Below, piece by piece: positions 1-64,000 of a DNA stretch of 64,000 nt. The position numbers and the translations under genes were made by a program. The notes below the pieces were generated by a model. That model made no database searches. It saw only the letters and a list, made by a program, of their open reading frames with translations, and had not been told where the DNA came from. Positions within the stretch are counted from its first letter, which is position 1; every line of letters begins with the position of its first letter. Origin of the DNA: Nitrosopumilus sp. Nsub (GTDB lineage Archaea > Thermoproteota > Nitrososphaeria > Nitrososphaerales > Nitrosopumilaceae); contig NZ_LQMW01000021.1 of NCBI RefSeq assembly GCF_001541925.1, positions 1-64,000 of the forward strand, written 5' to 3'.

Positions 1-299
1 GATTGACAAAGTGCTAATCATTGGAGTCAAGCCAGCCTTTACAATTTCTTTGAACACTGGATTCTCTCTTTCCATGTCTGCAATGTATGGTGAGAATGAA
101 TAGTATGCTTCGTTAAATGTGCTCATAAATGCTGAACCTGATTCGGTATTCATTAATTGATTATCACGAATTTCTCTAAGCATTTGGACTTGTGGTGCTA
201 GTTCTGAGCCATATGCTGCTGTTGCAATTAGACAACCGCCGCCTTCTTCAGAGGATTCTTGAGGTGCTGCAACTGGTTCTTCTACAACTTGTTCAACTA
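1..299. repeat. Direct repeat copy 1 (CFI-box domain coding DNA)
   Basis: This block repeats at 1042-1340 in the same orientation. The most similar part, about 165-298, differs at only about three positions. The 61-165 part is clearly more diverged. Both copies encode the C-terminal CFI-box region of adjacent minus-strand genes. Confidence 0.9.
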
Positions 300-855
300 C
301 TGCTACATTTTTCATAACTTCTTCTACTTTAACTGGTTCTTCAATTACTTCTTCAACTACAACTGGTTCTTCAATTACTTCTTCAGTGTGAGTTTCCATT
401 TCAGAGTGTGTTTTATCACCTGCTTCTTGTACAATGATTGTTCCTTGCATCCAAGGATGAATCATATCAAAATAAGGAAATTCTCCCACATTTTCAGCAG
501 TCCATTCAAAAGAAGCACCTGATTCTAACATTCCTGAATTAAATTCAGTTCCAATTACATCATTTGATGGTGAACCTGAAGTGAATGTGTGTTTAACATT
601 ATCAGTATTTGAAAATACTATGAGACTACCGACATAAACTGTTACAGTATTTGGACTGAAACAACCATCGTCGGTTAGTTCACAGCCTGGACCAGAACCT
701 GAACCAGATACTGGAGTAATTGTAACTTCATGATGATCAGCATATGCAGCGTGTATAGGATGAAGATAATCTGCAAAACTTGCAGGTGACATGGCAATTG
801 TTCCTGTCACAATAGTAAATAATAGAAAGATTGAGCTTATTACTTTAGTCTTCAT
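1..855 (-). CDS. Secreted cupredoxin-like protein with CFI-box C-terminal domain (partial, C-terminus beyond window)
   Basis: 285 residues are visible and the frame is still open at the left edge. A signal peptide spans about residues 1-28, ending ASFA. A plastocyanin-like domain covers about 60-145 with His89 (VKHTF) and the copper-loop motif YFDMIHPWM at 128-136. The Cys that normally precedes this His/Met pair in type 1 copper proteins is Asp130 here. A Glu/Val/Pro-rich linker with repeated EEVIEEPV units follows, then the CFI-box motif GGGCLIATAAYGSE. The last segment repeats the C-terminal domain of the neighbouring 579-residue protein. It probably sits outside the membrane, anchored by a C-terminal segment lying beyond the window. 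Whether it binds copper is uncertain given the missing Cys. Confidence 0.85.
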   Translation of the reverse strand, partial: MKTKVISSIFLLFTIVTGTIAMSPASFADYLHPIHAAYADHHEVTITPVSGSGSGPGCELTDDGCFSPNTVTVYVGSLIVFSNTDNVKHTFTSGSPSNDVIGTEFNSGMLESGASFEWTAENVGEFPYFDMIHPWMQGTIIVQEAGDKTHSEMETHTEEVIEEPVVVEEVIEEPVKVEEVMKNVAVVEQVVEEPVAAPQESSEEGGGCLIATAAYGSELAPQVQMLREIRDNQLMNTESGSAFMSTFNEAYYSFSPYIADMERENPVFKEIVKAGLTPMISTLSI

Positions 856-900
856 TAAACAAGTTACTTATTTGCATACATAAAAACTTCGCTAGAATTT

Positions 901-2640
901 CTATACATGAACCAGTTTTTTTCTAAACTGAATTGCTTTTACAATTCCAAATGCTGGAAGTCCGATGTACATTCCCAAATTCAATGCAATTACTGAGAGT
1001 CCAAGTCCTAAAACTTCTGACTCAGTTTCAGCGTTTTCCATGATTGACAAAGTGCTAATCATTGGAGTTAGGCCAGCTTTTACAATTTCTTTGAACACTG
1101 GACTTTGTCGTTCCATGTCTGCAATTGTTGGACTGAATGTGTAATACAATTCGTTAAATCCGCTCATGAAAGATTTTCCAGATTCTGTATTCATTAATTG
1201 GTTGTCACGAATTTCTCTAAGCATTTGGACTTGTGGTGCTAGTTCTGAACCATAAGTTGCTGTTGCAATTAGACAACCGCCGCCTTCTTCAGAGGATTCT
1301 TGAGGTGCTGCAACTGGTTCTTCTACAACTTGTTCAACTTTCTTTTCTCCAAATGTTTTCTCAACAACAACAAAAGCAAATTCTGTTTCTTGTCCAGTAT
1401 TTCGAATATTTTCAAATTTAACTATTGTAGGTCCTGTCTGACCTTCAGAAAATGTAAATTTTTCAAAATCTCCACCTACTTCAGCGTTATCACTTACTCT
1501 ATGGATTTCTTCATTGTTTTGAATTATTACAAATGTATAATCAGATAATCTCATTGGTGAATCAGTATAACTATCTCTAATTGTAAAAACAAAATTTGTT
1601 GGAACCCCAACCTCAATATCCTTAGGATCCCATGCCAAATTGACTTTGAATTCTTCACTTGCAGAATATGCAATCAATGGAAATTTAGTTTCTTGACTTG
1701 CAATTAGTTTGAATTCAATTTTATCAGGTAATGGTTGTTCAGATTTTCTCATTTCATTTTTCAAATGACGAAGGTGATCTTGCAACAAAACAAAGTGAAC
1801 TGTACGATCATCATCATAGGTATAATCATCAACAGTAACTGAAGATTTGAATAATTTGATATCATTAACATAACCAGTATAGCTAGGACTCAAAAATTCT
1901 TCAAAATCTTTTGGAAACTGTGTCTCAACATGAATAACATTAACGTGAGACATTTGACTTTCATTCCAATCAAAAGGCATTTCAAAAGTTACTTCTTTAT
2001 CATCATAATCATATTGAAAATTAGAAATTGAATCAAAATAGGATTTAGTACCAAATTCTACATCTTGATTATTTTGATCTTTTTGTAGAAAAGATTTGGA
2101 TTCAACTATAGTTAAATCAGCAGTGTAAACACCAGAATCTTCTATGATGTTTGTAGGTTCATCAATTGTTCTTATCTCAATTTCAAAAGTATACAATCCT
2201 CCTGAATTAAAAATAGGACCTGTGATTTCTAGGGGTTTTGATTCAGTTCCATGCCATGCTCCAAGTAAAGAATCCTTTTCTCCCACAATTGTAATATCTT
2301 CATTATTTGTGGGTTTTACAGTTATTGGCAAAATTCCATTTTCAGCAAAAAAGTAGTTTCGTAAAATCATTTCATCTTTATAAAAAACGCCAATAAGATA
2401 GGTTACATTATTTACATTTTCATCAGTTTCATTATCTGTTGCAGTGATAGTAATTTGCTCTTGTTCATTTTCAAAATACATAGGCATTTCAATTGAAACA
2501 GAAAATTGTTTTTCTTGAATATTTATCGAAGATATTGTATCAATTCCCAAACCATGTCCATAAACACTACTTGCTGGAAAAAGTAAACAAAAGATCATCG
2601 ATAAAATCAAAAAATTCTTTGCAGACATCAATATTCTCAA
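901..2640 (-). CDS. Secreted/membrane-anchored surface protein with CFI-box C-terminal domain
   Basis: The 579-residue protein starts with a signal peptide (about 1-29, hydrophobic LILSMIFCLLFP). Its long extracytoplasmic part is rich in beta-strand-like stretches and acidic residues. A VEEPVAAPQ linker leads to the CFI-box motif GGGCLIATATYGS with its Cys at residue 456. A hydrophobic segment near 543-567 and a basic tail follow, consistent with membrane anchoring facing outward. Met5 is an alternative start. The C-terminal domain is shared with the cupredoxin protein just downstream. Known: CFI-box C-termini occur on surface proteins of Thaumarchaeota. The large N-terminal part matches no function I can name. 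Confidence 0.8.
   Translation of the reverse strand: MRILMSAKNFLILSMIFCLLFPASSVYGHGLGIDTISSINIQEKQFSVSIEMPMYFENEQEQITITATDNETDENVNNVTYLIGVFYKDEMILRNYFFAENGILPITVKPTNNEDITIVGEKDSLLGAWHGTESKPLEITGPIFNSGGLYTFEIEIRTIDEPTNIIEDSGVYTADLTIVESKSFLQKDQNNQDVEFGTKSYFDSISNFQYDYDDKEVTFEMPFDWNESQMSHVNVIHVETQFPKDFEEFLSPSYTGYVNDIKLFKSSVTVDDYTYDDDRTVHFVLLQDHLRHLKNEMRKSEQPLPDKIEFKLIASQETKFPLIAYSASEEFKVNLAWDPKDIEVGVPTNFVFTIRDSYTDSPMRLSDYTFVIIQNNEEIHRVSDNAEVGGDFEKFTFSEGQTGPTIVKFENIRNTGQETEFAFVVVEKTFGEKKVEQVVEEPVAAPQESSEEGGGCLIATATYGSELAPQVQMLREIRDNQLMNTESGKSFMSGFNELYYTFSPTIADMERQSPVFKEIVKAGLTPMISTLSIMENAETESEVLGLGLSVIALNLGMYIGLPAFGIVKAIQFRKKLVHV
1042..1340. repeat. Direct repeat copy 2 (CFI-box domain coding DNA)
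   Basis: Second copy of the block at 1-299, inside the 579-residue surface protein gene. Nucleotide identity is almost complete from about 1206 to 1339 and falls off sharply on the other side, a pattern expected from recent domain duplication or gene conversion. Confidence 0.9.
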
Positions 2641-2649
2641 ATTATTGTC

Positions 2650-3360
2650 CTATTTTACTGTCAGTAATTCCTTAGTTTTTTCAATAAGATCTTCCATAGT
2701 TGTTGCTTCTAAAAGGGGTTGTAGATCATTAGGATCTTTTGCACCAAGTGCAGCTAGAGAATAGATATAATCAATTGTTGGCGAGTCACTAGTCAGATAG
2801 TATTGTTGTAAAACATGATCAAGAGCATGAGATTCAACTACTTGTGGCAATGCTTGATGTATGATTTTCTTTTTCCATAATTCAACCAATCCATTCCATC
2901 TTACTAGAGAAATATTTTCATCAATTTCAGGAATTAATTCTACTTCAGCTTGGATGTACATTTTTTCTTCAGTACCAATTTTTTCATGAATTTTTGATAT
3001 TTCTTCATGGCCTTCAACTGAAAGTGGATCATAATTATCAGGTTGTGAAATGGCTGGTGGGATTATTCTTTTTATTCTAAATGAATTTCTGCCCATTGTT
3101 TCAATATGAAGCTGTAATCCATCAAGTTCAACATCCTCACATTTACTAATTTTAGCAATTGTTCCAACCAATTTTGGTGAATTCCATCCATTAACTGAAT
3201 TTTGTTCATCAATCAAACAAACACCAAACTGACCATCTCCAAGCATACAATCATCTACAAGTTGTTTGTATCTAGGCTCAAAAATTCTAAGAGGCAATTC
3301 TTGTCTTGGAAATAAAACTAAGTCTAATGGGAAAATTGGAATAATTTTAGTCTCGTTCAT
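2650..3360 (-). CDS. LON-domain (Lon protease N-terminal-like) protein
   Basis: The 236-residue protein begins with the characteristic LON substrate-binding start: IPIFPLDLVLFPRQELPLRI, then FEPRYKQLV. There is no AAA+ or Ser-Lys protease domain, so this is the stand-alone LON/PUA-like type and not the protease. It is a soluble cytoplasmic protein. Family members are thought to bind substrates or, in cereblon-like relatives, ligands, but the cellular role of the stand-alone archaeal form is not established. The gene ends 10 bases before the start of the downstream 579-residue surface protein, and pyrB lies upstream on the same strand with a 51-base gap. Confidence 0.85.
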   Translation of the reverse strand: MNETKIIPIFPLDLVLFPRQELPLRIFEPRYKQLVDDCMLGDGQFGVCLIDEQNSVNGWNSPKLVGTIAKISKCEDVELDGLQLHIETMGRNSFRIKRIIPPAISQPDNYDPLSVEGHEEISKIHEKIGTEEKMYIQAEVELIPEIDENISLVRWNGLVELWKKKIIHQALPQVVESHALDHVLQQYYLTSDSPTIDYIYSLAALGAKDPNDLQPLLEATTMEDLIEKTKELLTVK

Positions 3361-3411
3361 TTAATCATCTTGTATGGTTTCTAAATATATGGAATACGGA
3401 AACTAGGAAAA

Positions 3412-4341
3412 TTAAAACCCATTTTCATTTAATGTTAGACCTAACAGTGTTGCACGTGTGTACTTTCCATATTCAGCTTGTTTGAAATATTTAGCATTTT
3501 TTGTGTTGTCAACTTCAGTAGAAATTTCATCAATTCTGGGTAATGGGTGTAAAATAATTGAATCATCTTTCATCTGATTAACTAAATCCAATCCAACAAC
3601 ATAACTACCCTTAACTTTTAGATATTCTTCTTCATCTGGAAATCTCTCTTTTTGGATTCGTGTTACATACAAAACATCCAACTCATCAATATGATCCTCA
3701 AGTTGAGTTGATTCAGTAAAGTTAATATTTTTTTTAATGTCATAAGTAGAATCAGATCTTATTCTCAAAGATTCTGGTGATATTAATCGAACATCAACAT
3801 CATAGTTTCCTAAACCATACAATAGAGAGTATACGGTTCTTCCATATTTCAAATCTCCAACAATACCAATTTTTAATCCATCAATCTTTTTCTTTTCTTT
3901 TTTTATTGTATACAAATCTTGTATTGCTTGAGTAGGATGTTCTTCAGTTCCACTACCAGCATTGATTACTGGTTTGTCTGAAATTTCTGAAGCAAATCTA
4001 CTTGAACCATCCAACGGATGTCTTAAAACAAGAGCATCTGAATATATCGACATTATTTTTACAGTATCTGCAAGACTCTCACCTTTTTGAGTTGATGAAG
4101 ATGAAATGTCTGAAATTCCTAATGAGCTACCACCAATTGATGCCATAGCAGATTCAAAGCTTAGACGAGTTCTAGTACTTGGTTCATAAAACAAATATCC
4201 CAAAGTTTTCCCTTTACAAATTTCCCGTCTTTGAAAAGGATCTAATTGAATTATCTTATCAGTTGATGTAAAGATTTTTTCTAATTGATCCTTACTAAAA
4301 TCCTTAATTGAAATTATATCCTTATTGAAGAATTCATTCAT
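3412..4341 (-). CDS. pyrB: Aspartate carbamoyltransferase catalytic subunit
   Basis: PyrB makes carbamoyl-aspartate from carbamoyl phosphate and aspartate, the first committed step of pyrimidine synthesis. The 309-residue length is usual. The carbamoyl-phosphate loop STRTR is at 55-59. The SSSTQKGES loop, the HPTQAIQDL motif and the HPLPRIDEI motif follow in order. The ATG at 4341 fits the family N-terminus. The gene is divergent from pyrI across a 41-base gap, so the two subunits of the holoenzyme are not in one operon here. A TATA-like element at about 4364-4373 on the minus strand suggests a leaderless transcript. Confidence 0.97.
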   Translation of the reverse strand: MNEFFNKDIISIKDFSKDQLEKIFTSTDKIIQLDPFQRREICKGKTLGYLFYEPSTRTRLSFESAMASIGGSSLGISDISSSSTQKGESLADTVKIMSIYSDALVLRHPLDGSSRFASEISDKPVINAGSGTEEHPTQAIQDLYTIKKEKKKIDGLKIGIVGDLKYGRTVYSLLYGLGNYDVDVRLISPESLRIRSDSTYDIKKNINFTESTQLEDHIDELDVLYVTRIQKERFPDEEEYLKVKGSYVVGLDLVNQMKDDSIILHPLPRIDEISTEVDNTKNAKYFKQAEYGKYTRATLLGLTLNENGF

Positions 4342-4348
4342 TCTTTCA

Positions 4349-4373
4349 ATAATATATACAAGTGACTATACAA
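4349..4373. promoter_or_regulatory. Overlapping divergent TATA elements for pyrB and pyrI
   Basis: The short gap between the two start codons contains AATATATA at about 4349-4358 on the plus strand and TTTGTATA at about 4366-4373 on the minus strand. Each is centred roughly 26-29 bases before the likely ATG of its gene, the usual archaeal spacing between TATA box and transcription start. Both mRNAs would then be leaderless. Spacing is seen directly; promoter function is inferred. Confidence 0.5.
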
Positions 4374-4382
4374 AGTATTCTG

Positions 4383-4844
4383 ATGGAACAGTCTGAACTA
4401 ATGGTTCGACGAATCAAAGAAGGCACAGTTATTGATCATATTGATGAAGGAAAGGGTCTACAGGTTCTCGATGCTTTAAGAATTGATGGTCAAGATGGTA
4501 GTTTGATCACTTTAGCCATGAATGTACCAAGTGGAAAATCAAAGAAAAAGGACATTATCAAAGTTGAAAATAAGTTTCTAAAAGATGATGATACAAACAA
4601 AATTGCAATAATTGCTTCTAAAGCAACTATCAATATTATAAAAAATTACAAGTTGATTGAAAAAAGGCGAGTTGCACTTCCAAATGAAATTGATAAAATA
4701 TTTCGTTGTACTAATCCTGATTGCATTACAAACAGTACAGAACATATCGAATCAATTATGGATGTAATCGATAAAGAAGGAATGGTTCTCAAATGCAGAT
4801 ATTGTGCAAGAATACTAGATGTAAGTAAAGTAAAGTATAACTAA
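4383..4844 (+). CDS. pyrI: Aspartate carbamoyltransferase regulatory subunit
   Basis: PyrI binds nucleotide effectors and links catalytic trimers of aspartate carbamoyltransferase. It shows the family N-terminal motif VRRIKEGTVIDHI, followed by the nucleotide-binding domain and a C-terminal zinc domain with four Cys in CTNPDC and CRYC. I chose the ATG at 4383 (153 residues) over an in-frame GTG at 4362. The ATG matches the usual family start and sits about 29 bases after a TATA element, while the GTG would overlap that promoter. The gene is divergent from pyrB. Confidence 0.95.
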   Translation: MEQSELMVRRIKEGTVIDHIDEGKGLQVLDALRIDGQDGSLITLAMNVPSGKSKKKDIIKVENKFLKDDDTNKIAIIASKATINIIKNYKLIEKRRVALPNEIDKIFRCTNPDCITNSTEHIESIMDVIDKEGMVLKCRYCARILDVSKVKYN

Positions 4845-4881
4845 AAAATAAAATTAAAAATTGAAAAGTTTGTAGTAAGGA

Positions 4882-5184
4882 CTATTGTCCTAAGATGATA
4901 AACATCATAACTATACCGTAGATTGCGATTGATTCGACCATACCTACGAAGATGAATACTTTTGATTGCAATGCTGGATTTTCACTGATTACTGCAAGAC
5001 CTGCTGCACCGACTTGACCTAAACCGATACCTGCACCAAATGCTGCAAGACCAAATGCTAAACCTGCACCGAGAATTTTCAATGATCCATCACTGGATGC
5101 ACCGTCTTCTGCAAATGCAACACCAGTTGATCCAAATACTGAGATTACTGCTGCTGCCAAAAGTAACAAGACAATAGTTTTCAT
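4882..5184 (-). CDS. atpK: A-type ATP synthase subunit K (proteolipid, c-ring)
   Basis: This is the ion-translocating rotor subunit. From the ATG at 5184 it has 100 residues: a signal-like leader ending VAFA, then two glycine-rich membrane helices forming a single hairpin. The carboxylate is Glu84 in MVESIAIYG, with Ser85 and Tyr89 beside it. Gln57 (GLGQVG) lies in the first helix. An in-frame GTG at 5196 is less likely, because ATTTAAATAA about 26 bases before the ATG suggests a leaderless transcript from the ATG. It is the last gene of the minus-strand ATP synthase cluster but seems to have its own promoter, which suits the high copy number of the ring. Confidence 0.93.
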   Translation of the reverse strand: MKTIVLLLLAAAVISVFGSTGVAFAEDGASSDGSLKILGAGLAFGLAAFGAGIGLGQVGAAGLAVISENPALQSKVFIFVGMVESIAIYGIVMMFIILGQ

Positions 5185-5205
5185 TGTATTTTGCACTCCA
5201 TAAGT

Positions 5206-5218
5206 TCCTTATTTAAAT
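5206..5218 (-). promoter_or_regulatory. TATA-like element before atpK
   Basis: The minus strand reads ATTTAAATAAGG here, centred about 26 bases before the atpK ATG at 5184. It lies in the short gap after the 43-residue microprotein gene. This fits an extra promoter for the proteolipid gene with a leaderless mRNA. Inference from position and sequence only. Confidence 0.45.
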
Positions 5219-5235
5219 CATGATAAGAATTTGAA

Positions 5236-5367
5236 TTAAATTTTGGATAGTGTTTTCTTTTTGAAACTAGATAGATCGTCTTTGATCGATTTTGAAAAAT
5301 TATCTTTATCCTGATCTATTGTTTTCTTTGAATCTTCAATTAATTTTTTAATTTCTTCTTTAGCCAT
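5236..5367 (-). CDS. 43-residue charged helical microprotein in the ATP synthase cluster
   Basis: A short frame starts with ATG overlapping the end of atpD by eight bases and ends 52 bases before atpK. The product is 43 residues, lysine- and aspartate-rich, starting MAKEEIKKLIEDSKK and lacking hydrophobic segments. It looks like a single amphipathic helix. The overlap with atpD suggests translational coupling. Its position between subunits D and K is where a small stalk or regulatory component could be encoded, and no standard subunit H (about 100-residue coiled coil) is visible. I do not recognise a family. Coding status rests on context, clean start overlap and composition. Confidence 0.6.
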   Translation of the reverse strand: MAKEEIKKLIEDSKKTIDQDKDNFSKSIKDDLSSFKKKTLSKI

Positions 5368-5998
5368 TATCTCTACTCTCCATCTTAGCCTTCACTTTTT
5401 TTAACTTTGCGAATTCTTCTCTTTCTCTTTCTTCAAGAGTAGCAAGGATAAATCTAATTTTATGCTGATATTGAGGAATAATTACATTTTCTAGTGCATT
5501 TAGCAGCTTTTGTGTTTTTTCTAGTGCTTTTGCAAGGCTAAAGATAGAATTTTCATATTCTGCTGCTTTACAGATTTTTGGCAATAATTCTTTGATTTGT
5601 TTTGCACCTCTATCAATTGATGAATTGGTATCAGCAAATCCATATGGCATTGATTTTGTATCTTTTTCAGTTACTGACAATGCAGGAATTTTTACATCAA
5701 CAACTCTTCTTACATTAACATCAACTTCCATTACAGGAGGGGTAGATTCTGCAACAGAATCAACTGTGTTAGTACCTAGAGCTAAATATGCTTCATTAAC
5801 AGATTTGTAAATATCTTGTAATGGATCCCAAATTCCACCTCTTGCTTTTGAAGCTTCTTCAATCATTTCTTCAATATTTTTTAACAGGACTTTACGTTTA
5901 TCATCTAAAATACCTTGTACCATTACAGCAACTTGACTTGATTTTTTGTATTTGAAAAGTTCAATTTTTGTGGCAGCAACATTTTGTCCAAATGACAT
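5360..5998 (-). CDS. atpD: A-type ATP synthase subunit D (central stalk)
   Basis: Subunit D is the long coiled-coil rotor shaft inside the A3B3 head. The 212-residue protein has the expected N-terminal helix (KIELFKYKKSSQVAVMVQG), a central globular insertion and a C-terminal coiled coil with dense charged residues (LATLEEREREEFAKLKKVK). It starts four bases after atpB ends, in the order E-A-B-D seen in archaeal operons. The next gene overlaps its stop codon. Confidence 0.93.
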   Translation of the reverse strand: MSFGQNVAATKIELFKYKKSSQVAVMVQGILDDKRKVLLKNIEEMIEEASKARGGIWDPLQDIYKSVNEAYLALGTNTVDSVAESTPPVMEVDVNVRRVVDVKIPALSVTEKDTKSMPYGFADTNSSIDRGAKQIKELLPKICKAAEYENSIFSLAKALEKTQKLLNALENVIIPQYQHKIRFILATLEEREREEFAKLKKVKAKMESRDNG

Positions 5999-6002
5999 TT
6001 TG

Positions 6003-7388
6003 TTACTCGCCCTGATAATACTGATCTACGAATTTATCTTTAATCTTGGTAATCTCATTTCTTGGAAGTTTTGATACAATCTTCCACAAGATTGCAAGTG
6101 TTTCTTCAATTGTTCTATTTTCATCAGTTGCTTGTGAAAGGAATTCTTTCTCAAAGACATCACCAACATCCATGTATTTCAAATCAATTTCAGTTAATCC
6201 TGCTTTACCTACAATTCCTGCTAATGCTCTAACTTCTTGTGCTCTAGAATAAGCATCGTAAACTTGGTTAGCAATTTCACTGTGATCATCTCTAGTACTT
6301 CCTTCACCAATTCCGTCTTTCATCAATCTACTAAGACTCATCAAAATGTTGATTGGTGGATATACACCTTGTCTGAACAAGTCTCTACCAACTACAATTT
6401 GACCTTCTGTAATGTAACCAGTAAGATCTGGAATTGGGTGAGTAATATCATCAGATGGCATTGATAAAATTGGAACTTGTGTAACACTTCCTTTCTTACC
6501 GTTTAGTTTTCCTGCTCTTTCATAAAGTGTTGAAAGGTCAGTGTAAAGATAACCAGGATATCCTTTTCTTCCAGGAACTTCCTCTCTTGCTGCACTAATT
6601 TCTCTTAATGCTTCTGCATAGTTTGTCATATCTGTAAGAATAACAAGAACGTGCATTCCTAATTCAAATGCCAAATACTCTGCAACAGTTAATGCTACAC
6701 GAGGTGTGATAATTCTTTCAATTGCAGGATCATCTGCTGTATTCAAAAATAGAACACTTCTTTTTAGCGCACCAGATTCTTCAAGACTTTTTCTAAAGTA
6801 TTCTGCTTCACTGTATTGCACACCAATTGCTGCAAAAACTACAGCAAAGTCATCATCAGTACCAACTACTGATGCTTGTCTTGCAATTTGTGCTGCTAGT
6901 AAGTTGTGAGACATACCAGAACCTGAAAAGATTGGAAGTTTTTGTCCTCTTACAAGGGTAATTAATCCATCAATTACAGATACACCAGTTTGAATGAAAT
7001 CTTTTGGATATTCACGTTGTTCTGGATTCATTGGTTCACCGTTAATATCAATAAATTGATCAGCAATTGGATCAGGCAATCCATCTTTTGGTCTTCCTAA
7101 TCCATCAAAGACTCTACCGAGTACTTCTTTAGAGACTGGCATTTCCATAACTTTGCCAACAAATTTTGCATTTGTTCCAGAAATAGATAATCCAGTAGTT
7201 CCTTCAAAGACTTGGACAATTGCTTTACCATTTCCAACTTCAAGAACTTTACCTAATCTTCTTTCGCCATCTTTAGTTTCAACTTCTACAAGTTCATCAA
7301 ATGCTGCATTTTCAACATCATCGACAACTACGAGAGGTCCTTTAATTTCAGCAATTTTGCTGTATTGAACTCCGCCTTCAGTGGTCAA
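6003..7388 (-). CDS. atpB: A-type ATP synthase subunit B
   Basis: Non-catalytic nucleotide-binding subunit of the A3B3 head, 461 residues, the usual length. It shows [17 protein letters not shown] at the position of the degenerate P-loop. Other B-subunit motifs are [30 protein letters not shown] and [15 protein letters not shown]. Its ATG overlaps the end of atpA by four bases, indicating translational coupling. Confidence 0.97.
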
Positions 7389-9163
7389 TTTGTAACTTTC
7401 ACTCCTGAAATATTTTTGAATTGTTCTTTCATATCACTTTCTAATTGATCAAGTTTTGGCATCTCATCATCTTTGATATCCATTCTTGCTTTAAGTAATG
7501 ATGTTACAACAGGTAATTCACGAATTGAAGCAAGTGGTGCTCCTTCCTTTAGTGATTGTTGTCCTAGTTTATAGAAATCAACAACTAATTTCAATAATTT
7601 GAATTGTTTCTCTGGACTACAGTATGTATCAACATCGTCAAATGAGTTTTGTTGAAGTAGACCAATTTTTACCATTCTTGCAATTTCCAAAATGAGTTTT
7701 TCTTCATCAGGTAATGCGTCTGGACCTAAGAGTTTTACAATTTCTTTTAGAGTATCTTCTCTTTGTAAAATTCCATAAGCTTCATTTCTAATTCCAAACC
7801 ATTCTTCACTAATATTTTCACCCCACCATTTTGCAATATCACCAAGATAACCAGAATAACTGTTCATCCAATTAATTGATGGGTAGTGTCTAGAGTATGC
7901 AAGTTTTGCATCTAATGCCCAGAAAGTCTTGATAAATCTCATTGTGTGTGTTGTAACTGGTTCTGTAAAGTCACCACCAGATGGTGAAACAGCACCAATC
8001 AAAGTTACAGAACCATCACGGTCTGGACTTCCAGCTGCTCTTACACGACCTGCTCTTTCATAAAATTCTGCTAATCTAGATGCGAGATAAGATGGATAAC
8101 CTTCTTCTGCTGGCATTTCTTCTAATCTACCACTCATTTCTCTTAATGCTTCAGCCCATCTACTTGTAGAATCTGCTACAAGAACGACGTCTTTACCCAT
8201 ATCTCTATAATATTCTGCAATTGTAACTCCGGTGTAGATACTTGCTTCTCTTGCTGCTACTGGCATGTTACTAGTATTTGCGACAAGAACAGTTCTATCC
8301 ATTAGAGGTTTTCCACTTCGTGGATCTTTAAGATGTGGGAATTCAACTAATACTTCAGTCATTTCATTTCCTCTTTCTCCACAACCAATGTAAACAACAA
8401 CTTGTGAGTTAGCCCATTTTGCAATTTGGTGTAATGTAACAGTTTTTCCAGTTCCAAATGCTCCAGGAATTGAACCAGTTCCTCCTTTTGCAATTGGGAA
8501 GAATGTATCAATTACACGTTGTCCAGTAAGTAATGGAACTGTTGCATCATATCTTGTGTTATATGGACGTGGTTTTCGTACAGGCCATTTATGATACATT
8601 TTGAGTGGTACATTTTCACCATCTTTTTCGACAGTTGCTAATTCAGTTTCTAAATTATAATCTCCTTCTGATACAAGATTTGAAATTTTTCCGCCAGGAT
8701 GGTTTGGTGGAACCATAATAGAGTGTTCAATAAGATCAGTTTCTTGAACAGTTCCAATAACATTACCTGGTAAAACTTCATCACCATTGCTTGCAACTGG
8801 AACAAAGTGGTATGTCTTCTCCATATCAACAGGGGTAGTTGTGATACCTCTACCAATGAATGATCCAGATGCTTTTGATAATTCTTTTAGTGGTCTTTGA
8901 ATTCCGTCATAAAGTTGTCCAATAATTCCTGGACCTAATAATACACTAAGTGGGTTTCCAGTTCCAATTACTGGTTCACCTGGTTTTAATCCACTAGTTG
9001 ATTCATAAACTTGAATAAATGCAACATCTCCGGTTAATCTAATTACTTCACCGACTAATTTTGAATCTCCAACTGTGACAGTTTCATACATTTTAGCATC
9101 AGCCATTCCATCAGCTCTAACTGCTGGACCGCTTACCCATACAATTCTGCCTTGTGCTGTCAT
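7385..9163 (-). CDS. atpA: A-type ATP synthase catalytic subunit A
   Basis: Catalytic subunit, 592 residues. The Walker A motif GAFGTGKT is at 234-241. The A-subunit-specific non-homologous region lies near 115-190. Further motifs include [27 protein letters not shown] and [20 protein letters not shown]. It begins one base after atpE stops and overlaps atpB at its end. With a proton gradient made by ammonia oxidation, this complex would make ATP at the cell membrane. No intein or frame break is seen. Confidence 0.98.
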
Positions 9164-9164
9164 C

Positions 9165-9779
9165 TTATTCTTTTACCCCGAATTTTGATGCAATTTCTTT
9201 CCTAATTAAAGGCTTTAATCGATCTATCTTTGCGTCAATTGTGTTATCGAATTTCATAGCTCCATCTTTGGACTGAATTTTAACACCACCAATGCATTCA
9301 ATTGTTTCAGATGATAATTCAGAGCCAGCAAAATTTGCCAATGTTGACTGAACTACATCTCGATCTTTAGAGTTTGTAAATACTATAACTTCAGATGTTC
9401 CCAAAACTTGGGTAGATTCATCTAATAATGTTTTAATGAGATTTGCATAGTCGCCACTGCGATCAGAATTTGAAATTTCTTCAACTGCTTTTGTGAAAAC
9501 TCTAGAAACAGCGTCTTCAACAGCCAAAAGTTGTTTGTTTCTTGCTTCAATGTCAGAACCTCCAACGATTTGTTTTTCTAGTTTATCTGCCTCTTTTCGT
9601 CCATCTGCAACAATTTTGTCATATTCATCTTCTAATTTAGTCACAGAATCATCAAGAGCTTGATGAGAATCGCTAAGTGCACCATCTAAGCTGGCCAATA
9701 CATCTTGTTCAGTCTGATCGAGAATCTTATCAATCGTCTTTTCAAGAGAAGAATTTGCCAATATCACGCGTCTACCCAT
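9165..9779 (-). CDS. atpE: A-type ATP synthase subunit E (peripheral stalk)
   Basis: The 204-residue protein has the subunit E pattern: a long N-terminal helix rich in Asp, Glu, Lys and Ala ([20 protein letters not shown]), then a small C-terminal globular domain with [20 protein letters not shown]. It is the first gene of the minus-strand ATP synthase cluster and lies divergent from atpI across 76 bases. The order E-A-B-D agrees with archaeal operons, but subunit F, usually between C and A, is missing. Confidence 0.9.
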
Positions 9780-9855
9780 AATAGATTTTAATGTTTGGAA
9801 AAGAAAATTCCGTTGAGAAAGATATTAAAAACTAAGAAATTTTCACAGGATTAAC

Positions 9856-11955
9856 TTGGCAATAGCTGATCTGAAACTTGGAAGTATAATTTTACCCAGA
9901 TCTGAGTCGCCAAAAGCCATTTCTAGATTAACTGAGTTTGAATGGTTTCACAAAATTGATACTGATAACGACACAGTAACTCCTGAAATTGATGATTTGT
10001 TGTTAGAGGCCCAAAAAACATACCAATCCATTGACGATGTAATCAAAGGCCTAGGAGTGCCACCTATGGTAGGAATTCTTGAGATTATGTTCAAAGGAAC
10101 AATGATCAAAAAGAAAGACTATGAAGTTGGTGAAATTGAAGACATGGTAAAAGATTTGATTCAAAGAACACCATCAATAATTGATGAACCTGCCAAACTT
10201 TTAGAAGACCAAGCTGATACAAAACGCTCACTTGAAGAATATACATCACTTAAAGAAACATTAGAAGTTGCAAAAAAGCTAAACATTGATCTTTCAGGAT
10301 TTGGATTAATGAAATATTTTTACACAAATCTATTTGTTGTTGATTCAAAAGATTATGAGGAAATTAGCAGAGCATTAGATGGCATTACATTTTACAAATA
10401 TGATTTAGCACTTAAAGAAAAATCTGCAATCCTAGTAATTGCCAGTACAGAAGATTCTGATAAAGCACTCAAAGTACTCAGAGGTTTTAATGCAAATCCA
10501 TTTTCCATTCCTGAAGGAATTCCTCAAGTTCCATCTGAAGCATATTCAATGGCTGAGGCTAAAATTAAAGAATTGACTGCAAAGCAATCAACACTCTCAA
10601 AACAAGTTGCAAAAATTACAAAGAAGATTAGACGTGATATTTTAGCAATCCATGAAGAAGCCCAAGTTGCAAAAGATGTACTTGAAACACTAAGAAAACC
10701 AGGTGGAACCAAAAACTTTGCAGTAATTCAAGGATTCATTCCAGTAAAGATGGAAGAGAAATTTAAGAATGCAACAAAACAATGGATGTCTGTATCTGAG
10801 GATATTACAGATCCTAAATTAAAAGAACAAGTTCCAACTCTATTTGATAACAAGAAATTTGTTAGAACATTTGAAGTAATTACAGAAAGTCAGGGAATTC
10901 CAAGAAAAGGAGAAGCTGACCCAACACCTATGATTGCTTTGATGTGGCCAATTTTCTACGGATTAATGTTTGCAGATGTGGGTCACGGATTATTGTTAAT
11001 GGGAATGGGATTATTATTCAAATTCAAAGGACAAGGTAATCTTTCGAGATGGGGAATGTTAATTGCAATCTCTGGAGCATCTGCAGCTATTGCGGGTGTC
11101 GGAGCGGGTGAAGCGTTTGGATTCCATCTAGATCATATGGGACCATTAGAAGGATTATTAGAAGAAGGAGGAGCTTTGCATTCAATAAGCTGGCTTGTAG
11201 GAATTATCAGTGTTGCAGAATTAACATTTGAACAAGTAATCAATATTCTCAAAGTATCATTATTCATCGGAATTGTACATTTAGTTTGGGCAATGATTCT
11301 ACATGTTAAGAGATTAGCTCAAGAAGGTAAAAAATTTGTAATGTACATGGAGGCAATTCCAAACATCACACTATACGGCGGAATTGTAGTAATTATGATG
11401 TGTGCAATTGGTGCAAACTATGATGTGATGAACATGTATTCTAAAGTGCATACAGAAGCAGTTCCTTGGGTAACAGTTTTCTTAGGAGATTGGGCTCAAG
11501 TTTGGATTGTCTCAAGAATTGCAGTAATTATCGTACTTGTATCAATGACAATGATGATGATTGGAGGAATTATGCATGCAAAGAAACATCCTGAAGATGG
11601 AGGTTCTGCAGCAAATGTTGTAATGGAAGTTTTCCTAGGAAAAACAGTAGAAGCGTTAGCTCACACAATCAGTTATGCCAGACTCGGAATTATGTTACTT
11701 GTGCATGCTGCGTTATTGATGACAGTTAACAACGCATTTGTTTCTCTAGGCGGTGCTGAATCAGGTGCAGCAATGGCAATGATTATTGGAGGAAACTTGG
11801 GAATTATGATGATTGAAGGATTAATTGTATACATCCAATCTCTCAGATTGCACTTGTATGAATTCTTTACAAAATGGTACAATGGTGGTTCACAACCATT
11901 TAGACAAATTAGACCAGAACTAATTTACAACCAATTCATTTGGAAGAAAAAATAA
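9856..11955 (+). CDS. atpI: A-type ATP synthase subunit I (a-type, membrane stator)
   Basis: The 699-residue subunit has a cytoplasmic N-terminal half with coiled coils (about 90-130 and 230-290) and a C-terminal half of about eight membrane helices starting near residue 357 (MIALMWPIFYGLMFADVGHG). The conserved Arg that faces the rotor carboxylate is Arg609 in HTISYARLGIML. The likely start is TTG at 9856; no ATG fits the N-terminus. The gene is divergent from atpE, so the operon is split into two facing units. Confidence 0.96.
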   Translation: MAIADLKLGSIILPRSESPKAISRLTEFEWFHKIDTDNDTVTPEIDDLLLEAQKTYQSIDDVIKGLGVPPMVGILEIMFKGTMIKKKDYEVGEIEDMVKDLIQRTPSIIDEPAKLLEDQADTKRSLEEYTSLKETLEVAKKLNIDLSGFGLMKYFYTNLFVVDSKDYEEISRALDGITFYKYDLALKEKSAILVIASTEDSDKALKVLRGFNANPFSIPEGIPQVPSEAYSMAEAKIKELTAKQSTLSKQVAKITKKIRRDILAIHEEAQVAKDVLETLRKPGGTKNFAVIQGFIPVKMEEKFKNATKQWMSVSEDITDPKLKEQVPTLFDNKKFVRTFEVITESQGIPRKGEADPTPMIALMWPIFYGLMFADVGHGLLLMGMGLLFKFKGQGNLSRWGMLIAISGASAAIAGVGAGEAFGFHLDHMGPLEGLLEEGGALHSISWLVGIISVAELTFEQVINILKVSLFIGIVHLVWAMILHVKRLAQEGKKFVMYMEAIPNITLYGGIVVIMMCAIGANYDVMNMYSKVHTEAVPWVTVFLGDWAQVWIVSRIAVIIVLVSMTMMMIGGIMHAKKHPEDGGSAANVVMEVFLGKTVEALAHTISYARLGIMLLVHAALLMTVNNAFVSLGGAESGAAMAMIIGGNLGIMMIEGLIVYIQSLRLHLYEFFTKWYNGGSQPFRQIRPELIYNQFIWKKK

Positions 11956-11966
11956 ATTTTTTAAAA

Positions 11967-12725
11967 TTATTTAATTGCTTTAATCACTAAACTTGAAATT
12001 TTTCTGCCGTTAATTTTTTTTCCATCCATATATGCTCGTTGTTCTAAAATATCAATTTTTTCAAATCCAGCACCTCTAATACATGAAAGATAATTTTCTT
12101 TTGTTAATGCACCATCAATGCACTCACACCATTTATCTGAATTAATCTGATCTACAGATAATTCTTGATCAGTAATTAGATCAGAAATAACCATACGTCC
12201 ATTATTTTTTAAAATTCGGAATACTTCTTTGAATGCATTTGTTTTGTTTGTAGTTAAATTAATGACACAGTTACTAATAACAGCATCAACAGAATTATCA
12301 TTTAATGGAATATTTTCTTCAATATCACCTTTCTTAAATTCAACATTTGGATAATTGCCTTTTTTTGCATTTTCACGAGCTTTTTGTAACATATCATCAG
12401 TCATATCAATTCCAATTGCTTTTCCAGAATCAAGAACTTTCCTTGCAGCTAAAAAAATATCAATTCCAGCACCAGAACCCAAATCAACTACAGTCTCACC
12501 TTCTTTGAGTTGAGTGTGGTTAATTGGTGCTCCGCAACCAACACCCAAAATTGCTTCTTGAGGAATCGATTCAAGTTCCTTTTGATCATAGCCAATTAGT
12601 TTTGTTGCATCTATGGGAGAATCTCCTGAATCACATTCTCCAGGCATACAACAACAATCATCATTTCCAGAAACAACTATCTTGGAATATTTTTTTTTAA
12701 TTTCATCTTTGATGGAACTATCCAT
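11967..12725 (-). CDS. arsM: Arsenite S-adenosylmethyltransferase-like protein
   Basis: The 252-residue class I methyltransferase has the ArsM pattern: an N-terminal Cys cluster (CCCMPGEC, residues 24-31), [13 protein letters not shown] before the SAM motif [16 protein letters not shown], a Cys in SNCVINLT, and the pair in [10 protein letters not shown]. These Cys residues correspond to those that hold As(III) in characterised enzymes. The likely role is arsenite methylation, a detoxification step in the cytoplasm. The gene converges on atpI with a 11-base gap and follows the rhodanese gene on the same strand. An exact substrate cannot be proved from sequence. Confidence 0.85.
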
Positions 12726-12757
12726 ATTTCAAAATAATTTCAAAACCATACTTTAAT

Positions 12758-13531
12758 TCATTCTATAGGAAGTGTAATGTCATTTCCCCATTCACCCCAA
12801 GATCCCAAATAGAGTTTAACATTTTGAAATCCAAGTTTTTTTAAAACCAAAAAGGAATTGGCAGCTCTGTATGCTCCTTGACAATAAGTAACAGTTTCAG
12901 AGTCTTTTGGAAGATCATATATTTTGGATAATTCGTCATCATTTTTGAAAGTACCATCTTCAGAGAGATTTTGATTCCAATCAATATTGATAGAATTAGG
13001 AATATGGCCAGTTTGAGCAGCTCTCACTACACTTCCATCATATTCACCAGTAGAACGAGCATCAATAATTTTCAAATTATCTAAATTATCTCTAATATGT
13101 TCAAATCCAGTTATAATATTAGAATTGATTTTTCCTAAAAATTTTGTTGGTTTGAAATTATTTGCTTTTGTTTCAATTGAGAGATTTTCTTTTTTCCATT
13201 TTGTAATTCCCCCATTTAACATAGAGACATTTTGATGTGAAAAATACATCAACATCCATACACCTCTTGCTGCAAGCATTCCAGAAACAGAATCATAAAA
13301 GATGACTTTTTTTTCTGGGGTAACACCAAGAAATGAAAATAATTTTCTTGCTTGATCATTGAAATTCTTAATTCCATTTTTTGTTGTATCAATCCAATGA
13401 AATGCAAACAAGTCTAAATGAACAGCTCCGGGAATATGTCCTTCAGAGTATTCTTTGAATGAGCGAGTATCTGCAATTATTACATCAGAATTTTCAAAAA
13501 TTGAATTTAATTCAGATGTTGAAATTAACAT
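12758..13531 (-). CDS. Two-domain rhodanese (thiosulfate/3-mercaptopyruvate sulfurtransferase type)
   Basis: The 257-residue protein has two rhodanese domains. The N-terminal one lacks a catalytic Cys at the active loop and carries IADTRSFKEYSEGHIPGAVH. The C-terminal one has the active-site loop CQGAYRAA with Cys217 and the typical end motif GSWGEWGND. Such enzymes move sulfane sulfur from thiosulfate or mercaptopyruvate to thiol acceptors. It lies 32 bases before arsM, which could be chance or a link to thiol/arsenic chemistry. Confidence 0.9.
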   Translation of the reverse strand: MLISTSELNSIFENSDVIIADTRSFKEYSEGHIPGAVHLDLFAFHWIDTTKNGIKNFNDQARKLFSFLGVTPEKKVIFYDSVSGMLAARGVWMLMYFSHQNVSMLNGGITKWKKENLSIETKANNFKPTKFLGKINSNIITGFEHIRDNLDNLKIIDARSTGEYDGSVVRAAQTGHIPNSINIDWNQNLSEDGTFKNDDELSKIYDLPKDSETVTYCQGAYRAANSFLVLKKLGFQNVKLYLGSWGEWGNDITLPIE

Positions 13532-13604
13532 GTTTTTGATAAAAATTCAATGATAAATAAATCACATTAGTGTCCAAAATAGCCCAAGATAATTTTAATG
13601 AAAA

Positions 13605-13627
13605 TTCCTTACACATAGTGTAAGGGA
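13605..13627. terminator. Perfect hairpin downstream of amt
   Basis: CCTTACAC and GTGTAAGG flank a three-base loop at 13607-13625, and outer bases can add a further pair. It lies 36 bases past the amt stop codon and before the rhodanese gene on the same strand. It could end or stabilise the abundant amt mRNA. Most archaeal termination is U-tract driven, so a stable hairpin here is notable. Function is inferred. Confidence 0.45.
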
Positions 13628-13662
13628 TAATTAAATAAAAAGAAGAAAAAAGGGTGTTTTTT

Positions 13663-15225
13663 CTATTCGTTTACGTATGCTCTTTCGCCATGTTGTGCCA
13701 AATCGAGACCAATCTCCTCTTCTTTTGGAGTGACTCTGATTCCGCCAGGCCAAACGGCATCCATTACTTTTAGAATTACGATGGTTACACCAAATGCATA
13801 TCCGATTGAGATTACTGCACCTATGATGCTGATTGCTTGCTGTTCCATTCCTTCTGCGGTGCCAGTCCATGCTCCGATACCGTCTCCAGTATCCCAAACG
13901 TGTGGGCTAGCTAATGTACCAGTCAAAATTGCACCTGTAAGACCACCCATTCCGTGTATTCCCCATACATCTAATGCGTCGTCCCATTTGCGTGCGTTCT
14001 TGAATGCTACACATGCATAACAAACTGTACCAGCGGCAATTCCCATAATAATTGCAGCCATTGGACCTACCCAACCTGAGGCTGGTGTGATTGTTACCAA
14101 TCCTGCTACTGCTCCTGATGCGGCTCCTACAATACTTGGTTTTCCTGTATGTGCCCAAGACATGAGCACCCAAGTAACTGCAGCCATACCAGTTGCGGTA
14201 TTTGTAACAGTCCATGCGCTGACGGTAATGCCGTCTACCATTACTTCACTACCTGCGTTGAATCCAAACCATCCAAACCAGAGTATTCCTGTTCCGAGGA
14301 CTACCATTGGGATGTTGTGTGGTTCCATTGGGACTTTGCCATATCCAAGACGTCTGCCTAGGACTAAAGCTCCGGCCAATGCTGCAAATCCTGAAGAAAT
14401 GTGTACTACAGTACCACCTGCAAAGTCTAATGCGTATGATGGCGATAGTTCTGGATCAAGGTCTAATGATCCTCCTCCTATGTATCCGCCTCCCCAGACC
14501 CAGTGTGCTATTGGATCATAAACGAAGGTTCCCCATAAGAGTACGAATATCATCAATGCGCTGAATTTGATTCTGTCAATCAAACCACCAATAATGAGTA
14601 CTGGTGTGATGATTGCAAAGGTTCCCTGGAACATTGCAAAGAGTTGGTGTGGTACTGTACCAGGCCAACTTTGACTACAATATTCGCCGTCCTTAAATTC
14701 ATTCATCTGGTAAGCTGCAGACCATGTGTCAGCACATGCACCAAGTTCACCTATCGGTGCCCAAGCTGATACCATGTTGAAGCCAACATAATCCAAGTTA
14801 CCCATGAACATATTTGCGTCAGAATCAATTCCACCAAATGCTAGTGAGTATCCCCATAGAACCCATTGTACTGACATGAGACCCATTACAATTAAGGTCA
14901 TACCGAGTACGTTGACGATGTTCTTTGATCTGGCTAATCCGCCATAAAAGAAACCGACTCCAGGTGACATGAGAAGTACCATTGATGTAGCGGTGAGCAT
15001 CCATGCTGTATCACCAGTGTCTATAAGACATGGTAGATATCCACCTTCTCCATCATCATACCAACATTCGTTAGGGTTACCAGTGTAAATTCCACTAGTT
15101 CCCTTGACGTATCCGTCCATACCATCATCAACGCTTTGTGCATATGCTTGTGACATAGCACCAGTTGCTGTGATAGATACTGCGGCTACAAGTAATAGAG
15201 CATACTTGTAGTTTCTAGAATTCAT
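13663..15225 (-). CDS. amt: Ammonium transporter
   Basis: The 520-residue Amt/Mep/Rh-family channel brings in ammonium, the energy and nitrogen substrate. A cleavable signal-like segment (about 7-30) precedes a short outside region and about eleven membrane helices. Family signatures include SPGVGFFYGGLARSKN and HISSGFAALAGALVLGRR with a pore His, then WGIHGMGGLTGAI. The C-terminal motif GLDLAQHGERAY is complete, so gating by the cytoplasmic tail is likely conserved. Codon choice is richer in G and C than in neighbouring genes, which leaves long accidental frames on both strands and fits high expression. A TTTAATAATA element about 26 bases upstream suggests a leaderless mRNA. Confidence 0.98.
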   Translation of the reverse strand: MNSRNYKYALLLVAAVSITATGAMSQAYAQSVDDGMDGYVKGTSGIYTGNPNECWYDDGEGGYLPCLIDTGDTAWMLTATSMVLLMSPGVGFFYGGLARSKNIVNVLGMTLIVMGLMSVQWVLWGYSLAFGGIDSDANMFMGNLDYVGFNMVSAWAPIGELGACADTWSAAYQMNEFKDGEYCSQSWPGTVPHQLFAMFQGTFAIITPVLIIGGLIDRIKFSALMIFVLLWGTFVYDPIAHWVWGGGYIGGGSLDLDPELSPSYALDFAGGTVVHISSGFAALAGALVLGRRLGYGKVPMEPHNIPMVVLGTGILWFGWFGFNAGSEVMVDGITVSAWTVTNTATGMAAVTWVLMSWAHTGKPSIVGAASGAVAGLVTITPASGWVGPMAAIIMGIAAGTVCYACVAFKNARKWDDALDVWGIHGMGGLTGAILTGTLASPHVWDTGDGIGAWTGTAEGMEQQAISIIGAVISIGYAFGVTIVILKVMDAVWPGGIRVTPKEEEIGLDLAQHGERAYVNE

Positions 15226-15245
15226 TAGATTTTAACGAAATTGAA

Positions 15246-15300
15246 TATTATTAAAGCACTGAGGACACTAAAATTAATCAAAAAGTAACTTATTATATAA
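15246..15300. promoter_or_regulatory. Divergent promoters of amt and the 222-residue protein gene
   Basis: On the minus strand TTTAATAATA at about 15246-15256 sits 26 bases before the amt ATG. On the plus strand TATTATATAA at 15291-15300 would start transcription near 15322. The two TATA elements are about 45 bases apart, leaving room for a shared operator between them. Confidence 0.5.
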
Positions 15301-15344
15301 TGAAATATTATGATAGTAACATAGAAAATGAAATTTATGTTAAA

Positions 15345-15350
15345 GGTGAT
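15345..15350 (+). promoter_or_regulatory. Shine-Dalgarno site GGTGAT
   Basis: GGTGAT lies three bases before the ATG at 15354 and matches the archaeal 16S rRNA 3' end consensus GGAGGTGAT. It indicates a leadered mRNA for this gene, unlike its divergent neighbour amt, which looks leaderless. Confidence 0.6.
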
Positions 15351-15353
15351 TAA

Positions 15354-16022
15354 ATGAAGGCAAAATCAAAGGGAAAATTAGCGATTTTTGACACATTCAA
15401 GACTAAAGATAACGATCTAACAGGAGAAGCAAAAAGACAAAGAGCGATCATAACAATTCTTGGAAGTGGTGGAAATCCAGCTGGAAGAACAAGGACAGGT
15501 ATTTCACAAAAAATTGCAAAAAAGCAAGAAATAGCTTGGAAGAATATCTACTCTGGAATTTTCAGAGATCTAGACGAAATTTTACTTCCAATGGAGATCG
15601 CAGAAGAAGATGGCAGATTACCATTAAAGAGAGGGCCAAAAGCATTACAAGAAAAAGGAATTCCATATTATCATTTAACAAAAAAAGGGATTCTAGTGGG
15701 ATTGGCAATTAATGGAATTGAGAATATGGGATCACAATTAGAAGAATTTTTTTCAAAATCAGATTCAAAAGAAAAGGAATTTGAGAAGATTTTGAGAAAA
15801 TTCATGACTAATAGTCCAAATTTCACTTATTCGATTTTTCAAAAATATGTAAAAGCATTTTGTGAAGATAAAATTAACAAATTATTACCATTTGATCTCA
15901 CAAAATTAAAAGATATTTCAGATGAAAATCTACTGATTCAAAAAGAAATTCTTTCAGCATTTTTGAAATTTACAAATCCAGAAAAAAAGGAAGCAACTAC
16001 ATTTTTAGATAAAATTGGGTAA
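15354..16022 (+). CDS. Unknown protein, possible winged-helix DNA-binding domain, divergent from amt
   Basis: The 222-residue soluble protein has a basic N-terminus. About 28-120 looks like a winged-helix unit: RQRAIITILGSGG, a helix ISQKIAKKQEIAW, and a wing ending YYHLTKKGILVGLAI. The HLTKKG turn is common in archaeal wHTH regulators. The C-terminal half is helical and has no recognisable enzyme motif. Its place, divergent from amt across 128 bases, would suit a regulator of ammonium uptake, but no direct sign of that is visible. It could also act on the ATP synthase C gene downstream (58-base gap). Confidence 0.7.
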   Translation: MKAKSKGKLAIFDTFKTKDNDLTGEAKRQRAIITILGSGGNPAGRTRTGISQKIAKKQEIAWKNIYSGIFRDLDEILLPMEIAEEDGRLPLKRGPKALQEKGIPYYHLTKKGILVGLAINGIENMGSQLEEFFSKSDSKEKEFEKILRKFMTNSPNFTYSIFQKYVKAFCEDKINKLLPFDLTKLKDISDENLLIQKEILSAFLKFTNPEKKEATTFLDKIG

Positions 16023-16080
16023 AAATTCAGCCTAATTGAGATCGCCAAACATTAAAATCCGTAATTCATGATGCATCATT

Positions 16081-17115
16081 ATGGGCAAAAACGTCTATGC
16101 ATCAGTCAAATCATACAGTCAAAGAGGAAAATTACTTAATAGATCCGATTTTCAGACATTGGCAGAATCAAGAGATCTTGAAGAATTAATGACTAGAATC
16201 AAAAATACAATTTATGGTGATGCAGTTGCAGATGTTCAAAAACCATATACATCACAAGGAATAGAATCAGGCTTACGAGGACATCTAGCAGATGTTCATT
16301 ATTCAATTGCTAAAACAGCTGGAGATTCACCAATTTTAGATGCATATTACATGAAATTCATTATATCAAATTTGAAGTTAATTTTGAAAGGAAAAGTATT
16401 AGAGAAATCACAAGAAGAAATTGAAACTCACATTAATTTACATGCTGAAGAATTAATCAAGCAAAGAGACATCATAATCAAAGCACTAGTCTCTAAAGAC
16501 CTTGAAGAAACAGTTGCTAGTTTGAATTCAGTTCAATTTGGTGAAGAAATTTCAAAAGCTGCAGCATTGTATAACGAACAGAAAAATCTTCAGATTTTTG
16601 ATACATATTTTGATAAAATTCTATATCTCCAATTAGGTCGTGCCTTAAAAAATACTAGAGACAGAGATGTGATTAAATTAGTTGGAATGGATGTTGATTT
16701 CTATAATCTTCTAAGTGTAATTAGAGGAAAATTATGGGGTTTGGAAGAAGCACAAATTCAAGATTTGATTGTTACACAAACAGCAACAATTACAAAAGAA
16801 TTGTTGGGAAGAATGATTTCTGCAGCATCAATTAGAGATGCATTTGCTGAATTATCAAATACAAAATACAAAAATTTGATTTCCCAAAATGAAAATGAAT
16901 TAGACGCTGTAGCTGAATTTGAAAGATCATTTGAAATGGCACTTTATACCGCTTCAACTAGATCATTTTCAAAAATGTTTAGTTTTGCTACAATTGTAGG
17001 AATTACAAAATTGACATCATTTGAGGTTAGAAATTTAGCTGCAATAGCATATGCAGTTGAGCAAAAAATACCTACGGATGTAACAATGTCAAAATTAATC
17101 GTACAAGAAGAATAA
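16081..17115 (+). CDS. atpC: A-type ATP synthase subunit C
   Basis: Subunit C (V-ATPase d homologue) caps the proteolipid ring and connects it to the central stalk. The 344-residue helical protein matches the family length and shows the N-terminal YASVKSYSQRGKLL, a repeated three-lobed helix pattern, and the family stretch KNTRDRDVIKLVGMDVDFYN. The gene is more than 4 kb away from the other subunits, on the plus strand, followed eight bases later by a small membrane protein gene. Confidence 0.92.
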   Translation: MGKNVYASVKSYSQRGKLLNRSDFQTLAESRDLEELMTRIKNTIYGDAVADVQKPYTSQGIESGLRGHLADVHYSIAKTAGDSPILDAYYMKFIISNLKLILKGKVLEKSQEEIETHINLHAEELIKQRDIIIKALVSKDLEETVASLNSVQFGEEISKAAALYNEQKNLQIFDTYFDKILYLQLGRALKNTRDRDVIKLVGMDVDFYNLLSVIRGKLWGLEEAQIQDLIVTQTATITKELLGRMISAASIRDAFAELSNTKYKNLISQNENELDAVAEFERSFEMALYTASTRSFSKMFSFATIVGITKLTSFEVRNLAAIAYAVEQKIPTDVTMSKLIVQEE

Positions 17116-17123
17116 TTAGTAAA

Positions 17124-17360
17124 ATGATTAGATTTCCTAAAAAGAAAAACGATATTTCAACAGAGACTATGATTAATACAATCTGGGTCAGTACATTTAT
17201 GGGCATGATTTTCTCATTACCGCCATTAGGAATTTTCTTAGGAATTTACTTTGGTACAGGAAATTTGATTGTTGGGGCAGTTCTTGGATTTGGAGTTCAT
17301 TTTGTGACATTAGCATTTTCAAGTAGAATCTCTAAATTTTTAACTCAAATAATGAGCTAA
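17124..17360 (+). CDS. Small two-helix membrane protein linked to atpC
   Basis: The 78-residue product has a basic N-terminus (RFPKKKND) and two hydrophobic helices at about 24-45 and 49-70, the first containing PPLGIFLGIYFG. It follows atpC by eight bases. In overall plan it resembles AtpZ/AtpI-type accessory proteins encoded next to bacterial F-ATP synthase genes, which have two helices and help ring assembly or ion entry. I see no clear sequence match to them, so the idea rests on plan and position. Confidence 0.75.
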   Translation: MIRFPKKKNDISTETMINTIWVSTFMGMIFSLPPLGIFLGIYFGTGNLIVGAVLGFGVHFVTLAFSSRISKFLTQIMS

Positions 17361-17393
17361 AGTATAAGAGGGTAAAAAACGAGGTAATCTATC

Positions 17394-18050
17394 ATGATGG
17401 GAGATCGAGATTTTAGAGCAATTATTCAAAATTCGTTGGATTCAATTGGAAGGGAATTACAATTAGACATAGATTCAGAAAATCTTCAAACTATTCATTT
17501 ACAAGAAGTTGTTCAGTGTTTAAGACGCTCATATTTTGACCGAATTGACCCCCTAGAAATAGAAAGAAGGGGTTTCAATGAACTCCTATCAGGATTATTA
17601 AGAAAACAAAAGTATGGAAGTGAACCTAAAGAATTCGAAATTGGAGATATCAAACTAAAAGGAGAAACAGACATGCTCGTTGATGATATTGTATTAATTT
17701 TTAGATCAGCTGAAAAAGAAATAGAAAACCCACTTGCAAATGATGTCCTATATCTTAATGCATGTCTATGGATATATGATAAACATGATGGAATTATTGT
17801 ATACGTTAGTGGAGATAGAAAAGAGACAACATTTTCAGTTACACGAAATAAGAAAATGTTTGAAGAAGTGGTTAGAAGAGTAAGAGTACTAAATAATCTT
17901 CTCAAAGAACAAAAAGCACCAATTTTAGAGCCATCGACAGAATGTTCTGAATGTCAATATTTTGAAAGATGTTTTATGAAAAAGAAGAATAGTAAACATG
18001 TCGACATTGGAGAAATGTTAGGTTTAGGAAAATTCGGCAGCAAAAATTAG
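17394..18050 (+). CDS. Cas4-like PD-(D/E)XK nuclease with predicted 4Fe-4S cluster
   Basis: The 218-residue protein carries the Cas4/RecB-like pattern. Cys42 is in QCLRRSYFDR, the nuclease core includes GETDMLV (Asp93) and a later acidic stretch, and three Cys close the protein at 184, 187 and 193 (CSECQYFERC). Cys42 plus this triad would hold an iron-sulfur cluster. Cas4 proteins are DNA exonucleases acting in CRISPR adaptation, but related stand-alone forms occur in archaea without CRISPR and probably act in DNA repair. There is no CRISPR array or other cas gene in the window. Start could be Met1 or Met2. Confidence 0.8.
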   Translation: MMGDRDFRAIIQNSLDSIGRELQLDIDSENLQTIHLQEVVQCLRRSYFDRIDPLEIERRGFNELLSGLLRKQKYGSEPKEFEIGDIKLKGETDMLVDDIVLIFRSAEKEIENPLANDVLYLNACLWIYDKHDGIIVYVSGDRKETTFSVTRNKKMFEEVVRRVRVLNNLLKEQKAPILEPSTECSECQYFERCFMKKKNSKHVDIGEMLGLGKFGSKN

Positions 18051-18071
18051 TAAAAGAAATGAAAAATATTG

Positions 18072-18088
18072 CAAAGGAAATTCCTTTG
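18072..18088. terminator. Palindrome between convergent genes
   Basis: CAAAGGAA and TTCCTTTG face each other around a single A. The element lies in the 43-base gap between the Cas4-like gene and the convergent 36-residue membrane peptide gene. It may mark transcript ends for both, but the loop is too small to form as drawn without opening a few pairs. Function is inferred from position. Confidence 0.3.
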
Positions 18089-18093
18089 TTGGA

Positions 18094-18204
18094 TTAATCT
18101 AGTGGTTCAGGGTGTCCTTTACCACGAAGAGCGAAACACACTACTGCTAGTGCGATTGCTACACCTGCTGCGGCGCCATAAGCTGCCATTCCTGCTTCTG
18201 CCAT
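18094..18204 (-). CDS. 36-residue single-helix membrane microprotein
   Basis: The product starts MAEAGMAAYGAAAGV and has one Ala/Val/Gly-rich membrane helix at about 8-26, followed by a positive turn (LRGKGHPEPLD). It uses more G and C than its surroundings, as the highly expressed amt does. Convergent with the Cas4-like gene and 90 bases before a LEA-like gene on the same strand. The alanine/glycine pattern recalls small subunits packed in membrane complexes. I do not recognise the family; a link to the ammonia monooxygenase or respiratory complexes is only a guess. Confidence 0.65.
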   Translation of the reverse strand: MAEAGMAAYGAAAGVAIALAVVCFALRGKGHPEPLD

Positions 18205-18294
18205 TTGATAAAAAACATCAATACGTCCTTTTATAGCATATATCAATAATTTTTTTCTAAAAACATATTATCATAATTATATAATTTTATGATA

Positions 18295-18870
18295 CTATCT
18301 GAAGAATTCAAAGGATACAGTATTTTCTTGTCCACTTGTCATGGAACTTAGATTAAAGTAAACGGTTCCATAAACCCACCATTTTGCACTACCTGATTCA
18401 CCATTTTCATATTCAGATTTCAATGAGTCCCATAATTCACTAGAAGTAGCAGTATTTTTGATAGTCATTTTCTTTTTTAGAACAATTGAATTATCACCTA
18501 ATAGCGTATAGTAATTTGAGCCAAACTCCACCATTCCTTCAGGTCTACTTCCTATAGTTCCACCAGCAAGTTGTTCAGAACTTGAAAAGCCTGTCTCAAA
18601 TAGATTATAATCCATAGTTTGTACAATCACGGCACGTGGATTAGGATTAAAAATTTCAAATGCAATTTCAATAGTTGCTGAACGTTCATTGATTTTTGTA
18701 ACAGAAATTTCTGCCAATTCAACTTCAAGTAATTCAATAGTTGGAGCATTTGTAGCAACATTACTGTTTCCAGGAGTTGGTGCTACCATAGTAGGTCCAG
18801 CAAGAAGAATTGCACCCAATATTGCACCTAGCCCTAAAACTGCAGCAAAAACAAAAATTTTTGGATTCAT
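18295..18870 (-). CDS. Membrane-anchored LEA14/WHy-like protein
   Basis: The 191-residue protein has an N-terminal anchor helix (about 5-25, FVFAAVLGLGAILGAILLAG), then a beta-rich domain with IEIAFEIFNPNPRAVIVQTM, the pattern of LEA14/WHy domains (aliphatic strand followed by N-P-N). Similar Thaumarchaeal proteins face the outside. A relative with the same plan is encoded at 47042-47548. Exact role unknown; stress or envelope function is usually proposed for the family. Confidence 0.75.
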   Translation of the reverse strand: MNPKIFVFAAVLGLGAILGAILLAGPTMVAPTPGNSNVATNAPTIELLEVELAEISVTKINERSATIEIAFEIFNPNPRAVIVQTMDYNLFETGFSSSEQLAGGTIGSRPEGMVEFGSNYYTLLGDNSIVLKKKMTIKNTATSSELWDSLKSEYENGESGSAKWWVYGTVYFNLSSMTSGQENTVSFEFFR

Positions 18871-18935
18871 CTTAACTTTACCTCAAATATACCAAATATT
18901 AGATAGTTATTATATCATTCCAGAAGGGAAAAATC

Positions 18936-19286
18936 ATGCAATATTTTCAAGCTGTTCAAAAAGGAAAGGAAAGAGCAAGTAAATCACAAATGAAAATGTT
19001 TAATGTGGCTGGATTTTCAATGTTGACTTTAACAACCAAAAAAATTGATGGAAAATTCTTTCCTGTTGGAGAAGAAGAATTTACAGCTGTAATTGAATCT
19101 GAAGATGGACATGTTGCTGTAATTGTAGATAATGATGGGTTTACTAAAGCTCAATCAAAAGCAGTAGAAAAAGAAGAAGCCATTTCAATATTTAAAAAAC
19201 TCATAGATTCAGGAATCCCTGAACACTCAAAAAAAGAGATACAAATTTGGTCTCAAACCAGACCTACAATACAAAATCAAATTTAA
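18936..19286 (+). CDS. Conserved-looking protein of unknown function
   Basis: A 116-residue soluble protein without Cys, beginning MQYFQAVQKGKERASKSQ. A central alternating pattern (EEEFTAVIESEDGHVAVIVD) suggests a small beta sheet followed by two helices. A TATA-like ATTATAT about 28 bases upstream of the ATG points to a leaderless transcript. It converges on the UMP kinase gene with no gap. I do not recognise it. Confidence 0.75.
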   Translation: MQYFQAVQKGKERASKSQMKMFNVAGFSMLTLTTKKIDGKFFPVGEEEFTAVIESEDGHVAVIVDNDGFTKAQSKAVEKEEAISIFKKLIDSGIPEHSKKEIQIWSQTRPTIQNQI

Positions 19287-19973
19287 TTATTTTTTAGAGG
19301 GTAAGATAATTTCAGTTCCTACTTTTCCACCTTTTATGGCTTTTTCAATAATTTTTGGTTCTGCTTTTAAAATTCTGGTTTTAATTTTAGAACGTTCTAT
19401 GATTTTTAGAGCAACAATATCCATCAAATCATAGCCTCCAGCTACAGAATCCTCATGAACCAAAATATTTTTTAGATTTTTTAGTTCAATACTTTTAAAT
19501 TTTTTTGCTTTTTTGAATTTATTTGGATCCATATCATAAACACCATCAACATCAGTAGCATTAAGAAATTGTTCTGCTTTAATTTTTTCAGCAATTAATG
19601 CAGCTGTACCATTAGTACTTTGACCAGGATGTAAACCACCAGCTACGACAATTAATCCATCATTTACTGCATGTTTGACTTCTGGTAAAGTAGTTGGAGG
19701 ATGTGAATATGCTTTATTTTTTAGTGCATAAATTAACAATTTTGCATTAAGTCTTGAAATTTCGATTCCTAATTCATCTAATGTTGATTCATCAGCATCA
19801 AAATTTCTAGCATGGGAAATGTAATGTCTAGCAATTACTCCACCACCTGCAATTACAACAGGTTGGCAAAATTTACTGATTTTAATTAGAAAATCAGCAT
19901 ATTTTTGGATAATTTTGGCATTGTCCATACCAAAAACTTTTCCCGATAGTTTTATCACAATTTTTTTCTTCAT
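19287..19973 (-). CDS. pyrH: UMP kinase, archaeal type
   Basis: An amino-acid-kinase-fold enzyme (228 residues) that phosphorylates UMP to UDP. It shows KLSGKVF at the N-terminus, [13 protein letters not shown], the archaeal UMP kinase loop [18 protein letters not shown] and [14 protein letters not shown]. The start overlaps the end of the HD gene by four bases, and the three genes pyrH, HD protein and tmk form one unit concerned with nucleotides. Confidence 0.93.
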
Positions 19974-21205
19974 TCTAAATTACCTAGTATCGATTTTGCT
20001 GCAATTTCAACTTTTTTCCTGTATTTATTATGAGTATAGATTCTAAGTATGTTCATAAAGCCTGAAATGGCTGAAACCACAGGTATTTCAGAAATTGGGA
20101 GTTCTTTTGCAGAAACTTTCCCATTTTCAGTAGAAATCAATGTTATTGATTTGGATTCATTTTTTGATGGTGCTAAAGGAATAGAAGGCGTAACTGAACT
20201 ATCAACAAATATTTCATTTTCATCAACATGGGATTTTTTTGAAATTTCAAGACGTAATTCATCGGTTCTAGTTTTTTTCAAATTTTTTTGACTTGTTAGA
20301 ATTCTCTCAAATACGCATTTGAGTAATTTTCTATTTTGATAATCATTAGCTAATTTCCTAGCTTGTTTAAGTTTTGAAGATTGGGATGAAATAATGGATG
20401 ATAAAACAAATTCATCAGTTAATTCAACATATTCATTTAGATTAAAAGATGTAAAACCAAATTCATCATCAGATAATCTTAATGCTTGAATTAACATGAC
20501 TTCTGCAGCACGAACTGTTTTATGAAAATATACTGCTTTGAACATTTGGTATCTTGAATGCATCATAGATTCAAAAGAATATAATGCTGAGCGTTCTAAT
20601 GCAATTTTTTTCTTATGCACGTTAAGTGATTGAGTTATTCTTTTATGATCAACTTTTGCATGTTCTGCTCCAGTAAAATAACCATCTCTTAGCAAATAAT
20701 CCATCATATCTGCACTTAATGCACCAGAAACAATTTCATTTAGATATTGAAATTTTGATTCTCCAAATGCGATTTGTGCAATTAATTTTTTATTAAATCC
20801 GGTTTTTGATAAAATATCACCAATTTCAGATTTTAAGATAATTTTTTTGCCAAAATCTTCATGTGAAATTTTTTTTTCTTGAATTACTTCTTCAAATAAA
20901 TGAGAAAAAGGTCCATGTCCTATGTCATGCAAAAGACTTGCCAGGCGTAAAATCTGAACATCATCAGAATTTAGAAATTCTTTTTCATTTAATGCAAATC
21001 CAGCTTCTGTAGCAATATGCATAACACCAAGGGAATGTTCAAATCTACTATGTTGAGCAGAAGGATAAGTCAAATGTGCACCAGAAAGTTGTTTGATACG
21101 TCTTAACCTTTGAAAAATAGGACTGTCAATAATTGGAAGCTCATAATCATATACACGAATAAAATCATGAATTGGATCAATAATGTCTAAGTAATTTTTT
21201 TTCAT
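19970..21205 (-). CDS. HD-domain phosphohydrolase (dNTP triphosphohydrolase/SAMHD1-like)
   Basis: A 411-residue protein with the HD metal site: His57 in [12 protein letters not shown], His93-Asp94 in [17 protein letters not shown], and a further Asp in [14 protein letters not shown] near 165-177. The N-terminus ([14 protein letters not shown], then [12 protein letters not shown]) is that of the dGTPase/SAMHD1 group, which remove triphosphate from dNTPs. It overlaps pyrH and tmk by four bases on each side, so all three are probably made together. The exact nucleotide substrate is not evident. Confidence 0.9.
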
Positions 21206-21804
21206 ATTCCCAGTTTCTTTGAAAATGCTTTAACAATTTCTTCATGAATTTCTAATTTAGTTTTTGATGCGTCAATAATTTTCCAGTGTTTTTTCTTTGC
21301 TGTGATACGATAAATTTTAGATATTTTTCTTGAAAATGATTCATTTTTTTCAAATTCATCTCGTTTCATTATTTTTCCTTTTTCGTTTCGTGGAGAACGT
21401 GAAAAAGATTCTTTTTGTGTTACGTCAAGCAAGATAACAAGATCAGCTTTTGGTAAACCATTATCAAGACTTTCAAGCCATTTTTGTTTTAAGCCATTTG
21501 CCAATCCATAAACTAAGTTAGAATGATAATATCTATTCATAATTAAAACAGAATTTTTTTCTTTTGATTTTATTATTTCATCTAGTTTTTCCCATCTATT
21601 AGCTGCTAAAAGACAATGAATTACCTGTGGAGGAAATTTACGTTTTCCATCCAGATATTTTCTAATTTCTTTACCAATTGGAGTTTCATAATCAGGAAAA
21701 TGAAATAATTTTGTTTTGATTTTTTGTTTTCTAAGAAATTTTTGTAACAAGACTGATTGAGTTAATTTTCCTGCCTGATCTCCACCTTCAATAACAATTA
21801 TCAT
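21202..21804 (-). CDS. tmk: Thymidylate kinase
   Basis: A P-loop kinase of 200 residues with EGGDQAGKLTQS at 6-17, the DR-like motif NRYYHSNLVYG and a LID-like arginine-rich stretch SFSRSPRNEKGK. It phosphorylates dTMP to dTDP for DNA synthesis. First gene of the overlapping tmk-HD-pyrH unit, so pyrimidine nucleotide supply and dNTP removal would be expressed together. The P-loop has Gln where many family members have Gly (GxDGxGKT), but the overall pattern is clear. Confidence 0.92.
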   Translation of the reverse strand: MIIVIEGGDQAGKLTQSVLLQKFLRKQKIKTKLFHFPDYETPIGKEIRKYLDGKRKFPPQVIHCLLAANRWEKLDEIIKSKEKNSVLIMNRYYHSNLVYGLANGLKQKWLESLDNGLPKADLVILLDVTQKESFSRSPRNEKGKIMKRDEFEKNESFSRKISKIYRITAKKKHWKIIDASKTKLEIHEEIVKAFSKKLGI

Positions 21805-21941
21805 AAGTTATCCAAACAGAGGAATTAATTGATTAAAAATCTATCAAGATGATGATATTTTTGATATTATCAAATGAATGAATTATCGAAAAAATTAGGC
21901 ATGAATTCAAGACTTAAAACAAATGAATCAAAAATGAATCT

Positions 21942-22112
21942 ATGACTTGTACGCACACTTTCAAAAATAAAGAAAATCACATGATTTGTTCAAAGTGTGG
22001 ACATATTCGTGTATTTACTAAACCGTCTGTAAAACCAAAAATTCTAGTAGTTGGATTAATTATCTCTGTAATGATTGTTGGTGGTATTTTTACACTGTCA
22101 TTTTTTTCCTAA
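21942..22112 (+). CDS. 56-residue zinc-ribbon plus membrane-anchor microprotein
   Basis: The N-terminal half has a Cys/His set (MTCTHTF, then CSKCGHIRVF) fitting a small zinc ribbon, and the C-terminal half a single membrane helix at about 34-55. It is a tail-anchored design with the metal site in the cytoplasm. It lies between tmk and hsp20 on the opposite strand to tmk. Not recognised as a named family. Confidence 0.65.
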   Translation: MTCTHTFKNKENHMICSKCGHIRVFTKPSVKPKILVVGLIISVMIVGGIFTLSFFS

Positions 22113-22174
22113 AGATTGATTTTAATTAAATGTCAGTCAAGGTTTATATCTAAAAATTTACCAGTTATGACAAA

Positions 22175-22555
22175 ATGGGATTGATGGAAGAAATGATGAA
22201 AGAAATTGGAAATAAATCTAGAGAATTTTACGAATTTGTTTTACCGCCAACAGATATGCATCTAACAGATGAAAATCTAAAAGTAATAATTGATATTCCA
22301 GGATTTTCAAAAAAAGATATAGAATTAACTTTATGCGGAAATATTCTATCAATTAAAGCTAAAAAAGTTCTGGATGAAAAAGATTCAAAAACGTTAATTT
22401 CAAATCAACGACCAAATATGATTAATAAAAAAGTTAGATTGCCTATTGAAATTAAAGAAGGTGAAGAAAAAATTGAATCAGCAAAATATGAAAATGGGGT
22501 TTTAGTATTAATAATTCCAATTACCAAAAAATCAAAAAATATTACAATTGAATAA
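22175..22555 (+). CDS. hsp20: Small heat-shock protein, Hsp20/alpha-crystallin family
   Basis: The 126-residue protein has the alpha-crystallin domain: LKVIIDIPGFSKKDIELTL, GNILSIKAKK, and the final strand ENGVLVLIIPI. It prevents aggregation of unfolded proteins as an oligomer. The N-terminal arm is short and the I-x-I motif (IPI) is near the end. The gene converges on the UbiB-like gene with a one-base gap. Start could be Met1 or Met4. Confidence 0.9.
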   Translation: MGLMEEMMKEIGNKSREFYEFVLPPTDMHLTDENLKVIIDIPGFSKKDIELTLCGNILSIKAKKVLDEKDSKTLISNQRPNMINKKVRLPIEIKEGEEKIESAKYENGVLVLIIPITKKSKNITIE

Positions 22556-22556
22556 T

Positions 22557-24101
22557 CTAATATTTTCGTAATAATGCAGATATTCCCATTATAATACCAG
22601 AACTAATCATTCCTAATGTTCCAAAGTATTCATTAGATTGAAACAATAACACAGATCCAATAAAAATAGCAGAAGAAAAAATACTTCCACTAATCAATAC
22701 AACAGGTTTACGTTTTTTCATATAAACTTCAACTTCATTCATTAATTTCTCCATATCTGAACCAACTCTCAAAGTAGAATTAATTGATTTTAGAAAACTA
22801 TCAAAAGAAATTTTTAATTCTTCAATATATGCACCTGTGATTAAATTTTCTTGTTGTAAAATATTTTTTAAAACTTTTAAAAATTTAAAATCAACATCGT
22901 GTGTTTTGTAAATCCCTTCTATTATTGATGTCATTCTCAAATATAACGCCAAATTTTTTGGTAAAATAAATGGAAATTTACTCATAGTTTTATTTGCTAA
23001 TTCCATTAAACTTTCTACTTCCATTTCATCAGGTTTTTCACCATGCATAGAACGAATTGATAGGTCTATCCCTTTTTCAATAACCGATCTATTGTAACCA
23101 GGAGTTAGCATTTTTAGATCATCCATTGCAGAAACAGCTCTAGAAGGATTTTTTTCTACTAATGCAAGATATAGTCTGATCAGATTAATTCTGGTTTTAT
23201 TATTTATTCTTCCAACCATTCCATAATCATATAGAATTAATTTTCCTTCATCAGTAACTGAAATATTTCCTGGATGTGGATCAGCATGAAAAATAGAATG
23301 TTTCAGAAGCATTGTGAAAAAAATCTGATGAACGTCAATGACTAATTGTTGTCTGTCGATATTTTTTTTGTTTAGGGCATCTACATTTGTGACTTTAATT
23401 CCAGGTAAATACTCCATAGTGAGTACATTTTTTGAAGAATAATCGTCAAAAACTGAGGGTACAATTACTTTAGAATTGCTTGCCATATCGTTTTTGATTT
23501 CTTTGAGATTTTTGGATTCATTAGTATAATCCAATTCTTCATGAATAGTTTCAATAAATTGTGAGAGCATAGTTTTTGCAGAGTATCTTAAATTAGAATC
23601 AATAAATCTTAATGCCAAGGGTAGAATTTTTTTTAAAATTTTAATATCTTTTTCAACTACTTTTTCAATTCCAGGTCTTTTTACTTTAATTACTATTTGT
23701 TGACCAGATATTGAGCCTCTATACACTTGTCCTAAGGATGCACCTGAAATCGAAGTTGGATCAATATTATCAAAATTTTCACTAATCAATCCAATATCTT
23801 TTTCAATTATTGGTTTGATTTGTTCAAAGGGAGCAGCAGGAACACTGTCTTGTAGTTTTGATAATTCTTCCAAATATGGTTGTGGTAAAATGTCTGCCCT
23901 AGATGATAACCACTGTCCTAATTTTATGTAAACAGGTCCTAATGAAAGAAAAGTTTCTAAAACTTTAGTTGCATTTTTTTTAAATTGAGTTAAATCAATT
24001 TCATTTTTATTTTGATTAATCCATTTTTTTCTATCTTTACGTAATGCCAAAATAGATGGTAAAAGTTTAATCAAAATTTTCACGGTTCTAAGTATATACA
24101 A
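22557..24101 (-). CDS. ABC1/UbiB-family atypical kinase
   Basis: A 514-residue UbiB/ADCK-like protein. It has the family-specific KxGQ helix IKLGQWLSSRADILP near 75-95, the Ala-rich loop GASLGQVYRG, the VAIK-type Lys (IVIKVKRPG), the catalytic HADPHPGNISV and the metal motif DYGMVG. Two hydrophobic segments close the protein (about 465-510), placing it at the membrane. Family members support isoprenoid quinone synthesis or lipid handling; Thaumarchaeota use menaquinone-type quinones, so a quinone role is plausible but not shown. Confidence 0.92.
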   Translation of the reverse strand: MYILRTVKILIKLLPSILALRKDRKKWINQNKNEIDLTQFKKNATKVLETFLSLGPVYIKLGQWLSSRADILPQPYLEELSKLQDSVPAAPFEQIKPIIEKDIGLISENFDNIDPTSISGASLGQVYRGSISGQQIVIKVKRPGIEKVVEKDIKILKKILPLALRFIDSNLRYSAKTMLSQFIETIHEELDYTNESKNLKEIKNDMASNSKVIVPSVFDDYSSKNVLTMEYLPGIKVTNVDALNKKNIDRQQLVIDVHQIFFTMLLKHSIFHADPHPGNISVTDEGKLILYDYGMVGRINNKTRINLIRLYLALVEKNPSRAVSAMDDLKMLTPGYNRSVIEKGIDLSIRSMHGEKPDEMEVESLMELANKTMSKFPFILPKNLALYLRMTSIIEGIYKTHDVDFKFLKVLKNILQQENLITGAYIEELKISFDSFLKSINSTLRVGSDMEKLMNEVEVYMKKRKPVVLISGSIFSSAIFIGSVLLFQSNEYFGTLGMISSGIIMGISALLRKY

Positions 24102-24105
24102 AAAA

Positions 24106-24489
24106 TCACTCCAAATGTTTTTTAATTTTTTTAGTTACATTGTATGCTAAATATCCAGATAACAATGAGGATGTTAATACATTAGTTATTGACAATTTTT
24201 TAGAATTTTTATTTGTAATCTTTTTTGCAGTAGTTACTCCAGTAAATATTGCACAGGCAATTCCAATCAATACCTCAGGTGCATCATATACTAAATGACC
24301 AATTGGATTTACTCTAGGATCAATTTTATCAGTATGGACTAAAAATTTATCAGCATATTCTCTAATATGCAAATTACCATAACGATATTGTTTTAGAGCT
24401 CCATTTTTTTGTCCAAGAATAGTTTCTTTGGCTTCTTCAAACATAAATTCACGTAATTCTTTTGGAACTTCAATTTCCTTACCAGGCAT
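24106..24489 (-). CDS. Unknown protein with C-terminal membrane segments
   Basis: From the ATG at 24489 the product has 127 residues; an in-frame start 15 bases upstream is possible. A TATA-like ATTATAAG about 26 bases before 24489 favours the shorter form. The N-terminal half is soluble (starts MPGKEIEVPKELREF). Two weakly hydrophobic stretches at about 73-92 and 104-117 may be membrane helices. It precedes the UbiB-like gene by four bases, so the two are likely co-transcribed and may act together at the membrane. Confidence 0.65.
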   Translation of the reverse strand: MPGKEIEVPKELREFMFEEAKETILGQKNGALKQYRYGNLHIREYADKFLVHTDKIDPRVNPIGHLVYDAPEVLIGIACAIFTGVTTAKKITNKNSKKLSITNVLTSSLLSGYLAYNVTKKIKKHLE

Positions 24490-24570
24490 GTAATGAATAT
24501 ACAATAATTGCTTATAATCCTAGATCATAAATTCTTGTGCCTGATTTAGTGTTAATTGATTTTTAATAAT

Positions 24571-24759
24571 TTAGTTTTTTAAATTATCTTTAGTAAATAA
24601 AATAAAACTAGCTCCAAATGAAATTAACATTATAATTCCTGAAACATATGCATAGTTAAATCCATCACCAGGATGATTTTGTTCATGATAGTGATTAATC
24701 AAAAAAGTCAGTATCAAAAAAATTACTCCAATAAAAGTTAATTTTCTATGGTTTAACAA
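24571..24759 (-). CDS. Small two-helix membrane protein
   Basis: A 62-residue product with two hydrophobic helices at about 8-22 and 37-55, linked by a His/Asn-rich outside loop (NHYHEQNHPGDGFNY). No family recognised. The His-rich loop could bind a metal, but that is only a possibility. Confidence 0.6.
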   Translation of the reverse strand: MLNHRKLTFIGVIFLILTFLINHYHEQNHPGDGFNYAYVSGIIMLISFGASFILFTKDNLKN

Positions 24760-24805
24760 TAATTATCAAATAATTAATTACTATATGAATTTAGAAAATT
24801 CAAAA

Positions 24806-25144
24806 TTAGGGATTCTCTTCCATTTGAGATAATTTTATAATTATTTGTTCTAATTCTGATTTATTTTCATCAATAACTCGTTTTAAAACTTCAATTTCAT
24901 TATTTATTTGATTTATATTTACATCATCAGAATTTTTTATTTCATTTTCTAATTCATTTAAGATTTTTTGGTTATATTGATTAATTTTCTCTAATTCATT
25001 TTTGTATTTTAGTAAATTATCATATTGATTAGAAATTTTAGGAATATCCACAAATTTAGAATTTGAAATAAAACCTGTTGTAATTATTATGCTTCCTATT
25101 GACAACACTACAATTAAAACAATAATTGTTAATCTCAATTTCAT
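24806..25144 (-). CDS. Membrane-anchored coiled-coil protein
   Basis: 112 residues: an N-terminal anchor helix at about 5-28 (LTIIVLIVVLSIGSIIITTG) and then a long stretch of heptad-like Ile/Leu/Asn/Glu repeats to the end, a probable coiled coil outside the membrane. It lies 49 bases after the exporter operon on the same strand and may be its last gene. No named family recognised. Confidence 0.65.
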   Translation of the reverse strand: MKLRLTIIVLIVVLSIGSIIITTGFISNSKFVDIPKISNQYDNLLKYKNELEKINQYNQKILNELENEIKNSDDVNINQINNEIEVLKRVIDENKSELEQIIIKLSQMEENP

Positions 25145-25193
25145 TTTATTACCATGTTTTTTTTCAAATTTAAAATTAATGATGATTTTTTAA

Positions 25194-26501
25194 TTATTTT
25201 TGGTTTTTACGCCTACGAATCATAAATACTATAATTGCAATCACAGCAATTATTGGAATTACAGCATATGCAGGATTAAATTCTGTTTCTTTATCAACAG
25301 AAATTTCATTAACTAAAATTGTAGTTTCGTATGGGAGGAAAATTTCATCTCTAACACTATCTTTGTATCTTACAGTAATTGTTACATCATGTTCACCGTA
25401 TTGTGGTTCACCTTCAAATTCTACTGGAATGTTAAATGGTACAGGAGCATCAGTTTCGATCTCATCGATAAATTGAGTATTTGATTTTATGTTAGAATTT
25501 CCATTAGCTTCAAGAGTTACAAATCCAAATAATCCATCCTCATTACCTTCATTGATTATTTCACCAATAACCATTTGAGTACCAGATAATTCAATGACTT
25601 TTACATTAAAAACAGTTAGATCAATCAAACCTCGAATGTAAAAATCAAGGATTTTTGAAATAGTTTCTTTATCACCATGAGTATTATAATACGAAATAGA
25701 CAATGGAATTCGTAAAGTATCACCCTTTAGTGATTCTGGAACATAAACATCTGCAACAAATGAATTATAGGATTTTGCCTCTATGTTGTCTAGGTCCCAA
25801 CTAGATTCTAAAATTAAAACATTTTCAACATTTGTAATTGATGCAGTATTTGATGAAAGCGATGTTTGTGTATTATCTATTGTAACATCTACAGCAGACA
25901 TTGGTGCAGTTCCATCATTTACAATATCGATTACAATATTGTTTGATTTCAATGATGTAAGAAATGTTTCAGATGCTCTAACGTTAATTGTACTGTCACC
26001 AGTTACTTTAAAGTCAAAAGTAGAAAATGAGGATCTAACACCAGATTCTCTTAATCTTGAATAATCAACTTTAACAGTACCAGAATATTGTTGTATGTCT
26101 ATATTTTTATCAAGATTAACATAGAAAGTTAAATGGAAATTTGTTCCAGCTAAAGAATTAGTATTGGTGTTTGCATCAATTGTTGAACCAGGTCCATCTG
26201 AGCTTGAAAACCCAAATGGCAATGCAAGTTTTCCTTCAATTCCAGTAATATCTTGAGTTCCTACATTTGCAAACTCAATTGTAAATGGAACATTGTTATC
26301 GCCACTTTCAACTTCTATTTTGTTATCAAGCGTACCAAAATATGCATCCAATAATTTTACATCTCCAAAATCTCTCTCAAATGCTGAATCCCCAAAATTT
26401 CCTGATTGTATAGGTCCATCTTTCCAATCAGCAAATGAAGATGAAACAAACAATGGGAAAATTCCAATTAAAAATAATATAATAAATAATTTAGAATTCA
26501 T
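25194..26501 (-). CDS. Extracytoplasmic beta-domain protein of the ABC exporter operon (COG1361/S-layer-like)
   Basis: The 435-residue protein has a signal peptide (about 1-24), three or four CARDB-like or NEW3-like beta-sandwich repeats such as NNVPFTIEFANVGTQDITGI and NIVIDIVNDGTAPMSAVDV, and a C-terminal anchor at about 408-428 followed by RRRKNQK. Known: such COG1361-type proteins are often encoded with MacB/LolD-type ABC systems in archaea. Its start overlaps the stop of the ATPase gene by one base, so it belongs to the operon. It may act as an outside adaptor for the exporter. Confidence 0.85.
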   Translation of the reverse strand: MNSKLFIILFLIGIFPLFVSSSFADWKDGPIQSGNFGDSAFERDFGDVKLLDAYFGTLDNKIEVESGDNNVPFTIEFANVGTQDITGIEGKLALPFGFSSSDGPGSTIDANTNTNSLAGTNFHLTFYVNLDKNIDIQQYSGTVKVDYSRLRESGVRSSFSTFDFKVTGDSTINVRASETFLTSLKSNNIVIDIVNDGTAPMSAVDVTIDNTQTSLSSNTASITNVENVLILESSWDLDNIEAKSYNSFVADVYVPESLKGDTLRIPLSISYYNTHGDKETISKILDFYIRGLIDLTVFNVKVIELSGTQMVIGEIINEGNEDGLFGFVTLEANGNSNIKSNTQFIDEIETDAPVPFNIPVEFEGEPQYGEHDVTITVRYKDSVRDEIFLPYETTILVNEISVDKETEFNPAYAVIPIIAVIAIIVFMIRRRKNQK

Positions 26502-27208
26502 TATGCAATTAACTCCATTGTTGAAGGAGGTTGCTCGCCTTCAAATGCCTTTCCATCTTTAATTGTAATAATTTTATCAACATCACCAAAATGTTGTCTA
26601 TCGTGAGTTACAATTACAAAAGTTTGTTTTAATTTTTTTGCCATAGATTTCATCAAATCTACAATGAGTTGTGATGTAACTGAATCAAGATTACCTGTAG
26701 GTTCATCAGCTAAAACTATTGAAGGTCTATTGATTAAACCTCTTGCTATTGCTACCCTTTGAGCTTGTCCACCAGAAATTTTATTGGCTCGTTTATGAAT
26801 TTGATCTTCTAAACCAACTGCTTTAAGTAAATCTCGAGCTTCTTTTTCAGAACTGAAATTATTTCCAGCAATTTGTTTTGGTAATATGGTATTTTCCAAA
26901 ACTGAAAGATCAGTTAAAAGATTAGAAAATTGAAAAATAAATCCTAATTTTTTATTTCTAAATGATGATATTTGATCATCATTAAGAGTAGTAGTGTTAA
27001 TTTCATCGATGAAAACAGTTCCATTAGTAGGCCTATCTAAAAGTCCAATCATATTGAGTAACGTAGATTTACCTGAACCTGATCCACCTACAATTAAAAC
27101 AACTTCACCTTGTTCAATTGAAAAAGATACATCATCAAGAGCTTTTACTTCGGCATCACCATCTCCAAAAATTTTGGTTAAATGATTAACTTCCAATACT
27201 TTAGACAT
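26501..27208 (-). CDS. ABC transporter ATPase, LolD/MacB type
   Basis: 235 residues with Walker A GGSGSGKST near 42-50, the Q-loop FIFQFSNLL, signature SGGQAQRVAIARG, Walker B IVLADEPTGNLD and H-loop VTHD. The close similarity to LolD/MacB/FtsE-type ATPases suggests a mechanotransmission exporter and not a nutrient importer. It is in one operon with the FtsX-like permease (eight-base overlap upstream) and the beta-domain protein (one-base overlap downstream). Confidence 0.95.
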   Translation of the reverse strand: MSKVLEVNHLTKIFGDGDAEVKALDDVSFSIEQGEVVLIVGGSGSGKSTLLNMIGLLDRPTNGTVFIDEINTTTLNDDQISSFRNKKLGFIFQFSNLLTDLSVLENTILPKQIAGNNFSSEKEARDLLKAVGLEDQIHKRANKISGGQAQRVAIARGLINRPSIVLADEPTGNLDSVTSQLIVDLMKSMAKKLKQTFVIVTHDRQHFGDVDKIITIKDGKAFEGEQPPSTMELIA

Positions 27209-28400
27209 TCCTCATTGCCTCCACAGGTAGCAATTTTGTAGCCCTATACGAGGGATACAATGACGCAATTATAGCCAAAATGAATGATGCCAAAGCTGTT
27301 TGAATAATTTTTTCCCAATTGTAAGTAACTTCAAGTGGTAAACTGTTATTGAATGACATTTCCGTTTCTTTTGCATAGAATGTATATCCTAATCCAGCTA
27401 CAGTTCCAACTCCTGCCCCAATTGCTCCAATTAACATGCCTTGAAAAATGAAAATTATCAAAATATCTTTTCTTTTAGCACCAATTGCTCTCATTACACC
27501 AATTTCTTTAGTTTTTCCATTAACTAACATCATTTGAATTGTAACAATTGCAAATGCTGATGACATCATTCCAAAGTAACCAATCATGTTAATCATAGCT
27601 ATTCCTGATCTAAAACCAGCAAGTTGTTCTTCTGCAGATTCTTCTATAGTTTCTGCAAGAAAGTCGTCATTTGGAAATGATTGTAAAAAGAATTCTTTTA
27701 CTTCAAATGCTTTAGATGGATCATTTAATTTAACCATAATTGATCCAGTTTGATCTTCTCTATTTGTCATATCACGTAAAGTGTCAATGTGTATAACTGC
27801 ACTGTAATCAAATCCTTGACCACCAGGGGATTTTGCAATACCAGATACAGTAAATCTTTTTGTTTGTTCTTCACCTGATTTATCAATAATTGTGACTTTA
27901 ACATTATCTCCAACAACAGCTCCTCCAAGATCTTCTGAAACACTATTTCCTAAAACAATTGAATTTCTTGAGAAAACATAAGTTCCTTCTGCAACAGTTT
28001 CATGAACAGTTGATGCTCTAATATCATTAAATGGATCTACACCAACTACAGGAATTCTTGTTTTTTCAATTAATTGACCATTTTTTGTAATTTCCATTTC
28101 AGCTGTTGACGAAAGCCGCGGTGTCGCCGCTTCAACATATGAAATTCTTTCAAACCAACTAACAATTGATGAATCAGATTTGTCGATGTAATCATCTTCA
28201 TTTGTAACAAGAATGTCACCATTTCTATATTCACTGATATCCCTAACTATGGCATCAAAAAGTCCCTGAAAAATTACAAAATTTACATGAATTACTAAAA
28301 TTCCAATTGTAACAGCTAAAACTGCACCAATCAAACTACCTCTTTTATTGAAAAGCATTCTTTTTGCTAATTTCATTCGGTAATCCATAAAATATAACAA
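27201..28400 (-). CDS. FtsX/MacB-like ABC transporter permease
   Basis: A 399-residue protein with one N-terminal helix (about 20-42), a large extracytoplasmic domain (about 45-265) and three C-terminal helices, the MacB/LolCE/FtsX topology. The motif EIGVMRAIGAKRKDILIIF marks the coupling helix that contacts the ATPase. It is the first gene of the three-gene exporter operon. The substrate is unknown; lipids, peptides or envelope proteins are all possible. Confidence 0.92.
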   Translation of the reverse strand: MLYFMDYRMKLAKRMLFNKRGSLIGAVLAVTIGILVIHVNFVIFQGLFDAIVRDISEYRNGDILVTNEDDYIDKSDSSIVSWFERISYVEAATPRLSSTAEMEITKNGQLIEKTRIPVVGVDPFNDIRASTVHETVAEGTYVFSRNSIVLGNSVSEDLGGAVVGDNVKVTIIDKSGEEQTKRFTVSGIAKSPGGQGFDYSAVIHIDTLRDMTNREDQTGSIMVKLNDPSKAFEVKEFFLQSFPNDDFLAETIEESAEEQLAGFRSGIAMINMIGYFGMMSSAFAIVTIQMMLVNGKTKEIGVMRAIGAKRKDILIIFIFQGMLIGAIGAGVGTVAGLGYTFYAKETEMSFNNSLPLEVTYNWEKIIQTALASFILAIIASLYPSYRATKLLPVEAMRNV

Positions 28401-28502
28401 AAAGTCTAATATTTAACATATTTTATTCCTAGTGCTAAATTATAGACAATTTTATAACATATTAGTAATTTATTTAATTTATGAGGCCTGAAAAGTTACA
28501 TA

Positions 28503-29405
28503 ATGGACAATTTTGATATTAAAATTCTAAGTAAATTACTCAACAATTGTAGAGAATCTGACAGACAAATAGGAATGGAATTAGGGATGTCAGGGGGAGC
28601 TGTTAACTCGCGAATTCGTAAAATGAAAAAGTTAGAAATTATTGAAGAATTTGTCATGAAAGTAGAACCGCCTGTATTGGGTTATGGAATTTTGTATTTT
28701 GTTATTTCAGGAGAAAATATGAAGGAAATCTTAGAACAAGTTAGTTTAGTAGGAGAACCCAATTATGTTATACCATGTGTTGGTGGGATTACGGTTTGTG
28801 GTATCACTGTAAAAGAAAAGTTAGAACAAAAAATTGAACTTGCAAAAAAATTAATGAAAGATTTTAAAGTTTTATCAATTTTTGAATCTGAGAATTCAGG
28901 ATTTAAAACAGATTTAACAAAAACAGATTTACAAATATTAGATCAATTGATTAAAGATCCAAGACAAAAAATTGAATCAATTGCAAAAGAGACAAAAATG
29001 TCAACAAAAACAATTACAAGATGTATTGAAAAATTACAAACAAATGAAGGGATTCAGTTTACTACAGTGTATGATCCTAAAAAAATAAAAAAATTTATTC
29101 CATTTGCAATAATTACATGGATAGAAGGGGATTTAAAAGAAACACTAGACATGATGAACAAAGAATTCTCTAATACTTATTTACAAATTCCATTTCTTGC
29201 AAAAAATCAAATTGTTTTATTTTTGTATAGTAACAATATTTACAAAATGGATGAATTAACACAAAAAGTTAGAAATCTCAATAATGTTAAATCAGCAGAT
29301 TTGTTTATTCCTAAAAAGATTTTATTTTATAACAAATGGTTAAAAAATGCAATTGTTGAATTCAAAAAATCTAAGAAATTACACCTAACATACCAAACAA
29401 ATTAA
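28503..29405 (+). CDS. Two-headed Lrp/AsnC-type transcription regulator
   Basis: The 300-residue protein holds two winged-helix units. The first is at about 1-60 (FDIKILSKLLNNCRESDRQI, then MSGGAVNSRIRKMKKLEII). The second is at about 140-190 (LQILDQLIKDPRQKIESIA). Each is followed by an AsnC-like alpha/beta segment. Typical Lrp proteins have one HTH plus a RAM domain, about 150 residues, so this is a tandem duplication or fusion. It is divergent from the ABC exporter operon across 102 bases and might control it. Confidence 0.85.
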   Translation: MDNFDIKILSKLLNNCRESDRQIGMELGMSGGAVNSRIRKMKKLEIIEEFVMKVEPPVLGYGILYFVISGENMKEILEQVSLVGEPNYVIPCVGGITVCGITVKEKLEQKIELAKKLMKDFKVLSIFESENSGFKTDLTKTDLQILDQLIKDPRQKIESIAKETKMSTKTITRCIEKLQTNEGIQFTTVYDPKKIKKFIPFAIITWIEGDLKETLDMMNKEFSNTYLQIPFLAKNQIVLFLYSNNIYKMDELTQKVRNLNNVKSADLFIPKKILFYNKWLKNAIVEFKKSKKLHLTYQTN

Positions 29406-29429
29406 ATAATAATATTATTCAAGATTATT

Positions 29430-29945
29430 GTGAAAAAAGAAAAAATCTATGAAGGAAAAATTTTAGGTCTTAGTATTTACACCGGAAAAATAGAAGGAAG
29501 GCAAGTCAAACGAGAAGTTATAGAACATCGAGGTGCAGCCGCTATACTTGCTTTTGATGAAAATGACAAAGTCATTTTAGTTAAACAACATAGATTTCCA
29601 CACGGATATGTTTTAGAAATACCAGCAGGAACATTAGAAAAAAAGGAGGCTCCAATAAAATGTGCTTTTAGAGAATTACAAGAAGAAACAGGATATAATG
29701 CAAAAAAAATGATTCCTCTGATAACATATTACCCATCAATTGGATATAATGCGGAAGTAATTCATTGCTATTTGGCCTCAGGGATAAAGAAAATGGGTGA
29801 ATTGCAATTAGATGAAGATGAAATTTTATCTGTAGTTAAAATGGATTTAAAAAAAGTAATTAGAATGATTAAGAATGGAGAAATTCAAGATTCAAAAACA
29901 ATATGTGCAATTTTGACATATGCTTCAAAAAAGAAACTAAATTAA
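29430..29945 (+). CDS. Nudix hydrolase (ADP-ribose pyrophosphatase-like)
   Basis: 171 residues with a full Nudix box (GTLEKKEAPIKCAFRELQEE followed by TG) and the upstream ADP-ribose-pyrophosphatase-like motifs VREVIEHRGAAAIL-type and QHRFPHGYVLEIPAG. It probably cleaves ADP-ribose or a related nucleoside diphosphate derivative. The start is GTG at 29430. It lies 24 bases after the Lrp-type gene and converges on the AbrB-PhoU gene with no gap. Confidence 0.9.
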   Translation: MKKEKIYEGKILGLSIYTGKIEGRQVKREVIEHRGAAAILAFDENDKVILVKQHRFPHGYVLEIPAGTLEKKEAPIKCAFRELQEETGYNAKKMIPLITYYPSIGYNAEVIHCYLASGIKKMGELQLDEDEILSVVKMDLKKVIRMIKNGEIQDSKTICAILTYASKKKLN

Positions 29946-30926
29946 TTATTCATTGTAAATAGGTTGAACAAGATCTGCAAGATCACCCCATGATTGTGCA
30001 ATTCGTTCAAACATGTAAATTAAATCAAGAAAATCAATTGGAATTTGTTTTTTATTTTCTAAAGTTGTTCGAAATGAGCCTAGTTTTTTTTCATATTCCT
30101 TATGTAGAGATATAGATTCTATAGCTAATAATCTATCAGGTTTAGTAAATGCGTCAATTGATTTTTCAGCTATTGAATTAAAATCTCTAACAACGTCATA
30201 AATTTTTGTTGCATAGTCTTTTGGTAGAGATGAATTAAAAATCAAAGTTGAAAGTTCTACAATGATATCACCAGCATTTTCAAGAATATTGGCAGCTACT
30301 CTATAATCAAGAATATCAATATTTTCTAAATTAAATGTATTAGCTAATCTTCTATCAACAAGTGTACTACGAATTAAACGAACTAGTAAAAAGTATTGAC
30401 GATTTACCTCAATGTCACGATTAGATAATGATTTCAAATTAGATTTATCGTCAGAAATTAATGCATTAGTAACATCATCATACATACCAAGTGCAATTGA
30501 ACTCATTCGTTTGAGAATTTTTTCGGGGTTTAATGTGGTAGAATCTAAAAGAAATTGCATGTTAATGTGAGATGCATCTTCTTCGATTATTTCCATTCCA
30601 ACTAATCTTCTCATTGAATTACGAATTTGTTCTCTATCTTCACCAGATATCATTGATTTTGAATTTATTTCAATTACATCATAACCTAATAGATATGCAC
30701 CAGTAATGTCAGCTACAATATTTTCTTCTTTATGTAAAGGATAAGAGATAACAAGTTCTTTTGTTGGTCGGATTTCTTTATTTGTAGAAATTGAAATATT
30801 ATCATTAGCAGTATCAATTTCAACTTGAGCACCTTTATCCAAATTATTTGCATCAATCCATTCTTTGGGTAATGAAACTAAGATACTGCTTCCAATTTTT
30901 TGTAGGCGTCGAATAAATTTAGTCAA
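29946..30926 (-). CDS. AbrB-PhoU fusion regulator
   Basis: The 326-residue protein begins with a SpoVT/AbrB DNA-binding fold (FIRRLQKIGSSILVSLPKEW) and continues with a helical PhoU-like region at about 120-320. Archaea commonly have this fusion near phosphate transport genes; PhoU proteins sense phosphate status or act on phosphate uptake. No pst gene is next to it. It faces the pantoate kinase gene divergently across 65 bases. Confidence 0.88.
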   Translation of the reverse strand: MTKFIRRLQKIGSSILVSLPKEWIDANNLDKGAQVEIDTANDNISISTNKEIRPTKELVISYPLHKEENIVADITGAYLLGYDVIEINSKSMISGEDREQIRNSMRRLVGMEIIEEDASHINMQFLLDSTTLNPEKILKRMSSIALGMYDDVTNALISDDKSNLKSLSNRDIEVNRQYFLLVRLIRSTLVDRRLANTFNLENIDILDYRVAANILENAGDIIVELSTLIFNSSLPKDYATKIYDVVRDFNSIAEKSIDAFTKPDRLLAIESISLHKEYEKKLGSFRTTLENKKQIPIDFLDLIYMFERIAQSWGDLADLVQPIYNE

Positions 30927-30991
30927 TTTATACTAATTTAACTAATTTAAGCCATATTCTTATATTTTGTCTAAAATTTAAACTCAAAATA

Positions 30992-31903
30992 ATGGAAGCT
31001 ATTGCATTTTGCCCTGCACATATTACTGGTTTTTTCAAAGCTCACGTAAATCAAGATGAAACAATTTTAGAAAATTTAGGCTCAACTGGAGCAGGATTTT
31101 CAATCAAACAAGGAGTTACAACTTCAGTCAAAATTAATATCAAAAATAATGAAAAAGAAAATTTTCAAATCATTACAAAAGGATACAAATCTGATAAAAC
31201 AAATATTTCAGAATACGTGTTAAAAGAATTTTTGAAATTGGGAAAATTTTCAAATTTATTTTTTGATATCAAACATGAAATAACAATTCCTGTAGGATAT
31301 GGACTTGGATCAAGCAGTGCTGTTGCATTGTCACTTGCATTTGCATTAGATCAAGCTCTTAAAACAAAATTAGATAAAAAAATAATTGGACAAATTGCTC
31401 ATAATGCAGAAGTTAATTGTAAAACAGGTTTAGGAGATGTATTAGCATCATATTATGGTGGTTTTGAAATTAGAGATAAACCAGGAGCACCAGGTATTGG
31501 TCATGTTGAAAAAATTGATTTAGATAAAATTTCTATCATTATGATATGTTTTTCTCCAATATCTACAAATAAATTCATCAAAGAGAGATTACCACAAATT
31601 AACGGTCTAGGTGGAAAAATGGTTAATCAATTATTAGAATCAAAAAATTATGAACATTTTCAAGATATGTCATTAGAATTTGCAAAGTATGTAGATGTGA
31701 TGACACCAAGAATGCTTAAAGTTGTTAATGAATTATCTCAGAGTAATATTAAATGTGGAATTGCATTATTTGGTGAAACAATTTTTTCAATGATTCCAAA
31801 AGAAAAAGAAAATGAAGTTGTGAAAATTTTAGAAAAATTTTCTGATGGAATAATTATTAAATCAGAATTAGATGAAATTGGTGCACGAATTCTTCACAAT
31901 TAA
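30992..31903 (+). CDS. Pantoate kinase (GHMP family)
   Basis: The archaeal CoA route phosphorylates pantoate before joining beta-alanine; this enzyme does the first step. The 303-residue GHMP kinase shows AFCPAHITGFF at the N-terminus, GSTGAGFSI at 30-38 and the ATP loop GLGSSSA at 104-110. The neighbouring phosphopantothenate synthetase, panB and coaBC genes settle the substrate choice among GHMP kinases. It is two bases before the next gene. Confidence 0.92.
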   Translation: MEAIAFCPAHITGFFKAHVNQDETILENLGSTGAGFSIKQGVTTSVKINIKNNEKENFQIITKGYKSDKTNISEYVLKEFLKLGKFSNLFFDIKHEITIPVGYGLGSSSAVALSLAFALDQALKTKLDKKIIGQIAHNAEVNCKTGLGDVLASYYGGFEIRDKPGAPGIGHVEKIDLDKISIIMICFSPISTNKFIKERLPQINGLGGKMVNQLLESKNYEHFQDMSLEFAKYVDVMTPRMLKVVNELSQSNIKCGIALFGETIFSMIPKEKENEVVKILEKFSDGIIIKSELDEIGARILHN

Positions 31904-31905
31904 AA

Positions 31906-32646
31906 ATGGCTTTAATTCCTAAATCACATCCTAGATTAAATTCTCTTTTAATTCGTGAAAAATTAGTTAAAGGATTTGATAATAATTTAGTGGCAAAAGA
32001 AGGTCTTTTAGCTCACGGAAGAGGAGAAGCATTTGATTATCTTTTAGGTGAAAAAACATCAAAATCTGCTAAAGAGGCGATAAAAGCTGCTGCATTTATG
32101 CTCAAAAATGCGCAAAATTCAGTTATCTCCGTTAATGGAAATTTTGCTGCTTTGTGTCCAAAAGAAATCATCCAATTAGCAAATTATACTAATTCAAAAA
32201 TTGAAGTAAATTTATTCTATTCAACAGAAAAGCGTAAAAAAGCAATTACCAAAATTTTAAAAAAATCAGGTGCTAAAGAAATTCTTGGATTAAATGAAAA
32301 ATCATCTATCAAATTGTCAGGAATTGACAGTGCTCGAAGAATTGTTGATAAAAACGGAATTTTTTCAGCAGATGTTGTATTAGTTCCATTAGAGGATGGA
32401 GATAGAACAATTGCACTAAAAAAATCAAAGAAAAAAATCATTACATTTGATTTGAATCCACTTTCAAGAACTGCACAAACAGCTGATATTACAATTGTAG
32501 ATAACGTTACACGTGCAATGAAGTTACTAGTAGTAGAATCAAAAAAGAAAACACAAAAGAATTCTAAATATAATAATAATAAAAATCTCAAAGTATCAAT
32601 TTTAGAAATTAAAAAAAATTTAGAGAGGCAGGCAAAAAATGCATAA
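31906..32646 (+). CDS. 4-phosphopantoate-beta-alanine ligase (phosphopantothenate synthetase)
   Basis: The 246-residue archaeal-specific enzyme joins phosphopantoate to beta-alanine using ATP. The family start IPKSHPRLNSLLIREKLV, the loop EGLLAHGRGEAFDYLLGE and DLNPLSRTAQTADITIVDNV are present. It is the second gene of the CoA operon and overlaps panB by eight bases. Confidence 0.93.
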   Translation: MALIPKSHPRLNSLLIREKLVKGFDNNLVAKEGLLAHGRGEAFDYLLGEKTSKSAKEAIKAAAFMLKNAQNSVISVNGNFAALCPKEIIQLANYTNSKIEVNLFYSTEKRKKAITKILKKSGAKEILGLNEKSSIKLSGIDSARRIVDKNGIFSADVVLVPLEDGDRTIALKKSKKKIITFDLNPLSRTAQTADITIVDNVTRAMKLLVVESKKKTQKNSKYNNNKNLKVSILEIKKNLERQAKNA

Positions 32647-33454
32647 AAATTTCAAAGATATTTTAGGAATGAAAGGTAAAGAAAAAATTACTGTTTTAAC
32701 TGGATATGATTCCACAATGGTTACACTATGTGATCAAGTTGATGTAATTTTAGTAGGCGATAGTGCAGGAATGGTCATGTTAGGATATGAAAATACATCT
32801 TCAGTAACTATGGAAGATATGATTAGATTTACAACTGCTGCAAAGAATGGAAGAAAAAACTCATTAATTGTTTCAGATTTGCCGATTAATTCATACAACA
32901 CCAAAGAAGATGCAGTTAAAAATTCAATGAAATTGATTGAGGCTGGTGCAGGTGCTGTAAAATTAGAAGGTGGAAAAGAAGTTGCAGAAATTATCAAATC
33001 AATTACAGAAAACCATATACCTGTAATGGGTCATTTAGGACTATTACCGCAGACTGCTCAAAAATATACAGTTCAAGGAAAAACAAAAGATAGTGCAATG
33101 GAATTGATTGAAGATGCAAAAATAATCACAAAATCAGGCGTATTTAGCATAGTTTTAGAAATGGTTTCCAGTCAAGTCGCAAAAATAATTACAGAAAAAA
33201 TTTCTGTGCCAACAATTGGAATTGGATCTGGAAAATTTTGTGATGGACAAGTTTTAGTTGTTCATGATATGTTAGGGCTATTTGAAAAAATTAAACCTAA
33301 ATTTGCAAAAAGATATCTGTCTTTAGCTGACGAAATAAGAAATGCTGTAAAATCATATACAATAGAAGTTAAAGAAGAAAAATTTCCATCAATTGAAAAT
33401 GAATTTCAAATGGATGAATCTGAATATAATGAATTGAGGAATGAAATTGATTAA
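32639..33454 (+). CDS. panB: 3-methyl-2-oxobutanoate hydroxymethyltransferase
   Basis: PanB transfers a hydroxymethyl group to ketoisovalerate to form ketopantoate, the start of CoA synthesis. The 271-residue TIM-barrel protein shows VLTGYDSTMVTLCDQ, LVGDSAGMVMLGYENT, VSDLPINSYNT, VMGHLGLLPQTA and TIGIGSGKFCDGQVLV. Its start overlaps the previous gene and its end overlaps coaBC by 14 bases, so translation is tightly coupled. A ketopantoate reductase gene is not in the window. Confidence 0.97.
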   Translation: MHKNFKDILGMKGKEKITVLTGYDSTMVTLCDQVDVILVGDSAGMVMLGYENTSSVTMEDMIRFTTAAKNGRKNSLIVSDLPINSYNTKEDAVKNSMKLIEAGAGAVKLEGGKEVAEIIKSITENHIPVMGHLGLLPQTAQKYTVQGKTKDSAMELIEDAKIITKSGVFSIVLEMVSSQVAKIITEKISVPTIGIGSGKFCDGQVLVVHDMLGLFEKIKPKFAKRYLSLADEIRNAVKSYTIEVKEEKFPSIENEFQMDESEYNELRNEID

Positions 33455-34685
33455 AAAGGAACAAGAACATCCATCATTAGATATTGTTGAATCAAAAGGA
33501 ACAGGACTTTCTGGGAGGAAAATTGTTTTATGTGTTGCCGGGAGTGTTGCAGCTTACAAATCAATTGAACTAGCAAGATTGCTGATGAGACATGGTGCAA
33601 AAGTAACATGTGTTATGAGTAGTGCTTCAACAAAAATGATTCAGCCAGATTATATGAAATGGGCAACTGGAAATGATGTAATCACAAAATTAACAGGTAA
33701 ATTAGAACATATCAATATTGCAGATTATAAAAAATCAGATCTCATTATAGTATATCCTGCAACTGCAAACACACTAGGAAAACTTGCAAACGGTATTGAT
33801 GATACACCAATTTCAACAATACTAACTGTGGGATTTGGTTCTAAAACACCAATCTTAATGGCTTTAGCAATGCATGCATCAATGTATGAAAATGCTGCTG
33901 TCAAAAAAAATATTTCATTTTTAAAAAATAAAATTGATTTCATTTCACCAAATATGATAGAAGGAAAAGCTAAAGCGTCAGAACCAGAGGAAGTTTTAGA
34001 TTATGTTTTGAAGAAATTTGGATTATCGCCTAAATTACGTGGGAAAAAAATATTGATGACTGCAGGACCCACAATTGAACAAATTGATCCTATAAGAGTA
34101 ATTACAAATCAAAGTTCAGGTAAAACAGGAGTAAGTTTAGCAAAAGAATTAGTTTCTGCAGGTGCAAAAGTTACATTTGTTTACGGACCGGGAAGTGAAA
34201 AACCGCCTAAGGGTGCAAAAATCATCAACGTAGTCACAAGTAAAGAAATGCACACTGTTGTCAAAAAAGAATTAAAAAATAAATTTGATATTGTAATTAT
34301 GGCTGCGGCAGTGTCAGACTATGTTCCAAAAAATCCAAGTAAAAAGAAGATTAAAAGCTCAAAATCAAGTATTACAATTAATCTCAAAAAAGCACCTAAA
34401 ATAATTGATGAAGTTAAGAAAATGCAAAAAAATGTTTTACTAATTGGTTTTAAAGCCGAAACAAATGTTTCAAATGCTCAATTAATTAAATCAGCAAAAA
34501 GAAAATTGAAAGAATCATCATCAGATTTAATCATAGCAAACGATATTGGAACAAAACGATATAAAACAAATTCTCAAAACAATCAGATTATAATCGTTGA
34601 TTCAAAAACAAGTATTACTTCAAGTTGGATGAAAAAAGAAAAAATTGCAAAAATTATAAAAAAACAGATTGAATTAAAATTATAA
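33441..34685 (+). CDS. coaBC: Bifunctional phosphopantothenoylcysteine synthetase/decarboxylase
   Basis: CoaBC converts 4'-phosphopantothenate and cysteine to phosphopantetheine. The 414 residues contain the flavoprotein decarboxylase half (VAGSVAAYKSIELARLL, ANTLGKLANGIDD, and AMHASMYENAAV) and the synthetase half beginning near 200 (MTAGPTIEQIDPIRVITNQS, then AAAVSDYVPKNPS). An unusual N-terminal extension of about 25 residues precedes the flavin domain. The gene is in the CoA operon and shares one base with the methyltransferase gene downstream. Confidence 0.96.
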   Translation: MKLIKKEQEHPSLDIVESKGTGLSGRKIVLCVAGSVAAYKSIELARLLMRHGAKVTCVMSSASTKMIQPDYMKWATGNDVITKLTGKLEHINIADYKKSDLIIVYPATANTLGKLANGIDDTPISTILTVGFGSKTPILMALAMHASMYENAAVKKNISFLKNKIDFISPNMIEGKAKASEPEEVLDYVLKKFGLSPKLRGKKILMTAGPTIEQIDPIRVITNQSSGKTGVSLAKELVSAGAKVTFVYGPGSEKPPKGAKIINVVTSKEMHTVVKKELKNKFDIVIMAAAVSDYVPKNPSKKKIKSSKSSITINLKKAPKIIDEVKKMQKNVLLIGFKAETNVSNAQLIKSAKRKLKESSSDLIIANDIGTKRYKTNSQNNQIIIVDSKTSITSSWMKKEKIAKIIKKQIELKL

Positions 34686-35530
34686 TGAAAGTGATTGATT
34701 CAAAATATAAGCAAAGAAATATGAAAATTTGGAACGAGATCGCTCCAAGATACCATAAAAGATGGGCAAGTGTGAATAAGGGTCCATTTCAAAGTACAAA
34801 AAAATTAATTGATTTGGCAAACATTGGCAAAAAAAATTTAGTCCTAGATGTTGCATGTGGAACAGGTGTAGTAACAAAACAAATTCAAAAAAAAATTGGT
34901 AAGTCAGGATATGTAGTAGGAATTGATACATCAACAACTGCAATTAAAATTGCAAAAAAATGGAATGAAAAAAACAATAATTTAGATTTCATAAATACAG
35001 ATGCAGAAAATTTTACTTTTTCAAAAAAATTTGATATAATTACTTGCCAATATGCATTATTTTTTTTTCCTAATGCCCAAAAGGCATTAAAAAATATGAA
35101 AAATAGCCTCAAAAAATCTGGGAAAATAGGAATTTCAGTTCATGGAAGTAACGACAATGTACCATTTTTTAGTAGTATTTTGGATTCTGCTATCAAATAC
35201 ATTCCAGATTATGTTCCTCCAGGGACACCGAATTTGGACAGATTTGGAAATAAATCTGCATTAAAATCTGAAATTAAAAAAGCAGGATTCTCAAATGTTG
35301 TTGTAAAAGAATTTATTTTTAATTATAATCCAGGAAAATTTGAAGATTATTGGAAAAATTATATCAAATACATTGCAAAACCTCTAAAAGAAAAAATAAA
35401 TGCATTAGATTACTCTAAACGTAAAGAATTTCGGAATTCTGTTAGAGAAAAAACACTACAATATACAAAAAAGAATGGTGAGATTGTTTTTCCTTGGCAA
35501 GTATTAATTTTAACTGCTAAAAATAATTAA
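34685..35530 (+). CDS. Class I SAM-dependent methyltransferase (UbiE/MenG-like)
   Basis: 281 residues with motif I VLDVACGTGVVTKQI near 57-71, GIDTSTTAIKIAK (motif II) and FINTDAEN, then ITCQYALFFFPNAQKAL (post-II). The general layout resembles UbiE/MenG-like C-methyltransferases. The one-base overlap with coaBC makes it the fifth gene of the CoA operon, but I know no methylation step in CoA synthesis, so the substrate is open. Confidence 0.85.
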   Translation: MKVIDSKYKQRNMKIWNEIAPRYHKRWASVNKGPFQSTKKLIDLANIGKKNLVLDVACGTGVVTKQIQKKIGKSGYVVGIDTSTTAIKIAKKWNEKNNNLDFINTDAENFTFSKKFDIITCQYALFFFPNAQKALKNMKNSLKKSGKIGISVHGSNDNVPFFSSILDSAIKYIPDYVPPGTPNLDRFGNKSALKSEIKKAGFSNVVVKEFIFNYNPGKFEDYWKNYIKYIAKPLKEKINALDYSKRKEFRNSVREKTLQYTKKNGEIVFPWQVLILTAKNN

Positions 35531-35593
35531 TTTTTAAAAAAAATATCTAGTTTATTTGTAGAATGTACCAATTTCTTATTATCTTAATTGAAT

Positions 35594-35662
35594 TTAATCA
35601 TAATAACCGATCATAGTGATGAGAAGAACAGGAGTCATTTTAGTACCTTTACCTCTTCTCAT
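35594..35662 (-). CDS. Possible 22-residue microprotein, start region pairs with its own middle
   Basis: A complete small frame (starts MRRGKGTKMTPVLLITMIG) with a basic N-terminus and hydrophobic C-terminal half. GGGAAG about three bases upstream is a weak ribosome site. It lies 16 bases after the C2H2 microprotein gene. The DNA also forms an inverted repeat (ATGAGAAGA at 35619-35627 with TCTTCTCAT at 35654-35662), so it may instead be a hairpin RNA end. Coding is uncertain. Confidence 0.3.
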   Translation of the reverse strand: MRRGKGTKMTPVLLITMIGYYD

Positions 35663-35678
35663 TACTTCCCTTTCAATA

Positions 35679-35870
35679 TCAATTAGAATTAATAAAAACG
35701 GTTGAATTAGATATTGTAATCATTTCTACTGTCTTAATTGGCATATTTTCTTTTTTAGAAATTTCTATGATTTCTAATTTATGTTCATCTTGTAAATGTT
35801 TGAGAAATTCTTTTTCTTCAATATTGTTTTGTTTAAAATTACATGAAGAAAAAATACAATTAAAATTCAA
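35679..35870 (-). CDS. C2H2 zinc-finger microprotein
   Basis: The 63-residue protein has one C2H2-like set: Cys5, Cys10, His25 and His30 (CIFSSC and HLQDEH), with a four-residue gap between the Cys. The rest is a short polar tail. It could bind DNA, RNA or another protein. Archaeal single-finger proteins of this size are common and mostly uncharacterised. Confidence 0.65.
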   Translation of the reverse strand: MNFNCIFSSCNFKQNNIEEKEFLKHLQDEHKLEIIEISKKENMPIKTVEMITISNSTVFINSN

Positions 35871-35988
35871 TATTTTTAGTAATTTTTTCTAGTAAAAAAA
35901 CTCTAATAGGAAAAAGATTAAAAATATTTTTAAATCTAGGCATGAAATTTAACGAATTTCCTAAATAAGTGTAAAAAATTACCAAATT

Positions 35989-36165
35989 ATGACAAAATCA
36001 ATTAGTTGTAAAGATGCTGGAAAAGATTGTAGTTGGTCAGCATCAGCAGAAAGTGTGGAAGAATTAATGTCACAAGTTACAGAACATGTTTTAGCAGAAC
36101 ATAAAGAAATTGAATTAAATTCTGACAGTATTGCAAGTATCAAATCATTAATCAAAGATAATTGA
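35989..36165 (+). CDS. DUF1059-like small metal-binding protein
   Basis: 58 residues with Cys7, Cys14 (SCKDAGKDC) and His33, His38 (EHVLAEH), the C-C-H-H arrangement of the DUF1059 small metal-binding family. It lies between other small genes, divergent from the C2H2 microprotein, with 118 bases between the two starts. Function unknown; zinc or iron binding is likely. Confidence 0.75.
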   Translation: MTKSISCKDAGKDCSWSASAESVEELMSQVTEHVLAEHKEIELNSDSIASIKSLIKDN

Positions 36166-36246
36166 AACAACATATTCATAAAAAAATCACGATAATGAGT
36201 TTAGTTAATAATAACTTTAGATTTATGATAACTTAAAGGGATTAAA

Positions 36247-36732
36247 ATGGGTAAAAAAGGTAAAAAAGAACAAGAAAAGCCAAAGAAGAAGAATTTCAAA
36301 GCTTTTCTTAAAAAAAGAGCTCCATTGTATCTTGCAGGAATTGCATTAATTGTTATTAGTGCAAATGGTGTTTTATCAGAAAAACATCTGGATGATTTTT
36401 TAATTGATCTTTCAGAGGAGGAACAAATTGTAGTAGATATTTTAATGCAATATAACGGTCCTAATGAATCAGGATTAAATGTAAAAGATGCGATTGAAAA
36501 TAAAATAAATGATGAATATCCTAATATGAAAATATTTGATGATAGAAATACTAGAATACATGTAGTCGTAACAAATATCAATTTAGAAGAATATCAAGTA
36601 ATATTAAATTTCAAATCGGATAAAGGTAATGATATTAATTATGATTGGAATGTAAATATAGATTCTAAAGAAATTAAATCAAATAACCTTGAATCAAAAT
36701 ATATCATAAATATAGTAGATTTTTACGATTAA
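36247..36732 (+). CDS. Single-pass membrane protein of unknown function
   Basis: 161 residues: a very basic N-terminus (KKGKKEQEKPKKKNF), one membrane helix at about 27-44 (LYLAGIALIVISANGVL) and an outside domain with a helix-rich first half and strands near the end. By the positive-inside rule the C-terminal domain is outside. It ends two bases before the convergent pepQ. Not recognised. Confidence 0.75.
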   Translation: MGKKGKKEQEKPKKKNFKAFLKKRAPLYLAGIALIVISANGVLSEKHLDDFLIDLSEEEQIVVDILMQYNGPNESGLNVKDAIENKINDEYPNMKIFDDRNTRIHVVVTNINLEEYQVILNFKSDKGNDINYDWNVNIDSKEIKSNNLESKYIINIVDFYD

Positions 36733-36734
36733 AT

Positions 36735-37799
36735 TTAGATTGTTAGTAGTTCTTTTGTAAATTTATGCATAACAATTGGTTTATTCTTTACAATAAGAGA
36801 ATCTTCTATTCTAATTCCAAATTTATTTTGTATATAGATTCCAGGTTCTACAGTGATTGCCATGTTTTCTTTTAATTCAGTTGTACTTCGATAAGAAACA
36901 GTTGGAAATTCATGCACTTCTAATCCAATTCCATGTCCAGTAGAATGAATAAAATATTTACCATAATTTTTTTCTTCAATGTATTTTCTACATGCATGAT
37001 CAACATCTTTACAATCTACATTTGGTTTTACAGATTTTAGACCAAGTTTTTGAGATTCTTTAACAATTTCATATGCCTCATTAGCTTGTGAAGAAATTTT
37101 TCCTAGTGCAAAGGTTCTAGTTGCATCAGAAACATATCCTTTGTATCTTAATGTTAGATCAGTAACTATAAGATCACCTTTTTTGAATTTACGTTGACTT
37201 ACTTGTGCATGAGGTAATGCACCATTTGGACCACCAGCAATAATTAATGGATTAAGTGTTGATTTGTAACCAGTGTCAAACATTTCTTGTTCCATGGCAT
37301 AAGTCATCAAAATTGTTTGTAATTCTGATTCTTTTTGTCCAACTTTCATTTTTTTAGAGCAAATTTCAAACATTTCATCAATTATTTTTGAAGCTTTTTT
37401 TAAGATCTTGATTTCCTTTTCGTCTTTTATTATTCGAGCATTGTAAAATGGTTCTGTAGAAGATATTATGTGAGATACTGATTTTTTTAAGCTAAGCATT
37501 GTAGAGTAATCCTTACAATCAGTACATACATGATTTTTCTTAATTTTATTAATAAGAGTAGAAATTAGTCCAGAACCACGTTCAGCAGTTATTACTTCAC
37601 AATCTTCAGACTCATCCTTTGCTCTTCCAACCTCAAGTTCTGGAGCAATAATGGTTGTTTTTCCATTTTTTTCTAATAATCCTATAGCTTCGCCCCAAAA
37701 ACCAGTCATATAGAAGAGATTCTCAGGCTCAAATGTTACTAGAGTGTCACAATCTATCTTTTTAGCATATTTTAGAAGATTTTTTCTACGTTGTTTCAT
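36735..37799 (-). CDS. pepQ: Xaa-Pro dipeptidase/aminopeptidase P family
   Basis: 354 residues with the creatinase-like N-terminal domain and the pita-bread metallopeptidase domain. Metal ligands can be placed in DLTLRYKGYVSDATRTFALG (two Asp), HSTGHGIGLEVHE (His), VEPGIYI (Glu) and GIRIEDS (Glu). It splits dipeptides or peptides before Pro. It is divergent from the PP-loop gene, whose possible longer starts would overlap the start of this gene. Confidence 0.93.
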   Translation of the reverse strand: MKQRRKNLLKYAKKIDCDTLVTFEPENLFYMTGFWGEAIGLLEKNGKTTIIAPELEVGRAKDESEDCEVITAERGSGLISTLINKIKKNHVCTDCKDYSTMLSLKKSVSHIISSTEPFYNARIIKDEKEIKILKKASKIIDEMFEICSKKMKVGQKESELQTILMTYAMEQEMFDTGYKSTLNPLIIAGGPNGALPHAQVSQRKFKKGDLIVTDLTLRYKGYVSDATRTFALGKISSQANEAYEIVKESQKLGLKSVKPNVDCKDVDHACRKYIEEKNYGKYFIHSTGHGIGLEVHEFPTVSYRSTTELKENMAITVEPGIYIQNKFGIRIEDSLIVKNKPIVMHKFTKELLTI

Positions 37800-37871
37800 A
37801 ACAAAAGATTGTATTTTCTTAATTTATGTATGATGCAAAGTTTGTATAAGGAAATTTGGAAAATCATTATC

Positions 37872-38882
37872 GTGACTGAAGAAAAGAAAAAGAAAGTAGT
37901 TGCATTACTTTCTGGTGGTTTGGATAGTCAACTTGCAATTAAGATGATGCAAGAGCAAGGGTTTGATGTTTCTGCAGTTGCAATAAAAACTCCATTTTGT
38001 GATTTTGATTGTGGAAGAGGATGCGGTTTTGAAATTAGAGAACGAGCAGATGATCTTGATGTAAATCTAAAAACTGTTTATCTAGGTGATGAATATATTG
38101 AAATGTTAAAAAAACCAAAACATGGAATTGGTGCAGGATTTAATCCATGTATTGATTGTAGATCTATGATGTTTGATGCAGCAAAAAAACACATGGAAGA
38201 AATTGGTGCAGAGTTTATTATTTCTGGTGAAGTATTAGGACAAAGACCAATGAGCCAACATGCACCTGCATTACGTACAATTGAAAAAGAATCAGATTTA
38301 GTTGGAAAAATAGTAAGACCACTATCTGCTGCATTGTTACCAGAAACAGATCCTGAAAAAGATGGTTTGATCAAAAGAGAAAATCTTGGAATGATTAGAG
38401 GAAGAACAAGAAGAAATCAATTAGACATGGCAAAAAAATATGGAATTGAAAATCCACCAAATGCTGGAGGTGGTTGTTTGTTAACAGAACCACAATTTGG
38501 AATTAAAGCAAAAGATTTGTTTGAACATACAAAAAATCCAACAATAAATGATATCGATTTATTAAAAATTGGAAGACATTTCAGATTAGATCAAGAAACA
38601 AAATTTGTTGTTGGGAGAAATAAAGATGAAAATGAAATGATAAAAGCAATTGCATTACCAGATGACACATTACTTGAAGCAAAAGATTTCGTTGGTCCAG
38701 TTTCAATTTTACGCGGAACAAATTCCAAAAAACATCTTCAATTTGCAGCATCTGTCACTTTAAGATATTCTGATGCACCAAATGACAATACAGCAATTGT
38801 TTCGATTAAACAGAATGATTCAGTTGAAGAAATTACTTCAGAAAGTGCAAAAGAAGAATCATACATTCAATTTAGAATGTAG
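37872..38882 (+). CDS. PP-loop tRNA thiolation enzyme-like protein (ThiI/MnmA-related)
   Basis: The ATP-pyrophosphatase loop SGGLDSQLA sits close to the N-terminus, followed by Cys-rich CDFDCGRGCGFE, CIDCRSMM and NAGGGCLLTEPQFG. These paired Cys motifs mark an enzyme activating uridine for thiolation of tRNA. I chose GTG at 37872 (336 residues), since longer frames starting at 37791 overlap pepQ and add nothing like the family. The order PP-loop, Cys motifs and a C-terminal domain is that of a subgroup distinct from classic MnmA; the exact tRNA position is unknown. Confidence 0.8.
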   Translation: MTEEKKKKVVALLSGGLDSQLAIKMMQEQGFDVSAVAIKTPFCDFDCGRGCGFEIRERADDLDVNLKTVYLGDEYIEMLKKPKHGIGAGFNPCIDCRSMMFDAAKKHMEEIGAEFIISGEVLGQRPMSQHAPALRTIEKESDLVGKIVRPLSAALLPETDPEKDGLIKRENLGMIRGRTRRNQLDMAKKYGIENPPNAGGGCLLTEPQFGIKAKDLFEHTKNPTINDIDLLKIGRHFRLDQETKFVVGRNKDENEMIKAIALPDDTLLEAKDFVGPVSILRGTNSKKHLQFAASVTLRYSDAPNDNTAIVSIKQNDSVEEITSESAKEESYIQFRM

Positions 38883-38955
38883 GCGTGAAAAATTTGAAAA
38901 ATTAGTTAAAACTAAGGAAGAGTTTTTGAGGGAGTAGATCTCATTTTTAATCATA

Positions 38956-39234
38956 ATGCAAAAGCAAGAAAATCCTACATATCTAAAGGCAATTACAATT
39001 AGAGATAGTAGCGACGTACATTCTATTAAGGAGGATATCAAAAAAGGAATAATTTTGATACTTAGAGTTACACCATTGGCACAAAAAGATGTGGATCAAT
39101 TACGTAAAGTTGTAGAAGAATTGTATTCGATTGCTAAAACAGCTGATGCAGATATTGCAAGATTAGGTGAAGAAAGAATTATTGTTACTCCATCTAGCAT
39201 AAAGATCTGGAAACCAGAATACGATTTAAAATAA
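38956..39234 (+). CDS. sepF: SepF-like cell division protein
   Basis: 92 residues covering the SepF core: YLKAITIRDSSDVHSIKEDI, then ILRVTPLAQKDVDQLRKVV and ADIARLGEERIIVTPSSIKI. SepF links FtsZ to the membrane in bacteria and many archaea. There is no clear membrane-targeting N-terminal helix of usual length; the first eight residues (MQKQENPT) are short. It converges on the aCPSF1 gene with a nine-base overlap. No ftsZ or cdv genes are in the window. Confidence 0.85.
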   Translation: MQKQENPTYLKAITIRDSSDVHSIKEDIKKGIILILRVTPLAQKDVDQLRKVVEELYSIAKTADADIARLGEERIIVTPSSIKIWKPEYDLK

Positions 39235-41166
39235 TTTTATAGCTTCTTGAACTTGAGGATAATGAGCAGGGAGTTTGAAGGTTCTTCTAATATTCATAGC
39301 AAGGTTTTCTGATTTTGAGCGTTCACCGTGATTAACTAAAACACGACGAAGTTTTGGTCGTAGTCTTTGTACAAATGACATTAGTTGATTGTAATCACTA
39401 TGTCCACTGAATCCATCTAGTTTTTCAACTCCACAATTTACAGAAACAACTTCGACTTTACCTTCTTTTCCCAACATAGAAACTTGTTTAGAACCATCAA
39501 GTACACGTCTTCCTAAAGTTCCATTAACTTGATAAGAAACAAACACGACTTTGTTTTTTGGATCAGGAGCAATATTTTTGAAATATTCTAAAACTGGTCC
39601 ACCCTCTAACATTCCAGATGTTGCTAAAATTATACATGGAGAGTTTTCTCTCATTGGTTCTTCTCTGGCATCAGCATGTTCAATATTTGTAAAGTACTCA
39701 GAATCAAATGGATTATCATCTGTTTCTAAAATTTTCTGTTTTAATTCTCGTGCAAGATATTCAGGATAAGATTCATGGATTGCTGATGCTTCAGAGATCA
39801 TGCCTTCAGTAAAAACTGGAGCCTCAACCATTTCACCAGATTTCATGTAATGATCAATGACCATCATGATTTCTTGTGCACGACCAACTGCAGGAATTGG
39901 AATTAAGACTTTACCTCCATCTGCCAAAGTATTGTTTACTGCGTTGATAAAAGAAGATTCTACTTGTTGTCTTGTAGGTTGCACATCTTCTCTAAGACCA
40001 TATGTACTTTCAATTAGTAATGTTTCTACTCGAGGAAAATTCCAACTTGCAGCTTCAAATAAAATACTTTTTCCAAATTTGATATCACCAGAATATACAA
40101 AATTGTGATCACCATTACCAATATGGAAATGACATAATGCAGAACCAAGAATATGCCCTGCATTAGCAAGTACTAATTTTATGTCAGGTGAAATATCAGT
40201 TACAGTTCCATAGGGTAAAGTAATGGTTTGTCTCATTACTTGCTTTACATCTCTTTCAGCATACATTGGGGTTCTACCTTGTGCTGCTGCAACTTTAATT
40301 GCATCTAGTTGAATTAAGTTCATCATAGGCAATGTTGGTTCACTACAATAAATCGGACCTTTGTAACCATATTTGCATAGGGCAGGTAAAAATCCGGTAT
40401 GATCTAAATGAGCATGTCCAATTACTACAGCATCAAGTTCATCTAATGTGATATCTAAAGAATCAAGTCGTGGGTATGAGTCCATTGGAGAACGTGCACC
40501 AGGATTAATGCCACAATCAACTAAAATTTTACTTTCTGGTGTAGATAACAGCATTGAAGATCTACCTACTTGACCAAAACCACCAAGAGTATGAAGAGAT
40601 ACTTCAGTTCTTTGTGACAAGCGAGGTCTAAAAATATCATCACCAACTTGTTTCATTTGTTTACTTCTTTCACCAGAAGCTTGTTTTAGAGTTGCATTAA
40701 TTGTTTGAATAGTTCTAGATGGAACGGTAGTAGCTTTTCTAATTCTTAATCGCCATCCAATTTTTTCTGTTAAATCTGCATGATTGAATTCTTTGGCATT
40801 TCTTTGTAACAACCAAGGTCTTTTTGCTTCAATTGATACTTCACCAGTTGATGTATCAAAAAGAGTAGCTTGTAAGTTGGCCTCTTCTGGTACATGCTCT
40901 GCAATAATTTTTCTACATTCATCTTCTGGTTTTCTTATGGATTCATCAGTTCGAATAACAATTCGTTTTTTGATAATATTAACAAGTTTTGAAATTGTTT
41001 CATTGTTTTCTAAAAGATATCTAGGTGAATTTGTATAAAGTGCAATTCTTGGTCCTTCATATTCGATTTTTGTGATACTAGCTTCTTTTGGCATACTTTG
41101 CAGTATGGTTGCCATTATATTCTGGCTACTAGGAGGTAATTCTTTTGGAGGTTGTTTTTTTTGCAT
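39226..41166 (-). CDS. aCPSF1/FttA beta-CASP ribonuclease (transcription termination factor)
   Basis: The archaeal CPSF73 homologue cleaves nascent RNA and ends transcription. From the ATG at 41166 it has 646 residues: two KH domains in the first 170, then the metallo-beta-lactamase core with HAHLDH at 251-256 and the beta-CASP region with HSDYNQL and VNHGERSKSENLA near the end. An earlier in-frame start at 41202 would overlap psmB; the chosen start leaves a four-base gap after it. The pair psmB-aCPSF1 is likely one operon. Confidence 0.95.
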   Translation of the reverse strand: MQKKQPPKELPPSSQNIMATILQSMPKEASITKIEYEGPRIALYTNSPRYLLENNETISKLVNIIKKRIVIRTDESIRKPEDECRKIIAEHVPEEANLQATLFDTSTGEVSIEAKRPWLLQRNAKEFNHADLTEKIGWRLRIRKATTVPSRTIQTINATLKQASGERSKQMKQVGDDIFRPRLSQRTEVSLHTLGGFGQVGRSSMLLSTPESKILVDCGINPGARSPMDSYPRLDSLDITLDELDAVVIGHAHLDHTGFLPALCKYGYKGPIYCSEPTLPMMNLIQLDAIKVAAAQGRTPMYAERDVKQVMRQTITLPYGTVTDISPDIKLVLANAGHILGSALCHFHIGNGDHNFVYSGDIKFGKSILFEAASWNFPRVETLLIESTYGLREDVQPTRQQVESSFINAVNNTLADGGKVLIPIPAVGRAQEIMMVIDHYMKSGEMVEAPVFTEGMISEASAIHESYPEYLARELKQKILETDDNPFDSEYFTNIEHADAREEPMRENSPCIILATSGMLEGGPVLEYFKNIAPDPKNKVVFVSYQVNGTLGRRVLDGSKQVSMLGKEGKVEVVSVNCGVEKLDGFSGHSDYNQLMSFVQRLRPKLRRVLVNHGERSKSENLAMNIRRTFKLPAHYPQVQEAIKLF

Positions 41167-41170
41167 TAAA

Positions 41171-41803
41171 TCAAAGTTCGATAACTGCTTTCTTTTGTTC
41201 ATCGGTTAATAGACGGAATCCATCTTTGTCCATTACTGCGATGTTTATTCCATCACCAGTACCAATGTTTCTAACAATTGCAGCTTTAACAGCTCTTAAA
41301 GCTATTTTTTTTGCCTCTTCAACTGTGAGGTCATTTCGATATTCTTCTTCCAATAAACCATAAGCTACTGGAGAGCCACTTCCAGTGGTAACATAAGATT
41401 TCTCTTCAACAGAACCAAACATATCAACATTAAACAATGCAGGACCACTTGCATCATAACCACCGAGTAAAATATCGGCCATGAAAGGATATCCTCTATT
41501 TTGATGGAAGATTAATGAACAGAGTCTTGCTAGAGAATGAATAGATATTGAATTTTGTTTATCTACTCTGTGTAAATTAGAATGATATCGTAAAACATCT
41601 ACAATGTTTTGTGCATCTGCAACACCACCTGCTAAAGTTAAACCTGCATGCTTGTCAATTTGCTGAATTTTCATCGTATTATTATTTGCAATAAAGTATC
41701 CAGCACTGGCCCTCATATCTGCGCACAAAACTACACCATCTTTTGCCTTAATACCTACTGTAGTAGTCCCATGCAAAATTTTTTCTTCAACGTTTGTAGA
41801 CAA
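41171..41803 (-). CDS. psmB: Proteasome beta subunit
   Basis: The 210-residue precursor has a short propeptide and cuts before Thr13 in LHGTTTVGIKAKDGVV, exposing the catalytic N-terminal Thr. The family motifs CADMRASAGYF and the ending TGDGINIAVMDKDGF are present. It forms the inner rings of the 20S core for ATP-dependent protein breakdown. The alpha subunit is not in this window. Confidence 0.96.
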   Translation of the reverse strand: MSTNVEEKILHGTTTVGIKAKDGVVLCADMRASAGYFIANNNTMKIQQIDKHAGLTLAGGVADAQNIVDVLRYHSNLHRVDKQNSISIHSLARLCSLIFHQNRGYPFMADILLGGYDASGPALFNVDMFGSVEEKSYVTTGSGSPVAYGLLEEEYRNDLTVEEAKKIALRAVKAAIVRNIGTGDGINIAVMDKDGFRLLTDEQKKAVIEL

Positions 41804-41878
41804 AATATACCTCTTAAGATAAAGTAAATGTCATGTCACCCTTTTAAATAACTTTTTGATCCATTGAAATGATAAATA

Positions 41879-42943
41879 ATGAAGAAAAAGGAGGATCGCA
41901 TGCAATCACACACAATGGAATTACCTAGACTAATAGAGATCGGGGAAAAAAATATCGAAGACTTTGGAAAATTCCTATATTCATTAAATAAACCAAAAAA
42001 AGTTTCATTGATTAGTGGAACAAATGTTCAAAATGTTTTAAAATCTAAAATAGAAAAATCACTAAAAATTAAGAAAATTCAACATATTTGGCATACATCA
42101 ATTGACAATCAAATAAAATCAATTGATAAAATTCAAAAATCTGTTAAGAGAGATAATTCAGATTTAATTATAGGAATCGGAGGAGGTCGTTCGGTAGATA
42201 CTGCAAAACTAGTTTCATTTAATTTATCCATACCATTTGTTAGCTTACCAACTGCTGCATCACATGACGGAATGGCAAGTCCGTTTGTTTCTGTGAAAAG
42301 TGATAAACCTCATTCAATTGTAGCATCAGCTCCATTAGGAGTTTTTGTAGACATAGATGTAATTAAAAAAGCTCCATCAAAATTATTGGCTAGTGGTTGT
42401 GGAGATCTTATTGCAAATATTATAGCTGTAAAAGATTGGCAATTAGGTCATAAAAAGAAAAAAGAATACTATGGAAGATATGCTGCAGACTTGGCAATGA
42501 TGAGTGCAAAAATTGTCATGGAAAATTCTTCAGAATTTGCACGTAAAGGAATAGATCATCGTGTAGTTGTAGAGGGATTAATTAGTGCAGGAGTTGCATC
42601 ATGTATTGCTGGAAGCAGTAGACCATGTTCTGGGGCAGAACATCTATTTTCACATGCACTTGATAAAATTGCTCCAGGAATTGGACTTCATGGAGAAAAA
42701 TGTGGAATTGGTTCTATTATGATAGCAAAATTACAAGGACAAGATTGGAAAAAAATTATTAAAACGTTAAAAGATGTAGGTGCACCAACAACAGCAAAAC
42801 AAATTGGAATAGAATCGGATAAAATTATTGAAGCTTTGATAATGGCGCAAGGATTAAGACCTCAACGTTACACAATCTTAAAAGAAAAAATTATGACTAA
42901 AAAAACAGCATTGAATCTGGCAAAATCAACAAAAGTTATTTAA
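41879..42943 (+). CDS. egsA: Glycerol-1-phosphate dehydrogenase [NAD(P)+]
   Basis: Makes sn-glycerol-1-phosphate, the backbone of archaeal membrane lipids. 354 residues with GIGGGRSVDTAKL (nucleotide loop), SLPTAASHDGMASPF, GCGDLIANI and the zinc ligands in GAEHLFSHAL and GLHGEKCGIGS. Its presence alone marks the DNA as archaeal. The start at 41879 (MKKKEDRMQS) could be a few residues later at Met8 or Met13. It is divergent from psmB. Confidence 0.95.
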   Translation: MKKKEDRMQSHTMELPRLIEIGEKNIEDFGKFLYSLNKPKKVSLISGTNVQNVLKSKIEKSLKIKKIQHIWHTSIDNQIKSIDKIQKSVKRDNSDLIIGIGGGRSVDTAKLVSFNLSIPFVSLPTAASHDGMASPFVSVKSDKPHSIVASAPLGVFVDIDVIKKAPSKLLASGCGDLIANIIAVKDWQLGHKKKKEYYGRYAADLAMMSAKIVMENSSEFARKGIDHRVVVEGLISAGVASCIAGSSRPCSGAEHLFSHALDKIAPGIGLHGEKCGIGSIMIAKLQGQDWKKIIKTLKDVGAPTTAKQIGIESDKIIEALIMAQGLRPQRYTILKEKIMTKKTALNLAKSTKVI

Positions 42944-42944
42944 T

Positions 42945-43676
42945 TTAAGAAGTTTTTTCTTTTGCTTCAGGTTTCTTGGCAGGAGCTTGTTTGTTGATGT
43001 GAGTTTCAACAAAACTGATTTTTTCTAATGTATTAACAAATTTGAAAATATCCATTTGGATAAAATGTTTCATTATTTGTAAACCATCAGCACGTAAAAT
43101 ATCTTCAGGAATTGTAATACTTGCTTCCTTATCTTTCAAATCAAAAGCAATTTTACTATCTTCAACTGGGAGTCGTTCTTTTAGAATTGCATCAACTTTA
43201 TCATTTGGTGTATCTAAAGCTTTGAGTACATTAACATCATAAAGAATTGTTTTTCCTGCATATCTATGATTATAATCAATTTGAACTCTACCTGAACCAA
43301 TAAAGCGAATAATTCCTCTTTTATTATCAACTTCAATTGTATCACCAACTGAAACTTTTTCTGCATCTTCACCTAATTTTCTTAGTGGAATCATTCTAAC
43401 TTTTGTAGAATCTCTTGCACCAAAACCCTTGTCAGGTGTTACTTCAATTGTAAGCTTATCTCCAACTGATGTTTTTGCTAATGCTTCATCAAATCCTTTT
43501 AACACAGGATAAGATGTTTCACCAATTGAAACTAGTTTAGGATGATATTTTGCATTTTCCTCATGAAGTGAATATTTTTTTGCATCTGCTTCTAGAGTGG
43601 TATCAAATACCTCATCATCATCTTTTACTTTTGCAGTATAATCAACTAAGATTAATGAGCCTTTATCAAAAGTCAA
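42945..43676 (-). CDS. FKBP-type peptidyl-prolyl isomerase (SlyD-like, long archaeal form)
   Basis: 243 residues. The FKBP domain starts DKGSLILVDYTAKVKDDDEV and includes GFDEALAKTSVGDKLTIEV, with the insert-in-flap chaperone domain near 95-150 (KVRMIPLRKLGEDAEKV, then NHRYAGKTILYDVNV). A further C-terminal region (160-228) found in archaeal long FKBPs and an Ala/Pro/Lys tail close the protein. It helps folding near the ribosome or in the cytosol. Confidence 0.93.
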   Translation of the reverse strand: MTFDKGSLILVDYTAKVKDDDEVFDTTLEADAKKYSLHEENAKYHPKLVSIGETSYPVLKGFDEALAKTSVGDKLTIEVTPDKGFGARDSTKVRMIPLRKLGEDAEKVSVGDTIEVDNKRGIIRFIGSGRVQIDYNHRYAGKTILYDVNVLKALDTPNDKVDAILKERLPVEDSKIAFDLKDKEASITIPEDILRADGLQIMKHFIQMDIFKFVNTLEKISFVETHINKQAPAKKPEAKEKTS

Positions 43677-43722
43677 TGTGATCGTTTTCGAATTTCCTTA
43701 TATTAGTTAAACGTTCTTAATT

Positions 43723-44880
43723 TTAAGAAGGGTTAGGAAGAGCTTTTAGTTTATCTTCTGCAGTTTTGAGTCCTGCTGCTGCATCAGTCTCATATCCCAT
43801 CATTGCTAAAGTTGATGAAATTGCTGAAATAGTTCTCATTACATGATATGGACTTACTTCACCCATACATCCAACTCGGAATACTTTACCTTTAAGATTG
43901 CCAAAACCGCCTGCAACTAACACTTTGAATTTATCAGCTAGCGTGCTTCTGAAAATTTTGTCTTCTAATCCATCGAGATAGTTTAATGCAACAATAGAAA
44001 TTGAACGATCTTCTTCTTTTGCAAATGGTGTTAATCCAATTGCACTTAATCCAGAGTACAAGGCATCAGAGCAAACTTTGTGACGATTAAAGACATTTTG
44101 TAATCCTTCTTCTAACATTATTGATAGGGCTTCTCGATATGCATACATCAATGGTAATGCAGGTGTAAATGGAGTGTGTTTTTCTTCATCATAATATTTG
44201 AAATATCTTGCTAAATTGAAGTAGTGTGTAGGTGGAGGATTTTCAATCATGTATTTTTTGGCTTTAGCACTAACAGAAACTGGAGAAATTCCAGGAGGAG
44301 CTGCAATTGCTTTTTGAGAACCAGTTAGACAGACATCAATATTCCATTTATCTACTTCAAGATTAGCACCACCAAGTAGAGAAACAGAATCTACAACATA
44401 CATTGCATCATTTCTAGATGTTAAATCAGATACTTTATCAAGATAATTTACCATTGTTCCAGTAGACGTTTCATTGTGAACAACATAGAATGCTTTAACA
44501 TCTTTATTATTATCAAATGCCTCTTTTACTTGATCAAAAGTTGCATTTTCTCCTGGTGGAGTCTGAAGTTTAATTACATTTGCACCTTGACCCTCAATTA
44601 ATTGAGATAATCTAGTACTAAATTCACCATTAACTGGAATTATTACTTTATCGCCTTTCTTAACTACATTAATTACTCCTGCTTCAACAGCACCTGTTCC
44701 AGATGCAGAAAGTGCTACAATATCATTTTGTGTTTGAAATACTTTTTGAGTTTTATCAACTACATCAGTGTATAATTCTACAAAATCATCACTTCTATGA
44801 TTAATAATTGGTGCAAGCATAGCCCTCATTACTCGATTTGGTACATTAGTTGGACCAGGGAGCATAGAAAGATATTCCAT
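43723..44880 (-). CDS. Class V aminotransferase (serine/alanine-glyoxylate type)
   Basis: 385 residues with the family start LPGPTNVPNRVMRAM, ASGTGAVEAGVI, the cofactor Asp in VVDSVSLLGG, and the PLP lysine Lys190 in CLTGSQKAIAAPPG. Likely an alanine/serine-glyoxylate or purine-catabolism type enzyme; substrate choice cannot be fixed. It lies 46 bases after FKBP's start and 39 bases past NadM on the same strand. Confidence 0.93.
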   Translation of the reverse strand: MEYLSMLPGPTNVPNRVMRAMLAPIINHRSDDFVELYTDVVDKTQKVFQTQNDIVALSASGTGAVEAGVINVVKKGDKVIIPVNGEFSTRLSQLIEGQGANVIKLQTPPGENATFDQVKEAFDNNKDVKAFYVVHNETSTGTMVNYLDKVSDLTSRNDAMYVVDSVSLLGGANLEVDKWNIDVCLTGSQKAIAAPPGISPVSVSAKAKKYMIENPPPTHYFNLARYFKYYDEEKHTPFTPALPLMYAYREALSIMLEEGLQNVFNRHKVCSDALYSGLSAIGLTPFAKEEDRSISIVALNYLDGLEDKIFRSTLADKFKVLVAGGFGNLKGKVFRVGCMGEVSPYHVMRTISAISSTLAMMGYETDAAAGLKTAEDKLKALPNPS

Positions 44881-44919
44881 TATTATCTATCTAATTATGT
44901 AGTCGGGGTGTATTTATAA

Positions 44920-45414
44920 TTAGAGATTTTTTAGATGATCTTTAGCACTAGTGTTAAGTAAAAAATTTTTTGTACCTTCTGGAACAAAATTTTCCCATTT
45001 TTGATCGTTATAAATTAAATTTCTAATTCTAGTTCCAGATAATTGATTCCTTTTTAAAAAAGGAATTGAAAGTACTTTGACATTTCTTTTTGAATACAAA
45101 TGTTCAGTCATTGGATCGTTTGAAAAAACAATTTGATAATCTGGAACTATGGTATCAATATTTTCAATCCATTTAACATGATTATCTAAATCTGGAATTG
45201 AATAAATTGAAATTTTGTTTTTAATTGAATCATCAATAGAAGACAAAATCATCTGTCGTCTTTCTTCAACAGTAAAGGGATTGGTTTTTTCCATTGGTTT
45301 ATTTGAACTACCTAAGCCTAACCAAAGTTTATCAACTTTTGATAATGCAAATTGTAATGCTGCAAGGTGACCTAAATGAAATGGTTGAAATCTTCCTATT
45401 AACAAACCATTCAT
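44920..45414 (-). CDS. nadM: Nicotinamide-nucleotide adenylyltransferase, archaeal type
   Basis: The 164-residue nucleotidyltransferase joins NMN and ATP to give NAD. It has GRFQPFHLGHLAAL near the N-terminus, NPFTVEERRQMI, and the signature LSGTRIRNLIYN, all typical of NadM. Phosphopantetheine adenylyltransferase is the main alternative, but the GRFQPFHLGH and SGTxIR combination favours NadM. Confidence 0.93.
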   Translation of the reverse strand: MNGLLIGRFQPFHLGHLAALQFALSKVDKLWLGLGSSNKPMEKTNPFTVEERRQMILSSIDDSIKNKISIYSIPDLDNHVKWIENIDTIVPDYQIVFSNDPMTEHLYSKRNVKVLSIPFLKRNQLSGTRIRNLIYNDQKWENFVPEGTKNFLLNTSAKDHLKNL

Positions 45415-45475
45415 AGAAAATATAGGAAATGACTTTTTAAAAAACTATCATAAAGAGTGTTAATAAGTAAAAAAT

Positions 45476-46501
45476 ATGAATTTTTTAAAAATTAATGGAG
45501 CTCATGGAGAAGGTGGGGGGCAAATTGTACGTTCAGCAATCACATTATCATGCATTACAAATCAACCAATTCATTTAGAAAATATCAGAAAGAATAGAAA
45601 AAATGGAGGACTAAAACCTCAACATCTTACAGCAATTAGAATTTTACAAAAAATTTCAAATGCAAAAGTAATTGGCGACACAGTTGGCTCAACAGAATTA
45701 AAATTTATTCCAGGAGAAATTAAAAATTTAGAATTAATTGAAGATGTAAAAACAGCTGGAAGTATTTCTTTAATTTTACAAGTTTTAATCCCCGTAGTCT
45801 CAATTTCACAAAAAAAACTAAATTTGCTAATCAAAGGAGGTACAGATGTTTTATGGAGTCCAACAATGAATTATACAAAATATGTACTCAAAGATGCATA
45901 TTCTAAAATGGGAATAAGATTTCAAATTGAAATAACAAAAAGGGGATATTATCCAAAAGGTCAAGGAATAATAAAACTAGAAGTAGAACCATCAAAAATA
46001 AAACCAATTAAATTATCTAAAAGAAAAAAACAGAAATTGAAATTGAAATGTACATTTTCAAAAATTCCAATACAAATTATTGAAGAAAAAATTAAAGAAA
46101 TTGAAGAAAAAATTAAAGAGCATAATTTTCAAATTGAAATTGAAATCAAAGAAGAAGAAGCAAGTGATTCTGGAGCTTCGGTACTAATTTACAGTCTTGA
46201 TGAAAATTCAATTATTGGGGTTGATGGATTATTTGATAAAAATACACAAAAATTTGATTTGGATATTGAAGAAATTTTAGATAATTCTTTGGGGGCAGAT
46301 AAAAATCTGGCAGATATGTTAGTAGTACCTGCAAGTTTAGGCTCAGGCAAAACAAAATTTGAAGTTAAGGAAATTACAAAGCATTTAGAAACAAATTTGT
46401 TTGTAACATCAAAAATTACCGGATGTAAGTATGGTATTGGAAAAATTTCAAATGGTTTTGAAGTAATAATTGAAGGAGTATCAAACACCAGCATCAAGTA
46501 A
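45476..46501 (+). CDS. rtcA: RNA 3'-terminal phosphate cyclase
   Basis: 341 residues. It converts RNA 3'-phosphates into 2',3'-cyclic phosphate through an AMP intermediate. Family features are NGAHGEGGGQIVRSAITLS at the start, RKNGGLKPQHLTA, GGTDVLWSPT, RGYYPKGQG and the nucleophile His303 in ITKHLETNLF. It is divergent from nadM by 61 bases and overlaps the convergent CopD-like gene by 21 bases. Confidence 0.95.
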   Translation: MNFLKINGAHGEGGGQIVRSAITLSCITNQPIHLENIRKNRKNGGLKPQHLTAIRILQKISNAKVIGDTVGSTELKFIPGEIKNLELIEDVKTAGSISLILQVLIPVVSISQKKLNLLIKGGTDVLWSPTMNYTKYVLKDAYSKMGIRFQIEITKRGYYPKGQGIIKLEVEPSKIKPIKLSKRKKQKLKLKCTFSKIPIQIIEEKIKEIEEKIKEHNFQIEIEIKEEEASDSGASVLIYSLDENSIIGVDGLFDKNTQKFDLDIEEILDNSLGADKNLADMLVVPASLGSGKTKFEVKEITKHLETNLFVTSKITGCKYGIGKISNGFEVIIEGVSNTSIK

Positions 46502-46978
46502 AGATGCAAAAAATAGAATTGCAAGTGAGAGAACCACAGTTATTTCACCAAGAATAATAATTTTTTTTCGTAATGTTTGAATTTCAGGTTCTGACATTTG
46601 ATTTGACATGATTTTTTCTTCAACATCTTTGCGAATCACTCTAACATGTACAGCATATGTAATAATTAATACAATAACAAGTATTATTTTAATAATTAAG
46701 AATTGACCATAACTTGTTTCAAAAAGAATATTGGGTTTACCTAAAATTAAATGTGAATTATACAAACCAGTTGCCATCATAATAATTAATGACGGTACAG
46801 CAATTTTGTTAAATCGTTTTCCAACTTTAATCATTATTTGCATTCTTTCTTGTATAGAATTAGTCATAGTTTTTAGAAGCGGTGAAAAAACAATTCCAAT
46901 AAAAAGTGAACCTCCAACCCATATTGCAGCACAAACAAGATGAATCCATGTAAGAATTGCATGTTCTATTGCAGCCAT
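46481..46978 (-). CDS. CopD-like membrane protein
   Basis: The 165-residue protein has four membrane helices. The first holds TWIHLVCAAIWVGGSLFIG, a motif of CopD copper-resistance proteins, with His12 and other polar residues inside the helix. Helix three contains ITYAVHVRVI. CopD proteins are tied to copper import or handling; ammonia oxidisers need much copper for their monooxygenase and redox proteins. The copper role is inferred. Confidence 0.8.
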   Translation of the reverse strand: MAAIEHAILTWIHLVCAAIWVGGSLFIGIVFSPLLKTMTNSIQERMQIMIKVGKRFNKIAVPSLIIMMATGLYNSHLILGKPNILFETSYGQFLIIKIILVIVLIITYAVHVRVIRKDVEEKIMSNQMSEPEIQTLRKKIIILGEITVVLSLAILFFASLLDAGV

Positions 46979-47041
46979 GTTTAACCAAATACTCTATCAA
47001 ATATTATGTATTTGGATCTTGACAACATTTTTTACTTGTAG

Positions 47042-47548
47042 ATGAAAAGTCAAACTAAGTTGGCATTACAAAGTAGACTAACAGTTTATGCAGCAATAGC
47101 TGGAGTTTTAGCTTTAATGGGAGGAATTGTATATTATGCAAGTTTAGATAATGAATCATTAAACCAAGTTGAAATACAATTAACAGATATCACATTAAGA
47201 GAATCTGGAGAAAATGAATCAAAATTTAACATTACATTTCTTGTAAAAAATCCTAGTGAGAAAACATTTACTGTTTCATCAATTGCATATGAATTATTTG
47301 GAGATGATCAACTATTAGGGTCTGGAGAATATTCTACAGAAGATATAGCTTTACCAGGAAGAGCAATTTTTTATGCAGGTTCTGAGGTTCCATTGAAAAG
47401 TACATTTGTTTTGAATAAAGTTGATGTTAGTTCAACGATTTATGAAGACATGACAAATAACAAAGTAACAAAATTTGTTGCTGAAGGCATCATCACCACT
47501 CAAACAACATGGAGTGTTGGTGAAAATGAATTCAGAACTGAAAAATAG
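47042..47548 (+). CDS. Membrane-anchored LEA14/WHy-like protein
   Basis: 168 residues with an anchor helix at about 14-30 and a beta domain that includes KFNITFLVKNPSEKTFTVSS. The pattern of an aliphatic strand followed by Asn-Pro resembles the protein encoded at 18295-18870, so the two may be paralogues. It converges on the tRNA-Val gene and is divergent from the CopD-like gene. Confidence 0.72.
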   Translation: MKSQTKLALQSRLTVYAAIAGVLALMGGIVYYASLDNESLNQVEIQLTDITLRESGENESKFNITFLVKNPSEKTFTVSSIAYELFGDDQLLGSGEYSTEDIALPGRAIFYAGSEVPLKSTFVLNKVDVSSTIYEDMTNNKVTKFVAEGIITTQTTWSVGENEFRTEK

Positions 47549-47554
47549 ATAAAA

Positions 47555-47629
47555 TGGGCCGGGAGAGATTTGAACTCTCGGTCACTGCCGTGTCGAGGCA
47601 GTATCATAACCAAACTAGACCACCGGCCC
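47555..47629 (-). tRNA. tRNA-Val (GAC anticodon)
   Basis: A complete cloverleaf on the minus strand: acceptor GGGCCGG with CCGGCCC, T stem GAGAG/CTCTC with loop TTCAAAT, anticodon stem CTGCC/GGCAG with loop TCGACAC. The anticodon reads GAC (Val). Position 33 of the loop is C and not the almost universal U. No intron is present. Confidence 0.93.
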
Positions 47630-47710
47630 TTTGAAGTTAAAATCAAGGTTCAGACATTATTAACGTTTAAAAAAAGAAAAGATGAATAAAAAGAGAAAAT
47701 AGGTATAAAC

Positions 47711-48415
47711 ATGAAAGAGGAATTTACTGATGAGGAAAAAAGAGGCTTTTACAAGGCAATTTATTCCAGAAGGGACGTAAGATCACATTTCATATCAAAA
47801 CCAATTGAAGATGAAAAATTATCAAAAATTCTTCATGCTGCACATCATGCACCATCAGTAGGATTTTCTCAACCATGGAATTTTATTTTAATTAAAGATC
47901 AAGAAACTAAAAAGAAAATCAAAGAGTCATTTGATGAGGAAAAAAGACGTTCTTCACAAATAGTTGAAGAACCCAAAAAATCAAAATACATATCCTTTAA
48001 GCTAGAAGGAATTTTAGAATCACCTGTTAATCTTTGTGTAACATATGACCCAACAAAATTTGGTCCATTTGTAATAGGTAGATCTAGTATTCCTGAAGCT
48101 GGACTATACAGTGTATGTTGTGCAATTCAAAATTTATGGTTGTCAGCAAGAACTGAAGGAGTCGGATTAGGCTGGGTAAGTATTTTATCAAACGAAACTC
48201 TAAAAGATACTCTCAAGTTACCAGAGCACGTAGTTCCTGTGGCATACTTGTGTTTAGGATATGTCAATGAATTTGCAGACAAACCAGATCTTGAAACTGC
48301 AAAATGGTTACCAAGATTAGATCTAAAAGATGTTGTATATTACGAAAATTGGGAAGATAAAGAAAATTCGGATTGGAAAGAAATTCAAGATTTGATTCAA
48401 ACTAATCTTGATTAG
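47711..48415 (+). CDS. bluB: 5,6-dimethylbenzimidazole synthase
   Basis: The 234-residue nitroreductase-fold protein makes the lower ligand of vitamin B12 from FMNH2 and oxygen. It carries the BluB pattern: YSRRDVRSHF, PSVGFSQPWNF and GRSSIPEAGLYSVCCAIQNL, followed by a Trp in WLSARTEGVGLGWVS. Thaumarchaeota are known to make true cobalamin with this base. The gene lies between two tRNA genes and not with other cobalamin genes; CobJ is encoded about 10 kb away. Confidence 0.93.
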   Translation: MKEEFTDEEKRGFYKAIYSRRDVRSHFISKPIEDEKLSKILHAAHHAPSVGFSQPWNFILIKDQETKKKIKESFDEEKRRSSQIVEEPKKSKYISFKLEGILESPVNLCVTYDPTKFGPFVIGRSSIPEAGLYSVCCAIQNLWLSARTEGVGLGWVSILSNETLKDTLKLPEHVVPVAYLCLGYVNEFADKPDLETAKWLPRLDLKDVVYYENWEDKENSDWKEIQDLIQTNLD

Positions 48416-48445
48416 GCTTAAATAATTTAGAAGGTTTTTTCTGCT

Positions 48446-48539
48446 GGGCTTGTAGCGCAGAGTCAAATTTGACGCGCAACATGGATAGCGCAGTAGCCTC
48501 CTAAGTTACAGGTCGAGGGATCGAAGCCCTCCAAGCCCG
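48446..48539 (+). tRNA. tRNA-Arg (CCU anticodon), intron-containing
   Basis: Acceptor GGGCTTG with CAAGCCC, T arm GAGGG/CCCTC, anticodon stem GTAGC/GTTAC with loop CTCCTAA give an Arg CCU tRNA. The D arm is 19 bases too long: GCGC is followed by AGAGTCAAATTTGAC and another GCGCAA before the loop core CATGGATA and final GCGC. Removing 19 bases gives a normal 75-base tRNA. Confidence 0.92.
48456..48474 (+). other. Predicted 19-nt intron in the D arm of tRNA-Arg(CCU)
   Basis: Because GCGCA occurs on both sides, the precise borders can slide by a few bases. A relaxed bulge-helix-bulge can be drawn: outer helix UUGU (48450-48453) with GCAA (48476-48479), inner helix CAGA (48458-48461) with UUUG (48468-48471). 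Cleavage in the bulges would remove 48456-48474. The insert also holds the palindrome GTCAAATTTGAC. Confidence 0.6.
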
Positions 48540-48590
48540 TTTAATTTTAAAAATTGCAGATATCAAATACAAAGAACATTAGTCAAAATT

Positions 48591-49118
48591 ATGAAAATGG
48601 TAGTCATTTCAGGTAGTCCAAGAAAAACTGCCAATACACAGATAATTATGAAGTATGTTAACGAGTATACAAAATCAAAAAATCCAGAGACAAAATTCAT
48701 CAGCCTTTCAGAAGGAGAAATTGAATGTTATAGAGGATGATGTAGAAAATAATGAAGCAACAAAGAATGCTGCAAAAGACATAATGGAAGCAGATATGTG
48801 TTGATTGGTTTGCCAATTTATAACTCGTTATTTAGCTCTGCATTAAAAAATCTCTTTGAATATGTTGATTATAAAAAAACTGAAGGTAAAATTGCAGGAA
48901 TGGTAATTTTAGCTGCTGGAAATATTGGTTTTGTTGATGTTCAAACAATGATTACATAATTGTTATCATACTTTCGAGTAATTACAAATCCAAATGCAGT
49001 ATATCTTACAACTGAAATATTTACAAATAATCAAATTTCAGATGAAGATATAAAAAGTAGATTAAAAGAAATGGTAGATGAAACATTACAACTTGCATCT
49101 AAATTAAAAAAAGAATAG
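48591..49118 (+). pseudogene. Decayed NADPH-dependent FMN reductase (flavodoxin fold)
   Basis: The first block (MVVISGSPRKTANTQIIMKY) has the flavin-binding SGSPRK loop of the FMN reductase family. The frame then meets TGA at 48738, and the similarity continues in the +1 frame (ENNEATKNAAKDIMEAD, about 48733-48797). It returns to the first frame near 48798 (VLIGLPIYNSLFSSALKNLF), with a TAA at 48957 and a normal stop at 49116. Two compensating frame breaks and an internal stop show loss of function. The protein would have been about 175 residues, cytoplasmic, reducing flavins or quinones. Confidence 0.85.
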
Positions 49119-49177
49119 AAATTAAAATTTATTCCAATATTGCAAAAGTCAAATACCATTCTTGTTAACTAAGTATA

Positions 49178-49297
49178 TTGAGTTTAAAAAAAGATCCAAC
49201 TGAATTATGTTCATGTAAATGTCATTATGGTGGAGCAGTAAGCTGTCCTAAATGTAAAGGAAATCACGGTATAATTACTTGCCACTGTAAAGATTAA
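49178..49297 (+). CDS. 39-residue Cys-rich (seven Cys) microprotein
   Basis: With a TTG start the frame gives a 39-residue product containing CSCKCHYGG, SCPKCKGNHG and TCHCKD. Cys11, 13, 15, 23, 26, 35 and 37 plus three His make a tight metal-binding set, like a small zinc ribbon or metallothionein-like fold. It ends with its stop codon overlapping the convergent gene by a few bases. The TTG start and small size leave coding uncertain, but the Cys spacing is unlikely by chance. Confidence 0.6.
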   Translation: MSLKKDPTELCSCKCHYGGAVSCPKCKGNHGIITCHCKD

Positions 49298-49299
49298 AA

Positions 49300-49767
49300 T
49301 TATTTTCTTTTAGATGATAAAGCCTTTAGATTTGCTAATTCAGCTTTTAGTGATTCAATTTGTACAAGTGTTTTGAGGTTAGAAATTTCTTGGTTTAGTC
49401 TTTCAATTTCATCATCTTTTAGTTCTACAGATGATTTTAATTCATCTAATTCTCCAGATAATTCGTTTTGAATTTGTTGAATTTGTGATAAGTTAATTTG
49501 TTTTGGAACTTCTACTTGAACAGTTTGTGAATTACTCAAGCTTTTTTTTTGGTGAACAACATGATCATGACCATGATTTGTTGCATAATCTACACTTTTT
49601 TGAGATATCCAACAAGTTAAAGCCAAAAACCATGTTATTGGAACTGCCATGATAAAGACGAAATTTAGAATTGGTGCATAATCATAGAATGGTGGCCAAA
49701 GTCCAGTTAATACTGCAGCAAATCCTGCTGTAATGATGGTTGCCATATGATTTTTCCAATATCCCAT
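49300..49767 (-). CDS. Two-helix membrane protein with C-terminal coiled coil
   Basis: 155 residues: two membrane helices at about 9-24 and 32-53 (NFVFIMAVPITWFLALTCW), a His-rich loop (NHGHDHVVHQKK) at 64-75, then a long coiled coil with Leu heptads from 92 to the end (NELSGELDELKSSVELKDDE). The His-rich stretch could hold metal. I do not recognise the family. Confidence 0.75.
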   Translation of the reverse strand: MGYWKNHMATIITAGFAAVLTGLWPPFYDYAPILNFVFIMAVPITWFLALTCWISQKSVDYATNHGHDHVVHQKKSLSNSQTVQVEVPKQINLSQIQQIQNELSGELDELKSSVELKDDEIERLNQEISNLKTLVQIESLKAELANLKALSSKRK

Positions 49768-49850
49768 ATTTTAATGCAAAAATTCATTCTTTATAATAGT
49801 AATGCTAGTTATCAGAAAATAAAAGAATTAAAAAGGAAAAGGAGTTGATT

Positions 49851-50081
49851 TTACTCTGATTCTTCAGGAGTACTAGAGATTTTAGGCATATCAGATTGTA
49901 AGATTTGGATCTTTTGTAATAATTCAGTTCTTAGATCTCTTGCAACCCTTCGTACTGTAGGTCTTGGAACACCGAGTTCATCAACTACTTTGGTATAGAT
50001 GTCTTGTTTGTCAGTAACTCCTTTATCTAAATAGGAATTAATTGCTTCTTTAATTATCGTGCTTTGGTTGGTACGACTCAA
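49851..50081 (-). CDS. Small helix-turn-helix DNA-binding protein
   Basis: The 76-residue protein has a helix-turn-helix in TKVVDELGVPRPTVRRVARD (about 30-50), preceded by IIKEAINSYLDKG. The unit is a typical small archaeal transcription regulator without a sensor domain. Its partner promoters are not evident; its own upstream region (50082-50300) shows no clear operator. Confidence 0.8.
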   Translation of the reverse strand: MSRTNQSTIIKEAINSYLDKGVTDKQDIYTKVVDELGVPRPTVRRVARDLRTELLQKIQILQSDMPKISSTPEESE

Positions 50082-50300
50082 TAGATCATATTTCTCATCG
50101 ATCTATATAACACTATAACTTGAAAATTTAGAAAAATTGGATATCAGAAATAATTTTCTCTAATAACAAAAAATAAAATCTTAATTTCTATTACAGTTAA
50201 TACAAAAACAATTTGTAATTTTTTTAAAAAAATCTAGTATAGAAAAAGTTCAGATGAATTATCAAAAAGACTTTTATGATAATTTAATTTCCTCAACTTT
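50082..50300. other. Intergenic region without a recognised gene
   Basis: 219 AT-rich bases between the HTH protein and cyclophilin starts. I see no open frame with support, no RNA-like fold and no clear repeat. TATA-like ATCTATATAACA (about 50100-50111) may serve the HTH gene on the minus strand. Confidence 0.4.
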
Positions 50301-50777
50301 ATGACAACTGCAAATATTGAAACTAACCATGGAAAAATTTCATTTGAATTATTACCAGACTTAGCTCCAGAAACTGTAAGAAATTTTGAAAAATTAGCTA
50401 AAGATGGATTTTATGATGGAACACTATTTCATAGAGTAATTCCTGGATTTATGATTCAAGGAGGAGACCCAAATACAAAAACTGACAATAAGGGTTCTTG
50501 GGGAATGGGCGGACCAGGGTATAATGTTAAAGCAGAATTTAGTTCAAGATCACATTTACGAGGAATTGTATCTATGGCAAGAGCACAAGATCCAGATAGT
50601 GCAGGCTCACAATTTTTCATTGTTACATCAGATAGTGCATTTTTAGATAGACAATACACAGTATTTGGTCAAGTCAAAGAAGGTATGGATGTGGCAGATA
50701 AAATTGTCAATATGGATAGAGATGGAAATGATTGTCCGCTAGAAAAAGTTGTAATGACAAAAATTACTTTAGAATAA
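50301..50777 (+). CDS. Cyclophilin-type peptidyl-prolyl isomerase
   Basis: 158 residues with the cyclophilin core: GTLFHRVIPGFMIQGGDPN (catalytic Arg), GPGYNVKAEF and SMARAQDPDSAGSQFFIV. It is the compact single-domain type. The downstream surface-protein gene begins with no gap, so the two may be co-transcribed. It has no signal peptide, so it acts in the cytoplasm. Confidence 0.96.
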   Translation: MTTANIETNHGKISFELLPDLAPETVRNFEKLAKDGFYDGTLFHRVIPGFMIQGGDPNTKTDNKGSWGMGGPGYNVKAEFSSRSHLRGIVSMARAQDPDSAGSQFFIVTSDSAFLDRQYTVFGQVKEGMDVADKIVNMDRDGNDCPLEKVVMTKITLE

Positions 50778-51683
50778 ATGAACACAAAAATAATTTCTGC
50801 AATCTTAATTTTTGGATTAATTACTGTAATTCCAACAGTTTATGGACAGTTAACAATTGGTTCTGAATTAAAGCAAGAATCAATTGAAGTAAAAATTAAC
50901 TTAGATGGAGAAATTGATGTTAGACATTTAATTAGTTCTTCAAAAATGCCCGGTTCGGTACCACTATTTACTGGTGACGTTTCAAATTTGATTGTAACAA
51001 ATGAGTTAGGGGAAAAAATAGAATCTGGAATTGGAAATGATGGACTTGGAAATGAATCCATACTTGTTTTACCATCAAAACTAACTACAATAATAGAATA
51101 CAATTTAGAAAATGCAAGTTTAGATGACAACTTATTTAGTACTGAAATTTCTTATCCAAAAAAATTTAGTGTTTTATTTGATGAATCAGTTGAATTGATT
51201 TTTGTGAATAATAATTTAATATTTTTAGATAATAAAAAAGGAATTTCAATTAATGGTGGAGGAATTGCAGAAATTGAATTTTATAATGATGAATCAAAAA
51301 TAATGAAAAAAGTTACATGGGAAGAAAATGAATTTGATGTAGAAATTATTACAAATTCAGAAATTCAATATTTTAATTTTAATCAACCAGAAAAAAGTAT
51401 TAGTTTTCAAGTAAATGATGAAAACGAATTCGTAACTATTTCAATGTCAGAAGAATTGTTAGGTGGCCCATATGTTATATTATTAGATGATGAAAAAATA
51501 AAATATTCAAAATTTGTTAGAGAAGGAAATATTGTTTCACTAAATTTAAAGCCTGAAACACCAGGCCAAATTACAATAGTCGGAACCACAGTGATTCCAG
51601 AATTTTCAATGTTTATTCCATTAATAATGGGATTTATGATAATTTTGACTGTTCCATTAATGAGAAAATTTACTCTCCGCTAG
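50778..51683 (+). CDS. Surface protein with variant PEFG-type C-terminal sorting tail
   Basis: 301 residues: signal peptide 1-23 (ISAILIFGLITVIPTVYG), a large beta-rich outside domain, and a C-terminal tail VIPEFSMFIPLIMGFMIILT followed by PLMRKF. The layout (PEF motif, hydrophobic helix, Arg/Lys end) is that of the PEFG-CTERM sorting signal described for Thaumarchaeota, with Ser in place of Gly. It would be processed by an archaeosortase-like enzyme not present in the window. The outer domain is not recognised. Confidence 0.78.
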   Translation: MNTKIISAILIFGLITVIPTVYGQLTIGSELKQESIEVKINLDGEIDVRHLISSSKMPGSVPLFTGDVSNLIVTNELGEKIESGIGNDGLGNESILVLPSKLTTIIEYNLENASLDDNLFSTEISYPKKFSVLFDESVELIFVNNNLIFLDNKKGISINGGGIAEIEFYNDESKIMKKVTWEENEFDVEIITNSEIQYFNFNQPEKSISFQVNDENEFVTISMSEELLGGPYVILLDDEKIKYSKFVREGNIVSLNLKPETPGQITIVGTTVIPEFSMFIPLIMGFMIILTVPLMRKFTLR

Positions 51684-51825
51684 AGCCACATGAACAAAAA
51701 CCATATTCATCTATTCTAACATCACAAATGAGACATTTTTCACCATATTCAACTTCCCATGGTTCTTTCCCAAAAAGTTTGAAATGATCATCTATTTCTA
51801 TTGGAACTTCACGTTTTTTATCCAA
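51670..51825 (-). CDS. 51-residue zinc-ribbon microprotein
   Basis: From a TTG at 51825 the product has 51 residues and ends with two Cys pairs, CLIC and CSC, plus DDHF upstream. The TTG is the only standard start in the frame before an upstream stop. It overlaps the end of the surface protein gene by 14 bases in the convergent sense. It faces the next zinc protein gene divergently across 48 bases. Cys spacing suggests a zinc ribbon. Confidence 0.5.
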   Translation of the reverse strand: MDKKREVPIEIDDHFKLFGKEPWEVEYGEKCLICDVRIDEYGFCSCGSSGE

Positions 51826-51873
51826 TGATTTGTATAGATATAGAAACTATACATACATTATCTGAGAAAAATC

Positions 51874-52065
51874 ATGAAAATGGAATGTGGTTGTCATTGT
51901 ATAAAGTGTAAAAGCACAAATCTAGAATCACATAAAATAGGAATTACTGAAAAAGATGGATATTTTGACATGCATCACACGTGTCAGGAATGTAATACAC
52001 ATTTTGATCATCTAGATGGTGAAATTTTTTCTAATTGTTCAAAATGCAACTATTCTTCTAATTAG
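51874..52065 (+). CDS. Cys-rich zinc-binding microprotein
   Basis: 63 residues with CGCHCIKC, then HHTCQEC, HFDH, and CSKC, enough ligands for two zinc sites. A CTATACATA element about 24 bases upstream of the ATG suggests a leaderless transcript. It is one of several Cys-rich small proteins in the window and is divergent from another. No family recognised. Confidence 0.65.
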   Translation: MKMECGCHCIKCKSTNLESHKIGITEKDGYFDMHHTCQECNTHFDHLDGEIFSNCSKCNYSSN

Positions 52066-52531
52066 ATAAAGGGATTGATTCAATTGAATAACGAATTTGG
52101 TTTTCAATTGAAATTTTAGTGAATTTTTTAGTTAAAGCCATTTTTGCTAATGCTTTTGAAACATCTAATATACTAGTAGCCCACCCATATTCTCTAAGTT
52201 GTTGAACAGTTTCACCAACTGATCGTGGTGAATCAAAAAATTTACTGGTTTCTAAAATTTTTAGTTTTGACAAAATTTCACTAGATTGAATATGCTTTGG
52301 TTCATTAAATTCTGGCTCAAATGTTTCTGCATCATCTAATGATTCCAAACCAGTATCATTATTAGTGGAAGTTTGTTTAAAATCAGATTCATATACAATT
52401 TTTGCTTGATTTTCTGGCATATATTGAGAAATATTATCAATTATTTCGCCTAATGTTTGATTATCAACGTAGAAATCTCTAGAATCAACTTCAATTTCGT
52501 TCTCACCTAGTTTAAGCTTTATTCGTGCCAA
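52058..52531 (-). CDS. Unknown soluble protein
   Basis: 157 residues. The N-terminal 50 form a small beta/alpha unit (MARIKLKLGENEIEVDSRDF). An acidic, Ser/Asn-rich linker follows (about 55-85), then a helical C-terminal domain (SVGETVQQLREYGWATSILD) that looks like a winged-helix or protein-binding module. It overlaps the convergent zinc protein gene by eight bases. No known function that I can name. Confidence 0.7.
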   Translation of the reverse strand: MARIKLKLGENEIEVDSRDFYVDNQTLGEIIDNISQYMPENQAKIVYESDFKQTSTNNDTGLESLDDAETFEPEFNEPKHIQSSEILSKLKILETSKFFDSPRSVGETVQQLREYGWATSILDVSKALAKMALTKKFTKISIENQIRYSIESIPLSN

Positions 52532-52664
52532 TGAGAATAATTGAGTTAATTTTGATTTATTGAGATAGCTCTAATGAGATTTAAGATTAAATCAAAAATT
52601 TTACACAAATAATTAGGAATTTTTACTAATTTTAAGTTAAAAGAAAATTTTTTGAGAATTTATC

Positions 52665-53108
52665 ATGACATCATTAAAGAAGAAAAGTGCAGTAATTGTA
52701 TTTTTCTTATTAGTTGGAATAATAGGATATTCATAAATTCAATCAGCATCACAAATATCTGTAAATCTTTCTGAAAATGAGATCATTAATGAAAATAAAA
52801 TAGAAACGAATTACAAAATTGAATTAGAATTTAAAAATCCATCATTGCTAACACTTCCAGCAGGTAACATAGAATTTTTTGTTTCTTATGACAATGAAGT
52901 TGTTGGAGAGGGTAAATTAGAATCTTTTACACTATATTCACTAAGTTCTAGTTTAGTTGAAGGCACATTTACAATAAAAAATATTTCAGATGAGTCTAAA
53001 TCTGTAAAGATTTCAGGAATTACAAAATATGATTTATTGATAACTTCAATTGATGTTTCATTTGATCATTATCCAAATGAAGAACAAACAAGGAAATTTA
53101 TACAATAA
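52665..53108 (+). pseudogene. Secreted LEA/WHy-like protein interrupted by an in-frame stop in the signal peptide
   Basis: The ATG at 52665 begins a good signal peptide (SAVIVFFLLVGIIGYS), then TAA occurs at codon 24 (52734-52736). The same frame continues for 123 more codons without another stop, encoding an outside beta domain (KNPSLLTLPAGNIEFFVSYD). The similarity in design to the LEA/WHy-like proteins elsewhere in the window suggests one gene broken by a single point mutation. A start after the stop would lack the signal peptide. Confidence 0.75.
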
Positions 53109-53125
53109 AAATTATTTTTTGATTA

Positions 53126-54019
53126 ATGCTTACTGTTTTTGGTTCAACAGCCCTAGATACAATTAGAACACCAACTAAAACTCTAAAAAATGTCTTAGGC
53201 GGAGCAGCAACATATGCAGCAATTTCTTCAAGTAATTTTGTAAAAACAGGATTAATTGCAGTTGTAGGAGAAGATTTTTCAAGAAAAAATCATAATATTT
53301 TATCAAAATATCTAGATTTACAAGGATTAACCATTAGCAAAGGTAAAACATTCAGATATGATGGAAAATATGATAATACCTTAAGCACAAGATCTACTTT
53401 AAAAACAGAATTAAACGTGTTAGGAGATTTTAAACCAATTGTACCTGACGAATATAAGAAATCACAATTTGTTTACCTTGCAAATAATGATCCAGAACAA
53501 AATACAAAATTAATTAAAGAATTTGATAATGTGAAATTTTCAATGTGTGATACCATAGATTTTTGGATATCAACAAAAAGAAGTGCAGTAATTAAAATGA
53601 TAAAAAATGTTGATGCAGTTGTAATCAATGATGAAGAAGCAAAGCTGCTAACAAAAGAACATAATTTAATCAAATGTGCAAAAAAAATGAGACAGTGGGG
53701 TGCAAAATACATTATAATTAAAAAAGGTGAACATGGTTCTTTGATGTTTTATGATGATGTTGTTTTTCCTACTGCAGGATTCTCATTAGAGAATGTTGTA
53801 GACCCAACAGGTGCAGGAGATTCATTTGCTGGAGCAATGATTGGATATCTTGCTAGTAAAAAAACAACAAAAATTTCAGAAATTAAAAAGGCTGTGGTAT
53901 ACGGAAATGTTCTTGGATCATTTGCAGTTGAAAGATATGGTTTAGATGGATTACTCAAAATTAAAAATGGCGATATTAAAAAACGTCTAAAATCATATGA
54001 AAAAATGATCCAGTTCTAA
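53126..54019 (+). CDS. PfkB-family carbohydrate/nucleoside kinase
   Basis: 297 residues with the ribokinase-like pattern: GGAATYAAISSSN near 30-45, and the signature DPTGAGDSFAGAMIGYL near the end, holding the catalytic Asp. The substrate (ribose, nucleoside or another sugar) is not clear; ribokinase-like archaeal enzymes often act on nucleosides. It lies 40 bases before the NTP pyrophosphatase gene. Confidence 0.92.
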   Translation: MLTVFGSTALDTIRTPTKTLKNVLGGAATYAAISSSNFVKTGLIAVVGEDFSRKNHNILSKYLDLQGLTISKGKTFRYDGKYDNTLSTRSTLKTELNVLGDFKPIVPDEYKKSQFVYLANNDPEQNTKLIKEFDNVKFSMCDTIDFWISTKRSAVIKMIKNVDAVVINDEEAKLLTKEHNLIKCAKKMRQWGAKYIIIKKGEHGSLMFYDDVVFPTAGFSLENVVDPTGAGDSFAGAMIGYLASKKTTKISEIKKAVVYGNVLGSFAVERYGLDGLLKIKNGDIKKRLKSYEKMIQF

Positions 54020-54058
54020 AAAGACTTAAGTTAAATTATTTTTAAAATTAATAATATC

Positions 54059-54403
54059 TTGTCAGAAAAAAATGAAGATCGATTAGATGAAATTTTCAAA
54101 CTTCAAAAAGGTCTGTCTGAAGTAATGAAATTAGATAGATATCCTAAAGATACTGAAGGTAGAGTATCAGCATTATGTACTGCAATTATGCATGAAGCAG
54201 TCGAATTACAAAGAACTACAAATTGGAAATGGTGGAAAACACCTACTGAATTTAATCAAAATGAGGCTAGAGAAGAATTAATTGACATATGGCATTTTGT
54301 AGTTCAGGCATCATTAGAATTGAAATTAACACCTGATGATATTTTAGATGAATACAAAAGAAAAAACCAAATTAATCATGAAAGACAAAAAAACGGTTAC
54401 TAG
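54059..54403 (+). CDS. All-alpha NTP pyrophosphatase (dimeric dUTPase-like)
   Basis: 114 residues with a TTG start. The metal-binding pattern of the all-alpha NTP-PPase superfamily is present: AIMHEAVELQ, WKWWKT and REELIDIWHFVVQASLEL, close to dimeric dUTPase/MazG-like proteins. The WKWWK motif is typical of the dUTPase-like branch. It would clear dUTP or other unwanted nucleotides. The gene overlaps the end of the MtrA-like gene by four bases. Confidence 0.85.
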   Translation: MSEKNEDRLDEIFKLQKGLSEVMKLDRYPKDTEGRVSALCTAIMHEAVELQRTTNWKWWKTPTEFNQNEAREELIDIWHFVVQASLELKLTPDDILDEYKRKNQINHERQKNGY

Positions 54404-54876
54404 TTTGATTGAATTTTTTTAATAATTAATTGCATATTTGTTTCATTAATCAAATTTACAAGAGTAATTTCTTTTTGAAAATACTGAATTTGGGAATTTG
54501 AAACAGTTAGAATCGGTTCAGGACTAGTTGAATTGATAATTCTGTAATTCTTGTCAACCCCATATTTATGCAATTGAAATAATGAGTGACCTGATTTGTG
54601 ACCCCAAACTTCCTTTCCACATACAATAATTGTTTTAATTTTTTTATTTTGATTAACACATTTTATAATTGAATCAATTCCTTTGTTTTCAGTAAATAAT
54701 CTTCCAGCTATTGCAACATTTTCAATAATTTCAGAGTTTTTTAATTCTTTTAGTAATTTTATACTAGAAAGTGTACAAATACAAATTGATGAATTAGTGT
54801 TACCAATATAGAATTCTTCAGGAATAGGTAGAAGAACCTCACAAAGTTTTCCAATTACGTCACTTAATTTATTCAA
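54400..54876 (-). CDS. MtrA-like protein (methyl-tetrahydromethanopterin:CoM methyltransferase subunit A family)
   Basis: 158 residues. The family pattern is seen in AIAGRLFTENKGIDSIIKC, then IIVCGKEVWGHKSGHSLFQL, with His93 matching the corrinoid-binding His of MtrA. A later stretch (LTVSNSQIQYFQKEITLVNL) fits the end of the soluble domain; no membrane helix is visible. No other Mtr subunit is in the window, and ammonia oxidisers do not make methane, so it must serve another purpose. Its start overlaps the DegT aminotransferase gene by four bases. Confidence 0.75.
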   Translation of the reverse strand: MNKLSDVIGKLCEVLLPIPEEFYIGNTNSSICICTLSSIKLLKELKNSEIIENVAIAGRLFTENKGIDSIIKCVNQNKKIKTIIVCGKEVWGHKSGHSLFQLHKYGVDKNYRIINSTSPEPILTVSNSQIQYFQKEITLVNLINETNMQLIIKKIQSN

Positions 54877-55955
54877 AGTATTTCAAAAATTGATTTAGAA
54901 ATAAATTCAATATTTTTTGTAGTTACTTTAGGATGTATTGGTAAAGAAAGTACTTTTGAAGCAGCCCATTCAGTTATTGGTAATTTTGTTTTAGATTTGT
55001 AAAAGGGGGTTTTGTGAACAGGTGTTGGATAATACGAGGCTGCACCCACTCCTTTTTCATTAAGTTTTTTCAAAAGAGTATTACGTTTTGGTGAAGTAAC
55101 AGTGTAAAGATACCAATTTACTTTTTCATGTTTTCTTTGAATCGGTAAAGTAAGATTTGATTTGGAAAGTAATTCTGTTAAAAGTTCTGCATTTTTTTGT
55201 CTTGCTTTCAAAAATTTTGGTAATTTTTTCATTTGTACTTGTGCAATTGCCGCATTTATTTCAGGTAATCTCAAATTAAGACCAAGGATTCTTGTATCAT
55301 ATCCTTTTACCATTCCGTGATTTCTAATCATCAATAATTTGTCTCGTAATTTTTTGCTGTTTGTAACAATAAATCCTCCTTCACCTGCAGTCATCACTTT
55401 TGCCGGGTACATACTATAGCATCCCATTTCAAAAAATGTTCCCGTATGTTTATTTTTAAAAGTAGATCCAAGTGATTGAGCAGAATCTTCTATTATTGGT
55501 ATATTGTATTTTTTAGCAATCTCAGAAATTTTATCCAAATAAGCCACATTCCCATATAGGTGTACAGGAACAATTGCTTTGGATTTTTTTGTAATTTTTT
55601 TCTCAAGTTGATCTGGATCCATTGTAAAATTATCTTTTAGAATATCGACAAAAACAGGTTTTGCACCAGTAGAAAGTACAGAATTTGCAGTTGCAACAAA
55701 AGTGAATGATGGAATTAAAACTTCATCACCATGTTTGATATCTAAAGCATAAAGTGCTGCTTGTAATGCTGCAGTTCCAGAATTTACAGCAATCGTATAT
55801 TTTGAATTTACAAATGAAGAAACTGATTTTTCAAAATTTTGAACATGTTTTCCGCCTTGATTTGCTGAAGAAGTTAAAGCACTGTTTTTAAGAATAGAAG
55901 TGACTACTGAAATTTCTTCCTTGCCTACAAAAGGAATGTTTATGGGTATTTTCAA
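54873..55955 (-). CDS. DegT/DnrJ/EryC1-family aminotransferase
   Basis: 360 residues. PLP-dependent enzyme for amino-sugar formation, with Asp157 (IIEDSAQSLG), Lys186 (CYSMYPAKVMTAGEGG) and the start PINIPFVGKEEI. Typical products are UDP-amino sugars for glycans. It is followed by the MtrA-like gene with a four-base overlap; the sugar-nucleotide partner genes are not in the window. Confidence 0.93.
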   Translation of the reverse strand: MKIPINIPFVGKEEISVVTSILKNSALTSSANQGGKHVQNFEKSVSSFVNSKYTIAVNSGTAALQAALYALDIKHGDEVLIPSFTFVATANSVLSTGAKPVFVDILKDNFTMDPDQLEKKITKKSKAIVPVHLYGNVAYLDKISEIAKKYNIPIIEDSAQSLGSTFKNKHTGTFFEMGCYSMYPAKVMTAGEGGFIVTNSKKLRDKLLMIRNHGMVKGYDTRILGLNLRLPEINAAIAQVQMKKLPKFLKARQKNAELLTELLSKSNLTLPIQRKHEKVNWYLYTVTSPKRNTLLKKLNEKGVGAASYYPTPVHKTPFYKSKTKLPITEWAASKVLSLPIHPKVTTKNIEFISKSIFEIL

Positions 55956-56022
55956 TAATTTGCCGTAGAATAACTACTCTATAAATCTCGTTTAATAGGT
56001 ATGAATTTTTATATTTCAAAAT

Positions 56023-56601
56023 TTGGCAAATCATAGAATGAAACCACGACATTTAGAAAAAACTGATTCAGGTTACAAAGTCTATTTGTATATTTTCTAT
56101 ATTTGTGGTGCAATTATGGTTTCATCATTAATTTTTGGTGTTTATGCTACAATGTTAGAATGGTTAGAACATGGAACGTATGTAATGGGAGAAGTAATTC
56201 ACAATACAACTATTCCATTTGAAAATTTTGCTAGAGTTTCAACTTGGATATTTTTTTCGACAATAATTGGATGGTACTGTTGTACTAGAATTGGTTGGAG
56301 ACGAACTGCTGGTGACAAAATTGTTGGAACAAGAATGGCTTTACTTCAATTGATGTTACTTGGATTTGCAATAATTTCTTTTTATGAAGTTTTATACAAT
56401 TTTACAGTTTTAAATGCACAAATGACAGCAGGAGTAGTAAATGGAATAGTACCAGATATTGATAAATTGTTAGTAGCTTATCCAGATCCTGATCGTCCAT
56501 GGAACTTGGTTTTTGCAACTAAAGTATTTCTTGCAGCATTCATAATTAGTGCACATGCATTTTATCTAAGTGTAAAACCTAGAAAAAGTTTAGATGAATA
56601 A
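56023..56601 (+). CDS. Four-helix membrane protein of unknown function
   Basis: 192 residues from TTG (or 187 from ATG at 56038). Four membrane helices are visible at about 21-43, 66-85, 105-130 and 165-185, with aromatic-rich loops and a two-Cys motif WYCCTRIGWRR at the end of the second. An outside loop (NGIVPDIDKLLVAYPDPDRP) is conserved-looking. No family recognised. It could be part of a respiratory or copper-enzyme complex, but only by membrane topology. Confidence 0.75.
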   Translation: MANHRMKPRHLEKTDSGYKVYLYIFYICGAIMVSSLIFGVYATMLEWLEHGTYVMGEVIHNTTIPFENFARVSTWIFFSTIIGWYCCTRIGWRRTAGDKIVGTRMALLQLMLLGFAIISFYEVLYNFTVLNAQMTAGVVNGIVPDIDKLLVAYPDPDRPWNLVFATKVFLAAFIISAHAFYLSVKPRKSLDE

Positions 56602-56692
56602 AAATTATAAGAAAAAATCTTATTTTTTGAAAGTATTTCAAAAAAAATCTTGATAAAATTATGTTTTATACTATGAGATACTTTGTAAACTG

Positions 56693-56881
56693 ATGGGATT
56701 ATTTGGATCAAGTAAAAATGATTTGAAATGTAAAAAATGTGGAACAGTATTACTAGATTCTGAAAGATTGAAAAAACACCAAGAAAAAGCCCATAACAAG
56801 AAAAAGGAAAAATGTCGAGCTTGTGGAGCTGAATTTGATTATAGTGAAGAATTAAGAAAACATAAAAAAAATTGTAAATAA
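56693..56881 (+). CDS. Double C2H2 zinc-finger microprotein
   Basis: 62 residues with two fingers: CKKCGTVLLDSERLKKHQEK with His following in AHNKK, and CRACGAEFDYSEELRKHKKN closing with a Cys. The second finger ends C2HC. The high Lys content suggests nucleic-acid binding. It stands alone in a 300-base stretch between larger genes. Confidence 0.75.
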   Translation: MGLFGSSKNDLKCKKCGTVLLDSERLKKHQEKAHNKKKEKCRACGAEFDYSEELRKHKKNCK

Positions 56882-56902
56882 CAATTTTAAAAATTCAATA
56901 AA

Positions 56903-57094
56903 CTAAGATTTTGCCGGTCGCAATAGTGATTTTTCTATTGCTTCTAAATTTGCAATTTGATTTTTAGAATTTAAAGTCAGAACTTGAATCATTTCTGAGC
57001 CTAATTGGACAGATTGTTCAGGTAATGTTTCTAAAAATTTTTCTAATCCTTTTTTATAATTATTGATTAAGTCTAATCCTTCTTCAAGAGTCAC
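56903..57094 (-). CDS. Small helical protein of unknown function
   Basis: 63 residues, all helix-like, starting MTLEEGLDLINNYKKGLE and lacking Cys. Two amphipathic helices are linked near GSEMIQ. It converges on the zinc-finger gene with a 21-base gap. Not recognised; coding supported by composition and clean frame only. Confidence 0.55.
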   Translation of the reverse strand: MTLEEGLDLINNYKKGLEKFLETLPEQSVQLGSEMIQVLTLNSKNQIANLEAIEKSLLRPAKS

Positions 57095-57187
57095 AAGAAT
57101 AATAGAATTTACCTATATTCAAATATTCTATTTATCAAAATTATTTTAAATAACTTTATAGGCTTAGATTTTAAAAGTTGTTTTGAT

Positions 57188-58234
57188 TTGGATATAATTG
57201 AAAAAGTAGATTTAATTGAAAAACCTCCTACTGAAGAGGTTGTAACACGTGAAGAATTAATTGAATTATTTAAAACGAATTCATCTCCAAATCATTACAT
57301 TGGTTTAGAAATTTCTGGATTTTTACATTTAGGTAGTTTGATCAGTACAGGTTTTAAAATAAATGATTTTGTGAAAGCAGGAGTTAATTGCAAAATTTTT
57401 CTTGCAGATTGGCACACTTTAATCAATGATAAATTAGGAGGAGATTGGGACACAATTTCTAAGGTTTCAAAATACTATCAAGATGCTTTCAAACTCGTTT
57501 GTCCAAATGCAGAAATTGTTTTAGGTTCTAAATTGTATGAAGAAAAAACAGAGTATTGGGCTGAACTTGTAAAATTTACAAAACATATGTCAATCGCTAG
57601 AACAATGCGAACATTAACGATAATGGGTCGTTCTGAAGATGATAACAAAATAGATGTAGCTAAATTACTTTATCCAGCAATGCAAGCAGTTGATATTCAT
57701 TCTTTAGATGTTGATATTGCACATGCAGGAATGGATCAAAGAAAAATTCACATGTTAGTAAGAGAGATTTTTCCTAAAATGAAATGGAAAGTTCCAGTTT
57801 CTGTTCATCATAAATTATTACCAGGACTCTCAAAACCAGCTGATACTGAGAATTCCCAAGTTTTAGGAAAAATGAGCAAATCAGACCCAAACTCAGGCAT
57901 ATTTATTCACAATACCGACAATGAAATTAAGAAAAAGATTAGCAAATCTTGGTGTGAAGAACAAAATGTTGAAAGTAATCCAGTATTAGAAATTGCAAAA
58001 AATGTAATTTTTCATGAATTTAATGAAATGAATGTTGAAAGACCAGAAAAATACGGTGGTAATGTTTCATATTCTAATTACGATGAGCTACATTCAGATT
58101 TTGCAGAAAATAAACTACATCCAGGAGATTTAAAACAAACTGTTGGGAACTATCTAGTTAAAGTGGTTAGTCCTATAAGAGAAAAATTAAATCTTAGTGA
58201 AGAGATTTCCGAAGCTATCAAGAAGAGTTTCTAA
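57188..58234 (+). CDS. tyrS: Tyrosyl-tRNA synthetase
   Basis: 348 residues, archaeal type. The HIGH-equivalent is HLGS at 47-50, the KMSKS loop is GKMSKSDPN, and the tyrosine pocket includes HAGMDQRKIHMLVRE. The start is TTG at 57188. It ends four bases past the start of the convergent cobJ stop codon overlap. Confidence 0.95.
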   Translation: MDIIEKVDLIEKPPTEEVVTREELIELFKTNSSPNHYIGLEISGFLHLGSLISTGFKINDFVKAGVNCKIFLADWHTLINDKLGGDWDTISKVSKYYQDAFKLVCPNAEIVLGSKLYEEKTEYWAELVKFTKHMSIARTMRTLTIMGRSEDDNKIDVAKLLYPAMQAVDIHSLDVDIAHAGMDQRKIHMLVREIFPKMKWKVPVSVHHKLLPGLSKPADTENSQVLGKMSKSDPNSGIFIHNTDNEIKKKISKSWCEEQNVESNPVLEIAKNVIFHEFNEMNVERPEKYGGNVSYSNYDELHSDFAENKLHPGDLKQTVGNYLVKVVSPIREKLNLSEEISEAIKKSF

Positions 58235-59025
58235 ACTTTTAGATTAGGATTAGTTTGTTCATGTAAATTATATTTTGATTTGTATCCTCTTGGATTGATC
58301 ATTAAATCTTTGTAGGTATATGTTGATGAATTACCAATTATCACAGTACTTGTCATACCCAACTCTTCATCAAAATTAAGTAAATTTTCTAAATCAGTCA
58401 TAACAATTGCTTCAGATTCTCTATACGCACTTTTAATAATTGCAACAGGAGTTGTAGGTTTCCTATGTTTTAGTAAGATTTTTTGTGTATCTTGTAATTG
58501 ATGAATCCTTTTCTTACTTTTAGGGTTATAGATTACTAGTACAAAATCACCTTGAGCAGCTGATTCTACACGTTTTTGAATTATCTCCCAAGGTACCATA
58601 AGATCACTCATACTAACAACAGCAAAATCAGTCATTAATGGTGAGCCAACAATCGATGCGCATGAATTCAAAGCTGATACTCCAGGAATAATTTCTACTT
58701 TAAGTTCATCAGAGGGAACCCAACCTGTTGCTGCAAGAGTTTCATAAATCAATCCAGCCATTCCATAAATTCCAGGATCTCCACTAGATACTAAAGAAAC
58801 AATTTTTCCAGATTTTGCAAGATCAATACACTGATGTGCTCTTTCAACTTCTTGAGTCATAGCATATCGGTGAATAGTTTTACCTCCTATGAGATCTTGA
58901 ACTAAATTTACATAAGTTTCATATCCAACAATAGTATCACTTTCAGAAATTACTTCTTTTGCTCGAAATGTCATATGATCATGGTGTCCAGGACCAACAC
59001 CAACAATGTAGAGTTTTCCAGTCAA
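58231..59025 (-). CDS. cobJ: Precorrin-3B C17-methyltransferase
   Basis: The SAM-dependent tetrapyrrole methylase fold protein (264 residues) acts in cobalamin ring contraction. It shows LYIVGVGPGHHDHMTFRAKE, SSGDPGIYGMAGLIYE and VEIIPGVSALNSCASIVG. Together with BluB it shows the organism makes its own B12. Neighbours are unrelated (tyrS and a surface protein), so the pathway genes are scattered. Confidence 0.93.
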   Translation of the reverse strand: MTGKLYIVGVGPGHHDHMTFRAKEVISESDTIVGYETYVNLVQDLIGGKTIHRYAMTQEVERAHQCIDLAKSGKIVSLVSSGDPGIYGMAGLIYETLAATGWVPSDELKVEIIPGVSALNSCASIVGSPLMTDFAVVSMSDLMVPWEIIQKRVESAAQGDFVLVIYNPKSKKRIHQLQDTQKILLKHRKPTTPVAIIKSAYRESEAIVMTDLENLLNFDEELGMTSTVIIGNSSTYTYKDLMINPRGYKSKYNLHEQTNPNLKV

Positions 59026-59072
59026 TTAAAAATAATTTTTTTCTCAACTAATTTATCCGTTTAGCGATACTT

Positions 59073-60533
59073 TTATTGAAATGGATCAACTATTGGAGAA
59101 TTAATTACGTATTCACTATTTGATGGACGTGCAATACTAACTGTAATTAGATCATTATCTCTAAATGAATCAATATCAGATTTTGTTTGCAAAATTTGTG
59201 CAGATTTAGAATCATGCCATTCTACAAGATATATTTTTGATATCGGATTATAATTTTCTTCAGATGAAGAAAAGTTGAAAATTTCTGGTTGAAAATCTAA
59301 CGAACCAGATCCTTTAATTCCATTTTTGAATTGATACTGATCAATTATAGATGAATGGGTCAAGAGATCTGAAATTGATTGAGAATGTGTAACACCCATT
59401 AATTTTGATGGTCCAATAGGAGATACATCAGTAATGATATAGTAAATTGTTTTTCCATCTAAATCCCAGCTTCTATGTGCAACAAAAGTTACAATCATTT
59501 CATTTTCATTAATATCAGTAATTTGACCTCCTGAAAATGACATTTTGTTACTAATTTGTTTGTCAGAACGTTCAGTCATTTGATTACTTGACCATTTTAT
59601 TTGAGGAGTATTTACTACTACATTTGTTTCATTGAATTTAATTCTGCCTGATTTTTCAGCGTCTATAATATCTGAAGCTGATTCAAAAACAATTTCTTTT
59701 TGACCTGGCTTCCATGTAACTTCAGTTATTGTTGCTAATGGGGAATAATCTGATTGTTCTGGAGTATTGAAAAAAATTTCATTCTGAAATCCAAAAAATC
59801 CATCTCCTTTAATTCCATTCTTAAAAAGAAAAATTTTTTGTAAATTATTTTCTGGGATATTTTCAAGTGATTTTGATAATTGAATACTATATTCTTGTTT
59901 TTCTGAAATTGTATTTACATAATCTTTAGTACTCGCATCAGTAATTATGTAAAGAATTTCATTTCCATTGTGCATTCCTTTATGCATTGGAATTTCTACA
60001 GGAATACTAGCTCGTGAAAGTAGTAATGAGGGTTCTTCTTTTTGAAATTCAAATTTTTGTTCAAGTACTTGAGTTGGTTGTCCTCTAATCCAACCATCAA
60101 CACTAACAGTTGTAGTAAATTCTTTTGAATTAGTTGAATGTAATGCAACTCCTGCACCTGTAAATTCAATTGAACCTGATTTTTTTTCAGGATTAATTAC
60201 AGATTTTCCATAAATTGTATTTTCATTAATAGTCCATGTATCTTGTCCTTTCACATCATTTTGATTAATTTCGTGTAAAACAACAACATTAACTAATTCA
60301 CTTGAAGTAAATGTCATTGAACCATCATAAATTGTACCTTCATTTGGAGACAAAACAAGAGCTAATTGATTATTCTCATAACCTAATCCAGGATCTTGAG
60401 AAGATGTGATTGTTTGAGTAAAATGAACTTTTTTTGTAGATCCTGCATCAACATATTGATCTGAAAAAGTTGAAACTGAAATAATTCCAGTAACAAAAAT
60501 TCCAATTATTAAAACGATGATAATTTTTTTCAA
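59073..60533 (-). CDS. Secreted beta-rich protein of unknown function with internal repeat
   Basis: 486 residues with a signal peptide at about 1-30. Two similar halves are visible: the stretches YQFKNGIKGSGSLDFQPEIF and LFKNGIKGDGFFGFQNEIFF mark the same place in each, and ILYIITDAS and IYYIITDVS precede them. It is therefore an internal duplication. No C-terminal anchor is visible, so it may be released or bound to the S-layer. No enzyme motif is seen. Confidence 0.8.
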   Translation of the reverse strand: MKKIIIVLIIGIFVTGIISVSTFSDQYVDAGSTKKVHFTQTITSSQDPGLGYENNQLALVLSPNEGTIYDGSMTFTSSELVNVVVLHEINQNDVKGQDTWTINENTIYGKSVINPEKKSGSIEFTGAGVALHSTNSKEFTTTVSVDGWIRGQPTQVLEQKFEFQKEEPSLLLSRASIPVEIPMHKGMHNGNEILYIITDASTKDYVNTISEKQEYSIQLSKSLENIPENNLQKIFLFKNGIKGDGFFGFQNEIFFNTPEQSDYSPLATITEVTWKPGQKEIVFESASDIIDAEKSGRIKFNETNVVVNTPQIKWSSNQMTERSDKQISNKMSFSGGQITDINENEMIVTFVAHRSWDLDGKTIYYIITDVSPIGPSKLMGVTHSQSISDLLTHSSIIDQYQFKNGIKGSGSLDFQPEIFNFSSSEENYNPISKIYLVEWHDSKSAQILQTKSDIDSFRDNDLITVSIARPSNSEYVINSPIVDPFQ

Positions 60534-60570
60534 TAATTTTGACTGATTTTATTACTTTAAATTATTTGTC

Positions 60571-61974
60571 TTAATTGATTTTGTCTAGTGTAAATGCATC
60601 ATGTATTGCACGTACAGCAGACTTTGTATCAGAATTTTTTACTACCAATGCAAGATTAAGTTCTGATGAACCCTGTGTAATCATAGATACGTTGACTTTA
60701 TTTTTCTCAATTGCTGCAAAAACTTTAGATGCAACACCAATTGTTCCTCGCATTCCTGAACCAATTAACGCAATTATTGAAACTCCCGTAGTAACTTCTA
60801 ATTTTTTAATGATTTTACCTAATAGATCCATCTCCAATACACTAACGGCCTTATCAAGATCAGTATTTTTTACTACAATTGTTATACTTGATTCAGAAGG
60901 ATTTTGAGAAATCATCATTACATTAATTCCAGCTTTTGCCAAAGTTGCAAATATTTTAGCTGCAGTTCCTGGTGTTCCGATCATACTTCCACCTTGAATA
61001 TCAATTAATCCATTATTACGAATATTACTAACACATTTTACAGTATTTTTTACAGATGCAGAAGGTGAAGAAGTAACTAAAGTTCCTTCATTTTTTACAT
61101 TTAATGAATTTCTAATTTTCATTGGTATTTTTTTTGCCAATAGAGGTTCAAATGTTCGTGGATGAATTTGTTTTGCACCAAACAAAGCCATTTCAATTGC
61201 TTCAGTGTAAGAAACTTCTTTGAGTAATTTTGCATTTTTCACAATTTTGGGATCTGCAGTCATTAATCCATCAACATCACTCATTAACCAAATTTCATCA
61301 GCTTTTATACAAGAACCGATTATTGTTGCAGAATAATCAGAGCCACCTCTACCAAATGTTGTTGTATGTCCGTGTTGATCTGCGCCTGAAAATCCACCTA
61401 TTACAGGAATAGTTTTTTTAGAAAATAATGTATCAATGTTTTTTGAAACTCTTAATCTGGTTGTATCCATAAGTGGTTTTGATTCACTAAAATTAGAATC
61501 AGTAACGATTCCTATCTCTTTACCAGTTTGTGGAATAGATTTTTTTCCTAAATCATTTATTGTAGCTGCAAGTAATTTTCCAGAAAATCTTTCTCCAAAT
61601 GAAATTAAATAATCCATTGATCTGGATGTTACTTCTCCTAACAAAACTAAACCATCTATTAGTGCAAGAAGTTCTTTAAAATCATCATTTAACTTAATTA
61701 ATAATTTTTTTTGAATGTTAGATTTTTTGATTATTTGTTTTGCTAATTGTTTATGTCTATTGGTGATTTTTGATGCAAGTTGTTCTGCCTTAGATTTATT
61801 TTCTTTTTTGATAGATTCAGATATTTCTATTAGATCATCAGTTGTTCCACTTGTTGCTGAACAAACTATTGCAAGTTGATGTTTTTTGGATAATGATATT
61901 ACATGTTTAGCTACTGATTGAATATCTTTTGTATTAGATATTGATGTCCCACCGTATTTTAAAACAAGTTTCAT
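60571..61974 (-). CDS. lysC: Aspartate kinase
   Basis: 467 residues. The catalytic domain starts KYGGTSISN and holds GFSGADQHGHTTTFGRGGSD; two ACT domains follow from about 320 (IDIQGGSMIGTPGTAAKIFA and GMRGTIGVASKVFAAIEK). It phosphorylates aspartate for Lys, Thr and Met synthesis, with feedback through ACT domains. It stands without other pathway genes here. Confidence 0.96.
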   Translation of the reverse strand: MKLVLKYGGTSISNTKDIQSVAKHVISLSKKHQLAIVCSATSGTTDDLIEISESIKKENKSKAEQLASKITNRHKQLAKQIIKKSNIQKKLLIKLNDDFKELLALIDGLVLLGEVTSRSMDYLISFGERFSGKLLAATINDLGKKSIPQTGKEIGIVTDSNFSESKPLMDTTRLRVSKNIDTLFSKKTIPVIGGFSGADQHGHTTTFGRGGSDYSATIIGSCIKADEIWLMSDVDGLMTADPKIVKNAKLLKEVSYTEAIEMALFGAKQIHPRTFEPLLAKKIPMKIRNSLNVKNEGTLVTSSPSASVKNTVKCVSNIRNNGLIDIQGGSMIGTPGTAAKIFATLAKAGINVMMISQNPSESSITIVVKNTDLDKAVSVLEMDLLGKIIKKLEVTTGVSIIALIGSGMRGTIGVASKVFAAIEKNKVNVSMITQGSSELNLALVVKNSDTKSAVRAIHDAFTLDKIN

Positions 61975-62009
61975 GTTAAACTATCTGAATTATTCAATGT
62001 TTAAATGCT

Positions 62010-62756
62010 TTAAGTTTCCACACGTGGAGCAAGATAAAAATGGATTCTTCCTATATTTGCGACTTTAAACTCAATTCTGAGTGGTTTTGCACTAGAGAAT
62101 TCACAGGTGATAAATCCAGCATTACTGCCTACGGCTTTAACTACAGGATTGAGATATTCAAGGCTGTAAGTACCAACACTGTCAGATTTTGAAGATATTT
62201 CTTCGATATCATCATCATCTTTATCAAGATCAATAACTACTTCTCCAGAATCACCCTTTCCAGAAAAATCACCTTTTGATTCAGATGTATTAATTGTTAA
62301 ATAATCAGAAACAACTTGTACATCACCTAGAATTTTATCAAATTTTGAGGATGTTAAAATAATTTTTGAATCATAAGGAATTTTTGGTAATGGCGTATCA
62401 GTTGCTGAGCTTTCAATAAGACGAATTTTATATTTTTTATTTTTTCCAACTGTTACAAGTAACATATTCTCTTCAGAAATACTGATTTCAATACTATCTT
62501 TTTTATCTGCACGTTTGATAAGTTTTGAAAATTCATCTATTCTAACTCCAAATTTAATATCACTATCACATTCATATTTTTCAAATGCTGAATTTGGCCA
62601 AGATATATCAATTAAAGCAACGTGAGAAGGATCCATTCCTCTAAAGGAAATTCCTTCAGATGTTGCAACAAAAGTTGCTTCTTCTACTAAAGTGGATATT
62701 GCAGAAATTATGGCTTTTAGATCATCTGAACCATTTGTTTTAGCTCCAAAAGTCAA
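62010..62756 (-). CDS. pcn: Sliding clamp PCNA
   Basis: 248 residues, the usual length. The PCNA pattern LVEEATFVATSEGISFRGMD, then SHVALIDISW, and the C-terminal IGRIHFYLAPR are present. The ring holds DNA polymerase and other enzymes on DNA. The gene is last in the rpoL-tfs-pcn order found in many archaea. An acidic insert (DLDKDDDDIEEISS) lies in the inter-domain region near 175-190. Confidence 0.97.
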   Translation of the reverse strand: MTFGAKTNGSDDLKAIISAISTLVEEATFVATSEGISFRGMDPSHVALIDISWPNSAFEKYECDSDIKFGVRIDEFSKLIKRADKKDSIEISISEENMLLVTVGKNKKYKIRLIESSATDTPLPKIPYDSKIILTSSKFDKILGDVQVVSDYLTINTSESKGDFSGKGDSGEVVIDLDKDDDDIEEISSKSDSVGTYSLEYLNPVVKAVGSNAGFITCEFSSAKPLRIEFKVANIGRIHFYLAPRVET

Positions 62757-62790
62757 TTTAATTTTCTTGGCTATAAGTTCCAGTTAAACC

Positions 62791-63105
62791 TTATGTGTAA
62801 TCACGCCAAGTGTATTTACACTTTTGACAACGATAAAATCTAGTTGTAGGTTCATCTGCACTTCTAGTTTGAAACATCCAACCAACTGCTTCATCATGAC
62901 CACATTTTTCACAATCAATTTTTACAGTAGGATGAGCTTCTTCGCCTTCGTTTCCTTCAAAAGCAAGTAGTGAAAAATCTGGTTCTTCCTCAATAATCTT
63001 TTTCTTTTCAGTAACTTTTTCTCCATCAACGTAACCACATTTAGAACACTCTAGACCTGATTCACCTTTTTTTAGTTTAACCTCACATTTGGGGCAAAAT
63101 TTCAA
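62791..63105 (-). CDS. tfs: Transcription elongation factor TFS
   Basis: 104 residues with two zinc ribbons: CPKCEVKLKKGES with ECSKCG at the start, and CEKCGHDEA with CQKCKYTW at the end. The catalytic Asp-Glu tip is in TRSADEPTTRFYR, so RNA cleavage by the polymerase is likely stimulated. It follows rpoL by six bases. Confidence 0.96.
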   Translation of the reverse strand: MKFCPKCEVKLKKGESGLECSKCGYVDGEKVTEKKKIIEEEPDFSLLAFEGNEGEEAHPTVKIDCEKCGHDEAVGWMFQTRSADEPTTRFYRCQKCKYTWRDYT

Positions 63106-63111
63106 TTTAAT

Positions 63112-63384
63112 TTACCCCAATTTTGAAGTAAATAATTCTTTGAACTCATCAGCCATCTTTATTGCAGATTCTGCTGATTTTTTGACCTCAGTTAATGGTT
63201 TTGAACTAGAATTAATTCTCATCCAGCACTCATTCGTCAATGGATGTTTAACGATAACACCTGCAAAATCAACATTTGAGGCCTTTAGAAGTTCGTGTTG
63301 GATAATGTATAATACTCCAATATCAGTTTCTGTGACAGAAATACTGATTTCTTTGGGTTCTGAACTGATTACTTCTGCATTCAT
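63112..63384 (-). CDS. rpoL: RNA polymerase subunit Rpo11 (L)
   Basis: 90 residues with the RpoL/Rpb11 motif GVLYIIQHELLKASNVDFAG and HPLTNECWMRI. It pairs with subunit D (Rpb3) in polymerase assembly. First gene of the rpoL-tfs-pcn unit and divergent from the next gene across 37 bases. Confidence 0.96.
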   Translation of the reverse strand: MNAEVISSEPKEISISVTETDIGVLYIIQHELLKASNVDFAGVIVKHPLTNECWMRINSSSKPLTEVKKSAESAIKMADEFKELFTSKLG

Positions 63385-63421
63385 GTATTCAGAAAAAGCA
63401 CTTATTGCGGATATAAATCAT

Positions 63422-63970
63422 ATGAACTGTAGCATGGCAGAAAGCAAAATTTCACAAATAACACTAGAAAAATCCAAAGAAGAGTACTCTTCAGATGAAA
63501 ATATTGAGATAAATGTCCAATTTTCAATTGAAGGAGGACTAAGAGATGCATTCAATGAAGCAAATTGGACTAAAGCATACAATAACAATGATGTTTCAAT
63601 GAAGCTCAAATATGGTGTAAAATTGACATCTGGTGGATTTAGAAAGAAGGAATTAGGTAGAACAATTGATTCATATCGAAAAGCTGCTATTTTTTGGACG
63701 AGAAATCCAAAATTAGTTAATCCAATGAAAGATAGAAGAATTTGGGTTCAAATTGCAAAAAACTTTGAACCATTTATCAGATTAAGTGAAGAAGAAGTTA
63801 GAGAAGAATTCTTGGACTTTAATGAAAAGTTCGTATTCAAAGCATCTGATTTAGGAAAAGGTAAACACAAGATAGGAGCCGAAGTATTTTCATCATGGCA
63901 AAAGCATGATTATACAGAACAGGGCAATATCAAAAATAATTCTAATGAAATAGAAATTATAATCAATTAG
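63422..63970 (+). CDS. Unknown soluble protein beside rpoL
   Basis: 182 residues from the ATG at 63422, or 178 from Met5 at 63434; earlier in-frame starts run across rpoL and are unlikely. The first half includes SSDENIEINVQFSIEGG, the second WVQIAKNFEPFIRLSEEEV and KGKHKIGAEVFSSWQKHDY. The alternating strands with a final HKIGAEVFSSW resemble a beta-sandwich with immunoglobulin-like edges. Not recognised. Confidence 0.7.
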   Translation: MNCSMAESKISQITLEKSKEEYSSDENIEINVQFSIEGGLRDAFNEANWTKAYNNNDVSMKLKYGVKLTSGGFRKKELGRTIDSYRKAAIFWTRNPKLVNPMKDRRIWVQIAKNFEPFIRLSEEEVREEFLDFNEKFVFKASDLGKGKHKIGAEVFSSWQKHDYTEQGNIKNNSNEIEIIIN

Positions 63971-64000
63971 GATATAAGGAACTTTTTTCTTGGATTAACA

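Follow-up and report, generated by a model that had tools for sequence, protein, structure and literature searches.

A putative MtrA-type corrinoid carrier and its candidate split-barrel redox partner in ammonia-oxidising archaea

Nearly all genomes of the ammonia-oxidising archaeal (AOA) families were found to contain a gene for a soluble homologue of MtrA. The explanation that we favour, at a probability of about 0.42, is that this protein is a corrinoid carrier for methyl transfer whose cobalt is restored to Co(I) by a PNPOx-like protein. In the proposed mechanism the single-domain MtrA-like protein would bind cobalamin base-off/His-on through a conserved His-Glu pair, the PNPOx-like protein, as its putative ancestral partner, would most likely feed electrons from F420H2 or flavin to give Co(I), and the Co(I) carrier would take up a one-carbon group and then hand it on. 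We infer both the reductase role of the PNPOx-like protein and methyl transfer as the chemistry, each as the most likely assignment. Our wider proposal, that nearly all AOA possess a two-protein corrinoid system in which an MtrA-type carrier and a split-barrel F420/flavin reductase serve either methyl transfer or cobalamin activation, in aerobes and without MtrH, is advanced tentatively.

The starting point was a gene in the window, a 64,000-nucleotide stretch of contig NZ_LQMW01000021.1 from Nitrosopumilus sp. Nsub. As the earlier note had assumed, the host is not a methanogen: its genome (1.38 Mb, 99.6% complete) belongs, by its nearest relatives, to a Nitrosopumilus-type ammonia-oxidising archaeon. 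The gene starts with TTG and encodes a single-domain protein of 158 aa that is the only match to Pfam MtrA (PF04208) in this genome, with a score of 89.4 bits where the cut-off is 25 (E=2.8e-25). The corresponding NCBIfam model, PRK00964.1-4, is matched at E=2.4e-43, slightly below its cut-off, and the PDB matches are to the MtrA structures 5laa, 8q3v, 9qtq and 5l8x. Against the TIGR01111 equivalog the protein reaches 77 of the 249 bits required, and the C-terminal membrane helix expected by that model is absent, the sequence stopping where the soluble domain ends. An AlphaFold2 model (pLDDT 88.5) has a predicted MtrA-type Rossmann fold; its best Foldseek matches are 5laa and 5l8x (E about 3e-14), and it superposes on 5laa, the cobalamin-bound MtrA of Methanothermus fervidus, with TM 0.79 and rmsd 2.0 Å. 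The MtrA homology claimed in the earlier note is thus borne out by family model, PDB matches and predicted fold, and both the motif and the overlap with a DegT-type gene that it described are present (Table 1).

Table 1. The mtrA-like gene, its predicted cobalt-site codons and neighbouring genes in the window
Feature	Position	Strand	Basis
MtrA-like corrinoid protein (predicted)	54400..54876	-	PF04208, AlphaFold2 model vs 5laa, dN/dS
GKEVWGH motif, residues 87-93	54598..54618	-	alignment to 5laa
His codon of GKEVWGH, equivalent to cobalt ligand His84 of MtrA	54598-54600	-	alignment to 5laa
Glu63 codon, equivalent to MtrA Glu54	54688..54690	-	invariant in 43/43 AOA
DegT/DnrJ/EryC1 aminotransferase, upstream of the mtrA-like gene, 4-bp overlap	54873..55955	-	PF01041 E=6e-110
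dUTPase (dUTPase_2), convergent, overlapping the mtrA-like gene end by 4 bp	54059..54403	+	PF08761 E=2.8e-18
CobJ/CbiH precorrin-3B C17-methyltransferase (cobalamin biosynthesis), three genes from the mtrA-like gene, context only	58231..59025	-	TIGR01466 E=1.5e-92

According to crystal structures of MtrA (Wagner 2016, PMC4915002), His84 is the residue that holds the cobalt, and Glu54 hydrogen-bonds this His; contacts to the corrinoid or to its nucleotide tail are made by Lys52, Thr53, Asn55, Gly57, Val61 and Asn64. We mapped these positions onto 43 AOA representatives from four families. In the alignment, the equivalents of His84, Glu54, Asn55 and Gly57 are invariant in 43/43 sequences, and position 53 is always Ser or Thr. 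Conservation of the likely cobamide histidine in relatives had been set beforehand as a test on which the idea could fail; the residue is retained in all 43, and a GKEVWGH-type motif is found in 60/60 sufficiently long Nitrosopumilaceae loci. Together, the conserved ligand residues, the motif and the MtrA-like predicted fold make it likely that the AOA clade binds cobalamin base-off/His-on. Two tail contacts do differ across the 43 sequences, Lys52 being replaced by Leu or Phe and Asn64 mostly by Tyr, Phe or His, which suggests that the nucleotide-tail pocket may be altered in the AOA proteins.

To place the gene in a wider context, PF04208 was surveyed in 398 genomes of the phylum, of which 96 had a match, and in 121 sampled genomes of the order, of which 56 did; five of these 56 carry a distinct type seen in f74/f75. 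The AOA sequences form a single AOA-specific, vertically inherited clade (support 99/99), apart from the MtrA of Mtr complexes, from MtrA-thymidylate synthase fusions, and from a third group that has members in f74/f75. In these last, non-AOA genomes a gene for an ArsP-type permease immediately precedes the MtrA-type gene (L176:2536-5371, L177:145-2416, L178:1894-4869). Genes for DUF169 and a thioredoxin-like protein are found upstream, and in L177 a gene for an ArsR-type regulator follows downstream; a link of this MtrA type to a metalloid or organometal is possible.

The candidate partner emerges from gene order outside the Nitrosopumilaceae, where a PNPOx-like split-barrel gene stands immediately upstream of mtrA on the same strand in 16 of 21 AOA loci read, and where, judged by coordinates, the two are neighbours in about 24 of the 26 genomes having both (counted by eye). 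In the Nitrosopumilaceae the PNPOx gene is found at another locus, usually behind a conserved 92-aa ORF; at L118:5589-5867, for example, this ORF lacks a Pfam match and overlaps the PNPOx gene start by 4 bp. Within that family, 23 of the 24 mtrA-bearing genomes tested have the PNPOx gene, as against 3 of 6 lacking mtrA (Fisher p=0.018); this is weak support, as the comparison covers few, partly chosen and related, hence not independent, genomes. Exceptions run both ways, with mtrA lacking a close PNPOx in G307, G431, G475 and G479, and PNPOx occurring without an intact mtrA in G168, G295 and G342. Elsewhere in these neighbourhoods, in both f67 genomes the PNPOx-MtrA pair is immediately preceded by a gene for an ArsA-type ATPase with an HSP20-like tail (L127:6703-7878, L126:310-1485), and a 322-aa ORF upstream of mtrA in L109 has no Pfam or NCBIfam match.

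The PNPOx-like protein itself matches PF01243 (PNPOx_N) at E about 1e-17, and scores 44-48 bits against F420-class NCBIfam PPOX models whose cut-offs are 79-119, below all of them. Its predicted model (pLDDT 95.9) has a split-barrel fold, with Foldseek matches to 2hti, 5jv4 and 4zky at TMq 0.73-0.80. The predicted fold is shared with PPOX-class F420/flavin proteins such as Rv2074, Rv1155 and MSMEG_6526, although identity to these is low, at 12-20%. By itself this fold does not fix the cofactor, since FMN, FAD, F420 and haem proteins are all among the matches to the model; 5jv4, 5jab and 4qvb are examples of the flavin- and F420-binding split-barrel proteins. CobR-type corrinoid reductases are flavoproteins that reduce corrinoid cobalt for the CobO adenosyltransferase. 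The proposed likeness of the PNPOx-like protein to CobR is one of functional analogy only, CobR being of a different subfamily and working with no MtrA-like protein; the literature searched contained no paper linking a corrinoid reductase with split-barrel pyridoxamine-oxidase proteins.

If the MtrA-like protein carries methyl groups, one might look for a methyltransferase acting with it. MtrH (PF02007) was not found in the host genome or in eight other AOA genomes (nine searched), so that the earlier note's statement that other Mtr subunits are lacking is correct as to MtrH, and no methyltransferase partner for the MtrA-like protein was found, which counts against the favoured reading. Besides the MtrA-like protein, a B12-binding domain occurs in the host genome only in MetH and in a 143-aa protein of mutase small-subunit size.

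The main rival to a methyl carrier is cobalamin reduction and trafficking around CobA, which we consider somewhat unlikely. Here cob(II)alamin, newly made or oxidised, would sit on the MtrA-like protein until reduced by the PNPOx-like protein, and the product would be delivered either to the adenosyltransferase CobA/BtuR or to one of the apo-enzymes (MetH, methylmalonyl-CoA mutase, class II RNR). Besides the missing dedicated methyltransferase, it can draw on the presence of mtrA irrespective of methionine synthase type and on gene order: CobA/BtuR adjoins mtrA or lies one gene away in seven Nitrososphaeraceae loci from three genera (L106, identified by PF02572, and L107, L109, L111, L135, L170 and L173, identified by sequence likeness), and synteny of CobJ/CbiH with the mtrA-like gene is conserved across the Nitrosopumilaceae. 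However, each of these associations is limited to its own family, with f2 and f67 showing neither; MetH is kept in genomes without mtrA; and a His-Glu pair so strictly retained points to cobalt chemistry rather than passive carriage.

It is less probable again that the protein is a relic domain that has lost cobalamin binding, or that it has a minor structural or sensory role. The mtrA-like gene does evolve faster than all its neighbours, its tail contacts have changed, and it has been lost repeatedly: it is pseudogenised in G342 and G295, deleted in G168 with a short remnant left, and absent from G362 and G075, where DegT and dUTPase abut directly. The gene is therefore not essential. Nevertheless, its dN/dS of about 0.17 indicates purifying selection, the MtrA fold is predicted with high confidence, and His and Glu are constant in intact copies, while pseudogene sequence has lost the axial His (L113), which in the G342 pseudogene has become Gln. 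Decaying or deleted copies between intact DegT and dUTPase genes can be read directly at L113:9049-9518, L166:1660-2103 and L165:1578-1631, in three genomes of one genus.

A carrier of methyl groups for methionine synthesis would have a precedent, as MtrA has been predicted to be the methyl donor to the MesA core methionine synthases of methanogens (Price 2021, PMC7857596). For AOA we regard this as improbable. The host genome contains no PF01717 MetE/Mes protein and has a complete, split MetH, consisting of a homocysteine module and a module with its own pterin, B12 and activation domains; conversely, f2 and f67 genomes use MetE and have no MetH, yet they have mtrA. A methionine role is accordingly disfavoured, mtrA being found alongside either enzyme. 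Next to the split MetH of the host (L187:2326-5866) lies an MTHFR-like ORF that is very diverged (L187:1594-2325). MetH and a DHPS-type protein were the only pterin binders found, and no pterin link of the kind suggested in the earlier note emerged.

Still weaker is the case for a one-carbon carrier linked to thymidylate synthesis. A dUTPase gene is convergent with mtrA in Nitrosopumilaceae and in at least eight Nitrososphaeraceae loci, and other Thermoproteota have MtrA domains fused to archaeal thymidylate synthase. Convergent gene order is weak evidence, however; AOA rely on ThyX, as in the host genome, where tandem ThyX serves dTMP synthesis and no ThyA was found; and the ThyA-fused MtrA domains belong to a separate clade, with Ala or Cys at Glu54 in the four aligned fusions. 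We therefore rejected this link, and the literature searched contained no paper joining MtrA with thymidylate synthase and corrinoid. The fusions, with PF00303, are found at L071:1378-2694, L077:1432-2709, L084:230-1597 and L179:5569-7164; those of L071 and L077 match TIGR03283, and in L084 Tyr replaces the axial His in the alignment. ThyX was not found in the two fusion-bearing genomes searched (G343 and G373), and therefore the fusion may be their sole thymidylate synthase. In a further arrangement the MtrA domain is followed by PterinBD-DUF4346 (L074:1486-2718, L081:745-1986, L082:1474-2718, L078:58-1206), with the axial His kept in L078 and lost in the other three (SALFxPGQ).

The earlier note had instead suggested that the protein is coupled to the overlapping DegT aminotransferase, in a methyl-corrinoid step linked to a sugar or pterin. 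Within the Nitrosopumilaceae the arrangement is indeed regular: the order dUTPase> <mtrA <DegT held in 10/10 loci read, and among 62 named loci, some ending at contig edges, DegT is upstream on the same strand in 56 and dUTPase is convergent in 60, with a start giving the 4-bp overlap seen in the window available in 37 of the 56. The adjacency is confined to this family, except for a gapped version in one f67 genome, where DegT, ArsA, PNPOx and mtrA follow one another in a row (L127). This row suggests, without proving, that the close Nitrosopumilaceae arrangement is secondary and arose by loss of the intervening genes. When relatives were checked for the pairing, mtrA in other AOA families stood behind the PNPOx-like gene and not behind DegT, whose Nitrososphaeraceae relative is far from mtrA. 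Moreover, genomes in which mtrA is deleted (G168), pseudogenised (G295, G342) or absent (G075, G362) still have an intact DegT of high identity. Functional coupling to DegT is very unlikely on these grounds, and DegT was rejected as a partner.

The favoured carrier may be set beside several known systems. The soluble MtrA homologue of M. fervidus and the MtrA of Methanocaldococcus jannaschii (5laa, 5l8x; Wagner 2016, PMC4915002) share with the AOA protein the predicted fold (TM about 0.8) at 28-30% identity, the axial His and Glu relay, and a soluble domain without a transmembrane helix. The AOA protein differs from them in the two changed nucleotide-tail contacts, in having no MtrH partner that we could find, in its aerobic ammonia-oxidising host, and in its PNPOx-like neighbour in most AOA families. 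MtrA and MtrAH proteins of Asgard archaea, Bathyarchaeia and others likewise place the family outside methanogenesis; the published discussion of them concerns anaerobes and brings in MtrH and the Wood-Ljungdahl pathway (PMC9635834, PMC11291895). Compared with these, the AOA proteins are a separate clade without MtrH.

That MtrA homologues with a mostly conserved His84 occur in bacteria and non-methanogenic archaea was already noted in 2016. No description of AOA MtrA as a corrinoid protein, or of its PNPOx partner, was present in the literature searched, and both the clade and the partner appear to be undescribed there. A 2014 AOA genome paper (PMC4084955) lists one TIGRFAM-detected 'MtrA' per AOA genome in a table of two-component systems, as an osmotic-stress regulator; the protein so listed is probably the corrinoid-type MtrA under a mistaken name. 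Published uses of B12 in Thaumarchaeota are methionine synthase, ribonucleotide reductase and methylmalonyl-CoA mutase (Doxey 2014, PMC4303638). Ammonia oxidisers are among the most abundant microbes of sea and soil, and a conserved, probably cobalamin-binding protein with a likely redox partner in nearly all of them offers a concrete and testable additional B12 function. If the proposal is true, B12 would have a fourth role in microbes that are believed to produce much of the vitamin in the ocean, and a protein of methanogenesis would have been redeployed in aerobes.
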